47,796 nt of DNA from an uncultured Burkholderiales bacterium (GTDB lineage Bacteria > Pseudomonadota > Gammaproteobacteria > Burkholderiales > Burkholderiaceae_C): positions 1-47,796 of the forward strand of contig CAIWAO010000140.1 in the NCBI GenBank assembly GCA_903910745.1, read 5' to 3'. How positions within the stretch are numbered: position 1 is the first letter of the stretch; every line of letters begins with the position of its first letter. The notes beneath the pieces are model-generated. The model was not told the DNA's origin. It was given only the letters and a program-made list of their open reading frames with translations, and did no database searches. Shown here one piece after another: positions 1 to 47,796 of this stretch. Made by a program: the position numbers and the translations under genes.

Positions 1-123
1 GTGCCTGTGGATGCACGCATAAGCCATGGTGAGGCGCAAGCCATGTCCATGCAGCAGCAGACGAAGCAGGAATATTTGATTGCGAAATCAGATGCCCCGA
101 CTACAGCGCCGAAAGGCGTTTAG
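1..123 (+). CDS. 3' end of a repeated gene, possibly a transposase (partial)
   Basis: An open frame runs from the first base to a TAG at 121-123 and gives a 40-residue C-terminus ending TTAPKGV. It is hydrophilic and Gln-rich, with no motif I recognise. A second copy lies at the other end of the window on the minus strand and encodes the same peptide, differing only by a silent Ser codon. Being duplicated and sitting next to a sharp repeat edge suggests a transposase C-terminus, but the catalytic part is outside the window. The same evidence would fit any other duplicated gene. Confidence 0.5.
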   Translation: MPVDARISHGEAQAMSMQQQTKQEYLIAKSDAPTTAPKGV

Positions 124-138
124 TCGCGGGTATTTCAC
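1..138. repeat. Left copy of 138-bp inverted terminal repeat
   Basis: Positions 1-138 match the reverse complement of 47658-47795 with a single difference (C at 24; T in the other copy), and that change is synonymous in the reading frame it carries. Similarity stops abruptly 15 bases after a stop codon, at GTATTTCAC. A sharp edge close to a stop codon is typical of the end of an insertion sequence. The two copies point their 3' ends inward. The simplest reading is that the contig ends inside two copies of one multicopy element. Confidence 0.95.
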
Positions 139-296
139 ATCTCTGTTTTCACACGTATTCTCCGGACGAATTATCCTGTTTGTACGTGTTATCCCTTGAT
201 TGGGTCAAAGAGATTTGCTTAATTGGATACACTTTGGTCTTAATGTATTCATTTGTAGATAATGAAGATTATTATTTGCCCATTTAGGAGTGTAGG

Positions 297-1070
297 TTGA
301 CGAATGATATTTTGCTTGATATCCAAGGTCTAACTAAGGAGTTCAAGGGTTTTGTTGCAGTAAGCGACGTTAGTTTAAATGTCTTAAGGGGTTCTATTCA
401 TGCTTTGATAGGTCCTAACGGGGCAGGAAAAACTACGCTTTTTAATTTGTTAACAAATTTCCTCGTACCGACCAGCGGCAACGTATTTTTCAAGGGACAG
501 AATATCACCCATGAAAGGCCTTCTCAGATTGCTAGAAAAGGCATCGTACGCTCTTTTCAAATCTCAGCCGTTTTTCCTCACATGAGTGTTTTAGAAAATG
601 TGAGAGTTGCGCTACAGCAAAAACAAAATGTTTCTTTTCAGTTTTGGCGTCCTGAGAAATCACTTCACCATCTCCATGAAAAAGCGATTGAGTTGCTTGA
701 TTCAGTGGATTTATCAAGTTATGCAGAAGAATTAGCAGTTAACTTGCCGTATGGACGAAAGAGGGCCTTAGAGTTGGCTACAACGTTGGCCCTTGAGCCT
801 GAATTGATGTTACTAGATGAGCCAACCCAGGGGATGGGTCATGAAGATGTAGACCGAGTTACGCAATTGATCAAGAAGGTATCTGCCGGACGAACCGTTC
901 TAATGGTTGAGCACAACATGAACGTAGTCTCCTCAATTGCGGACAGAATTACTGTTTTGCAAAGAGGCTCTGTCATTGCAGACGGAAGCTACCAAGAAGT
1001 TTCTAATAATCCCCTCGTTGTAGAGGCTTATATGGGAGCTAACAATCAAACCATTGTGGGCGCTCATTAA
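297..1070 (+). CDS. livG: Branched-chain amino acid type ABC transporter ATP-binding protein LivG
   Basis: This is one of two cytoplasmic ATPases of a LivGFHM-type importer, which typically takes up branched-chain amino acids, other amides or urea. It has 257 residues, normal for LivG. Walker A GPNGAGKTT is at residues 39-47. The degenerate signature reads LPYGRKR, as is usual in LivG. Walker B is LLDEPTQGM and the H-loop is MVEHNM. The start is TTG at 297, chosen because AGGAG at 286-290 lies six bases upstream and no in-frame ATG is nearby. It is the first gene of the operon; livF follows after 46 bases. The actual substrate cannot be read from the sequence because the binding protein is missing. 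Confidence 0.9.
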   Translation: MTNDILLDIQGLTKEFKGFVAVSDVSLNVLRGSIHALIGPNGAGKTTLFNLLTNFLVPTSGNVFFKGQNITHERPSQIARKGIVRSFQISAVFPHMSVLENVRVALQQKQNVSFQFWRPEKSLHHLHEKAIELLDSVDLSSYAEELAVNLPYGRKRALELATTLALEPELMLLDEPTQGMGHEDVDRVTQLIKKVSAGRTVLMVEHNMNVVSSIADRITVLQRGSVIADGSYQEVSNNPLVVEAYMGANNQTIVGAH

Positions 1071-1116
1071 TAATGCTAATTACTTCTTTCCTTGCTCATT
1101 AGATTTTGTATTTTTT

Positions 1117-1839
1117 ATGAACATGCCCTCAACTACACAGCTAATTAATATTGAAAACCTACAAGCTTGGTACGGTGAGTCTCACATCTTGCATGGGGTC
1201 AATTTGACTGTCAACAAGGGCGAGGTAGTTACGCTTCTTGGGAGAAATGGATCTGGGAGAACGACTACACTTAGAGCCATCATGGGGCTTACTGGCTCTA
1301 GAAGCGGATCGATTAAAGTAAACGGCGTTGAGAGTATCACATTAGCACCTCACCAAATCGCTAGATTGGGTCTGGGTTACTGCCCAGAGGAGAGAGGCAT
1401 ATTTTCCTCACTTTCTGCGTACGAGAATTTAATTCTCCCTCCCAAAATAAAGGGAACAGATGGTGGTATGTCCATTAATGAGATCTATGCCATGTTTAGC
1501 AACCTTAAGGAAAGAGCAGATAGCCCTGGAACTCGGTTGTCTGGGGGAGAGCAGCAAATGTTGGCTGTGGCAAGGATACTTAGAACAGGTGCAAAGGTTC
1601 TCTTACTTGATGAAATCTCTGAAGGACTTGCACCAGTTATTGTTCAAAAGTTAGCAATCATGATTGCAACCCTCAAACAGGCTGGATTCACTATTATTTT
1701 GGTTGAGCAAAACTTTAGATTTGCAGCTCCACTTGCAGATCGTTTTTATGTCATGGAGCATGGCCAAATAGTGCAAGAGTTTAGCCATGCTGAGTTACCG
1801 TCAAAAATGAAGATGCTCCATGAGTTTTTGGGTGTTTAA
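1117..1839 (+). CDS. livF: Branched-chain amino acid type ABC transporter ATP-binding protein LivF, variant Walker A
   Basis: This is the second ATPase of the importer. The ATG at 1117 gives 240 residues, the family length. A longer frame opens at a TTG at 1054 inside livG, but that would add an unrelated 21-residue leader. The signature LSGGEQQ, Walker B VLLLDEISEGLAP and the Gln in the H-loop (LVEQNF) are all typical of LivF. The odd point is Walker A: it reads GRNGSGRTT at residues 42-50, so the ATP-binding Lys is Arg48. I recall similar GRNG-GR variants in Burkholderiales relatives but cannot confirm this here. No convincing ribosome binding site precedes the start. Confidence 0.88.
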   Translation: MNMPSTTQLINIENLQAWYGESHILHGVNLTVNKGEVVTLLGRNGSGRTTTLRAIMGLTGSRSGSIKVNGVESITLAPHQIARLGLGYCPEERGIFSSLSAYENLILPPKIKGTDGGMSINEIYAMFSNLKERADSPGTRLSGGEQQMLAVARILRTGAKVLLLDEISEGLAPVIVQKLAIMIATLKQAGFTIILVEQNFRFAAPLADRFYVMEHGQIVQEFSHAELPSKMKMLHEFLGV

Positions 1840-1984
1840 TTATTAGGTCAAATGGTTTTTTTATGAAGTTCACAAAAACACACATCCCCTTTGATTACTT
1901 CAAGAAGGTAAAAAAGATAAAGGTTGAGGTTGCCTTTACCCCCCGATCTGCTTGCACCTGCCGCTTTTGTTAAGAAGAGATAAT

Positions 1985-2869
1985 ATGTCAGATTTTTTTG
2001 GTATCCCCGTTCAAGTCCTCTTAGGGCAGTTGTTACTTGGATTGGTCAACGGATCTTTCTATGCGATGCTGAGCCTAGGACTTGCTGTGATTTTTGGATT
2101 GCTCGGCGTTGTGAATTTTGCCCATGGTGCCTTTTATATGCTAGGTGCCTACGCTACTTGGATTATTTTGGATGTCTTTGAGCTTGGATACTGGTGGGCT
2201 TTAGTTCTAGCACCTATTTCAGTCGGGCTGATTGGAATGTTATTAGAGAGACTGTTTCTTCAGTTTTTATACAAAATTGATCCGCTTTACGGATTGCTAC
2301 TGACCTTCGGTTTGTCCCTCATCGCAGAGGGCGTTCTAAGAGAAGTATTTGGTTCCTCTGGCCAAACATATCCAGTCCCAGAGCTCCTTCAAGGGGCTAT
2401 AGATGTAGGCTTTATGAATTTGCCTATTTATAGGGTGTGGGTAATTGTTGCGTCACTGAGTATTTGTTTTATCACCTGGTATGTCATAGAGCGAACCCGC
2501 TTGGGATCAACTTTAAGAGCTGCAACAGAGAACCCGAAGCTTGTCCAGGCTTTTGGTATCAATGTGCCAGTCATGGTGATGTTTACTTACGCTGGTGGGG
2601 TCGCTTTGGCCGCCTTGGCTGGAGTATTGTCAGCACCTGTAATACAGGTATCGCCATTAATGGGTTCTTCCCTGGTGATTGTCGTGTTTGCTGTGGTAGT
2701 TATCGGAGGAATGGGGTCCATTATGGGATCTATTCTCAGTGGAGTAGGGCTTGGCGTAATAGAGGGATTTACAAAAGTGCTTTATCCCGAGGCTTCAAAT
2801 ATTGTGGTCTTTCTAATCATGGCTATCGTGTTGTGTTGGCGTCCTGCCGGTTTATTTGGTAAAGAGTAA
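1985..2869 (+). CDS. livH: Branched-chain amino acid type ABC transporter permease LivH
   Basis: This is an inner-membrane permease of the LivH family, 294 residues, with about eight hydrophobic segments. The conserved N-terminal block reads GLVNGSFYAMLSLGLAVIFG, followed by GVVNFAHGAFYMLGAY. The C-terminal block has VVIGGMGSIMGSILSG. The start is ATG 1985, preceded by AAGAAGAGA at 1972-1980; an upstream TTG at 1952 would add 11 residues without homology. A 145-base gap separates it from livF, wide for this operon. Its stop abuts the start of livM, which fits co-translation of the two permease halves. Confidence 0.9.
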   Translation: MSDFFGIPVQVLLGQLLLGLVNGSFYAMLSLGLAVIFGLLGVVNFAHGAFYMLGAYATWIILDVFELGYWWALVLAPISVGLIGMLLERLFLQFLYKIDPLYGLLLTFGLSLIAEGVLREVFGSSGQTYPVPELLQGAIDVGFMNLPIYRVWVIVASLSICFITWYVIERTRLGSTLRAATENPKLVQAFGINVPVMVMFTYAGGVALAALAGVLSAPVIQVSPLMGSSLVIVVFAVVVIGGMGSIMGSILSGVGLGVIEGFTKVLYPEASNIVVFLIMAIVLCWRPAGLFGKE

Positions 2870-3802
2870 ATGATGCAGATCTCTAGAATCACAATTTTTT
2901 ATACATTGTTACTTTTAGGTGCAATCCTTGCGCCTTGGTTGGGTTTGTATCCCATTTTTTTGATGACATTAATTTGCTATGCGCTTTTTGCATGTGCATT
3001 TAACCTAATGCTCGGTTACAGCGGCATGCTCTCCTTTGGCCACGCTGCATATTTTGGTAGCTCTGCCTACATTACCTCATGGCTGATTACGTCTAATGGA
3101 TGGACAACGATTAGTGCTCTAATTGTTGGAATGTTGGTGTCTACTGTCTTAGGTTTAGTTATCGGCCTTATTGCCATTAGACGTTCTGGTATTTACTTCG
3201 CCATGATTACATTGGCACTTGCCCAACTGGTTTATTTCGTATGTCTGCAGGCCCCTTTTACTGGAGGAGAAAACGGTATTCAGGGTGTTCCAAGAGGAGA
3301 CGTTTTAGGTTTATTCTCTTTGGCAGACGATACTGTGATGTACTATTTTGTGCTGTTCATCTTTGTATGCGTTTATCTTTTTATTCAAAGGGTGGTTCAC
3401 TCACCATTTGGACAAGTGTTAAAAGCAATACGCGAAAATGAGCCTAGAGCATCATCGCTTGGATATTATGCTGAGCACCACAAGCTCTTGGTATTCGTTT
3501 TATCAAGCACTTTGGCAGGCTTAGCTGGATCGTTGAAGGCTCTGGTACTCGGATTTGCAACTCTCTCCGATGTCCTTCAATCAACTTCGGGGGAGGTCAT
3601 ACTGATGACAATGCTTGGAGGTGCGGGAACTTTCTTTGGACCAGTCCTAGGATCGGCGATCGTGATTGCATTACAAAATCTACTATCTGACAGAGTTGGC
3701 TCTTGGGTAACCGTTATCATTGGCGCAATTTTTGTTATATGTGTCATGGCATTCAGACGAGGTATCGTGGGTGAATGGCTTGCTTATCAGAATAAAAAAT
3801 AA
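2870..3802 (+). CDS. livM: Branched-chain amino acid type ABC transporter permease LivM
   Basis: This is the second permease half of the LivGFHM importer, 310 residues. It has the LivM block ALFACAFNLMLGYSGMLSFG near residue 40 and the cytoplasmic loop with AIRENEPRASSLGY, the family's coupling region. The ATGATG at 2870 directly follows the livH stop; either Met could be used. It is the last gene of the unit. It runs toward a minus-strand two-component system with 46 bases between the stops, and no obvious terminator hairpin is seen there. Confidence 0.9.
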   Translation: MMQISRITIFYTLLLLGAILAPWLGLYPIFLMTLICYALFACAFNLMLGYSGMLSFGHAAYFGSSAYITSWLITSNGWTTISALIVGMLVSTVLGLVIGLIAIRRSGIYFAMITLALAQLVYFVCLQAPFTGGENGIQGVPRGDVLGLFSLADDTVMYYFVLFIFVCVYLFIQRVVHSPFGQVLKAIRENEPRASSLGYYAEHHKLLVFVLSSTLAGLAGSLKALVLGFATLSDVLQSTSGEVILMTMLGGAGTFFGPVLGSAIVIALQNLLSDRVGSWVTVIIGAIFVICVMAFRRGIVGEWLAYQNKK

Positions 3803-3848
3803 ATACTGATCTGCAAAAAACTCTCCTCTTTTGAAATTACATTCACTA

Positions 3849-5243
3849 TCAAGCAGGTAGTGTGACAGTTACTTGGGTACCTAGCACCTCGGGTTTTATT
3901 TGTAAGCTTAGCTCTCCACCTAGGAGATTGCATGTTTTTTGTGCAATCGGTAGTCCAAGACCTACTCCGTGAGTAAGGGAGTTCATGCCTCTCCAAAAGG
4001 GTGTAAGCATTTTTTCAATATCTTCTTTTAAAACCTGAGTTCCATTATCCAATACTTGCAGAATTATTTTACGATCTTGAAATTTTGCTTTCAGTTCCAC
4101 CAAATTTCCTCCATAGTTAAATGCATTGTCTATGATGTTATCCAAAATTTCTAAAAGCAAAGTATAGTTAGACTCAACCCTTAAACCATGGATCAAATGT
4201 TGATCTGTATTAACTCTAAATTCTTTTCCAGCATTTATAAAACTCGTTTCCCAATTTCTTTTAAGACCTAGAATCAATTGCTCAATATCTACCGATTCTG
4301 TTTCAATTTTATTAACTCCTTCTGAACGTGCAAGAGTTAAAAGTTGTTTGACCAATTGGGTGACTCTAGTTGAAGATTGCGAGAGCTCTGTTAATACTTC
4401 TGTATCGGGAGGTGATTGTGGACTTTCTTGATTGGTTCTAAGTAAGTCACCTACTAAAAGTTTAATGCCGGCCAAAGGCGTTCTTAGTTGATGGGCCGCA
4501 TCTGAGATAAATCTTCTTTCGTGAGCAACCGCTTCCTCCAAGCGCTTTAGCAAGTCATTAATGTGACTAATTAGTCCCTTAAGTTCATCGGGAACTTGTG
4601 ATAAAGGGATTGGTGAAAGGTCATTAATTCCTCTTTTTGACACTGCGTCATTGATTGCATTAGCTGGAGCAAGTCCGTAACGTATTCCTGCAAATAATAA
4701 AGGAACAATCAAAAACGCCAGTCCTATCGCAGGTAGAAAAATAGCAGCCGCTAATTCTTTAGAAATTTGATCACGTTTTGCCTGTGATTCACCAACAATG
4801 ACCCATACATAATTGTCCGATAAATTGCTATCAAGACGGATTGCAACAACTCTTAAATTTCCATTTTCATTACTGGAATCAAAAAATAATGGAACTCCAG
4901 TTCTTTGTTGTGAAGAGTTTTTTGGTAATTCCAGAGTTGCGTTTCCAACCAATTTTTTACCGTCTTGATTAATCACAGTAAAGCGAGAAGGCGATAAGGA
5001 GTCAAAGATCAAATAATCAGCTGTGTTCGGATCTGCTGCAAATACGGGCCCAGTTTTTTCCCAATGAATTTGCGTTCCCAATGCCAATGCGTCATCTTTA
5101 AGAATCCTGTCAAATGAGATTTGGGCGGATCTCCCTGCAAGCCAAAACGCCCCAAGAGTTGCCGCTAAAGCAGAGGCGACCCATAGCCATATGAAGGTTG
5201 AGATCAAATTGCGTTTTAAACTTTCTTCTTTTAGTCTTTTCAC
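3849..5243 (-). CDS. Sensor histidine kinase, TctE/QseC type
   Basis: This is an inner-membrane sensor kinase of 464 residues. Transmembrane helices are at about residues 13-36 and 164-187, with a periplasmic sensor domain of about 125 residues between them. The DHp helix has the phospho-accepting His251 in SDAAHQLRTPLAG. The ATPase domain carries N (DNIIDNAFNYGG), G1 (LQVLDNGTQV) and G2 (GVGLGLPI) boxes. The organisation matches the TctE/QseC group paired with OmpR-type regulators. Its start overlaps the stop of the response regulator gene by four bases, so the two are translationally coupled. TctE kinases often control tricarboxylate uptake; nothing here shows the ligand. Confidence 0.88.
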   Translation of the reverse strand: MKRLKEESLKRNLISTFIWLWVASALAATLGAFWLAGRSAQISFDRILKDDALALGTQIHWEKTGPVFAADPNTADYLIFDSLSPSRFTVINQDGKKLVGNATLELPKNSSQQRTGVPLFFDSSNENGNLRVVAIRLDSNLSDNYVWVIVGESQAKRDQISKELAAAIFLPAIGLAFLIVPLLFAGIRYGLAPANAINDAVSKRGINDLSPIPLSQVPDELKGLISHINDLLKRLEEAVAHERRFISDAAHQLRTPLAGIKLLVGDLLRTNQESPQSPPDTEVLTELSQSSTRVTQLVKQLLTLARSEGVNKIETESVDIEQLILGLKRNWETSFINAGKEFRVNTDQHLIHGLRVESNYTLLLEILDNIIDNAFNYGGNLVELKAKFQDRKIILQVLDNGTQVLKEDIEKMLTPFWRGMNSLTHGVGLGLPIAQKTCNLLGGELSLQIKPEVLGTQVTVTLPA

Positions 5244-5908
5244 TCTAAGACCTCAAGTACATAGCCAATACCGCGTACGGTCAAAATTGAGACTCCGGTG
5301 TCAATTAGTTTACGACGTAGCTTCAGTATGTATATTTCTACTGCGTTTGCTGAAAAATTTGAATCCCAACTAGACATTGCGGAAATAATCCGACTCTTTG
5401 GTACTGCTTTACCGGGGGAGCTGATCAATAACTCTAAAAGAGTTGCCTCCCTAGGACTGACTAGAATTCTGTCATCTTTGTGAAATAGTTCTCTACTCTC
5501 GGTATCAAACGAAACCTCACCTAGGCTAAGTACTTTACTCATTGAACCAGTTCTTCGTCTGACGATGGCTCTGATTCTGGCAATTAACTCGGGTGCTTCA
5601 AACGGCTTAGTTAAATAGTCGTCACCCCCACTGTTAAGTCCAAGTACTCTGTCTTGCAGTTCATCCCTGGCAGTGAGTATCAATACAGCATGCTTTAGAC
5701 CTTTAGAGCGCCAACTCTTTAGTACATCAATACCGTCTATTTTTGGCAAACTTAAGTCTAAAACGGCTATATCGTATTCTTCTGTTGCAGTAGCCGCCAA
5801 GGCTTGTTCGCCATTGGCAACGGTGTCAACTTGCCACCCCTCAGATAAAAGGGTACGCTTTAGACCAAGTCTTAGCGCTGAGTCATCTTCTATAATCAGT
5901 ACACGCAT
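5240..5908 (-). CDS. OmpR/PhoB-family response regulator, TctD/QseB type
   Basis: The protein has 222 residues. The receiver domain has acidic Asp8 and Asp9, phospho-acceptor Asp51 (AVLDLSLP) and Lys in LTKPFEAPE. It is followed by a winged-helix DNA-binding domain ending in VRGIGYVLE, characteristic of OmpR/PhoB regulators. It is upstream of, and overlaps, the sensor kinase gene. Only 40 bases separate its start from the divergent CorA-type gene, so promoters for both directions must overlap. That spacing makes the neighbouring transporter a possible target, which is inference only. Confidence 0.9.
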   Translation of the reverse strand: MRVLIIEDDSALRLGLKRTLLSEGWQVDTVANGEQALAATATEEYDIAVLDLSLPKIDGIDVLKSWRSKGLKHAVLILTARDELQDRVLGLNSGGDDYLTKPFEAPELIARIRAIVRRRTGSMSKVLSLGEVSFDTESRELFHKDDRILVSPREATLLELLISSPGKAVPKSRIISAMSSWDSNFSANAVEIYILKLRRKLIDTGVSILTVRGIGYVLEVLE

Positions 5909-5948
5909 ATTTTTAAAATTTTGATTTATAGCCCTGCATGATGTTCGT

Positions 5949-7040
5949 ATGAGAGTATTTAAATTAACACAAAATTCAGTTACTGAGACTGATACTCTAC
6001 CAGAGCAATTACCCGAGAACGGTTTCCTTTGGATGGCATTTGCTCGACGTGAATTCGAAGTTATTCAGCAAAATATTCAAAATACATTAGAGAGACTTTG
6101 CAATACACAGATTGTAGACCTGCACATTGCTGATATTTTAAATAATCAATTGCCATCACATTACGACTTTACTTCGGATTATGATTTGTTGGTCTTTAGA
6201 CGTTTAGCCTCTGGTCAAAGTGAAACAGATTTGAAAGAGCCTGGAGCTATTTTGCATAGATCAAGCAACAAGTCTGGCCCACCTGTTCTTAGAAAAGTCG
6301 ACACCAGTCCAGTTGCATTCGTTATATTTGGGTCTGTTTTGTTAACTGTACATCCAACGGATTGCTCGGTCAGAGACGGATTCGCACTTAGATTGCTGAA
6401 CTCTGTATCTTCTACATCTCTTCACCGTTTGCCTATTAATCCAGCGGATTTGATGCTTAGGATTGTCAGTCAAATGGTTGATGGGTACCTTAATTTGAGA
6501 CGTGAGTTAACCAGAGAGCTTGATCATTGGCAAAGTGAGTTGCTCAATCCAAGAACTCGTTTTAAGGATTGGAGTGCTTTGTTAGATGCAAGGTTATCCT
6601 TACATCTTTTAGATGAAATTAGTGAGGATCAACGATCTGCAGTTCAAGAATGGACGGACTCATTGGAAACTTTTGCCAAAGAGGCGGAAAACACCCCGAA
6701 AGAACTAGAGCTTTTGAAAGTGAGGAGCCGTGATGTACTTGAACACATTGAACGCGTGGTACACCATGTTAGGCGCTTAGAGCAAAGCGCTGAGACCGCA
6801 GTTCAAATGCACTTTAGTGCGCAAAGTAACAGAACCAATGACATCATGCGGACTTTAACTGTTCTTACCGCTATTTTCTTGCCACTTAATCTTATTACAG
6901 GATTTTTCGGAATGAATTTTGAAACATTCCCATACATACACTATGAGAATGGAATATTTTGGACTATTTTCTTTATGTTTTTTATTAGCCTGGGATCTGT
7001 TTTTTTCTTTTGGAGAAAAAAATATCTAGGTGCAAACTAA
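5949..7040 (+). CDS. CorA/ZntB-family divalent metal transporter
   Basis: This is a CorA-superfamily inner-membrane protein of 363 residues. It has a long cytoplasmic, helix-rich N-terminal part (about 1-300) and two C-terminal membrane helices. The signature GMN motif lies at the end of the first helix (GFFGMNFE). Charged, coiled-coil-like helices around residues 190-290 fit the CorA funnel stalk. ZntB-type members move Zn2+ and CorA-type Mg2+; the loop after GMN (ETFPYIHYENG) does not decide it. The gene ends one base before the convergent DUF442 gene. Confidence 0.85.
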   Translation: MRVFKLTQNSVTETDTLPEQLPENGFLWMAFARREFEVIQQNIQNTLERLCNTQIVDLHIADILNNQLPSHYDFTSDYDLLVFRRLASGQSETDLKEPGAILHRSSNKSGPPVLRKVDTSPVAFVIFGSVLLTVHPTDCSVRDGFALRLLNSVSSTSLHRLPINPADLMLRIVSQMVDGYLNLRRELTRELDHWQSELLNPRTRFKDWSALLDARLSLHLLDEISEDQRSAVQEWTDSLETFAKEAENTPKELELLKVRSRDVLEHIERVVHHVRRLEQSAETAVQMHFSAQSNRTNDIMRTLTVLTAIFLPLNLITGFFGMNFETFPYIHYENGIFWTIFFMFFISLGSVFFFWRKKYLGAN

Positions 7041-7041
7041 A

Positions 7042-7377
7042 TTAGTTACCCAGGCTCCATATTTGAGTTGATCTAGCACCTGACCTGCAAAAAGCCAAAA
7101 CAGGACCTGAGGAAGATTTAACGGCTGAGGCAAATTCCTTCACTAAGTCTTCTGTGAGCTGACCACTCGAGAAGGGGATATGGTAAAAATCCAATCCCAG
7201 TTTTTTAGCTTCTGTTTTAATTGCTTCTGCCTTGGGTTGATCTGGACCGCCTTCTCCGTCAGGGCGGTTGCAGATAATTGTTTTAAAACCTTGTGACGCA
7301 ATCTCCTGTAAATCAGAAACTTCGATTTGAGGTGCAGTTGCAAAGTCTGGGGTGTGTTGTGTAATTTGTGCGCTCAT
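7042..7377 (-). CDS. TIGR01244/DUF442 family phosphatase or sulfurtransferase-like protein
   Basis: This is a small cytoplasmic protein of 111 residues. It has the DUF442 pattern: an N-terminal LQEIASQGFKTIICNRPDGE block and a catalytic-loop motif CRSGARS near the C-terminus, a Cys-x-x-Gly-x-Arg-Ser P-loop shared with dual-specificity phosphatases and rhodanese-like proteins. In the Blh/BigR-linked members this domain serves sulfide handling. Here it stands alone between a metal transporter and a channel gene, so its role is not clear. The Cys and Arg of the loop are intact. Confidence 0.8.
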   Translation of the reverse strand: MSAQITQHTPDFATAPQIEVSDLQEIASQGFKTIICNRPDGEGGPDQPKAEAIKTEAKKLGLDFYHIPFSSGQLTEDLVKEFASAVKSSSGPVLAFCRSGARSTQIWSLGN

Positions 7378-7444
7378 GGGATGACTTAATTTTTAGGTTG
7401 AGATGGACTGACGCTCTAATGTTCAATTCAAACTTATCGTAGCA

Positions 7445-9100
7445 TTAATTGGCAGATTTAAGGAATGAATTTGACCCTTGGATTTCTCGCCATAATTGAG
7501 CTTCACCAGGGGACAATAGTTGGGTAAGTTGATCGTTTATCTCTTTAGGCCCGTATTGCAACAAGATTCCAAGTTGTCTAATGCGGGATAAAGTTTTTAC
7601 AAAATGCTCAAGAGCATGATCCGGATTACTCGCAATTTCAGCTAAGGGTTGTTTGATAAGATCTTCCTCAACCTTAAAGTTGTAGCAAACCTCATCAATA
7701 ATGCCTTTAATCTGTTCGCCAGATAAATTGATTTTTGCGGCCTCAGAAATAACGTAATGATCTTTTTCATTAACGGGTAAGCCTGACTTAAGTCTTTGAT
7801 AGAACTTTGCACTAAGATTTATTTTGTCTTTTAACAATTCATCTGAAAACGATGCGGCTAATAAGCCTGAAGGAATTGCAAAAATTCCTACGCCAATCAT
7901 GGCCATAAATATCGTCATCAGCCTACCAACCGTAGTGATGGGTGTCAAGTCACCGTAACCCACTGAACTTAATGTAATGACAGCCCAGTAAATTGAGCTG
8001 GGGATATTTTCGTATTTATCGGGCTGGGAGTCATGTTCAATTAGATAAACCAGACTTGCTGCCAAAACCACCATCAGCAGCATCACAAATAAGGAAGCTG
8101 CTAATATGGGCGTTTCTCTTGTGAAAACACGTTTTAAAACTTCAGTGGAGTTGTTTTGTTTAGAGAGTTTTAAAAGTCTCATCAATCTGAATATTCGCAA
8201 AAACCGTAAATCAAACAGGTGGTGCAAAAATAATTCCAGAAAAAATGGAACGATTGCAAGAAAATCAACGATTGAAGAGAACTTAAGTGAATGTTTGATT
8301 CGCCCTGTCATCCAATCTTTATATTGCGGATCTTCGACACATGAATAAAGTTTTAGAAAATATTCAATACTAAATAATCCAACTGCAATTGAATCTACGA
8401 TGATGAATTGAGCATTGAATACATAGTGAATCGATTCTACAGACTCAAATATAACCGCAATTACTGATATGACTACCCACCAAACGATAACGTTTTCAAA
8501 CATTCCACTTAGAGCCCCACCATATGGGCTTGGGAAGACAAGGGCATGCATTTTTTGTCTAAAAGTACGGTTTTCATTTAGTTCTTGGAACTCTTTGTAG
8601 GCGGGAATTAAAACTCTAAAGAGTTTTAACATTCTCAACAATCTGAGGAACCTCAAAACTCGTAAATCTATAGGAATGAAAGCTTGAAAGTAAAACGGAG
8701 CAACTGCACAAAAATCAATTAATGCAAATGGACTGAAAAAGTATGCTGCGTGTGGAATTTTTTTGTTTTTAAATTCATGATCTTCAGGGGCTAGATATAG
8801 CCTTAGTAGATATTCAATTGTGAAGACTATGACAGAGAACACATCAAAGACATGAAATAGAGCAGCGTTAGGCTCAAATATCAAAGGTATTCTTTCAACC
8901 ACTAGAGCAAACAAATTTATAATAATAAGAAAGCCAATCCAACCCTCAATTTTTTCGTGTAGGTTGTCCTCTACATTTGGATCTAGCGTGTAAGCATAGA
9001 TTTTTTCGCGAGTTGATTTGCAACTGGCCAACGCCGCTTCTAGACTGATCTGAGCTGCTTCACTGTTTTGTGTATCGTGAAAATCAAGTGTTGAACTCAT
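7445..9100 (-). CDS. Voltage-gated-type K+ channel with two tandem voltage-sensor domains and one pore
   Basis: The protein has 551 residues and an unusual layout. A first four-helix voltage-sensor-like module spans about residues 53-165, with S4 arginines in RVLRFLRLLRMLKLFR. A second, visibly related module spans about 203-313, with S4 LRFLRIFRLMRLLKL. Then comes one pore module (S5 331-354, S6 391-418) with the K+ selectivity filter in TLSSVGYGD at 376-384. The soluble tail covers 420-551. Each sensor has an S2 motif (FTIEYLLRLY and FSIEYFLKLY) and an S3 Asp (LIDF and IVDF). No pore lies between the modules, so it is neither an ordinary six-helix channel nor a two-pore channel. It is probably monocistronic, transcribed divergently from thiC. 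Confidence 0.88.
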   Translation of the reverse strand: MSSTLDFHDTQNSEAAQISLEAALASCKSTREKIYAYTLDPNVEDNLHEKIEGWIGFLIIINLFALVVERIPLIFEPNAALFHVFDVFSVIVFTIEYLLRLYLAPEDHEFKNKKIPHAAYFFSPFALIDFCAVAPFYFQAFIPIDLRVLRFLRLLRMLKLFRVLIPAYKEFQELNENRTFRQKMHALVFPSPYGGALSGMFENVIVWWVVISVIAVIFESVESIHYVFNAQFIIVDSIAVGLFSIEYFLKLYSCVEDPQYKDWMTGRIKHSLKFSSIVDFLAIVPFFLELFLHHLFDLRFLRIFRLMRLLKLSKQNNSTEVLKRVFTRETPILAASLFVMLLMVVLAASLVYLIEHDSQPDKYENIPSSIYWAVITLSSVGYGDLTPITTVGRLMTIFMAMIGVGIFAIPSGLLAASFSDELLKDKINLSAKFYQRLKSGLPVNEKDHYVISEAAKINLSGEQIKGIIDEVCYNFKVEEDLIKQPLAEIASNPDHALEHFVKTLSRIRQLGILLQYGPKEINDQLTQLLSPGEAQLWREIQGSNSFLKSAN

Positions 9101-9354
9101 GGTCTATAAAAATCACTAGTGGCGTTGCATTAAATTATTACTGGCTCATCTTTTTTTTAATATTTTCACATAATTTACCTTGCATATCTATTAAATTACC
9201 GTAAAAGATCGATCACTCTCGATTTCATTTTGCTTAGGTAAAGTTTTTATAGGTGACTCGCTTGAAAGCGTATTACTTTTGTATTCATTACTGAATTAAG
9301 GCTCTATTCAAGGAATTGAAAAACAAAATGGATATAAGCTCTACAATAAAGTGA
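9101..9354. other. Divergent promoter region between channel gene and thiC
   Basis: This AT-rich, gene-free stretch must hold promoters for the minus-strand channel gene and for thiC. The best thiC -10 candidate is TACAAT at 9342-9347, seven bases before the riboswitch. TTGAAA at 9316-9321 is the nearest -35 look-alike but sits 20 bases upstream, too far for a good match. No open frame with a ribosome binding site was found. Confidence 0.45.
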
Positions 9355-11422
<2,068 letters not shown>

Positions 11423-11487
11423 TTTGTAGGGGCTTTGCGTTACTCTAATGGGATTATTTGGACGCTGATTAAGATTAATTAGGCGAT

Positions 11488-11529
11488 ATACCCCCTTTTT
11501 TAGTGCTAAATCAATAAAAAAGGGGGTAT
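11488..11529. repeat. Perfect 14-bp inverted repeat downstream of thiC
   Basis: ATACCCCCTTTTTT at 11488-11501 and its exact reverse complement at 11516-11529 are separated by 14 bases. The stem could form in either transcript. A T-run follows the stem in neither direction, so it is not a textbook intrinsic terminator. It may protect the thiC 3' end or act as a weak bidirectional terminator. Confidence 0.85.
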
Positions 11530-11619
11530 TGGGTTGCTAAAAAACCCATTTACAGGCATAGTACGCCCTTCGATATTCAAGTCGTGTAGTTGTTGTTCGG
11601 TTGACTTCTGCTGGGACCT

Positions 11620-11638
11620 AAGATAAATTTTTTATCTT
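11620..11638. repeat. 8-bp inverted repeat with three-base loop
   Basis: AAGATAAA at 11620-11627 and TTTATCTT at 11631-11638 surround TTT. It is an AT-rich hairpin or palindrome of unknown role. It sits about 35 bases before the GC-rich terminator-like hairpin and could belong to the same RNA. Confidence 0.6.
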
Positions 11639-11674
11639 CACTGATCTGGTCTTGGTTTTATCCCTCTCATCATT

Positions 11675-11719
11675 CCCGCCCTCTTGAGCTTCGCCCGAGG
11701 GGGGCAGGTTTTTTCTTTT
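11675..11719 (+). terminator. Probable rho-independent terminator between thiC and infA
   Basis: A GC-rich imperfect stem (CCCGCCCTC at 11675-11683 against GGGGGGCAGG at 11699-11708, with one C-A mismatch and one G-T pair) is followed directly by six Ts, a C and four Ts. This fits an intrinsic terminator on the plus strand. It could end the thiC transcript or an unannotated small RNA starting inside the gap. Confidence 0.55.
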
Positions 11720-11816
11720 ACCCCCCATTTAATTCAAACACGAAGTGTGTCTTGCCTGAGTTTGTTTATAAGCTCTTGTCAGATGAACTTTGTGGAGTGA
11801 AGTTTTTTTAAAGTAT

Positions 11817-11843
11817 GGTTAGAACACATAAATTGTTCTAACC
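11817..11843 (+). promoter_or_regulatory. Perfect 10-bp inverted repeat just upstream of infA
   Basis: GGTTAGAACA at 11817-11826 and TGTTCTAACC at 11834-11843 flank a seven-base spacer. The right arm ends two bases before the AAAGGA ribosome binding site (11845-11850) of infA. It could be an operator for a dimeric repressor, overlapping a weak -10 at 11814-11819, or a leader hairpin next to the ribosome site. The sequence alone does not decide between these. Confidence 0.7.
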
Positions 11844-11858
11844 CAAAGGATAAGGGTT

Positions 11859-12122
11859 ATGGCCAAAGAAGAGATGTTAGAGATGAATGGAGTGGTTCAC
11901 GAAGTTTTACCTGACTCAAGGTATAGGGTCACACTAGACAATGGTCATGAACTCATCGCATACACAGCAGGCAAGATGAGAATGCATCATATAAGGATTT
12001 TGGCGGGAGATAAAGTGACACTTGAACTATCTCCCTATGACATGACAAAAGGGCGAATTACGTTCCGCCATATAGCTGGTAAGGGTCCCTCCTCAGGTGC
12101 ACCAAGAAGAAAGACCTACTGA
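11859..12122 (+). CDS. infA: Translation initiation factor IF-1, long betaproteobacterial form
   Basis: This is an IF-1 protein with a single OB fold, which binds the ribosomal A site during initiation. It has 87 residues, longer than the usual 72, because of a Gly/Pro/Arg-rich C-terminal extension ([14 protein letters not shown]). The core blocks [27 protein letters not shown] and [17 protein letters not shown] are typical. Betaproteobacteria often carry a second infA of this long type outside the ribosomal operons; this looks like that copy. The ribosome site is AAAGGA at 11845-11850. Its stop overlaps the start of the methyltransferase gene by one base. Confidence 0.93.
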
Positions 12123-12802
12123 TGATCGATCCCCCTGTAGAGCAGGTGGGTTACAAAATTAAATTTGAGAGTGTCGAAATTGATGGAGGCAAGACTCTTG
12201 AGATCAGGTCACTTTTAGACCGAATGCAATTCTCAGATGATGAAGGAGTTGCACTTGAGCTTGGTATATCCTCAGCACAGTGGCCCCTTTTTGGGCTCGT
12301 CTGGCCGTCTGAGCAAAAGCTAGCAAACTTAATGCAAAAGTGGATTTTGCCCAGTGGTCCTATTCTGGAAATAGGCTGTGGCCTTGCACTTGCAAGTATG
12401 GTGATACACCGTCGACTCGGTGACATTACAGCAAGTGACTGTCATCCTCTCACAGAAGCTTTTTTAAAACAAAACCTGATATTGAATAAACTACCCGTCA
12501 TGAAATACAGCACCGGACATTGGTTTAGAGAAAATCCCGGGCTTGGAAAATTCTCTCTGATCATCGGTAGTGATGTTTTGTACGATCGAATGTATCCCAT
12601 ACAACTAGCCAAGTTTATACAACTACATGCTCTGCCGAGTGCTCAGGTTTTGATCATTGATCCGAACCGTGGAAATAGCTCCGAGTTCTGTAAAATTATG
12701 AAAAACAATGGCTTTGGCCTTACCAAAACCATGTTGCTTGGCCCTTTATTTGATTACAGTCCCTACCGAGGTAGGCTACTTAATTTTCTTAGACAAGCGT
12801 GA
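12122..12802 (+). CDS. Class I SAM-dependent methyltransferase, Methyltransf_16/NNMT-like
   Basis: The protein has 226 residues and a Rossmann methyltransferase core. The SAM-binding motif I is ILEIGCGLALAS near residue 80, followed by an acidic motif II (ITASDCHPL) and a motif with SLIIGSDVLYDRMYP. This pattern resembles the METTL/Methyltransf_16 group, which methylates Lys side chains of proteins or small amines. Its ATG overlaps the infA stop (TGATG), so it is co-translated with IF-1. A protein substrate in the translation machinery is therefore possible but is inference. Confidence 0.78.
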   Translation: MIDPPVEQVGYKIKFESVEIDGGKTLEIRSLLDRMQFSDDEGVALELGISSAQWPLFGLVWPSEQKLANLMQKWILPSGPILEIGCGLALASMVIHRRLGDITASDCHPLTEAFLKQNLILNKLPVMKYSTGHWFRENPGLGKFSLIIGSDVLYDRMYPIQLAKFIQLHALPSAQVLIIDPNRGNSSEFCKIMKNNGFGLTKTMLLGPLFDYSPYRGRLLNFLRQA

Positions 12803-12817
12803 TTAATTAATCACTCA

Positions 12818-13207
12818 TCAAAAGCTTGGGTTGATATTTAGCTTTTGCATAGCAAGCGTATTGTTTTCATAGGAGTCAGCTAAAATCCAACCCTGTGTGA
12901 GCATACGCGTCATGAACTGTTTGTTATACAAAAAAGACATGATGAGTTGAAATAAGCCAAATGTAAAAAAAGTAAGAACGAGATGGAAAATGCCTATTGA
13001 GATTTCACCTCTATAAACTGGCACAAACCACCCAAAGATTAGGTACGTCCAAGACCAACCGATATAGCCATTTTTGATAATACCTGAGGATGGGTGTTGG
13101 ATGAGGATACGCTTTTGTAGACCTATAAGCGTAAAACCAAAAACAAATGGCGTCAAAATAATTGCCAATCCCATCCAGTTCCAAAAAGAGAATGTGTAGT
13201 CGTCCAT
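12818..13207 (-). CDS. Small membrane protein of unknown function
   Basis: The protein has 129 residues from ATG 13207, chosen because AAGGA lies about ten bases upstream; a GTG at 13225 would give 135 residues and would overlap that site. There are three to four hydrophobic segments, about residues 8-28, 50-65, 70-92 in this numbering. The motif GYIGWSWTYLIFGWFVPVYRGE resembles a widespread unnamed family of small inner-membrane proteins with a K/N-GW-W-x-FG-x-VP core. The C-terminal part is soluble and has no known motif. It ends 15 bases from the convergent methyltransferase gene. Confidence 0.7.
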   Translation of the reverse strand: MDDYTFSFWNWMGLAIILTPFVFGFTLIGLQKRILIQHPSSGIIKNGYIGWSWTYLIFGWFVPVYRGEISIGIFHLVLTFFTFGLFQLIMSFLYNKQFMTRMLTQGWILADSYENNTLAMQKLNINPSF

Positions 13208-13355
13208 ATTTGTAATTTCCTTCACGTAATTATAACTTTTTGGAAAACAATTAACGTGTTATCTGCTTAATCTGTGGGTTTTCAAGTAGCTATAGATGAC
13301 ACCAGTTAAGCTATAAATGGTGCATTGAAGCTTTCAAAAGTTTGGGACATTCTCG

Positions 13356-14537
13356 ATGCCAAAAATTTCTGCCTCCTCCGCATTGTCTAGATTTAGAGTT
13401 CTTGATTTATCTCGCGTTAGAGCCGGGCCTGCCTGTGTTCGTCAGTTAGCTGATTTTGGCGCTGACGTCATCAAAATTGAAAATGTCAACCCCGAGGATT
13501 TGGCAGGACCAAGGGAGGGGCCAGATTTTCAAAATCTGCACCGTAACAAACGCTCCATGACCCTGAATTTGAAATCCCAGGAGGGTTTGAAGATTTTTAT
13601 GGATTTAGTTAAAACGGCCGATGTAGTCGTTGAGAACTACAGACCTGACGTAAAGTTTAGACTTGGGATTGACTACGAGTCATTAAGGGCAGTTAATCCT
13701 CGAATAATTTTGACCAGTATCTCAGGCTTTGGACAAGACGGTCCGTATGAACGTCGACCAGGCTTTGACCAGTTAGCACAGGGCCTATGTGGCTTGATGT
13801 CAGTTACTGGAAACGATTCAGATGGTCCAATGAGGGTTGGTGCAGCGGTTGCAGACGTGGCTGCAGGTTTTTTGGCCGCTATGGGCGTGTTAACAGCTCT
13901 ATTGGAGCGAGAAACTAGTGGGCAAGGACAATGGGTCCAGTCTAATTTGTTGCAGGCTGGCTTGGCACTGCTGGACTTTCAGGCAGCTCGTTACACCATC
14001 GCAGGTGAGGTTGCCAAACAAATGGGAAATGATCATCCTACTTTTATGCCCACCTCCGCCTACAAAACCTCAGATGGATATATCAATATTGCGGTTTCAG
14101 GATTGGGAATGTGGGAGAAGTTTTGTGCATCAATAAATAGGCCAGACTTGCTTGAAGATGAACAGTTTCAAACGGGGCCAGGTCGATCAAGGGGAAGAGT
14201 TCGTTTAAATGCAGAAATTAACCAAACTGTAAGCACAAAAACAACCGCTGAATGGATGGCTATCTTACTTGACGATGATATCCCTTGCGGACCCATCTAC
14301 TCAATGGACCAAGTTTTTGCAGACCCCCAAGTAAAACACCTCGGAGCCAGTGCGCCTGTTCACCATCCCGAGCTTGGCGAGATAAATTTGTTGAACCAGC
14401 CTGTCAAATTATCAAGAACACCCGCTAATTTAAAAACAGCTTCGCCGCTTAGAGGTGTGCATACGAATGAAATACTTGAGGAATTGGGTCTGTCTCAAAC
14501 CACAATTGATCGCTTCGTTGCTGAAGGTATAGTTTAA
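13356..14537 (+). CDS. Class III CoA-transferase, CaiB/BaiF family
   Basis: The protein has 393 residues and belongs to the formyl-CoA transferase/CaiB/BaiF family, which moves CoA between carboxylic acids through an aspartyl-CoA anhydride. The N-terminal motif is RVLDLSRVRAGPACVRQLAD. The MTLNLKSQEG and VVENYRPDV blocks are present. The nucleophile candidate is Asp138 in RRPGFDQL. It probably starts an operon with the crotonase-like gene (27 bases) and the Bug receptor gene (4 bases). The acid it activates is not evident; the family is too broad for a substrate call. Confidence 0.9.
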   Translation: MPKISASSALSRFRVLDLSRVRAGPACVRQLADFGADVIKIENVNPEDLAGPREGPDFQNLHRNKRSMTLNLKSQEGLKIFMDLVKTADVVVENYRPDVKFRLGIDYESLRAVNPRIILTSISGFGQDGPYERRPGFDQLAQGLCGLMSVTGNDSDGPMRVGAAVADVAAGFLAAMGVLTALLERETSGQGQWVQSNLLQAGLALLDFQAARYTIAGEVAKQMGNDHPTFMPTSAYKTSDGYINIAVSGLGMWEKFCASINRPDLLEDEQFQTGPGRSRGRVRLNAEINQTVSTKTTAEWMAILLDDDIPCGPIYSMDQVFADPQVKHLGASAPVHHPELGEINLLNQPVKLSRTPANLKTASPLRGVHTNEILEELGLSQTTIDRFVAEGIV

Positions 14538-14564
14538 TTTTTATCAATCAACCGTAAAGAAAAT

Positions 14565-15347
14565 ATGTCTCAAGTTATTTCAGAAAAAAAAGGTGCTGTT
14601 GGGCACGTCATTCTCTCAAATGTTGCAAAAATGAATGCCATGACCATGCATATGTGGCAGGCAGTTCCCTTAGCCCTTCAAACCTTTGATAAAGATCCAG
14701 AGATTAGAGTGATCGTTATATCTGGCGATGGGGACAAGGCCTTTATATCAGGAGCAGATATTTCACAATTTGATCAGCTAAGAGGAACTGAGGACGCACA
14801 GGCTCAATACAACGCCGCTGTTAACGCCGCTTACATGGCTCCAATTCTTTGCTCAAAACCAGTAGTCGCAAGTATTCGGGGCTATTGTTTCGGGGGGGGA
14901 CTGGGATTTGCCGCATCCTGTGATGTTCGTATTTGCGCAGAAGATGCACAGTTTAGGATGCCAGCTGCACGATTGGGGCTCGGGTACGATCCTAAAGGGG
15001 TTAAGAGATTCATGGATATTTTGGGTGCTGCCAACACGGCGGATATCTTTTATTCAGCTAGACGGTTTGATGCAAAAGACGCACTTCGAATGGGTTTTGT
15101 TAGCCAGGTTCATTCGGTAGAGGACTTGCCAGTCAAAACTCAGGAATATGTGCAACTCATTTCAGAAAATGCTCCTTTAACCATGGCTGCAGCCAAATTT
15201 GCCATAAGACAAGGTCTTATGGATGAATCAGAAAAAGATTTAGACCGGGCAAAACAAATGGTGAAGGATTGTTTCTCAAGTGAAGATTACAAAGAGGGGC
15301 GCAAAGCATTTGCTGAAAAAAGGCTACCTAACTTTAGAGGAGTTTGA
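14565..15347 (+). CDS. Crotonase-superfamily protein lacking both hydratase glutamates
   Basis: The protein has 260 residues and a crotonase fold. An oxyanion-hole block reads SGADISQF and a second reads GYCFGGGLGFAASCD. In enoyl-CoA hydratases the acid/base glutamates sit in GGGCE and PE-LG. Here those positions are Gly114 and Ala134 (FRMPAARLGLG). So true hydratase activity is unlikely; isomerase, hydrolase or lyase chemistry on a CoA ester is more plausible. The protein belongs to a common group with a G-L-G-Y-D-P block, for which I know no fixed function. It is co-transcribed with the CoA-transferase and the Bug receptor. Confidence 0.85.
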   Translation: MSQVISEKKGAVGHVILSNVAKMNAMTMHMWQAVPLALQTFDKDPEIRVIVISGDGDKAFISGADISQFDQLRGTEDAQAQYNAAVNAAYMAPILCSKPVVASIRGYCFGGGLGFAASCDVRICAEDAQFRMPAARLGLGYDPKGVKRFMDILGAANTADIFYSARRFDAKDALRMGFVSQVHSVEDLPVKTQEYVQLISENAPLTMAAAKFAIRQGLMDESEKDLDRAKQMVKDCFSSEDYKEGRKAFAEKRLPNFRGV

Positions 15348-15351
15348 GAAA

Positions 15352-16356
15352 ATGATGAGAAATATCAAAAGTAATTTTGCTCTTTTCCCAAATTTTTATT
15401 TCATTTTCATCTCACTTTTGTGTATTTCTCTAAGTACTGAGTGTGCATTTGCTCAAGCAAATTTCCCAGACAAGCCCATCAAATTAATTGTTGGGTACCC
15501 ACCGGGTGGGTCAGGTGACTTTGTCACACGCGTCACAGCAGATGAACTAGGAAAAGAGCTTGGTGTGGCTGTGCTTGTGGACAATAAACCTGGGGCAGGG
15601 GGATCTATTGCAGCCGAGTTGGTGTCAAAATCTCCAGCAGATGGATATACATTGGCTGTTCTTGGTCCACATGCCTTGATCAAGGCATTGTTCCCAAAGT
15701 TGTCATTTGATCCGGATAAGGATTTGATTTCCATATCCAATTTGGCAACTGGATCCATGATTATTTGCGTGAATCCCAAAACCCCCTTTAAAACACTTAA
15801 GGATTTGATCGATTTTGCAAAGTCACATCCACAACAATTATTTAGCGCAGCGTCCGGTAACGGATCAACTCCCCACTTAGCAGCAGCACTTTTTGAGTCA
15901 ACTGCTGGTGTTAAATTCACAACAATTCAGTTTAAGGGGGGAGGCGCTGCAGCTCAGTCAACCATGTCAGGTGATACTCAGGTTATGTTTGCAACTCCAC
16001 CAACGGTTATGGGATTTATCAAATCCGGGATGCTAAGACCCTTGTCGGTTACTACAGCAAAACCTTCGTCTTCTGTGCCTGGAATACCAGGAGCCCTTGA
16101 AAGTGGTTTGGTTGGTTACGACACTAATTTTTCTTTTGGCTTATATGCGCCTAAAGGTACTCCCCCAGAAATTATTAAAAAAATATTTGATGCCTTAATC
16201 AAAGGACTTCAACACCCTGGAATTAAGGAGCGTTTTGCGTTTCAGGGTATGGATGTGAACACCTCGAAATCTCCAGAATCTTTTGATAATGAGTTGAGAG
16301 CAGAGGCTCCTAATATATTCAAAGCCGTCAAAGAATCTGGGGCTAGAGTTGAGTAA
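15352..16356 (+). CDS. Bug-family (TctC-like) periplasmic solute-binding protein
   Basis: This is a receptor of the tripartite tricarboxylate transporter type. It has 334 residues from ATG 15352, with AGAGGAG at 15336-15342 at good spacing; a further ATG is at 15355. A signal peptide is clear, with likely cleavage after CAFA at about residue 34. The mature protein opens with the Bug hallmark FPDKPIKLIVGYPPGG and has VDNKPGAGGSIAAE and ADGYTLAVLG. No TctA or TctB membrane genes lie nearby, which is common for Bug receptors in Burkholderiales. The context suggests it captures the acid handled by the surrounding genes. Confidence 0.92.
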   Translation: MMRNIKSNFALFPNFYFIFISLLCISLSTECAFAQANFPDKPIKLIVGYPPGGSGDFVTRVTADELGKELGVAVLVDNKPGAGGSIAAELVSKSPADGYTLAVLGPHALIKALFPKLSFDPDKDLISISNLATGSMIICVNPKTPFKTLKDLIDFAKSHPQQLFSAASGNGSTPHLAAALFESTAGVKFTTIQFKGGGAAAQSTMSGDTQVMFATPPTVMGFIKSGMLRPLSVTTAKPSSSVPGIPGALESGLVGYDTNFSFGLYAPKGTPPEIIKKIFDALIKGLQHPGIKERFAFQGMDVNTSKSPESFDNELRAEAPNIFKAVKESGARVE

Positions 16357-16492
16357 TGATCAATTTTCATATTGGCTTTGATCAAAAATTCATTTAATTG
16401 CTGATTTTGATATCTAAACTCACTTTAATTTTTAAAATATAACTCCTAGACAGGAATACCTAGGATTACACAGCACCGGATCGCCAAGAAAG

Positions 16493-16515
16493 TGCAGGAT
16501 AATTACTAGCCTGCA
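16493..16515 (+). promoter_or_regulatory. Possible operator upstream of ltnD
   Basis: TGCAGG at 16493-16498 and CCTGCA at 16510-16515 form a six-base inverted repeat around an eleven-base spacer that contains GATAAT, a -10 look-alike. It sits 42 bases before the ltnD start, in the 200-base gap that separates the two halves of the catabolic block. A short repeat like this can occur by chance. Confidence 0.3.
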
Positions 16516-16556
16516 GTTACACTCTAAAAATAGCCTAAACACTAACTTATAAAACC

Positions 16557-17504
16557 ATGCAAAATATAAAAAACACCCCTATAGGATTAATCGGACTTGG
16601 CGCGATGGGTAAAGGCATGGCCGAGTCGCTGAGAAATGCAGGATACTTGGTTTATGTTTATGATGTAAGACCAGAGGTCTCAACTGAGTTTGCTGCTGCG
16701 GGCGGTGTCGCTTGCGCAAGTCCTGCTGAAGTAGCTAAGCATTGTCAAACTGTCATAAGCGTGGTCGTTAATGCTGAGCAAACAGAGCATGTGCTTTTTG
16801 GAGTAGGCGGGGCATCCGTTGCCCAAGATCAGGCAGACTCTAATGCAGTAGCATTTGCAATGAAAAAGGGCAGTGTATTTGTGATGTGCTCTACGGTCAA
16901 TCCAGCTTGGTCAGTATCGCTGGAGAAAAAACTCAGTGACATGGGTATTTTATATTTAGATGCCCCTATATCGGGGGGCTCTGCCAAAGCAAAAACTGGG
17001 CAAATTACTATGATGACCTCAGGCTCTGATGAGGCGTACTTGGTCTGTGAGCACGCATTGAATGCGATGAGCGCTAAGGTATATAAGTTGGGAGACAAGG
17101 CCGGCGCTGGTAGTAAGGTTAAAGTGATCAACCAACTACTGGCTGGTGTACACATCGCTGCAGCCGCTGAGGCTATGGCATTAGGGATCAGGGAGGGTGT
17201 GAATCCTGAGTCTTTGTATGAGGTGATAACTCATAGCGCCGGAAATAGCTGGATGTTTGAAAACAGAATGCCGCACGTTATTAACTCTGATTACACCCCC
17301 CTCTCCGCGGTTGATATTTTTGTGAAAGATCTCGGTCTAGTTCTTGATATGGCTAGATCCACTAAATTTCCTTTGCCTTTATCGAGCACCGCCCATCAAA
17401 TGTTCATGCAAGCATCTAGCGCAGGATTTGCCAAGGAAGATGACAGTGCGGTGATTAAGATATTCCCTGGAATTGAATTGCCCAAACCCCAGCAGAAGAA
17501 ATAA
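16557..17504 (+). CDS. ltnD: L-threonate dehydrogenase-like beta-hydroxyacid dehydrogenase
   Basis: This is a 3-hydroxyisobutyrate dehydrogenase superfamily enzyme of 315 residues. LtnD oxidises L-threonate at C2 with NAD+ to 2-oxo-tetronate. The NAD-binding motif is GLIGLGAMGKGMA near residue 8. The substrate block is DAPISGGSAKAKTGQ and the catalytic Lys lies in GSKVKVINQLLAG. The assignment to LtnD rests mainly on context: otnK starts four bases after its stop, then otnC and otnI follow. D-erythronate-type or related substrates are possible. It is about ten residues longer than usual, partly in the segment after residue 80. Confidence 0.85.
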   Translation: MQNIKNTPIGLIGLGAMGKGMAESLRNAGYLVYVYDVRPEVSTEFAAAGGVACASPAEVAKHCQTVISVVVNAEQTEHVLFGVGGASVAQDQADSNAVAFAMKKGSVFVMCSTVNPAWSVSLEKKLSDMGILYLDAPISGGSAKAKTGQITMMTSGSDEAYLVCEHALNAMSAKVYKLGDKAGAGSKVKVINQLLAGVHIAAAAEAMALGIREGVNPESLYEVITHSAGNSWMFENRMPHVINSDYTPLSAVDIFVKDLGLVLDMARSTKFPLPLSSTAHQMFMQASSAGFAKEDDSAVIKIFPGIELPKPQQKK

Positions 17505-17508
17505 ATTT

Positions 17509-18813
17509 ATGGACAAAATATTATTAGGCTGTATTGCTGATGATTTTACGGGTGGGACTGATTTAGCTAATAATTTAGTGCGCAGTGGGATGCGAACGGT
17601 CCAAACTGTAGGTGTACCTAAGAATTTTGAGCTCTCAGGTGTAGATGCAGTTGTTGTTGCACTTAAATCCAGGACAATTGAGCCAAAAGATGCAATCAGT
17701 CAATCTTTGGAGGCATTAAAGTGGTTAAAGTCTCAAGGTGCAAAGCAAATCTATTTCAAGTACTGCTCTACATTTGACAGCACAGCAAAGGGCAATATTG
17801 GCCCTGTTACAGAAGCTTTGATGAAAGAATTAGGCACAGACTTTACTGTCGTTACTCCCGCTTTTCCAGATAACGGGCGGACTATTTTTAAGGGGCATCT
17901 TTTTGTAGGAGACTTGCTTTTATCAGACTCCTCAATGCGTCATCACCCCTTAACCCCAATGACAGAATCAAATTTAGTGAAAGTGATGCAGTCACAGTAC
18001 CCGGGCAAGGTTGGGTTGATTGATTACAAGGTTATACAAAAAGGTGAGTCTGCAATTTCAAGTAAAGTCCAAGCTTTAAAAGAGGATGGCGTCAGTGCCG
18101 CTGTTGTTGATTCCTTGTCAAATGAGGATTTAATGGTGCTTGGGCGTGCAGTAAAAGATTTAGCTTTAGTGACTGCAGGCTCAGGCCTTGCAATTGGATT
18201 AGCTCAAAATTTCGGTCTTGAACCAAATGAATCAACGATTAAACTGCCAAGCGTGGTGGGATTTAAAGCAATTTTATCTGGTAGCTGTTCTGAGATGACA
18301 CTCAAACAAGTCAATCACTTTCAAAAGCTTGGGTTTCCTTGCTTTCAGATTGATCCAATAAAGCTATCAACAAACTCAGATCATATTGATGAAGCCATAA
18401 AATGGGCTCGTGATCAATTTTCAAGTTCCTCAGGCCCAATTCTGATTTATTCCACATCCAATCCCCAACAAGTAGCAAGCATCCAAAACAAGCTGTCAGT
18501 GCAAGTTGCAGGTGAGATGGTAGAAAATGCAATGGCTCAACTTGCTAAAGAATTAGTTACCCTCGGAGTCGGGCAGTTATTGGTTGCTGGGGGAGAAACA
18601 TCGGGTAAGTGCGTTCAGTCACTCAATATTTCACATCTACAAATTGGTCCTCAAATAGATCCTGGTGTTCCTTGGTGTTATGCTTACACAAAGCATGTAG
18701 AGGGTTCCGTCACGAGGGGGGAGCCCTTAGTAGGACTTCATGTGGCTTTAAAGTCGGGTAATTTTGGTAGTGAAGACTTTTTCAGTTCAGCTTGGAAGTT
18801 AATTGAAAATTAG
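17509..18813 (+). CDS. otnK: 3-oxo-tetronate 4-kinase OtnK (four-carbon acid sugar kinase)
   Basis: This is a DUF1537-family kinase that phosphorylates 3-oxo-tetronate at O4. It has 434 residues from ATG 17509; an upstream TTG inside ltnD (17473) was rejected. The N-terminal substrate domain has GCIADDFTGGTDLANNLV and IYFKYCSTFDSTAKGNIGPV. The ATP-binding C-terminal part has ILSGSCSEMT, VAGGETSGKC and LKSGNFG. These blocks agree closely with E. coli YgbK as I remember it. The gene order ltnD-otnK-otnC-otnI supports the pathway assignment. Confidence 0.93.
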   Translation: MDKILLGCIADDFTGGTDLANNLVRSGMRTVQTVGVPKNFELSGVDAVVVALKSRTIEPKDAISQSLEALKWLKSQGAKQIYFKYCSTFDSTAKGNIGPVTEALMKELGTDFTVVTPAFPDNGRTIFKGHLFVGDLLLSDSSMRHHPLTPMTESNLVKVMQSQYPGKVGLIDYKVIQKGESAISSKVQALKEDGVSAAVVDSLSNEDLMVLGRAVKDLALVTAGSGLAIGLAQNFGLEPNESTIKLPSVVGFKAILSGSCSEMTLKQVNHFQKLGFPCFQIDPIKLSTNSDHIDEAIKWARDQFSSSSGPILIYSTSNPQQVASIQNKLSVQVAGEMVENAMAQLAKELVTLGVGQLLVAGGETSGKCVQSLNISHLQIGPQIDPGVPWCYAYTKHVEGSVTRGEPLVGLHVALKSGNFGSEDFFSSAWKLIEN

Positions 18814-18833
18814 AAATCAGAGATTTTTTTAAG

Positions 18834-19508
18834 ATGAATGAAAACTTTGCAAGAGAGGAGATCTGCCGCGTCGGTAAAAGTTTATTTGATAGAGGCTATG
18901 TTCATTCAAGTGCAGGCAACATCAGTATAAAACTTGATGACGGATTTTTGATTACACCAACTGATGCAGTTTTAGGTTTTTTAGAGCCTGAATCAATCAG
19001 CAAAGTGGACATGTCTGGGGCTCACATCAGCGGTGAAAAACCTAGTAAAACTCTTGCCCTTCATAGATCTATTTATTCAACCGCCGCTAAGCAGTTTCCA
19101 AAAACCTCCTGCATCATACATACACATAGCACCTATTGTGTCGCTTTAACTTTGAAGAATGATTTTGACACCGCAGACGCCGAGCTTTTAAAACCGATCA
19201 CTCCCTACCAAGTCATGAAAGTTGGACGAGTTCCTGTCATTCCTTATAAAAGACCAGGGGACTCTCAGGTTCTTGATTTGGTTGGAGAAAGGATAGATCG
19301 ATATTTAAGCAAAGGTATTCACATTCGCTCGGTCATGCTCAGTTCACTGGGACCTTTGGTGTGGCATGACACGGCTGCTAAAACAATGGCTACACTCGAG
19401 GAGTTGGAGGAGTCCGCGAAGCTCTCCTTTTTATTGGAGCGAGGGGGCAAGACAATGCTCCCCACGCAGATCCATGAGTTAAAAGATGTGTTTAATTCCT
19501 CTTGGTAG
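18834..19508 (+). CDS. otnC: OtnC-like class II aldolase family protein with altered active site
   Basis: By position and overall sequence this is the 3-oxo-tetronate 4-phosphate decarboxylase, a zinc enzyme of the class II aldolase fold. It has 224 residues. SSAGNISIKLDDGFLITPT matches the phosphate-binding block and HTHST gives zinc ligands His96 and His98. Two hallmark residues are missing. The family motif KPSKE reads KPSKT, so the catalytic Glu is Thr73. The family NHGP reads SLGP, so the third zinc His is Leu172. A His at 178 (VWHDT) lies nearby. The reading frame is intact and the C-terminal EELEESAKL block is conserved. Either the chemistry has changed or the protein is inactive. Confidence 0.85.
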   Translation: MNENFAREEICRVGKSLFDRGYVHSSAGNISIKLDDGFLITPTDAVLGFLEPESISKVDMSGAHISGEKPSKTLALHRSIYSTAAKQFPKTSCIIHTHSTYCVALTLKNDFDTADAELLKPITPYQVMKVGRVPVIPYKRPGDSQVLDLVGERIDRYLSKGIHIRSVMLSSLGPLVWHDTAAKTMATLEELEESAKLSFLLERGGKTMLPTQIHELKDVFNSSW

Positions 19509-19540
19509 TCAGTCAACAAAATAAACGTAGAGATTAATCC

Positions 19541-20443
19541 ATGCCTAAATTCGCAGCCAATTTATCAATGATGTATGTCGAGGTCCCTTTTTTGGAGCGT
19601 TTTGAGCTTGCTGCGCAGGATGGTTTTAAGGCAGTAGAGTATTTGTTTCCCTACCAGTGGCCTGCTAAAGAGTTGGCAGCGAGGTTAAAGAGCAACGGTC
19701 TTGAGCAAGTGCTAATGAATGCTCCACCCGGTGGCATTGATGCCAATACGATTGAGCAAGCATGGGGCAAAGGAATGCGAGGCCTTAGCTCCTTGCCAGA
19801 ATTCAAAGCAGAGTTTAGAGAGGGTTTTAAACTCTCTATTGAATACGCGGATACTTTGGGTAGTCCCAGAATCCATGTAATGGCTGGGCTTATTCCACAG
19901 ACTGATAGGGTTCTAGGTGATGCACCCGTGAGCCTTAGAACAAGCAGTGATGCAGTTATTACAAATACGGCCATGCGAGAGTGTTACTTGGAGAATTTAG
20001 CATGGGCTTGTGATACGGCTAAAGCACACGGTAAGGACGTATTGATTGAGCCCATCAATACGAGGGACATACCGCATTTCTTTTTAAACAAACAAATTGA
20101 TGCGCACAATATCATTAGGGAATTAGGCTGTTCTAATTTGAAAGTTCAAATGGATTTGTTCCATTGTCAAATCGTAGAAGGTGATTTGGCAGCTAAGATC
20201 ACTGAATACTTGCCCAGCGGCAGAGTAGGTCATTTCCAAATCGCCGGTGTACCCAAAAGGCATGAGCCAAACACAGGAGAATTGAACTATCCTATGCTGT
20301 TTGATTTGATCAATGATTTAAGCATTGAGCACAAATGGGATGGATGGATTGGATGTGAATATAACCCCCTCAAAGGGTCCGAGAAAGGCGGGACTTCGGC
20401 CGGCTTGACATGGCTCAGAGATTATCAAAATTCGAAAAAATGA
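19541..20443 (+). CDS. otnI: 2-oxo-tetronate isomerase OtnI (hydroxypyruvate isomerase family)
   Basis: This is a xylose-isomerase-like TIM-barrel enzyme that converts 2-oxo-tetronate to 3-oxo-tetronate. It has 300 residues, against about 258 in E. coli Hyi. The conserved metal/catalytic blocks are intact: [11 protein letters not shown] (Glu), QMDLFHCQ (Asp), GHFQIAG (Gln) and GCEYNP (Glu). The N-terminus reads [19 protein letters not shown]. The extra length is mainly an insertion at about residues 120-143 ([16 protein letters not shown] region) plus smaller ones near 65-75 and 285. It is the last gene of the acid-sugar operon. Confidence 0.88.
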
Positions 20444-20468
20444 AACTCTTTTCATTTGACTTTTATAG

Positions 20469-20477
20469 CCCCCCCCC
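20469..20477. repeat. C9 homopolymer upstream of PAP2 gene
   Basis: Nine consecutive C residues lie nine bases before the first possible start of the PAP2 gene, where a ribosome binding site or promoter would be expected. A G8 run also lies inside that gene at 20690-20697. Such runs are slippage-prone, but G/C runs of seven or eight occur elsewhere in this window too. Confidence 0.9.
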
Positions 20478-20486
20478 AACGCACAT

Positions 20487-21140
20487 ATGTTTGAAGTAAT
20501 TAATACAATGTTTAATAAAAATCTAAGAAATTTTCTCCACCTTGTTGTGATTTTTTTCTTGCAAGCAAGTAATGCAAATGCTGGAAATGGATTGCTAGGC
20601 ATGGATCATGAGGTACCCTTTGACCAGTCAGGAATTTGGGCTAGAAAATACCAACTCTCCCTTGAATATGGGTCCGCTCTTTTTGTAGTGGGGGGGGCTC
20701 TATGGGAGGGCAGTGATTCCAGGCTAGGTCAAACATACTGGAAATCGGTTGATGCAATGCTAATTGGAGACACATCGGCAACTATATTGAAGGATGTATT
20801 CAGAAGGCAAAGGCCTATTGATGGAAACAACCCTAATGCGTGGTTCCAATCGTCTGGAAACGCTAGTTTTCCAAGTGGAGAAGTTACTCACATTACGTCT
20901 ATTGTGACACCTTTCATTGCAGAATATGGACGCGATCAACCTTTGGTTTGGCTCTTAACTTTGTTACCCATGTATGACGGCGTTGCTAGAATGAAGTCTC
21001 AAGCACATTGGCAATCCGATGTGTTGGGAGCCGCTGCCTTAGGTGCAGCGTCCGGTTTATATGCAAATAGTCGCAATCAAGCCTGGACTGCTAGTGTTCT
21101 TCCCGGTGGCTTTACAGTTGGCTATCGTAAGGTGTTCTGA
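20487..21140 (+). CDS. PAP2-superfamily phosphatase, secreted or membrane-associated
   Basis: This is a type 2 phosphatidic acid phosphatase family protein, 217 residues from 20487 or 210 from ATG 20508, whose N-terminus is a better signal peptide (hydrophobic LHLVVIFFLQ, then ANA). Motif 1 is K102-x6-R109-P110. Motif 2 reads PSGE at 129-132 where the family normally has PSGH, so the general-acid His is Glu. Motif 3 has R168, H174 and D178 (AHWQSDV). There are few membrane helices, so it resembles soluble acid-phosphatase-like members. No ribosome binding site is evident; a C9 run lies just upstream. Confidence 0.8.
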   Translation: MFEVINTMFNKNLRNFLHLVVIFFLQASNANAGNGLLGMDHEVPFDQSGIWARKYQLSLEYGSALFVVGGALWEGSDSRLGQTYWKSVDAMLIGDTSATILKDVFRRQRPIDGNNPNAWFQSSGNASFPSGEVTHITSIVTPFIAEYGRDQPLVWLLTLLPMYDGVARMKSQAHWQSDVLGAAALGAASGLYANSRNQAWTASVLPGGFTVGYRKVF

Positions 21141-21187
21141 GATTTAAGCAGCTCATATAATTAGGTTATAAAAATATAGGAATTTAA

Positions 21188-22183
21188 ATGTCTTCTTCTA
21201 TGCTATTCATGGATCATGGAGTTGGTGGCTCACCAGAGGTGCTCGTACAGTCAAAAGGCCCAATTCCTGATGTAAGACCAGGTGAAGTGTTAATCAAAGT
21301 TGCATATGCTGGTGTTAATCGTCCAGATGTTTCGCAAAGAATGGGTAAGTATCCACCTCCTGTAGACGCATCCAAAATCATGGGATTGGAGGTCTCTGGT
21401 GAAATCGCTCATTTGGGAGAAGGCGTTACAGGTTTTAGTTTGGGTGACAAGGTCTGTGCCCTTTGCAACGGAGGCGGCTATGCAGAGTTTGTGAGTGTCC
21501 CTGTGGGTCAAGTTTTGCCCATCCCCAAAGGCCTTAGTTTATTGGAGGCTGCAGCGTTGCCGGAGAATTTCTTTACAGTTTGGACAAATGTTTTTCAAAG
21601 AGGTAAATTATCTGCAGGCGAGAGTTTTATGGTACACGGAGGCTCCTCAGGAATAGGGTTAACGGCGATACAGTTGGCTAAGAATTTTGGAGCAAAGGTT
21701 TTTTGTACAGTCGGAAATGAAGAGAAAGTCCAAGCATGTCAAAAAGCAGGTGCTGAATTAGCGATTAATTACAAGACACAAAACTTTGTAGATGAGATTG
21801 CTCGAGCAACCAACAAAGCCGGCGTTAACCTGATTTTAGATATGGTTGGTGGAAGCTATATCCAGGGCAACTTGCAATCCTTATCATTAGACGGTAGGCT
21901 TGTACAAATTGCATTCCTTCAGCCCTCTAAAGTTGAGGTCGACTGGCTTCAAATTATGACCAAACGATTGACCTATACAGGTTCGACTTTAAGACCCAGG
22001 ACTGCTCAAGATAAAGCACAAATGGCCAAAGAGCTCTTGGAGCACGTTTGGCCACTTTTGGAAAATAAGAGGGTTAGTCCAGTTATATATAAGGTTTTCG
22101 GTCTGCTTGAGGCCTGCGAAGCGCATGTCTTACTTGAGTCTTCTCAGCACATTGGTAAGATAATGTTGAAAGTCGATGCGTAA
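21188..22183 (+). CDS. NAD(P)H-quinone oxidoreductase, PIG3/zeta-crystallin type
   Basis: This is a zinc-independent medium-chain dehydrogenase/reductase of 331 residues. The N-terminal domain has AYAGVNRPDVSQRMGKYPPP and the NADPH-binding Rossmann block is VHGGSSGIGLTAIQLAK near residue 148. The C-terminal TYTGSTLRPRT motif is typical of the PIG3 (TP53I3-like) group. It likely reduces quinones or activated alkenes in the cytoplasm. Its stop directly abuts the stop of the convergent DCC-family gene. Confidence 0.9.
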   Translation: MSSSMLFMDHGVGGSPEVLVQSKGPIPDVRPGEVLIKVAYAGVNRPDVSQRMGKYPPPVDASKIMGLEVSGEIAHLGEGVTGFSLGDKVCALCNGGGYAEFVSVPVGQVLPIPKGLSLLEAAALPENFFTVWTNVFQRGKLSAGESFMVHGGSSGIGLTAIQLAKNFGAKVFCTVGNEEKVQACQKAGAELAINYKTQNFVDEIARATNKAGVNLILDMVGGSYIQGNLQSLSLDGRLVQIAFLQPSKVEVDWLQIMTKRLTYTGSTLRPRTAQDKAQMAKELLEHVWPLLENKRVSPVIYKVFGLLEACEAHVLLESSQHIGKIMLKVDA

Positions 22184-22591
22184 TTATTTTTTTGACTTTG
22201 CGTTATTTTTTAAAAAAATAAAAGCCCAAATTCTTGATATCGAATGTCTGTTTCGCGCAAACACGCGGTAGCCGTAATTCAGGATAGGTCTCAGCGATTT
22301 TCTGCTTAAGATCCAGGCCAGTAGGTTCAGCCCTGTAAGTTGATATGCGATACAAAACGCATCTATGCCCATTAAAATCTCACCTGTATCTGTTCGAGCG
22401 TGAATAGCGTTTAGAGCGACCTCGCATGAAACGCCTTTTAAGGGCTCTAAAGCATGGGGGAGCCTTACATCAACAAATCCAATGTAATTATTTTTGTCAC
22501 GGCGTTCTAAAAATTCCATTTCTGCTTTGCAAAGCGGGCAATCACCATCGTAGAAGAGCTGTAATTTTTTATTGCTGTAAGATGATTGCAT
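22184..22591 (-). CDS. DUF393/DCC-family thiol-disulfide oxidoreductase-like protein
   Basis: The protein has 135 residues. The N-terminal signature LFYDGDCPLCKAEMEFLERRD carries the DxxCPLC motif with its Cys pair, which defines the DCC family. Later blocks GEILMGIDAFCIAYQLTG and NYGYRVFARNRH also fit. The fold is thioredoxin-like and a redox role is presumed for the family, but no substrate is known to me. It is a single gene transcribed divergently from the pterin dehydratase gene. Confidence 0.85.
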   Translation of the reverse strand: MQSSYSNKKLQLFYDGDCPLCKAEMEFLERRDKNNYIGFVDVRLPHALEPLKGVSCEVALNAIHARTDTGEILMGIDAFCIAYQLTGLNLLAWILSRKSLRPILNYGYRVFARNRHSISRIWAFIFLKNNAKSKK

Positions 22592-22721
22592 AATTGCTTG
22601 ATGTTTTTAAGTAACGACTTTTGAGAATTGCAAATCTATTAATTTACCTAAATTAAGTATTTTGGGCTTTCAACTAATTTTCTCTGTCAAGTGTAATTGT
22701 TTTCTAAAGTAGTATCTAAAT

Positions 22722-23027
22722 ATGGTTAAATTAGACTCATCAACCGCTGATTTTAAAAAACGATTTGCTTCTTTGCCTAATTGGACATTCGCCAAAGAGC
22801 CTGACCATATAACCAGAAGCTTCAGTTTCAATAATTTTGTTGAGGCTTTTGGGTTCATGTCAAGCACAGCCTTGGTGGCTGAGAAAATGGAGCATCACCC
22901 AGATTGGTCAAATGTCTACAACATGGTTAAGATTAAATTATTTACGCACGACGTTGGTGGTTTAACAGATAAAGACTTTAATTTAGCTTCTAGAATTGAT
23001 GATATCTATCTTGCTTTTAAAAAATGA
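22722..23027 (+). CDS. phhB: Pterin-4a-carbinolamine dehydratase
   Basis: This is a PCD/DCoH family enzyme that dehydrates 4a-hydroxytetrahydropterin during phenylalanine hydroxylase turnover. The protein has 101 residues. The family signature [20 protein letters not shown] is complete, including the catalytic His pair and the later TH. No phhA is in the window, so its partner may be elsewhere or it may serve molybdopterin-related or general pterin recycling. Its stop overlaps the amidase start by four bases (ATGA). Confidence 0.9.
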
Positions 23028-24400
23028 AAAATACTCAAAATATGCCCATCACAACAACCATTGATTTAATTAAAAATGAAATCACTAAAGGCACAATTTC
23101 CTACACTGAATTGGTCGAGGAGTGTTTAAAAGCGACCGATTTACCCAACGCAGCCAATGTATTTACTAAAAAATATTCAGAGTCAGCATTGTCATCTGCC
23201 AGATATACAGATTCCCAAATTAAATCTGGGGTGTCTTTACACCCTTTGGCCGGACTACCTATTACGATCAAGGATCTTTACGATGTTAAGGATGAAACGA
23301 CCGAGTCAGCGACCAAGGTCTTAAGGGGGGGAGCGTCTGCTAAATCGGACGCTGAGATCGTCAAACGTATCAGAAATGCCGGAATGGCAATTTTAGGTAA
23401 GACCAACATGAGTGAATTTGCATTCTCTGGCGTTGGAATTAACCCCCATTGGGGTACGCCCCAAAATCCAAGTGACGCTCTTGAACACCGTGTACCTGGA
23501 GGGTCAAGTTCTGGTGCAGCAGTTTCAGTTGCCCTTGGCCTATGCGTTGCCGCTATAGGGTCAGATACTGGAGGATCTATTAGAGTTCCCGCGGCACTTT
23601 GTGGATTGGTTGGTTTTAAAAGCTCAATGTTCAGAGTGCCAATCCAAGGTGCGGTTGAGCTTGCTAGATCATTGGACACTGTTTGTGCAATGACTAGGAG
23701 CGTAAAAGACTCATTGTTGATTGACGCGCTATTATCAGGTGAGGCTTTAAACGTCAAACCCCGATCAGTAGCTGGTATGCGATTAGCTGTATCTAAAACA
23801 CTTTTACAAGATAATTTAGAGCCTCAAGTTGCCAAAACTTTTGAGAAATCTATTGCACTTTTATCTAAAAATGGTGCTCAGATTATTGAGATTGATCTTA
23901 AGGAATTTGCTGAAATCTCTCAAATCAATGCGCCTGGTGGTCTAGCATCAATAGAGTCTTACGCAGCCTATGAGCAATTTGTTGAGAGCGCAGCGGACCA
24001 AATGGATTCAAGGGTTGTCAAACGCATGCTTCTTGGAAAGGGAGTTACTGCAGCTCAGTACATAAAATTGCTAGATGCAAGAAAAGCTTGGATTAAACGA
24101 GTAGAGTCAATACTTCGACCTTTTGATGCGCTTCTCAGTCCTACCGTCCCCCTGCAAGCACCTAAAACTCAAGGACTTTTAGACTCTGAAGAGGAGTTTT
24201 TTAGGGTCAATGGACTACTTCTTAGAAATACTTCTGCAATTAATTTTCTTGATGGCTGTTCTTTCTCACTACCCATGCAGGCCCCGGGTGAACTTCCAAT
24301 GGGTTTGATGCTTTCTCATTGCAACGCTGAGGATGCAAATTTAGCAAGTGTTGCACTAGCGGTCGAGGCAGTATTAAAAAACTCAGGGGGAGAGTGGTAA
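23024..24400 (+). CDS. Amidase-signature family hydrolase
   Basis: The protein has 458 residues with an intact Ser-cisSer-Lys triad: Lys83 (TIKDLYDV), Ser161 (GGSSSG) and Ser185 (GSDTGGSIR). This is the fold shared by GatA and by amidases of diverse amides. The C-terminal region ([15 protein letters not shown]) fits free amidases. It is unlikely to be the tRNA-dependent GatA, because no gatB or gatC is beside it. The start at 23024 overlaps the pterin dehydratase stop; Met7 at 23042 is an alternative. Substrate unknown. Confidence 0.87.
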
Positions 24401-24413
24401 GCTTAAATACAGG

Positions 24414-25112
24414 CTAATTTGCCTGCAAAGCTAAGGCAAGCACATCTTCAAGGGATGATCCCGTGTGGGTGGGCTTGGGTCCTAATGTCTCAAAGGGTAG
24501 TCCTTGACGGTTTACCCAAAAGCTTCTAAATCCGAACCAAGTAGCACCCAGTGCATCCCAAGAGTTACTGGAAACAAACAACACCTCGCGTTTGTCAACT
24601 GCGTAACTTTGTAAAACCAAGTCATAGCTCTCGGGAGATACCTTGAACTGACGCACACTATCAACGGAGATCACTCTATCTAAAAGTGTGCTCATTCCGG
24701 CACTTTTTACTGCACAATCCAACATCTTGGGACTTCCGTTTGACAAAATGGCATTCTTAAACCCCCGTTTTTGCAGATCATGGAGTACTCCTAAGTTCTC
24801 AGGGAATGCTTTTAGTTCTGCATACTCGTCTAACAGTTCTTTCTGCGCTTGAGCAGTCAGTTCAAGTTTTAGTTTCTGGCAACTGTAATTTAAGGCCAAT
24901 CTTGTGATGTCCCAAAAAGATTGATAATGCCTACTTCCGTTTGGATTGTGGGGATCACTCATTGTGATAAGCCGCGTGTATTCAATTTGCTTGTCTCTCC
25001 AAAGAATAGACAACTCTTGACCGCGGCCTGGAAATAGGGCCTCTGCCAATTTAGAGACTGAATACACGTCAAATAATGTTCCGTAGGCGTCGAATACGAT
25101 AACTTTGAACAT
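24414..25112 (-). CDS. Haloacid dehalogenase type II (L-2-haloacid dehalogenase family)
   Basis: This is a HAD-superfamily hydrolase of 232 residues. The nucleophile Asp8 lies in VFDAYGTLFDV, motif II is AILSNGSP, the Lys motif is FKVSPESYDL and the C-terminal motif is FVSSNSWDALGA. The DAYGTLFDV and SSN-WD-GA combination is typical of L-2-haloacid dehalogenases, which hydrolyse short 2-haloacids to D-2-hydroxyacids. Related phosphatases share some of this, so activity on haloacids is likely but not certain. It is a single gene, convergent with the amidase gene. Confidence 0.88.
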   Translation of the reverse strand: MFKVIVFDAYGTLFDVYSVSKLAEALFPGRGQELSILWRDKQIEYTRLITMSDPHNPNGSRHYQSFWDITRLALNYSCQKLKLELTAQAQKELLDEYAELKAFPENLGVLHDLQKRGFKNAILSNGSPKMLDCAVKSAGMSTLLDRVISVDSVRQFKVSPESYDLVLQSYAVDKREVLFVSSNSWDALGATWFGFRSFWVNRQGLPFETLGPKPTHTGSSLEDVLALALQAN

Positions 25113-25240
25113 ACTCTGTCCTCATTAACATTTAGATAACGAGATTTTAAGCACGATTAGGTTCATTAAGGATAAATATTTCATTGAATTAATCTTTGAT
25201 TTTTCAAGATATGATTGGTCTTCTTAACAAAAACTATCTA

Positions 25241-25630
25241 ACAATGGAAACTGTTTACCTCTCGTTGCTTATTTCTGGCTTGATGCCTATTTTTTGCACT
25301 GCGATTGCCAAGTGGGGATTTAAGGATTTTGACAATCACGATCCGCGTGCTTGGTTGTCAAAACAAACTGGCTACAGGGCCAGGGCTAACTCAGCTCAGG
25401 CCAATTGCTTTGAGGCTTTTCCTTTTTTTGCGGTCAGTGTGTTTTGTGCTCTTGGCGCAGGTGTTAATCTAGCAACCCTCAGCATGAGTTGTGGATTGTT
25501 TATTTTATTTAGATCTTTATACGTTTTGTTCTACCTTGTTGACAAAGCCTCACTTAGAACCATTGCTTATTGCATTGCGCTTGCATGTGTTGTGTCTAAT
25601 TTCGTCCAGGCGATTTCACTAACTCATTAA
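25241..25630 (+). CDS. MAPEG-family membrane protein
   Basis: This is a four-helix integral membrane protein of the MAPEG family (eicosanoid and glutathione metabolism), 129 residues from ATG 25241. Earlier starts at 25196 (TTG) and 25211 (ATG) are open, but the family N-terminus aligns with METVYLSLLISGLMP. The hallmark R-x-x-A-x-x-N-x-x-E pattern is present (RARANSAQANCFEAFPFF). Bacterial members of this group are mostly uncharacterised. No clear ribosome binding site precedes any of the three starts, so the N-terminus is tentative. Confidence 0.82.
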   Translation, partial: TMETVYLSLLISGLMPIFCTAIAKWGFKDFDNHDPRAWLSKQTGYRARANSAQANCFEAFPFFAVSVFCALGAGVNLATLSMSCGLFILFRSLYVLFYLVDKASLRTIAYCIALACVVSNFVQAISLTH

Positions 25631-25652
25631 TTGAGTCGATTAAATATTTGGA

Positions 25653-25994
25653 CTATTTGGAAATAATTCGACAGGCTGCTTTAATGTTTTTTGGCTGTTT
25701 CATTTCCTCGCACCTTTTGATGGCTCTTCGCTCACCTTCTGCGAGGATTTTGATGTAAATTGAGCACGTAAAAACCATCTTGTCATCATCCGACAAACTA
25801 TCAAACGCTGTCGCACAACTGCCGACATCGCCAAGATCAGGCTCATTGCGGTTATAGAGTTCTTGAATTGGCGCTGGAACCTCCCGGTAGTGCACTATGG
25901 GATATGTACCACTCGTCTTAGCATAAACACCTGAAGTGTTAAAACTAAAAAGTACGATGCCAATCATTGAAATACATTTGAATACAGTTTTCAT
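25653..25994 (-). CDS. Secreted protein of unknown function
   Basis: The protein has 113 residues from ATG 25994, which has AAAGG at proper spacing; a longer frame to 26018 lacks this. A signal peptide covers about the first 25 residues, with cleavage likely after VYA. The mature part is small and polar, with four Cys residues (two in GSCATAFD and FTCSIYI, two in KRCEEM and AACRI), so two disulfides are plausible in the periplasm. I do not recognise the family. It lies downstream of the exonuclease gene on the same strand, 39 bases away. Confidence 0.7.
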   Translation of the reverse strand: MKTVFKCISMIGIVLFSFNTSGVYAKTSGTYPIVHYREVPAPIQELYNRNEPDLGDVGSCATAFDSLSDDDKMVFTCSIYIKILAEGERRAIKRCEEMKQPKNIKAACRIISK

Positions 25995-26033
25995 TTGCTT
26001 ACCTTTTTGAATTGTCAAGTTTGTGATTTCGGT

Positions 26034-26999
26034 TTACAAAGCAATTTGTTTTCTCTCACCTCCTCTTTGAGAGTATCTAACTTTACCTCCTATGGTCTCG
26101 GTCTCCACAACCGCTTTTCGGTTTTCATAGACATTTCGCTTTAACCAAGAAAGCTCGGCTTCTAATTCCCGTTCTGTAGAAAGAGTTCTGTGCCAACTTC
26201 TCAAGTCGGGGGACCAACGGTAGTTTCGTTGTTTCAAAATATCTTTTGTCTCAAAGGGGGAGCCGAGTGCGAATAAACGAATTTGGGGCTGGTTTAGAGA
26301 TTCAAGAAGCTGCAGAAGTGCGGGTTGTTGGCTACTTGGAAGAGTCGCACTGAGCAGCTCAAGCAAAGCACAACAATCGGCATCCGCGCGGTGGGCATCG
26401 TAAAAAAATCCCTGCGTATAGACCAAATAATCAAGTTTTGCTGAACCAAAACCCTCTGCCTTCCAGTCTATATCTTTTAAGCTACATCCCCATAAAAACT
26501 CTTCGAATATAGGCCATCTTGCTTCTACAAACGCACGGTCAAAACCTGCATTGTGGGCAATGATCACGCTCACTTTGTTTAGAAATTGTTCAACTTCTCT
26601 GTCTGATATAGATCGTCCCATGACCATATCATCTGTTATGTTGTGAACTGCAGTAGACTCTGGGGGAATTGGAAATCCTGGGTCCTCATACTCATCGAAG
26701 CTTTTAAGAACTTTGTATATGACCCCAGTTTGTGGGTCGAATTCAAACAAAATCATTCCTAGTTCTATGATCTTGTCCTTACTCACGTCCATGCCAGTTG
26801 TTTCGGTATCCAGTATGACGCCTTTGCTCAAAGCTCGCTCTGGCGGATCTTCATTGAATACAGAATGAGGGTTTAGTCTTCTAAGTACCTTATAGTTGGG
26901 ATTGCTTTGGAGTCTGCGAGCTAAGGCTTCAAAGTCTTCTGATAATTCATCTGGCTCCCTTAAGTCAAGTGAGTCTTGTTTGTTAAGAAATGCGGTCAT
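26034..26999 (-). CDS. DEDDh 3'-5' exonuclease (DnaQ-like)
   Basis: The protein has 321 residues. The exonuclease domain spans about 58-225. Exo I is ILDTETTGMD (Asp64, Glu66), Exo II is IIAHNAGFDRAFVE and Exo III is HRADADCCALLELL, giving the DEDDh set. The C-terminal 90 residues (RWSPDLRSWHRTLSTEREL and following) form a small extra domain seen in some stand-alone epsilon-like exonucleases. It is not DnaQ itself by length and layout. A role in DNA repair or nucleic-acid trimming is likely. Confidence 0.87.
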   Translation of the reverse strand: MTAFLNKQDSLDLREPDELSEDFEALARRLQSNPNYKVLRRLNPHSVFNEDPPERALSKGVILDTETTGMDVSKDKIIELGMILFEFDPQTGVIYKVLKSFDEYEDPGFPIPPESTAVHNITDDMVMGRSISDREVEQFLNKVSVIIAHNAGFDRAFVEARWPIFEEFLWGCSLKDIDWKAEGFGSAKLDYLVYTQGFFYDAHRADADCCALLELLSATLPSSQQPALLQLLESLNQPQIRLFALGSPFETKDILKQRNYRWSPDLRSWHRTLSTERELEAELSWLKRNVYENRKAVVETETIGGKVRYSQRGGERKQIAL

Positions 27000-27095
27000 T
27001 TGTTCCGATTTATGGTTTGATAGAAACTGGTTTAATGGTTCGGCAGGTTATCATGTATGAGGTTGGGGCCCTAAAACTTTTTCTGCTTGATTGAC

Positions 27096-27914
27096 ATGAA
27101 TTTTAAGATTATTGTTTACCTATTTTTATTGACCAGTCTGAATTCTTTTAGCAATGAACTGGGCATCAACAGCAACTCAACGGCTAACAATGTTTGCCCG
27201 GGATTTTTCCAGGGCTCTGGCGCACCCCAAGTCCTCAATCCTAAGCTACAACAAAGTTACCACCTGCTTTGTTTCAAGAGTTTTGCTGTTGGTTATTCAG
27301 CTATTTCCCGAACACCTTTGTGGTCGGCAGAACATTTGACCCGCGAGTCATTAAGTATGGCAAGAGGTCTAAAAAGGGTCAATGCATTTCACGAAGAGTA
27401 TAGACTGCCTGAAAGAGATAGAGCATTTCTATCCGATTATGCTCATTCAGGCTTTGACCGTGGCCACATGAGTCCTTCAGCTGATCAGCCCTCAGAGGAG
27501 GCTCAACAAGAGAGTTTTTCTTTGGCCAATATGATTCCTCAAAATCCTAATAATAATAGACACCTTTGGGAAGGTATTGAGAGTGCTACACGGACATGGG
27601 CCAAATCCAATGGAGACTTATTTATCATTACAGGTCCGTTGTTTATAGGATCTCAAGTCCAACAACTAAGAAATAGAGTAATGGTGCCTACCCATTTATT
27701 TAAGTTAATCTATGATCCCAGGCAAAATAGGGCGTCCGCCTACTTGGTATTAAACGAGGCTACAGATGAGTACAAGGTGGTCAGCCTGGCCGAGTTACAA
27801 AGCCTGTCCGGGATTGACCTTATGCCTAACCTACCTAAAGATCAAAAAAATATATTAATCAACTTACCCAAGCCTACTCCCCACCACGAACGATCCGGTT
27901 CAGGGTGGGATTAA
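27096..27914 (+). CDS. Secreted DNA/RNA non-specific endonuclease (NUC/EndA type)
   Basis: This is a beta-beta-alpha-metal endonuclease of 272 residues from ATG 27096 (a TTG at 27087 would add three). A signal peptide covers about residues 1-19 (hydrophobic VYLFLLTSL, then SFS). The catalytic motif DRGHMSPSAD has the general-base His124. The metal-binding block is ANMIPQNPNNNRHLWEGIE. Such enzymes degrade extracellular nucleic acid for nutrition or competition. An 86-residue protein gene follows 21 bases later and may be co-transcribed. Confidence 0.9.
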   Translation: MNFKIIVYLFLLTSLNSFSNELGINSNSTANNVCPGFFQGSGAPQVLNPKLQQSYHLLCFKSFAVGYSAISRTPLWSAEHLTRESLSMARGLKRVNAFHEEYRLPERDRAFLSDYAHSGFDRGHMSPSADQPSEEAQQESFSLANMIPQNPNNNRHLWEGIESATRTWAKSNGDLFIITGPLFIGSQVQQLRNRVMVPTHLFKLIYDPRQNRASAYLVLNEATDEYKVVSLAELQSLSGIDLMPNLPKDQKNILINLPKPTPHHERSGSGWD

Positions 27915-27935
27915 ACACCATGGAGTTTTGAAAAT

Positions 27936-28196
27936 ATGAGCCTAACTAAAAAGGATTTTGATCCCTTTCAAAATGAGTCTCAGGTCTTGAGTTGGGATGA
28001 TTTCCAAATTGAGAACAGATCCGATAGAGTGAGTATGTCTGGATCTATAGACTTCACGAAAGATAAGGAGGGCTTAGCCAAGGCCCTGGAAATGCAGAAA
28101 GTCATCAACTCCGTTGTGTCTTATTTGCAGAACCAAGATTTGCCAGAAAAAGTCTTTATAGAAGCGCAAAATTGGGTTAAAAACCCTTTTAATTAA
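27936..28196 (+). CDS. Small protein of unknown function
   Basis: The protein has 86 residues, is soluble and acidic, with no signal peptide or membrane segment. The central block WDDFQIENRSDRVSMSGSIDFTKDKEGL looks like a beta-rich segment followed by a helix. I do not recognise it. Its position 21 bases after the secreted nuclease suggests co-expression. An inhibitor of the nuclease, as in NucA/NuiA pairs, is one idea suggested by position only; no sequence similarity to known inhibitors was recognised. Confidence 0.65.
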   Translation: MSLTKKDFDPFQNESQVLSWDDFQIENRSDRVSMSGSIDFTKDKEGLAKALEMQKVINSVVSYLQNQDLPEKVFIEAQNWVKNPFN

Positions 28197-28436
28197 TTAT
28201 TTCTAATTAATTTTGACCTGCGGGATTCTTTCTTTATTGATTTAACTAGTGATTGATTGATTACAGAAATTAGTATCTCACCCCTAAAGATTGTTCTTGA
28301 GTCGCCGTTTAGGTGCAAATTGTTGGTGTTTTCCCTATACTAAATGCATGCTGAGCGAAAGGGACGAAGATTCCAGACTTAGTAACTATTGCTGATTTTT
28401 TTAAAATTTTAATTATTTAACATCTGGAGCTTTCAA

Positions 28437-29012
28437 ATGACAATGACACCTGAGCAAATCGTAGCCGCAAACAAAGCAAACATTGAGACTTTAGTTGGTC
28501 TAACCAACACTGCAGTTGCTGGCGTAGAAAAACTTATTGAACTCAACCTTGCCGCAACAAAGGCAGCAATGGCTGATTCCCATTCCCACACTCACGCCGC
28601 ACTCAGTGCCAAAGATAGCCAAGAGCTGCTTGCATTACAGGCTAACATGTTCCAGCCACTCGCTGAGAAAGTTTTGAGCTACAACCGCCATCTTTATGAC
28701 ATCGCTACTGGAACCGGTTCACATTTCACTGAAGCAGTTGAGAGCAAAATCTCTGAAGCTCAGGATTCATTGCATAGTCTGGTTGACACAATGTCTAAAA
28801 ATGCACCTGCTGGTTCAGAGGCTGCAGTAACTGCGATCAAAACTGCTATCGCTAGTGGAACCCAAGCATTAGAGCAAGTTCAAAAAGCTGTAAAGCAAGC
28901 TACAGAAATGGCTGAAACAAACATTAAATCAATGACTCACTCTGTGATGTCTGCAGCAAGCCATGCCGCTCCTAAGGCTGCTCCAGCGAAGACAACAAGA
29001 AAAAGAGTCTAA
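28437..29012 (+). CDS. Phasin (PHA granule-associated protein)
   Basis: The protein has 191 residues, is Ala-rich, amphipathic and helical. The N-terminal phasin_2 block MTPEQIVAANKANIETLVGL and the VEKLIELNLAATKAAM segment are characteristic. The tail is Ala/Pro/Lys-rich (APKAAPAKTTRKRV), as in PhaP proteins that coat polyhydroxyalkanoate granules and may touch DNA. It has its own upstream region of 240 bases and a strong terminator at 29056-29085, so it is monocistronic. TATACT at 28336-28341 is a possible -10. No PHA synthase gene is in the window. Confidence 0.92.
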   Translation: MTMTPEQIVAANKANIETLVGLTNTAVAGVEKLIELNLAATKAAMADSHSHTHAALSAKDSQELLALQANMFQPLAEKVLSYNRHLYDIATGTGSHFTEAVESKISEAQDSLHSLVDTMSKNAPAGSEAAVTAIKTAIASGTQALEQVQKAVKQATEMAETNIKSMTHSVMSAASHAAPKAAPAKTTRKRV

Positions 29013-29055
29013 GGTATAAGATTTAGTTCCACACTAAAACTAACTTGCCCCCCAC

Positions 29056-29085
29056 ATGCCCGTCACTAATCTGACGGGCATTTTT
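29056..29085 (+). terminator. Rho-independent terminator of the phasin gene
   Basis: ATGCCCGTCA at 29056-29065 pairs perfectly with TGACGGGCAT at 29072-29081 around a six-base loop. The run of five Ts (29081-29085) begins with the last paired base. It lies 43 bases after the phasin stop. Confidence 0.92.
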
Positions 29086-29146
29086 ACGTCTAGGACTTAT
29101 TAATAGCACAGATTAGAATCTACCCTTTATTTGAATCGGAATACTC

Positions 29147-30268
29147 GTGGAGCAAGTTAGTGCCGTTGTAATTGGGGCAGGAGTGGTTGGACTTGCTGTG
29201 GCTAGAGCCATAGCTAACGAATTGGCCAATTCACACGTAGCGCCTGATGTTTTTGTATTAGAGCGTGCCTCAAGTATTGGGACACAGACAAGCTCTAGAA
29301 ACAGTGAAGTTATTCATGCGGGTATTTATTATCCCCAGAACACTTTAAAAGCCAAGTTATGTGTTCAGGGTAAAGAGCTTCTTTACAGTTACCTTGAGGA
29401 AAGAGGTCTACCCTATAAACGCTTGGGCAAGTTAATAGTTGCGACTAATGCTGCTCAAGACCAAATGCTTAAAGCTATTAAAGCAAAAGCAGAGCTTAAT
29501 GGAGTTATGGACCTTGAGCTGTTAACTCAAAATCAGGCCATTGCAATTGAGCCAGAACTCTTTTGCACCTCAGCACTTTTATCTCCTAGTACAGGTATTC
29601 TTGATACACACAGTTACATGCTAAGTCTGCAAGGCGACTTTGAAAGCGCCGGCGGTACGGTCGTATTTCAAACTGAAGTGATAGGTGCTGAGTGCAGTGA
29701 GAAGGGGATTTGTATTCAAACCAGTACAGGGGACAGACTTCTTGCTAAGTGGGTAGTTAATTGTGCAGGTCTTCATGCGCCAAATTTGGCTAAACTATTT
29801 TCTGGCGCAGATGATTCAAATCTACCGAATGCATATTACGCAAAAGGTAATTATTTTCTTCTTCAAGGTAAGTCCCCCTTCAAGAGGCTTATCTATCCAG
29901 TCCCTGAGGCTGCAGGACTTGGGGTTCACCTGACTCTTGACCTGGGGGGGCAGGTTAAATTTGGTCCCGATGTCGAGTGGGTTGAAGATCCGAATATTTT
30001 GAGTGTAGATCCAGTAAGGGGGGAGCGTTTTTATGAAGCAGTCCGTAGTTACTGGCCTGGATTAAAGGACGACTCATTGATACCCGGTTACGCTGGCATT
30101 AGACCAAAAATCAATGCTCCAAATGAGTCGAGTGCAGACTTCAAGATATCTGACCATAAAGAGCACAAAATACCTGGGCTAATCCATTTGTTAGGGATTG
30201 AGTCTCCCGGTATAACAAGTTCATTGGCAATTGCCGATGAAGTCCTAAGTCGCTTAACAAAGCAATGA
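29147..30268 (+). CDS. FAD-dependent oxidoreductase, L-2-hydroxyglutarate dehydrogenase-like
   Basis: This is a DAO-fold flavoenzyme of 373 residues with GTG start 29147 and GGA six bases upstream. The FAD-binding dinucleotide motif is VVIGAGVVGLAVARAIA at the N-terminus. The block TSSRNSEVIHAGIYYPQNTLKAKLC is the signature of the LhgO/L2HGDH group. The C-terminal block GIRPKINAP and LLGIESPGITSSLAIA also fits. It probably oxidises an L-2-hydroxyacid and passes electrons to quinone. It is convergent with pyrD, whose stop lies 20 bases away. Confidence 0.88.
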   Translation: MEQVSAVVIGAGVVGLAVARAIANELANSHVAPDVFVLERASSIGTQTSSRNSEVIHAGIYYPQNTLKAKLCVQGKELLYSYLEERGLPYKRLGKLIVATNAAQDQMLKAIKAKAELNGVMDLELLTQNQAIAIEPELFCTSALLSPSTGILDTHSYMLSLQGDFESAGGTVVFQTEVIGAECSEKGICIQTSTGDRLLAKWVVNCAGLHAPNLAKLFSGADDSNLPNAYYAKGNYFLLQGKSPFKRLIYPVPEAAGLGVHLTLDLGGQVKFGPDVEWVEDPNILSVDPVRGERFYEAVRSYWPGLKDDSLIPGYAGIRPKINAPNESSADFKISDHKEHKIPGLIHLLGIESPGITSSLAIADEVLSRLTKQ

Positions 30269-30288
30269 AACTCACGCGCGAATAACAT

Positions 30289-31428
30289 TTAAGCATTCAT
30301 TTTTAATGCATTGGCAATCTGAGAGACTAAACCTGGTCCTTTATAAATCAGACCAGTATAAATTTGCACTAAGTTTGCTCCGGCCTTAACTTTAGCTAAT
30401 GCGTCCTCAGCAGACATTATTCCCCCAACACCAATAATCACAAAGTCCGCCCCTAAATGGTGTCTCATTTTTTGAATGACTCTGTTACTGAGCTCTAAAA
30501 CTGGGCTCCCTGATAGTCCTCCAGCCTCACTGGAATGTTTAGTGCCCTCAACTGCGGACCTGGATAGCGTTGTGTTTGTTGCTATGAGTCCCCAAGACCC
30601 CTTTAAACCTGAACTGGAGGAGTCCTCGTTTGAGGGACTTTTAGAGGATACAGCATTCAGTGTATTCGCTATGACTTCAATTTGTGAGTCATCAAGGTCT
30701 GGTGCAATCTTGAGAAATAGTGGGACATGCTTGTTGTGGTGAGATTTTAGCCGCGCTCTTTCCTGCTCAAGACTGCTCAGGAGTTCTTCCAAGGCCTCAT
30801 CATTTTGCAAAGACCGCAAATTTTTGGTATTTGGGCTAGAAATATTGATCGTTACATAATCAGCATAAGGGTAAACCTCTTTCAAACAAATCAGGTAGTC
30901 TTTTGTCGCATCCTCAATGGGAGTTAATGCATTTTTTCCAATGTTCAGTCCAAGTAGGATACGGCTTTGAGAAGCGCTATTTGGCTCGGTTACTGCATTT
31001 TCTTTAAACTTAGAGCGCTCTACGTTACTAATAAAACTTTGAATTCCTAAATTGTTAAACCCAAGCCGGTTGATTAGAGCGTTATGCGACTCAATTCTGA
31101 ACATTCTTGGCTTTGGATTGCCTGGCTGTGCAAGGGGCGTTACTGTACCAACCTCAACGAAACCAAAACCCATTGCATCAAAGGCGTCTATGCAGGCAGC
31201 GTTCTTATCTAGGCCAGCAGCTAAACCCACCTTATTTGGAAATTTCAAACCAAGCAACTCAATGGGGTCCTGGACTCTGGTTTGTCTATATAGAATATTC
31301 AAAAAAGAATGCTGTGTATTCCTGAGAAATCCAAGGGTCAAGTCGTGAGCTTTTTCACCGTCTAGGAGAAATAGAACCGGACGCAGTACACGGGAGTAAA
31401 AAAAATTAATAAAACTTGTTAAAGACAT
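30289..31428 (-). CDS. pyrD: Dihydroorotate dehydrogenase (quinone), class 2, with insertions
   Basis: PyrD is the flavoenzyme oxidising dihydroorotate to orotate in pyrimidine synthesis, linked to the quinone pool. The N-terminal helix pair ([20 protein letters not shown]) marks the membrane-associated class 2. The FMN site blocks [24 protein letters not shown] and [14 protein letters not shown] (catalytic Ser) are intact. The protein has 379 residues against roughly 336-345 usually. The excess lies in polar, Ser-rich insertions at about 139-156 and 260-278, outside the active-site blocks. It is a single gene, divergent from rpiA. Confidence 0.95.
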
Positions 31429-31520
31429 TAGATAATTAAAACCTATTGAGATTTAGATATTTTCTCAGATTCTTGTTTAGCAAAAAAATCTTTCCAAAAA
31501 AACTTAAGTGACTATTTAGT

Positions 31521-32219
31521 ATGACCCAAGATGAATTAAAAGCTCTCGTAGGACTTGAAGCGCTCAAATATGTTCGCCGTGGTGTTGTGATAGGTGTTGG
31601 AACTGGCTCAACAGTGAATCACTTTATCAAAGCCCTTGGTAGTCATGAAGAGCTTTGTAAAGGTATAAAAGGCGCTGTATCGAGCTCTGTAGCCACAACA
31701 AAATTATTGAAAGAACTTGGAGTTGATGTCTTGGAAACGGATCAGGTTGAGGAACTCAGTATTTATATCGACGGAGCGGATGAGATCGATCACAGCGGAT
31801 ACATGATCAAGGGCGGAGGTGCCGCTCTTACGAGAGAAAAAATTGTTGCCTCTATGGCATTGGAGTTTATTTGTATTGCAGATGAGACTAAATTAGTTAA
31901 TAAATTGGGTCGATTCCCGTTACCCGTAGAAATCATACCTATGGCTGAGGCGAATATAGCTCGTAAATTCGAGGCTCTGGGCGGCAAAGCTAAGTTGAGG
32001 CTTAAAGACAATAAACCGTTGGTAACCGATAACGGGCAAAATATTTTAGACGTCATGGGTCTAAGTATCGATGATCCATTGGCTTTTGAATCCATGGTTA
32101 ATCAATGGCCCGGTGTTGTTACAGTGGGTGTATTTGCTAACCAAAGAGCCTCAAAATGTTTACTTGCGACATCAGAGGGTGTTAAAACCTTGAATTTTGT
32201 TCAACGGTCAATGGGCTGA
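31521..32219 (+). CDS. rpiA: Ribose-5-phosphate isomerase A
   Basis: RpiA interconverts ribose 5-phosphate and ribulose 5-phosphate in the pentose phosphate pathway. The protein has 232 residues. The phosphate loop [10 protein letters not shown], the catalytic block IDGADEID and [12 protein letters not shown] are complete. The tail is slightly longer than in E. coli. Its 3' end overlaps the 3' end of the convergent prlC gene by 12 bases, so read-through would produce antisense RNA on both. Confidence 0.96.
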
Positions 32220-34256
32220 CTCAGTGATTTTTTCTTGCATTCCTTGGTGACGCATCAATGCATCTAGATTAGGTTCTCTACCCCTAAATGCTTTAAAAGA
32301 CTCGATTGCTGGGCGAGAGCTTCCGACCTCTAAAATATTATGCCTATACCTGCGACCTGTTTCAAGGCTTGGTTCTCCGTTGCTGTCGACCGATTCCTCA
32401 AACGCCCCGTAAGCATCAGCACTTAGTACCTCTGCCCACTTGTAACTGTAATAGCCGGCAGCGTATCCCCCCGCAAATATATGGCTGAAACTGTGCGGCG
32501 ATCTGCTCCAATCAGGGGTTGGAAGCACTGCAATTTCTTTTTTGATCTCACTCAGAAGATTCATAAATGAATCGCAAGAGTTTGTTAAGCAATGCAGTTT
32601 CATGTCAAAGAGCGAGAACTCAACTTGTCGCAAAGTTTGCATCCCACTTTGAAAGTTCTTAGCGGCAATCATCTTTTCAAAGAGCTCCCTTGGGAGAGGG
32701 CGACCAGATTGCACATGCTGGGTCAGGTTTTCCAGAACATTCCAGTCCCAGCAAAAGTTCTCCATAAACTGACTAGGCAATTCCACTGCATCCCACTCTA
32801 CACCCGATATTCCAGAAACATCGCGCTCATCGACCTGCGTAAGAAGATGATGCAGTCCATGACCGAATTCATGAAATAAAGTGATGACGTCATCGTGCGT
32901 CAAAAGCGGGGGAGCTCCGTTTATACCCTCCGCAAAATTACAAACCAAGTGGGCAATTGGGGTTTGTAGCTTCTTATTATCGGGTCGCAACCAACGAGCC
33001 CTCACATCGTCCATCCAAGCGCCACCTCTTTTACCACTGCGCGCCCCTGGGTCTAAGTAAAATTGTCCAACTAGGGCCCCATTCCTCTCAATTTTGTAGA
33101 ACTCCACACTCTCGTGCCAGACTGGGGCACTGTCCTTAGAAATATTAACTTCAAATAATTTTTCAACAATTCTAAAAAGACCTGCGAGTACCTTTGGTGC
33201 TGGAAAATAAGCTTTAAGATCTTGCTCGCTAAACGCGTACCGTGCTTCCTTTAGTTTCTCTGATATAAAAGTCCAGTCCCACGGACTTGGATCATTGATT
33301 TTGAGTTCCTCTAGTGCAAATTTTCTCAACTCCATCACATCCCGCTCCGCGTAGGGTTTTGCACGTCTAGCAAGTGTGTATAAAAATTCAATCACCTCAT
33401 CAGGCGATTTGGCCATTTTTGTTGCCAAAGATAATTCTGCGTAGTTATCGAATCCGAGCAAAGCCGCCTCTTGTGCTCTGAGCTTAAGGGTCTCTTCAAT
33501 GATTTTTGTGTTGTCAAAACTGATATCTCCCTGATCTGAGGCGCGGGTAGCAAATGCTCTGTATATTTTTTCTCTTAGGCTTTTTGATTCAGCGAATTGC
33601 ATGACCGGAAAATAGCAAGGCATTTTGAGCGTGAGTTTGTAACCTTGTTGACCACTTTGAGATGCTGCTTGAAGAGCACTTGTTTTAACGTCCTCAGGTA
33701 CGCCTCGCATCTCCTCTTCACTGGCAAAGTAGGTCCATTTATCTGTCGCATCAAGTACGTTTTCACTAAATTTTTGAGATAACTCAGACAAGCGGGACTG
33801 AATTTCAGCAAACTTTAATTTGTCGGACTCCAATAACTCAGCACCAGATAATACAAATCCTTTTAAAGCCTTTTTATGAGCTTCTTTTTGAACTACGTTC
33901 AATTTTTTAATATCAATATTTTTGTATTTTGCATAAAGAGCTTCGTTGCTACCCAATGCAGTCCAAAACTCGGTCACGAGTGGAAGCGTTTCGTTATAAA
34001 CAGCACGAAGAACAGGATTATCTGCAACACTGTTAAGGTGGTTTACTGCGCTCCAGGCTCGGTTAAGTTTTTCGGTATTGACATCCAAAACATTTGCAAT
34101 GGCTTGCCATTCTGCGGGAAATGAGGGCTCAGTTACTTCCTTTAATGCAATTTCAGCATTCCGAATGAGCTCAGATATTCCAGGTAAAACTTGCTCAGGT
34201 GTAATTTTGTTAAAAAGTGGCAAATCATCAAAGTTAAGTAGCTCAGAGGGATTCAT
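32208..34256 (-). CDS. prlC: Oligopeptidase A (M3 family zinc metallopeptidase)
   Basis: This is a cytoplasmic M3 peptidase of 682 residues, nearly the length of E. coli PrlC. The zinc motif HEFGHGLHH is intact, and the downstream [19 protein letters not shown] block with the third ligand Glu is present. It degrades short peptides and signal-peptide remnants. It follows folD on the same strand with 24 bases between, so it is probably in one transcript with it. Confidence 0.95.
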
Positions 34257-34280
34257 TTGATCGTCTTTATTTCGGTATGT

Positions 34281-35132
34281 TTAGTTTGAGTTTTTTTCTG
34301 CAGAGTCCAATGTATTTTGCAAAAGCATAGTTATCGTCATAGGACCAACACCACCAGGAACAGGAGTGATATAAGAGGCAATTTCGCTGACGCCTTCAAA
34401 ATCAACGTCCCCGCATAATTTGCCCTGAGAGTCCCTGTTCATGCCTACATCTAAGACAACTGCGCCTGGCTTAACCATGTCTTTGGTCAGTATGTTTATT
34501 TTGCCTACTGCTGCCACAATCACATCGGCTTGGAGAGTTATTGCCTTGAGGTTGACGGTGGCGCTATGACAGATGGTAACAGTCGCATTTTTGTCAAGTA
34601 ACATGAGAGCCATGGGTTTGCCAACAATGTGAGAGCGACCAATTACGACTGCGTGCTTACCCTTTAAATCATAGTTGATGCTTTCCAACATTTTGATACA
34701 TCCAAAGGGCGTACATGGCCAAAATCCCGGTATTCCTTTAACCAGAGCACCCGCACTGGAGATGTGAAATCCGTCTACATCTTTACTAGGATCAATAGCT
34801 TCAATTACTCGGGATGAGTTGATGTGTTCAGGTAGGGGCAATTGAACCAAAATACCGTGGATTTTAGGATTTAAGTTTAACTTTTCTATATGGACTAGAA
34901 GTTCGGATTCAGAAATATCTGACGAGTACTTATCTAGACTTGAAAAGAATCCAACCTCTTCACATGCCTTCACTTTATTGCGAACATAAACCTGACTGGC
35001 AGGGTTTTCACCAACAATAATTACAGCTAATCCAGGGGTGATACCCTTGTTCTTGAGTTCTTGAGTCTTAAGGCTGACTTTTGATCTTATGGTTTTAGAG
35101 AGTTCAACGCCATTGATTAACATAGCACTCAT
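34281..35132 (-). CDS. folD: Bifunctional methylene-THF dehydrogenase/methenyl-THF cyclohydrolase
   Basis: FolD is an NADP-dependent one-carbon enzyme of 283 residues. The catalytic Lys lies in [13 protein letters not shown], the substrate loop is [11 protein letters not shown], the [11 protein letters not shown] nucleotide site is present, and the C-terminal [18 protein letters not shown] signature is complete. ATGs at 35132 and 35123 are both possible; neither has a strong ribosome site. It is followed by prlC and preceded, after 121 bases, by the FixJ-like regulator gene on the same strand. A small TTCACC/GGTGAA hairpin lies in that gap. Confidence 0.96.
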
Positions 35133-35253
35133 AATATTTTTGACTAATAAAAAATAAAGGTTATAGAAAAATAAAAAAGCTCCAACTATCTCGATGCTAT
35201 AAAGCGGGAATTAGTTGAAGCTTTCATGATGATTCACCTCATGGGTGAAGAAA

Positions 35254-35883
35254 TTACGCAGGCTTTGGAGCGCTTTGGCCTAGAGCAATCTTGAGCAGGT
35301 CCGCAACCGTATTCGCGTTGAGTTTTTCCATAATGTTAGCTCTATGGGCCTCAACAGTTTTGATGCTTATACCCAGGTCATCGGCTATTTGTTTATTCAA
35401 GCGTCCGGCAACGATTCTCTCTAGAACCTGGGTTTCACGGGTTGTTAGCTTTGAGATCAATGCATGTCTGGAAGCGGCTTGTAGACTCTCAGAGAATGAT
35501 TCTTTAGCTACTTCAAGCATACGCTCTACGATTGATACGAGTTGTTCTTCCTCGAACGGTTTTTGAATGAAATCAAGAGCTCCCTTTTTCATAGTGTCCA
35601 CTGCCATGGGTACGTCTCCGTGGCCAGTGATGAATACTATAGGAAGAGGGGATTTTCGCTCAATCAGGCGCTCTTGTAATTCCAACCCAGTCATACCACC
35701 CATTCGTATATCAACAATGAGGCAGGCTACTTCCTTTGGATCATATCTACCCAAAAATGTTTCACCGGAATCGAAACAACGGACTCTGTAGTCCTTTCCT
35801 TCCAGAAGCCATTGCAGTGAGTCGCGCACCGCCTCGTCGTCATCAACAACATATACAGTCCCTTTTTTGGGTATTAAACTCAT
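35254..35883 (-). CDS. FixJ/NarL-type response regulator with LuxR-type HTH
   Basis: The protein has 209 residues. The receiver has the acidic VDDDE cluster, phospho-acceptor Asp58 (LIVDIRMGGMTG) and Lys in FIQKPFEEEQL. The C-terminal HTH is TRETQVLERIVAGRLNKQIADDLGISIKTVEAHR. This FixJ-like arrangement usually means phosphorylation-dependent activation of target promoters. Its ATG overlaps the kinase stop by four bases. Its position next to the divergent pyruvate dehydrogenase operon suggests that operon as a target. Confidence 0.9.
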   Translation of the reverse strand: MSLIPKKGTVYVVDDDEAVRDSLQWLLEGKDYRVRCFDSGETFLGRYDPKEVACLIVDIRMGGMTGLELQERLIERKSPLPIVFITGHGDVPMAVDTMKKGALDFIQKPFEEEQLVSIVERMLEVAKESFSESLQAASRHALISKLTTRETQVLERIVAGRLNKQIADDLGISIKTVEAHRANIMEKLNANTVADLLKIALGQSAPKPA

Positions 35884-38444
35884 GAGTAACTCCGTGAATC
35901 ATTAAAAATTGTTTCAGCAACTGGCATTTTAGAGCTAATTGCAGGCAGCCAAAAAGAGAAGCAGCATCCCGTAATTTGATCATCATTGTATAGGTTCTGG
36001 GCATGCATTCGTCCTTGATGAGATTCAACGATACTGCGACATAAATTCAGGCCTATACCGAGTCCTTCAGTCTTGGTTGAGAAAAATGCTTCGAAAAGCC
36101 TATTAAGCACCTCAGGTGCTAGTCCCCCCCCAGTATCTTTTACTGTGAATTCGACCCTATCTTGTCCCTCCACTACGCTTGAAATTACGTTGAGTTCAAC
36201 CAGTCGGTTTGGAGCCTCTTTTCCAGTATGGTCTACTGATTCTGCTGCATTTTTAAGCAAATTAATGAGTACTTGTTGGATCAATATTTTGTCCATACTT
36301 ACAAGGGGTAGGCGAGGTCCAAAATAGTGATTGAAACGGACTCTCCTTCGTTTTAACTCAATTTCTGCAAGTTCAATTGCCTCCATTGTCGTAACAGTTA
36401 CGTCGCAGGGGACTTGATTCGCTTCGCTTCGCTTAACGAAACTTCTAATTCTTTGGATGATTTGTCCCGCTCTTTGGGCTTGTTTTGACGTTTTTTCTAG
36501 GGTGATTAGTAATTCTGATTCTAAAATTTGTTTTTTGGAAATACGAGAAATCATTCCCGTGCAGTAATTGGTGATGGCGGTTAATGGTTGGTTTAATTCA
36601 TGGGCCACACTGGAAGCCATCTCACCCATTGTGATTAAACGGCTTGAGGCCTGAGCATGCATTTCCTGAATCTTTGCCTGTTCTTGAGCTTTTTTGCGGG
36701 CCGTAATGTCTGTTGCAATCACCATTTGAGCCAACCTACCGTCTACCCAATTTAAATATCTTGCTCTGACTTCCAACCACTTGTTAAGGGTAGGGATAAA
36801 TATTTCAGCATTTTCAGAGGTCGCGTCCTCCATTGACGCGGAGGGGAATCCTGCTAAGTTATCTTCTTCCTCCACTGTACTCGCATCTGAATTTGGCATT
36901 CCAGCCTTGTAAACCAAGGATAGATGTCCTTCGCTTACGTTTTCAAACCACTGTCGGTAAAGTTTATTCGCAAATAGTAATTCAGTACTGCCAAGTGGGG
37001 TAACAGAGACTGAGGCATCTAAGGCTTCCAAAACCGTTGTGAACCTTTCGTGAGAAGCAGATAGCTGATCTCTAATTTTGTTTGGCTCTGTAATGTCCGT
37101 CATAGACGTCATCCATCCGGTTTGGATGCCGTATGCGTCAACCAGAGGGGAGACATATAGACGAGCATCAAAAATTTTGCCAGATCGATGTTGAACTTTA
37201 ACCTGATAACCCCCTGACGGTGTTAATCCCTTCAGCTCGTTTTGAAGCATGATGGTGAGGGTTGATTTGTATTCCTCGGGCCAATATGGGAACGGTGGTG
37301 AGCCACCAACTAGTTCATTTTCATTCCATCCAGTCATTTGACAAAATGCAGAATTAACGTACGTGATTTTGCCTTGCATGTCCATGGCCCGCATGCCCGT
37401 CAACATCGAATTCTCCATCGCCCTTCTGAAGTTGGTCTCGGATAAAAGAGCTTCTTGTGCCTGAAGTCTGCGCTTGGTGTGCCTCCATGTGCCTACAAGC
37501 ATCCACGCAGTCAATATGCTTAGGGCTGCAACGAGTCTAAATAATGCATTTCCAATAAGCCCTTGAGATGTTCTGTAGTTGCTGGCCTTGATAACCAAGG
37601 TATCTCCAAAGGGAGATAAAGGGGCTGTGGTTTCAAAAGAGTTTGTGGACCAAGGGAGTTGAGGGAGGAGGGATTTTTGCTTTGTAGCAAGATGTCCCGC
37701 AACCAAACGACCATTCGGTTCAATGATTGAGATTGCATCCCTAGAGGTTATTTCAGAAGGGACACTAATTCTGAGCAAGCCATCTATCTCGAACTCTGTC
37801 ATCAATGCCCCAGTAAAGACCCCTGATTTATAAAGAGGGACATAAAGCTGAATAACATTGCTATTTCCTGTGCTGCTCCCAAGACTTTTATCTAAATTTT
37901 GAGAGTGATTACTTGGAAACGGTTTTGAGTAAATCGATTGATGAATCTCTTTTGATAAATTAAAGGCATTGATACTGGCAACTTCACTTAGCTTTTCTTT
38001 ATTTTTAATTTGTTGAAATTTGTCAATTACACCACTGGATGCGCTTTCTTTGATACGCATGTCACCACCGATCCAGGCAATTGAATTTAATTCTGGATAA
38101 TCTCGGATGTAATTTTTAAATAATTGCTTTAGTTCTTCATTAATAACTTCATCTTTGGCAATTTCGTTGGCTATGCGAATTGCTTGCTCCTGCCTTTCTA
38201 GTACTCTTAGCCTTACGTGTTGTTGAATGTATTCAACATCACTCCTGAGTATTTCTTGTTCTCTGAGCATTTCCTCATATCTGAGGTAAGCAAAGGCACT
38301 GAAGATTGCAGCTAAAAAAAGGATTACTGCTGTGAGAGGAGCCAATAAAGCCAACCTATCTTGGCGAATGGGACTTTGTTTGCGCCACCAACTCAACCAT
38401 TTTGTTGAGATTTTTTTTAAAATAGTTGAGTTTTTGTTTGGCAT
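35880..38444 (-). CDS. Membrane-bound PAS-domain sensor histidine kinase
   Basis: The protein has 854 residues. Transmembrane helices at about 32-53 and 298-318 flank a periplasmic sensor of about 245 residues, probably Cache-like. Two PAS domains follow (about 338-450 and 465-585). The DHp His615 lies in SSVAHELNQPLTAITNY, the HPK4-type box found in FixL and DctB kinases. N, G1 and G2 boxes (NLLKNAAES, VKDTGGGLAP, GLGIGLNLC) are complete. I do not see a heme-binding PAS signature, so it is not clearly an oxygen sensor. It is divergent from aceE with 237 bases between. Confidence 0.88.
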   Translation of the reverse strand: MPNKNSTILKKISTKWLSWWRKQSPIRQDRLALLAPLTAVILFLAAIFSAFAYLRYEEMLREQEILRSDVEYIQQHVRLRVLERQEQAIRIANEIAKDEVINEELKQLFKNYIRDYPELNSIAWIGGDMRIKESASSGVIDKFQQIKNKEKLSEVASINAFNLSKEIHQSIYSKPFPSNHSQNLDKSLGSSTGNSNVIQLYVPLYKSGVFTGALMTEFEIDGLLRISVPSEITSRDAISIIEPNGRLVAGHLATKQKSLLPQLPWSTNSFETTAPLSPFGDTLVIKASNYRTSQGLIGNALFRLVAALSILTAWMLVGTWRHTKRRLQAQEALLSETNFRRAMENSMLTGMRAMDMQGKITYVNSAFCQMTGWNENELVGGSPPFPYWPEEYKSTLTIMLQNELKGLTPSGGYQVKVQHRSGKIFDARLYVSPLVDAYGIQTGWMTSMTDITEPNKIRDQLSASHERFTTVLEALDASVSVTPLGSTELLFANKLYRQWFENVSEGHLSLVYKAGMPNSDASTVEEEDNLAGFPSASMEDATSENAEIFIPTLNKWLEVRARYLNWVDGRLAQMVIATDITARKKAQEQAKIQEMHAQASSRLITMGEMASSVAHELNQPLTAITNYCTGMISRISKKQILESELLITLEKTSKQAQRAGQIIQRIRSFVKRSEANQVPCDVTVTTMEAIELAEIELKRRRVRFNHYFGPRLPLVSMDKILIQQVLINLLKNAAESVDHTGKEAPNRLVELNVISSVVEGQDRVEFTVKDTGGGLAPEVLNRLFEAFFSTKTEGLGIGLNLCRSIVESHQGRMHAQNLYNDDQITGCCFSFWLPAISSKMPVAETIFNDSRSYS

Positions 38445-38681
38445 ATTCGGTATATCTATTTAGTTTAATTTATTAACCCCATTTTTTTTAAAATGCCATT
38501 AATTTCCTTACTTCAAAGCCTATTTTTATACTTTTGAAGTTTGATAGAAAATTAAATCAATAAAATTTCATAATATAAAATCATTGCGCACGATTTGAAA
38601 TAAATAAATAATTTATGAGAGAATTAAGATAGATACATATAAAAATGATTTAATGCTTCAAAAGCAGTATAAGGAGACAAA

Positions 38682-41393
38682 ATGTTAATTGATAAATCTG
38701 GATTGAAATCTATATCTGAAAGTGATTTAGATAGCTTAGAAACTAAAGAGTGGAAAGATGCTTTGTCTGCTGTCATTCAAGCCCAGGGAACAGATAGGGC
38801 TCATTATTTATTAGAGCAATTATTGGCGCATGCTCGCGAAAATAGCATCGACATGCCTTTTTCAGGGAACACGGCTTATCTCAATACAATTTCTCCCGAG
38901 GACGAGGAAAAATGTCCAGGCAATATTGAGATTGAAGAGCGTTTGCGGGCTTACATGCGCTGGAACGCCATGGCAATGGTCGTAAAAGCTAATCGACATC
39001 ATCCGGTAGATGGGGGTGATTTAGGAGGACATATCGGTTCTTTTGCTTCACTTGCTCATATGTTTGGCGCTGGTTTTAATCATTTTTGGCACGCTGAGAG
39101 TGAAAATCACGGTGGTGACCTCATATTTATACAGGGACACGTCTCCCCCGGCGTTTACGCTAGAGCTTATTTAGAGGGCCGACTTACGGAGGAGCAACTC
39201 CTTAATTTCAGACAAGAGGTAGACGGTAAGGGCTTATCTAGTTATCCACATCCCAAGTTGATGCCTGAATTTTGGCAGTTTCCAACTGTATCGATGGGAC
39301 TTGGGCCTTTGATGGCAATTTACCAAGCTAGATTTTTAAAGTATTTACACGCCAGAGGCATCGCCAATACAGAGAACAGGAAAGTTTGGGTTTTCTGCGG
39401 AGATGGGGAGATGGACGAAGTCGAGTCACTTGGTGCTATCGGAATGGCAGCGCGTGAGAAATTAGACAACCTTATCTTCGTCATCAACTGTAATTTACAA
39501 AGATTAGATGGCCCGGTCAGGGGCAATGGCAAAATTATTCAAGAATTGGAGGGTGAGTTCAGGGGCGCTGGATGGAACGTCATCAAGGTCATTTGGGGTA
39601 GCGATTGGGATCAATTGTTAGCTAAAGATAAGGACGGTGCACTCCACAAAATAATGATGGACACATTGGACGGTGACTATCAAGCCTTTAAAGCGAATGA
39701 TGGTGCTTATGTAAGAAAGCATTTCTTTGGACGTAGTCCAGAAACTCTTGAAATGGTCTCCAAAATGACAGATCAAGAAATATGGAATCTACGAAGAGGT
39801 GGACATGATCCCCAAAAGGTTCATGCGGCTTATGCAAAAGCGGTCAATCACAAAGGACAACCTAGCGTGTTGCTGATCAAAACCGTAAAAGGTTTTGGTA
39901 TGGGCAAAGTAGGAGAGGGCAAGAATACGGTTCACCAGACTAAGAAGTTACTAGACGAAGACATAAAAGCGTTTCGTGATCGCTTTAATATTCCAATTCC
40001 AGATAGTGAATTACCTAGTATTCCTTTTTACAAACCTGCAGACGATACACCGGAGATACAGTATCTTCACGAAAGACGCAAAGCCCTGGGGGGATATTTG
40101 CCTCATAGACGCACCCAAGCCAGTGAGAGTTTTAAGGTGCCTCCAATCGATACTTTTAAAGCTGTCATGGAGCCGACCACAGAGGGCAGAGAAATTTCAA
40201 CCACTCAGGCATACGTTCGTTTCCTGACCCAGTTGCTCAGAGATAAAGATATTGGTCCAAGAGTTGTTCCTATTTTGGTAGATGAGGCCAGAACGTTTGG
40301 TATGGAGGGTCTATTTAGACAAATTGGAATTTATAACCCTGCAGGGCAACAGTACACCCCGGTTGATAAAGATCAGGTGATGTATTACAGAGAAGACGTA
40401 GCTGGTCAAATTCTTCAAGAAGGAATTAATGAGGCAGGCGGTATGAGCAGTTGGATTGCTGCAGCGACCTCTTACTCTACCAATAATCGGATAATGATTC
40501 CCTTTTATGTCTATTACTCAATGTTTGGTTTTCAAAGGATTGGAGACCTAGCTTGGGCGGCCGGAGATATGCAGGCTAGAGGCTTTTTGTTAGGGGGCAC
40601 TTCCGGACGCACAACTCTCAACGGAGAGGGATTACAGCATGAGGATGGCCACAGTCATATTTTGGCCGGAACTATTCCAAACTGCGTAAGTTACGACCCC
40701 ACCTTTGCACATGAGGTTGGTGTAATCCTTCACCACGGCCTTGAGCGCATGGTTGAGCGTCAAGAAAATGTATTTTTCTACATAACATTGCTAAATGAAA
40801 ATTATGCAATGCCTGGTATCAAAGCAGGAACAGAAGAGCAGATCATTAAAGGCATGTATCTTCTTGAGCAAGGTGAAGGTCCAAAGAAAGCACCTAGGGT
40901 GAATTTATTGGGCTCTGGAACCATTTTAAGAGAGTCACAGGCTGCTAAAGATCTGTTACTCAACGACTTTGGTGTTGTGGCTAATGTCTGGAGTTGTCCA
41001 AGCTTTAATGAGTTAGCTAGGGATGGTCAATCTGTTGAGCGTTGGAATTTGTTAAATCCAACTGAAAAACCCAAGGTGCCTTTTGTTGCCGCACAGTTAG
41101 AGGGGTATTCAGGCCCAGTCGTCGCGTCAACCGATTACATGAAGTCTTACGCTGACCAAATTAGGTCTTTCATCCCCAAGGACAGGATTTATAAAGTCCT
41201 TGGTACCGACGGCTTCGGAAGAAGCGACTTCAGAACTAAACTGCGTGAGCACTTTGAAGTCAATCGTCATTACATTGTTTTAGCCGCTTTAAAAGCCCTT
41301 GCTGAGAGCGGGACCATTGAGATCTCAAAGGTCACTGAAGCGATAAAAAAATACGGAATTAAAACCGATAAGATCAACCCCTTAAACGCATAA
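38682..41393 (+). CDS. aceE: Pyruvate dehydrogenase E1 component (homodimeric)
   Basis: AceE is the thiamine-diphosphate E1 subunit that decarboxylates pyruvate and acetylates the lipoyl arms of E2. The protein has 903 residues, normal for the homodimeric gammaproteobacterial/betaproteobacterial type. The ThDP block is FCGDGEMDEVESLGAIG, followed by INCNLQRLDGPVRGNGKII. AAGGAG at 38671-38676 is an excellent ribosome site. The 237 bases upstream are AT-rich and must hold the operon promoter and that of the divergent kinase. aceF follows after 16 bases. Confidence 0.97.
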   Translation: MLIDKSGLKSISESDLDSLETKEWKDALSAVIQAQGTDRAHYLLEQLLAHARENSIDMPFSGNTAYLNTISPEDEEKCPGNIEIEERLRAYMRWNAMAMVVKANRHHPVDGGDLGGHIGSFASLAHMFGAGFNHFWHAESENHGGDLIFIQGHVSPGVYARAYLEGRLTEEQLLNFRQEVDGKGLSSYPHPKLMPEFWQFPTVSMGLGPLMAIYQARFLKYLHARGIANTENRKVWVFCGDGEMDEVESLGAIGMAAREKLDNLIFVINCNLQRLDGPVRGNGKIIQELEGEFRGAGWNVIKVIWGSDWDQLLAKDKDGALHKIMMDTLDGDYQAFKANDGAYVRKHFFGRSPETLEMVSKMTDQEIWNLRRGGHDPQKVHAAYAKAVNHKGQPSVLLIKTVKGFGMGKVGEGKNTVHQTKKLLDEDIKAFRDRFNIPIPDSELPSIPFYKPADDTPEIQYLHERRKALGGYLPHRRTQASESFKVPPIDTFKAVMEPTTEGREISTTQAYVRFLTQLLRDKDIGPRVVPILVDEARTFGMEGLFRQIGIYNPAGQQYTPVDKDQVMYYREDVAGQILQEGINEAGGMSSWIAAATSYSTNNRIMIPFYVYYSMFGFQRIGDLAWAAGDMQARGFLLGGTSGRTTLNGEGLQHEDGHSHILAGTIPNCVSYDPTFAHEVGVILHHGLERMVERQENVFFYITLLNENYAMPGIKAGTEEQIIKGMYLLEQGEGPKKAPRVNLLGSGTILRESQAAKDLLLNDFGVVANVWSCPSFNELARDGQSVERWNLLNPTEKPKVPFVAAQLEGYSGPVVASTDYMKSYADQIRSFIPKDRIYKVLGTDGFGRSDFRTKLREHFEVNRHYIVLAALKALAESGTIEISKVTEAIKKYGIKTDKINPLNA

Positions 41394-41409
41394 GAAGACG
41401 GAGACTTAA

Positions 41410-43158
41410 ATGGCTTTAATTGAAATAAAAGTACCAGATATTGGGGATTTTGCAGATGTTTCTGTGATTGAGCTATTGGTCAAGCCCGGAGACTCCGTTA
41501 AGCAAGAGCAATCTTTGATAACAGTTGAGTCAGACAAGGCATCAATGGAGATACCTTGCTCGGCAAATGGTATAGTGCGCGAGCTCAAGGTCAAACTTGG
41601 CGACAAGGTGCATGAGGGAAGTGTCTTGTTGATGCTGGAAACATCTGGCGAACAAAATACTTCAACAGCCCAATCAACGAGTTCGTCATCAGCTTCGGTT
41701 GCTACATCAAGTGCACCAACTCCATCAGCTCCATCAGCCCCAACAACTGCCCCCCTAGCAAATGTACCTACTGCCTCGGCGCAACCGAGTACATCTTCTC
41801 TAGTTGAGGTCAAAGTTCCAGATATTGGGGATTTCAAGGACGTATCTGTTATTGAACTCTTGGTAAAACCCGGAGATGCAATCGAAGTAGATCAGTCACT
41901 CATTACGATTGAATCTGACAAAGCCTCTATGGAGATTCCGTCCTCCGCGGCGGGAGTTTTAAAGGAGCTAAAAGTTAAGATTGGAGATAAAGTTAATATT
42001 GGTGACTTGCTTGCAGTTTTATCCGGATCGATCAAGGAACAGAGTTTTTCAAGTGCCTCTGTTCAGTCTCAAAATCAAGCTATTCAATCCAATTCAACAG
42101 CGCAGGCGTCAGTAATTTCAAGTGCGGCTAATACATCCGTAGCAGCCCCGGCAAGTGCAGTCTCAACAATTCAATTACCTAGCCATCAACCTGCGAATGC
42201 ACTCAGTGCTGATACGAAAATTCCGCACGCCTCTCCCTCAGTTCGCAAATTTGCACGTGAACTCGCAGTCCCACTTGAAGAACTTAAGGGCTCAGGTCCT
42301 AAGGGGAGAATTACATACGAAGATGTTCAGTCCTTTACTCGCTCTGTAATGCAAGGAACTGCTTCTACCAAAGCACAGCAATCAAAAGGAGGTAGCTCTC
42401 AGGGGGGATCAGCATCTGGGGCCGCTTTAGGTCTTTTGCCATGGCCGGTTGTAGATTTCGCTAAATTTGGACCGATAGAGCGTAAGCCCATAAGTCGAAT
42501 TAAAAAAATCAGCGGTGCCAACTTACATCGCAATTGGGTGATGATTCCTCACGTCACAAATCACGATGACGCAGATATCACAGAGCTTGAAGCGTTCCGA
42601 GTTTCAACAAATAAAGAGAATGAAAAATCTGGCGTAAAAGTCACAATGCTTGCGTTTTTGATCAAGGCATGTGTTGCCTGTCTTAAAAAATTCCCAGAGT
42701 TCAATAGCTCTTTAGATGGGGGCGACTTGGTCTACAAATCGTATTACAACATTGGATTTGCAGCCGATACCCCCAACGGGCTAATGGTTCCAGTGATTAA
42801 AAACGCAGATACCAAAGGTGTGCTTCAAATAAGTCAAGAGATGGGTGAGTTAGCCAAAAAGGCTAGAGACGGTAAGCTCTCACCAGCTGAGATGACAGGG
42901 GCAACTTTCACAATCTCTAGTCTTGGTGGAATAGGTGGTCGTTATTTCAACCCGATCATCAATGCGCCTGAAGTTTCCATACTAGGTGTTTGCAAGAGCA
43001 CCCACCAACCCGTTTGGAATGGGCGAGAGTTCACGCCTAGACTTATGTTGCCTCTCTCTTTGAGTTGGGATCACCGAGTGATTGACGGTGCTGCTGCGGC
43101 CCGCTTCAACGCACATCTGGGTCAAATTTTGTCTGATTTTCGACGTGTTTTGCTATAA
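41410..43158 (+). CDS. aceF: Pyruvate dehydrogenase E2, dihydrolipoyl acetyltransferase
   Basis: This is the core subunit of the complex, 582 residues. Two lipoyl domains carry the lipoylated Lys43 and Lys171, each in ESDKASMEIP. They are joined by flexible Ala/Ser/Thr/Pro-rich linkers (about 80-130 and 215-270). The peripheral-subunit-binding domain is ASPSVRKFARELAVPLEELKG. The catalytic domain starts at about 345 and ends with His555 in SWDHRVIDG. The number of lipoyl domains is typical of betaproteobacteria. lpdA follows after 15 bases. Confidence 0.97.
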   Translation: MALIEIKVPDIGDFADVSVIELLVKPGDSVKQEQSLITVESDKASMEIPCSANGIVRELKVKLGDKVHEGSVLLMLETSGEQNTSTAQSTSSSSASVATSSAPTPSAPSAPTTAPLANVPTASAQPSTSSLVEVKVPDIGDFKDVSVIELLVKPGDAIEVDQSLITIESDKASMEIPSSAAGVLKELKVKIGDKVNIGDLLAVLSGSIKEQSFSSASVQSQNQAIQSNSTAQASVISSAANTSVAAPASAVSTIQLPSHQPANALSADTKIPHASPSVRKFARELAVPLEELKGSGPKGRITYEDVQSFTRSVMQGTASTKAQQSKGGSSQGGSASGAALGLLPWPVVDFAKFGPIERKPISRIKKISGANLHRNWVMIPHVTNHDDADITELEAFRVSTNKENEKSGVKVTMLAFLIKACVACLKKFPEFNSSLDGGDLVYKSYYNIGFAADTPNGLMVPVIKNADTKGVLQISQEMGELAKKARDGKLSPAEMTGATFTISSLGGIGGRYFNPIINAPEVSILGVCKSTHQPVWNGREFTPRLMLPLSLSWDHRVIDGAAAARFNAHLGQILSDFRRVLL

Positions 43159-43173
43159 CAAGGGGACAATCTG

Positions 43174-45003
43174 ATGGCTCAATTAGAAATCAAAGTTCCT
43201 GATATTGGTGACTTCAAAGACGTCGCAATTATTGAGGTTTTAGTAAAGTCCGGGGACACCGTCAAAGTAGACCAAAGTCTGCTTACGGTGGAATCCGATA
43301 AAGCGTCTATGGAGATTCCTTGTTCTCACGCCGGAGTGATAAAGGAGCTTAAAGTAAAGATTGGGGACAAAGTAAGCGAAGGCTCTGTAATTTTAACGAT
43401 CGAGCAAACTGATCATGAGGCTATTGTTATCTCATCTTCTGCATCCACGACTGATAACAAGCCAAAACAGACTTTAGCTGCACCGATTGTGAATACTTCA
43501 TCACCGACCTCTGCAGCAAGCTACTCGGGAGCTGTCGATTTTGAGTGCGATCTCGTAGTTATTGGAGGCGGACCAGGCGGATATTCTGCAGCCTTTAGGG
43601 CTGCAGACCTTGGTCTAAAAGTTATTATCGTTGAGCGTTATCAAACACTGGGTGGTGTATGTCTAAATGTAGGCTGCATACCATCTAAAGCTTTGCTTCA
43701 TGTGGCCTCTGTCATGGACGAGGCAACACATATGTCGCATGCAGGTATAAGCTTTGGTAAGCCTAAGGTTGACTTAGACGGTCTTCGTGGACATAAACAA
43801 AAAGTAGTTGATAAACTAACCGGTGGATTGGGGGCGATGGCAAAGATGCGCAAGGTCCAAACGGTTAGGGGTTTGGGGACTTTTTTATCTGCTCACCATC
43901 TAAGTATTGAAGAGACGACTGGCTCTGGTCAAGACAAGACGGGGTCTAAAAAAGTTATTGCATTTAAGAGTTGTATCATTGCAGCAGGATCCCAGTCAGT
44001 TAAACTACCCTTTATGCCTATTGATCCCCGTGTGGTTGATTCCACTGGTGCTTTGGCACTTCAAAAAATACCGAAAAGAATGCTGATTTTAGGTGGGGGG
44101 ATTATCGGTCTAGAGATGGGAACAGTTTATTCATCGCTTGGCGCTAGACTTGACGTTGTCGAGATGATGGATGGACTTATGCAAGGAGCTGACCGCGATT
44201 TGGTCAAGGTCTGGCAAAAAATGAATGCTCCTCGTTTTGATAATATCATGCTGAAAACCAAAACTGTCGCTGCCAAGGCAGTCAAGGATGGGATTGAAGT
44301 CACCTTTGAAGGTGAGGGTGCTCCTAAGCCCCAGGTTTATGATCTTGTCTTACAAGCAGTTGGCAGATCACCAAACGGGCTTAAGCTTGGGGCAGATAAA
44401 GCCGGTGTCACCGTTACAGAGCGCGGATTCGTACCCGTTGATATTCAAATGCGAACCAACGTTCCTCATATATTTGCAATTGGAGACTTGGTGGGACAAC
44501 CTATGTTAGCCCATAAGGCAGTTCATGAGGCTCATGTCGCTGCGCAAGTTATTGCGGGTGAACTGTTGGGTAATACTGAGTTGGCTAAGAGTGCATTTAA
44601 CGCGCGAGTGATACCAAGTGTTGCCTACACTGATCCTGAAATAGCTTGGGTCGGTTTAACAGAGGAACAGGCTAAAGCCCAGGGCATCAAAGTCAAAAAA
44701 GGTCTCTTCCCTTGGACTGCCTCTGGGCGAGCGATAGCCAACGGGCGTGATGAAGGATTTACAAAGTTATTATTTGACGACAGGGAAGATGCACACGGTC
44801 ATGGACAAATACTGGGCGGCGGTATTGTTGGTACCCACGCGGGTGACATGATTGGTGAGGTTGCGCTTGCAATTGAAATGGGTGCCGATGCTGTAGATAT
44901 TGGTAAAACTATACATCCGCACCCCACCCTTGGAGAGAGTATTGGTATGGCAGCAGAGGTAGCGCACGGCTCATGTACTGATTTGCCGCCATCCAAGCGT
45001 TAA
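43174..45003 (+). CDS. lpdA: Dihydrolipoamide dehydrogenase (E3) with N-terminal lipoyl domain
   Basis: The protein has 609 residues. A complete lipoyl domain at the N-terminus (Lys43 in ESDKASMEIP) is joined by a Ser/Thr/Pro linker to an FAD-dependent E3. The E3 part has the FAD motif VIGGGPGGYSAAFRA, the redox-active CLNVGCIPSK disulfide, the NAD motif ILGGGIIGLEMG, and the His-Glu pair in IHPHPTLGES. E3 with a fused lipoyl domain is known from Neisseria and betaproteobacteria. It is the last gene of the operon, followed by a terminator. Confidence 0.97.
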   Translation: MAQLEIKVPDIGDFKDVAIIEVLVKSGDTVKVDQSLLTVESDKASMEIPCSHAGVIKELKVKIGDKVSEGSVILTIEQTDHEAIVISSSASTTDNKPKQTLAAPIVNTSSPTSAASYSGAVDFECDLVVIGGGPGGYSAAFRAADLGLKVIIVERYQTLGGVCLNVGCIPSKALLHVASVMDEATHMSHAGISFGKPKVDLDGLRGHKQKVVDKLTGGLGAMAKMRKVQTVRGLGTFLSAHHLSIEETTGSGQDKTGSKKVIAFKSCIIAAGSQSVKLPFMPIDPRVVDSTGALALQKIPKRMLILGGGIIGLEMGTVYSSLGARLDVVEMMDGLMQGADRDLVKVWQKMNAPRFDNIMLKTKTVAAKAVKDGIEVTFEGEGAPKPQVYDLVLQAVGRSPNGLKLGADKAGVTVTERGFVPVDIQMRTNVPHIFAIGDLVGQPMLAHKAVHEAHVAAQVIAGELLGNTELAKSAFNARVIPSVAYTDPEIAWVGLTEEQAKAQGIKVKKGLFPWTASGRAIANGRDEGFTKLLFDDREDAHGHGQILGGGIVGTHAGDMIGEVALAIEMGADAVDIGKTIHPHPTLGESIGMAAEVAHGSCTDLPPSKR

Positions 45004-45029
45004 TCTAAGACCAGTGAAAGAAACAAGAA

Positions 45030-45066
45030 AAGGGGGAGGTGAATTGCTAAGATTCCCTCCTTTTTC
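45030..45066 (+). terminator. Rho-independent terminator of the aceE-aceF-lpdA operon
   Basis: GGAGG and GAA (45035-45039, 45041-45043, one bulged T) pair with TTCCCTCC at 45053-45060 around a nine-base loop, followed by five Ts. It begins about 30 bases after the lpdA stop. Confidence 0.85.
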
Positions 45067-45083
45067 ATTTTGAAACTATATTG

Positions 45084-47219
45084 ATGAATTTCATAACTAC
45101 GATTCATAATTTAAATAAAAATGTTTTTGTAGCCTCTGTTGCATTCGTTGCATCCGTTGCGCTCTTGTTATTTAATACCACTGCGCAGGCTCAAAACACT
45201 TCGAATTCAAAGTCGGATTCTGTTTCTCACACTAAAGTAAGAGTCATTGTGATGGTCTGGGATGGATTACGACCTGACTCAATTACTCAACAAGACACTC
45301 CAAATTTGTTTGAACTGAGGAGAGCCGGGGTTAATTTTGCCGATAACCACTCCACCTATCCTACCTTCACTATGATGAACGCTGCTTCGTTGGCGACCGG
45401 AGCCAGTCCTAGAAAATCAGGTTTTTACGGCAACACATTATGGACACCGCCTCCCGCACCGAAGGGGAAAAATGCATCTGGCACCTTACAAAGCTATGAA
45501 AATCCAGTGTTCACAGAGGATTATTCTGTTTTAAAGACACTTAATGAGTACTACGACAATGATTTATTACTCGTAGAGTCTTTATTCAAAGCAGCTCAAA
45601 AAGCAGGCCTTGTCACTGCAGCAGTTGGTAAATCAGGTCCGGCTTTTTTGCAAGATCTAGGAAACGGCGGCTACTTCCTAGATGAAAACGCGGCGTTGCC
45701 TCTTGCATTTGCCAAAGAGCTACAAAAAGCAAATATTGCACTACCTGCTAATTCTGAAAAAGCATTTTCTACAAACGAATTAAATCTTGATTCAAAAAAT
45801 TACAGTCCAACCAAACGCGACAGCTACGTTACATTTGCGCTCTCTGAATACGGCGAGACCTTGTACTCTAGGGACGCCACTGATACAACCCAAGGAGCCG
45901 CTGAGGACTCTGCAAATAAGTACATGATGAATGTATTTACAAGCTTTATACTGCCCAAAAAGAAGCCCGATCTCTCTGTAATTTGGTTTCGTACTCCAGA
46001 CAATAGCGAACATGGTTACGGAGTCGGTTCCCCGAACTACCATAGAGCTTTGCGCTCTATGGATGCAAGGCTCGGGCAGCTCAGAGCTGCTTTGACTGAA
46101 CAAAACCTTGCTAATGATACAAATATTGTTGTCGTGTCAGACCATGGCCATAGCACCGTATCTGGGCCTACAACTCTTTTTCCACTTAGAGCAATCACGC
46201 CTAGCATTCAGGTGAACAACGGGGTATCAGATGCAAAATTAGGCAAACCTGACTTTTTAAATGGGTTTTCTTTCTCGGGAGACGTGAGATCGGCGGACCT
46301 CCTCACATATGGGGGCTTCAAGGCCTATGACGGACAAGGCTGTTTAACCTCTGCGATGGCAGGGATCATGGGTGATTTGTCGACTGTTTACAAAGTTAAT
46401 ATTGACTTGACGGGCGAACTCTGTGGTGAACCCAACACTAAATACATGTCAATAAGCTCAACCCTGAGCACTCCTATAGCTTCATTTAAAGTGCCTGAAA
46501 TTCTCCCAGAACACGCGGTAATCGTGGGAGCAAATGGTGGCTCAGATTACTTTTATGTCCCCGATCACGACAGTAATACGGTTGCTGAACTTGTTAGGTT
46601 TTTACAAAGTAGGGAGCAATTTGGTGCTATTTTTGTAGATGGGCGATACGGAGATTTACCTGGAACATTCTCCTTGGACATGGTTAATTTAGAAAATTCG
46701 TATCGTAAAGATCATGGGCAACCAGATGTTGTAGCAAGCTTTGAATTTGATCCATTCCAGCGGGTTCAAGGTATGTTGGGTACAGAATACGAAAGTTTTG
46801 CTGGACAAAGGGGCATGCACGGCAGTTTCAGTCCTATGGATGTTCACAATACACTGATAACTTTTGGACCTTCATTTGGTACGGGTAAAGTTGTGTCCAA
46901 CCCCTCAGGCAATGTAGACGTTGCACCCACTATCGCTCATATCTTGGGACTTTCTTTATCAAATTCTGAGGGAAGGGTATTAAACGAGGCTCTTTTAAAA
47001 CCGTCTTCGAATGAAGTGGCTAGAGTTAAATTTAACATTCTCACGCCTACAAAAAGTGCGACCGATTTGAAATTTAAATCTCCTGTGGATCCAACTGGCA
47101 ATACCCCTTATTTAAAACACCCAAGGGGTATCTATACATCTAATCTCGTTATTAAAGACCTCACCATTGGAGAAAAAACTTATAGATATTTGGATTACGC
47201 AAAAGCCCTACGTTTTTAG
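45084..47219 (+). CDS. Secreted alkaline-phosphatase-superfamily phosphodiesterase/pyrophosphatase
   Basis: The protein has 711 residues from ATG 45084 (a TTG at 45081 is also open). The signal peptide covers about residues 1-37, cleaved near AQA. The metal and nucleophile motifs of the NPP-type branch are present: VMVWDGLRPD, the nucleophile region HSTYPTFT, PDNSEHGYG, VVVSDHGHS and a late MHG. Members split phosphodiester or pyrophosphate bonds of nucleotides or lipids in the periplasm. It is longer than simple NPP enzymes, with extra segments around 120-260. It starts 80 bases after lpdA, beyond its terminator. Confidence 0.87.
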   Translation: MNFITTIHNLNKNVFVASVAFVASVALLLFNTTAQAQNTSNSKSDSVSHTKVRVIVMVWDGLRPDSITQQDTPNLFELRRAGVNFADNHSTYPTFTMMNAASLATGASPRKSGFYGNTLWTPPPAPKGKNASGTLQSYENPVFTEDYSVLKTLNEYYDNDLLLVESLFKAAQKAGLVTAAVGKSGPAFLQDLGNGGYFLDENAALPLAFAKELQKANIALPANSEKAFSTNELNLDSKNYSPTKRDSYVTFALSEYGETLYSRDATDTTQGAAEDSANKYMMNVFTSFILPKKKPDLSVIWFRTPDNSEHGYGVGSPNYHRALRSMDARLGQLRAALTEQNLANDTNIVVVSDHGHSTVSGPTTLFPLRAITPSIQVNNGVSDAKLGKPDFLNGFSFSGDVRSADLLTYGGFKAYDGQGCLTSAMAGIMGDLSTVYKVNIDLTGELCGEPNTKYMSISSTLSTPIASFKVPEILPEHAVIVGANGGSDYFYVPDHDSNTVAELVRFLQSREQFGAIFVDGRYGDLPGTFSLDMVNLENSYRKDHGQPDVVASFEFDPFQRVQGMLGTEYESFAGQRGMHGSFSPMDVHNTLITFGPSFGTGKVVSNPSGNVDVAPTIAHILGLSLSNSEGRVLNEALLKPSSNEVARVKFNILTPTKSATDLKFKSPVDPTGNTPYLKHPRGIYTSNLVIKDLTIGEKTYRYLDYAKALRF

Positions 47220-47245
47220 TTGATGTTAGTCGCTAAAATATTTCC

Positions 47246-47593
47246 ATGATCAAATCTTTAGAGTCCTTTGTTTTTGGATTATTGTTGGGAGTTTGTTTGA
47301 CGGTGGTCATAGGGTTCGGTGTCTACGATTGGACTACGATGACACGCGGAACTGCCAAGTCTGAAAAGGACTCAGACCTTGCTGTAGTTAATGCTTTGTC
47401 AGCGGTTTGCGTTGAAAGGTTTAAGAGCGATCCCAATTACAATGCAAATTTATTAAAGTTAAAGAAAGTTGATAAGTTCTCAGCTGGGGACTTTATGGAA
47501 ATTGGGGGATGGAGTAAGTTCAGTACTTCTGAGCATTTTGAATTAGATATCTCCAACCTTTGTGCAAAAATAATTCTTTCCCAATTGCCATAG
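47246..47593 (+). CDS. Small membrane-anchored protein of unknown function
   Basis: The protein has 115 residues. One N-terminal transmembrane helix (VFGLLLGVCLTVVIGFGVYDW) is followed by a periplasmic or cytoplasmic domain with two Cys (AVCVERF, NLCAKII). The pattern VNALSAVCVERFKSDPN resembles an unnamed family of short proteobacterial proteins with an A-x-C-V-x-R-F core. Function unknown. It is 26 bases downstream of the phosphodiesterase gene and probably co-transcribed. Confidence 0.7.
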   Translation: MIKSLESFVFGLLLGVCLTVVIGFGVYDWTTMTRGTAKSEKDSDLAVVNALSAVCVERFKSDPNYNANLLKLKKVDKFSAGDFMEIGGWSKFSTSEHFELDISNLCAKIILSQLP

Positions 47594-47657
47594 CAATTTT
47601 TAGTTAACCATTCTCCACTTCTAAATACGCACATTACTCCTATAAGTTGATCTTTAC

Positions 47658-47795
47658 GTGAAATACCCGCGACTAAACGCCTTTCGGCGCTGTAGTCGGG
47701 GCATCTGATTTCGCAATCAAATATTCCTGCTTCGTCTGCTGCTGCATGGACATGGCTTGCGCCTCACCATGACTTATGCGTGCATCCACAGGCAC
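47658..47795. repeat. Right copy of 138-bp inverted terminal repeat
   Basis: This is the reverse complement of positions 1-138 with one difference at 47772. The inner edge at 47658 (GTGAAATACCCGCGAC reading inward to outward) matches the inner edge of the left copy at 138. The bases just inside the two edges do not resemble each other, so the shared unit ends exactly here. Confidence 0.95.
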
Positions 47796-47796
47796 A
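47673..47796 (-). CDS. 3' end of the repeated gene, second copy (partial)
   Basis: On the minus strand an open frame enters from the window end and stops at 47673-47675. It encodes the same 40-residue C-terminus as the frame at 1-123; the only nucleotide difference changes AGC to AGT, both Ser. Identity at this level implies recent duplication, gene conversion or mobility. Possible transposase; the catalytic region lies outside the window. Confidence 0.5.
   Translation of the reverse strand, partial: VPVDARISHGEAQAMSMQQQTKQEYLIAKSDAPTTAPKGV

Follow-up and report, generated by a model that had tools for sequence, protein, structure and literature searches.

Can a voltage-gated channel subunit carry two voltage sensors for a single pore, and what would the additional sensor do? 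A Kv subunit has one sensor and one pore, a two-pore channel has two repeats of six helices with a pore in each, and Hv1 is a sensor alone. To our knowledge, work on sensor-pore coupling and on usable gating charge has so far dealt with channels that have one sensor in each subunit. The question is raised by a gene in a stretch of 47,796 nucleotides from an uncultured Burkholderiales bacterium (the window), which had been predicted to encode a K+ channel with two tandem sensors and one pore. With two intact sensors per subunit, nature provides a test case for how a pore is driven by its voltage sensors, and the coupling question is directly testable because the two sensors of one natural subunit can be neutralised separately.

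The gene (7445-9100, minus strand, as are all parts below) is an open reading frame of 551 amino acids that starts with ATG and has no interruption. From the reading frame, Pfam matches and hydropathy we describe it as a dual-sensor K+ channel of type a, in the order VSD1, linker, VSD2, one K+ pore and C-terminal domain. The N-terminus with the pre-S1 stretch (residues 1-50; 8951-9100) can be aligned to the stretch preceding VSD2. VSD1 (S1-S4, residues 51-165; 8606-8950) has hydropathy peaks at residues 57-75 (S1), 81-99 (S2), 126-144 (S3) and 148-166 (S4). In the alignment its S4 (residues 146-166; 8603-8665) carries R147, R150, R153, R156, K159 and R162, followed by the invariant P166. After an inter-sensor linker (residues 166-200; 8501-8605) comes VSD2 (residues 201-315; 8156-8500), with peaks at 200-218 (S1), 227-245 (S2) and 274-292 (S3). 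Its S4 (S4-2), with the charges R299, R302, R305, R308, K311 and K/R314, gives no separate peak and is a helix at 298-316 in the AF2 model. The next region (residues 316-425; 7826-8155) comprises the S4-S5 linker, S5 (peak at 332-350), the pore and S6 (397-415); it matches Pfam Ion_trans_2 (5.9e-17, residues 340-415) and contains the K+ filter TLSSVGYGD (T376-D384; 7949-7975). The C-terminal cytoplasmic domain (residues 426-551; 7448-7825) had no match in the Pfam search. Hydropathy and the AF2 model together bear out the predicted ten membrane helices, with a single pore after both sensors.

Is the first module really a four-helix sensor? Hydropathy, Pfam and a structure model agree that it is. 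Pfam Ion_trans matches the protein in two stretches, and each sensor alone passes the cut-off of 25 bits (residues 31-200, containing VSD1: 2e-14, 53.8 bits; residues 201-315, VSD2: 1.9e-10, 40.8 bits). The two modules share 37% of residues across 103 aligned columns (E 2e-16), with a local score of 175, while 500 shuffles of VSD1 reach 63 at most. Two complete S1-S4 sensors in tandem are present, as had been claimed. The model of VSD1 alone (mf241f085de97; mean pLDDT 70.9 from an eight-row alignment) has sensor-type helices, the S4 helix being broken for one residue near 156. In Foldseek its best match is Kv4.3 (E 1.3e-3, with none at E 0.001 or better), and all 50 listed matches, of 223, are voltage-gated channels. 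At E<=1 a VSD1 profile finds 53 PDB sequences (best KCNQ2, 2.9e-6), whose names are those of Kv, KCNQ, Nav or Cav channels or chimeras; one is titled BH1501 protein, presumably the NaChBac channel. The full-length AF2 model (mean pLDDT 63.9, pTM 0.49) continues S4 of VSD1 as one helix over residues 146-174 (block pLDDT 65-83). Its pore region is too uncertain (residues 317-389 below 50) for it to serve as a guide to the position of VSD1, and its listed Foldseek matches, with rmsd 13 to 30, are little informative.

Conservation was examined in 75 distinct proteins, the window's included, that have two S4 motifs and the K+ filter. Invariant in all 75 are F93, E96, Y97, R100, D129, P135, D145, R147, R150, R153, R156 and K159 of VSD1, and R162 is present in 72. 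The four S4 charges of VSD1 are partly conserved by construction because the selection rule demands them, and all fetched candidates with a long N-terminus satisfied the rule. F93, E96, D129 and K159 lie outside the rule, yet are the same in 75 of 75; we take the first three to be the charge-transfer residues known from Shaker. In VSD2, F243, E246, D279, R299, R302, R305, R308 and K311 are present in all 75. The distance between the two S4 segments is 152 residues in 74 proteins and 151 in one, and that from S4-2 to the filter is 80 residues in all. The linker (residues 166-200) has no gap in any row and one insertion column, and P166, A167, F171 and R181 are invariant. Among 138 distinct channel ORFs, every protein whose filter is preceded by more than 300 residues had both S4 motifs. 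Since the layout is common to 75 distinct sequences, it is no fusion artefact.

Over 20 disjoint pairs with an identity floor of 75%, dN/dS is 0.087 in the pre-S1 stretch, 0.054 in VSD1, 0.047 in the linker, 0.054 in VSD2, 0.021 in the pore and 0.070 in the C-terminal domain; dN of VSD1 exceeds that of VSD2 in 13 of the 20 pairs, with one tie. Without that floor the two sensor values are 0.100 and 0.099 over 22 pairs, two of them ill-matched. Purifying selection on VSD1 and VSD2 is equal. As judged from these sequences, VSD1 has not decayed and looks like a working sensor.

How does this protein compare with the known channel classes? Like Kv channels, it has a single pore domain with a K+ filter, preceded by a sensor (VSD2) whose S1-S4 helices include the S4 charges and the S2/S3 countercharges, and KCNQ2-5 (Kv7) align to VSD2, pore and S6 (residues 203-420; best E 1.3e-25). 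The K+ filter and the S4 pattern are thus shared with Kv and KCNQ channels. Kv channels, however, have six helices and one sensor per pore domain, whereas here a complete additional VSD of about 115 residues and a linker are joined N-terminally, giving two sensors and ten helices. In a PDB search with the full protein, no best stretch covered VSD1 among the 60 matches listed of 227. Two-pore channels also have two VSDs per chain, but they have two pore domains, in contrast to the one pore with a K+ filter found here. VSD1 resembles Hv1 in that no pore follows it directly, but it has a Kv-type six-charge S4 and is joined to a full Kv channel. BacNav channels have a TLESW-type filter, unlike the SVGYGD of this protein. 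The single-sensor SVGYGD relatives (e.g., G000:C19:46086-47120) share the kind of pore, the linker stretch and the side of the tree, but are missing VSD1. The chain thus falls outside the Kv, two-pore and Hv1 classes as commonly defined, and by its sequence the channel is a member of the voltage-gated channel superfamily that departs from the usual count of one sensor for each pore unit. No dual-sensor single-pore channel was found among the matches listed in the open-licence PMC literature.

The spread of the architecture is narrow. In samples that count the window's own genome (G000), full-length dual-sensor genes were found for two genomes among 300 of the order (G000, G215) and two among 398 of the phylum (G000, G653); the family sample of 299 genomes yields four intact ones (G000, G843, G822, G1156). 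At E<=1e-100, 76 of the 84 genomes of the window's genus have at least one match that takes in VSD1; the remaining eight comprise two with single-sensor genes only (G818, G886), two with untypable C-terminal pieces (G867, G896) and four with no match. A second genus (g39) has dual-sensor genes in 24 of 151 genomes and single-sensor genes only in one more. Nine matching records are named, all of them MAGs: uncultured Burkholderiales (five), Betaproteobacteria or beta proteobacterium (three) and Comamonadaceae (one). With 75 sequences, the architecture constitutes a family of some betaproteobacteria. We distinguish four types (a, b, c and d), assigned by tree for fetched sequences and by bit score for the others; the window's genome has two dual-sensor genes and one single-sensor relative. 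In one genome of the family sample (L182, G1073), a dual-sensor channel and its upstream gene, discussed below, are each split between frames, by decay or sequencing error. A mobile origin was considered and rejected: matches covering 80% of the protein occur in none of 81 matching plasmid records, none of 5 phage records and no viral contigs. A defence role was likewise set aside, PADLOC giving no match.

We favour, with moderate confidence, the reading that Burkholderiales have here a voltage-gated K+ channel with two active voltage sensors in each subunit. Four subunits would form a tetramer with one pore and eight sensors. A normal S4-S5 linker would let VSD2 drive the gate, and VSD1, which appears to have all the residues needed for moving gating charge, would be coupled to VSD2 by a helix of fixed length that leads from its S4 into the VSD2 pre-S1 stretch. 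The 152-residue spacing, the gap-free linker and the invariant P166, A167, F171 and R181 fit such rigid coupling. The second sensor would contribute either additional gating charge or another voltage-dependent step, and the opening would become steeper, delayed or shifted. Of the roles originally proposed for the first sensor, tuning the gate thus fits best, a part in assembly is possible and an Hv1-like proton path finds no support. Counted against our reading are the low confidence of the full-length model, the broken S4 helix and the lack of a Foldseek match at E 0.001 for the model of VSD1 alone, the insertion column in the linker, the higher dN of VSD1 in 13 of 20 pairs and 14 close relatives that carry one sensor.

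The main alternative is that VSD1 is chiefly structural, serving assembly, membrane targeting or the docking of a partner, with its charges kept for folding. We consider this unlikely, though not far-fetched. In its favour, a gene is found directly upstream of 49 of the 75 dual-sensor genes (4 of the other 26, L011, L101, L118 and L144, cannot be judged, having fewer than 100 bases of upstream sequence) and upstream of none of the first 14 single-sensor relatives, as if VSD1 were its dock. The encoded partner protein has one hydrophobic segment in 47 of 49 cases and four conserved cysteines in 48 to 49 of 49. Examples upstream of type b are L002:746-1411 (contig C19 of the window's genome) and L134:3777-4364, with 47 further loci. 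Eight of the 49 proteins match the partner profile by construction because it was built from them. Fourteen mapped loci have 8 bp between the end of the partner gene and the first ATG of the channel; in L002 the distance is 23 bp. Searches with four partner proteins in Pfam and three in NCBIfam gave nothing better than E 0.24 and 0.038, respectively, and the profile had no PDB match at E<=1.

The partner follows the dual-sensor genes across genomes. Among the 300 genomes of the order sample, only the two with dual-sensor genes carry it. In g39 it is present in 23 of the 24 dual-sensor genomes (all but G679) and in none of 127 others, and by their coordinates none of the 25 copies is more than 70 bases away from a dual-sensor gene. 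It is present in 71 of the 84 genomes of the window's genus, including 70 of the 76 with dual-sensor genes; the six exceptions (G819, G823, G840, G860, G874, G892) have only type a, c or d. Elsewhere in that genus it is found in neither of the two single-sensor-only genomes, neither of the two untyped ones and one (G898) of the four without a channel match. The only copy in the window's genome adjoins the other dual-sensor gene (C19), and there is none near the window copy. Where a channel type has the partner, the encoded protein probably acts as an auxiliary subunit. Against a purely structural VSD1, all VSD1 charges are kept in types a, c and d although these have no partner gene, and F93, E96 and D129 would be superfluous in a mere dock. 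In addition, a partner-like gene (E 4.5e-6) lies upstream of a further single-sensor relative, in which no VSD1 is seen (L180:743-2706, G1168); the partner therefore does not strictly need VSD1, which lowered our estimate of this alternative.

Might VSD1 itself conduct protons or cations, in the manner of Hv1 or an omega pore? Formally it is Hv1-like, a sensor module with no pore directly following. The proton path of Hv1 uses an aspartate in S1. Position 62 in S1 of VSD1, the presumed equivalent of Hv1 D112, is Asn in 65 and Ser in 9 of 74 residues, and never Asp. The S4 of VSD1 has four arginines followed by K159 and R162, as in Kv channels, and no molecule named Hv1 is among the 53 PDB matches to the VSD1 profile. 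We therefore regard such conduction as very improbable.

The single-sensor relatives bear on the history of the family. In a tree of VSD2 plus pore (136 of 138 rows), dual-sensor and single-sensor SVGYGD proteins stand together against 47 other Kv proteins with support 98, and the split recurs (99/96) in a thinned tree of 62 rows with six long rows dropped. The single-sensor relatives fall inside the dual-sensor clade in this core tree. A short linker profile matches 10 of the 14 at E<=1e-4, whereas the N-termini of 48 other Kv proteins give no match at E<=1. The VSD1 modules form one clade (100/99; 21 rows after thinning to 61 proteins, over only 127 columns), an argument for one gain. The simplest reading is a single gain of VSD1 with later losses, although an AU test does not reject a separation of the dual-sensor genes, as a clade of their own, from the single-sensor genes (p 0.079), leaving a late gain as the alternative. 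That the second sensor is a neutral relic being lost, with the nested single-sensor relatives and their retained linker-like stretch as the next step, seems very improbable, given the dN/dS of 0.054 and full charge conservation in VSD1.

What surrounds these genes? The window copy is flanked by thiC (9518-11422, plus strand, divergent; in 8 of 24 loci compared) and a BLH phosphatase-like gene (7042-7377, minus strand; in 9 of 24, all nine type a), and then CorA; the closest relatives of this copy retain these surroundings (8 or 9 of 24 loci). The BLH phosphatase-like gene lies on the same strand, 67 bp past the channel, and is kept beside type a channels. The window copy has neither a partner gene nor a BacNav-family neighbour and lies outside the islands described next; the neighbourhood argument therefore covers its relatives and not the window copy.

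Several relatives lie in islands of channel genes on one strand, in the order partner, type b channel, Kv-like gene with filter TSGYGN, Kv-like gene with ISGWGN or VSGWGN, DUF4337, BacNav-family gene (TLESW) and type c channel. The full island is present in seven fetched genomes of the window's genus (L134, L162-L167; e.g., L134:3777-11265). In five of the seven, 1.3-1.5 kb of other sequence precedes the BacNav gene, and L166 has an opposed Kv-like gene there. Three genomes have the island without BacNav (L135, L169, L170; one with filter IAGWGN), and three partial islands lie at contig ends (L168, L174 with L175, L177). These counts are not rates because the 16 mapped regions were chosen for the known closeness of these genes; in one of them (L176, G890) type c stands without the other island genes. 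The BacNav and type c genes overlap by 4 bp, counted from first ATGs, in all nine genomes in which the junction is visible (L134, L162-L168, L175). In L171-L173 two BacNav-family genes diverge from the partner and type b genes. A search of the window's genus at E<=1e-40 finds BacNav-family genes in 47 genomes, in at least 13 of which such a gene adjoins a dual-sensor or partner gene.

This linkage of several types with BacNav-family genes suggests a role in shaping changes of membrane potential. It provides a concrete candidate set for bacterial excitability, with single-contig genomes among its members. One may tentatively imagine, as a possible if doubtful extension, an electrical-signalling module in Burkholderiales, presumably of freshwater, in which dual-sensor K+ channels, a dedicated one-helix auxiliary subunit, the TSGYGN and ISGWGN Kv-like subunits with their altered filters and a BacNav-family channel would together generate and shape spikes of membrane potential. 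Steep or delayed repolarisation would fall to the eight-sensor channel.

The adjoining TSGYGN and ISGWGN Kv-like proteins (L134:6102-7013 and 7021-7977) are retained across islands and perhaps form a heteromer with changed selectivity. The BacNav-family filters also vary: both genes flanking a type d channel in L139 (3549-6639) have TGDGWSD, and L155 and L157-L161 have TLEGWSQ. In PMC7041947, Gly at filter position 4 together with a polar or acidic residue at position 7 is linked to the Ca2+-selective channel CavMr. By analogy, channels with TGDGWSD or TLEGWSQ may pass Ca2+. L139 also encodes a 374 amino acid protein (98-1222) with an arginine-rich S4-like helix and no visible K+ filter, which resembles a sensor without a channel. 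In two loci (L136:2623-5837 and L140:1072-4307), two dual-sensor genes lie head to tail, a few bases apart, and perhaps encode a heteromeric channel.
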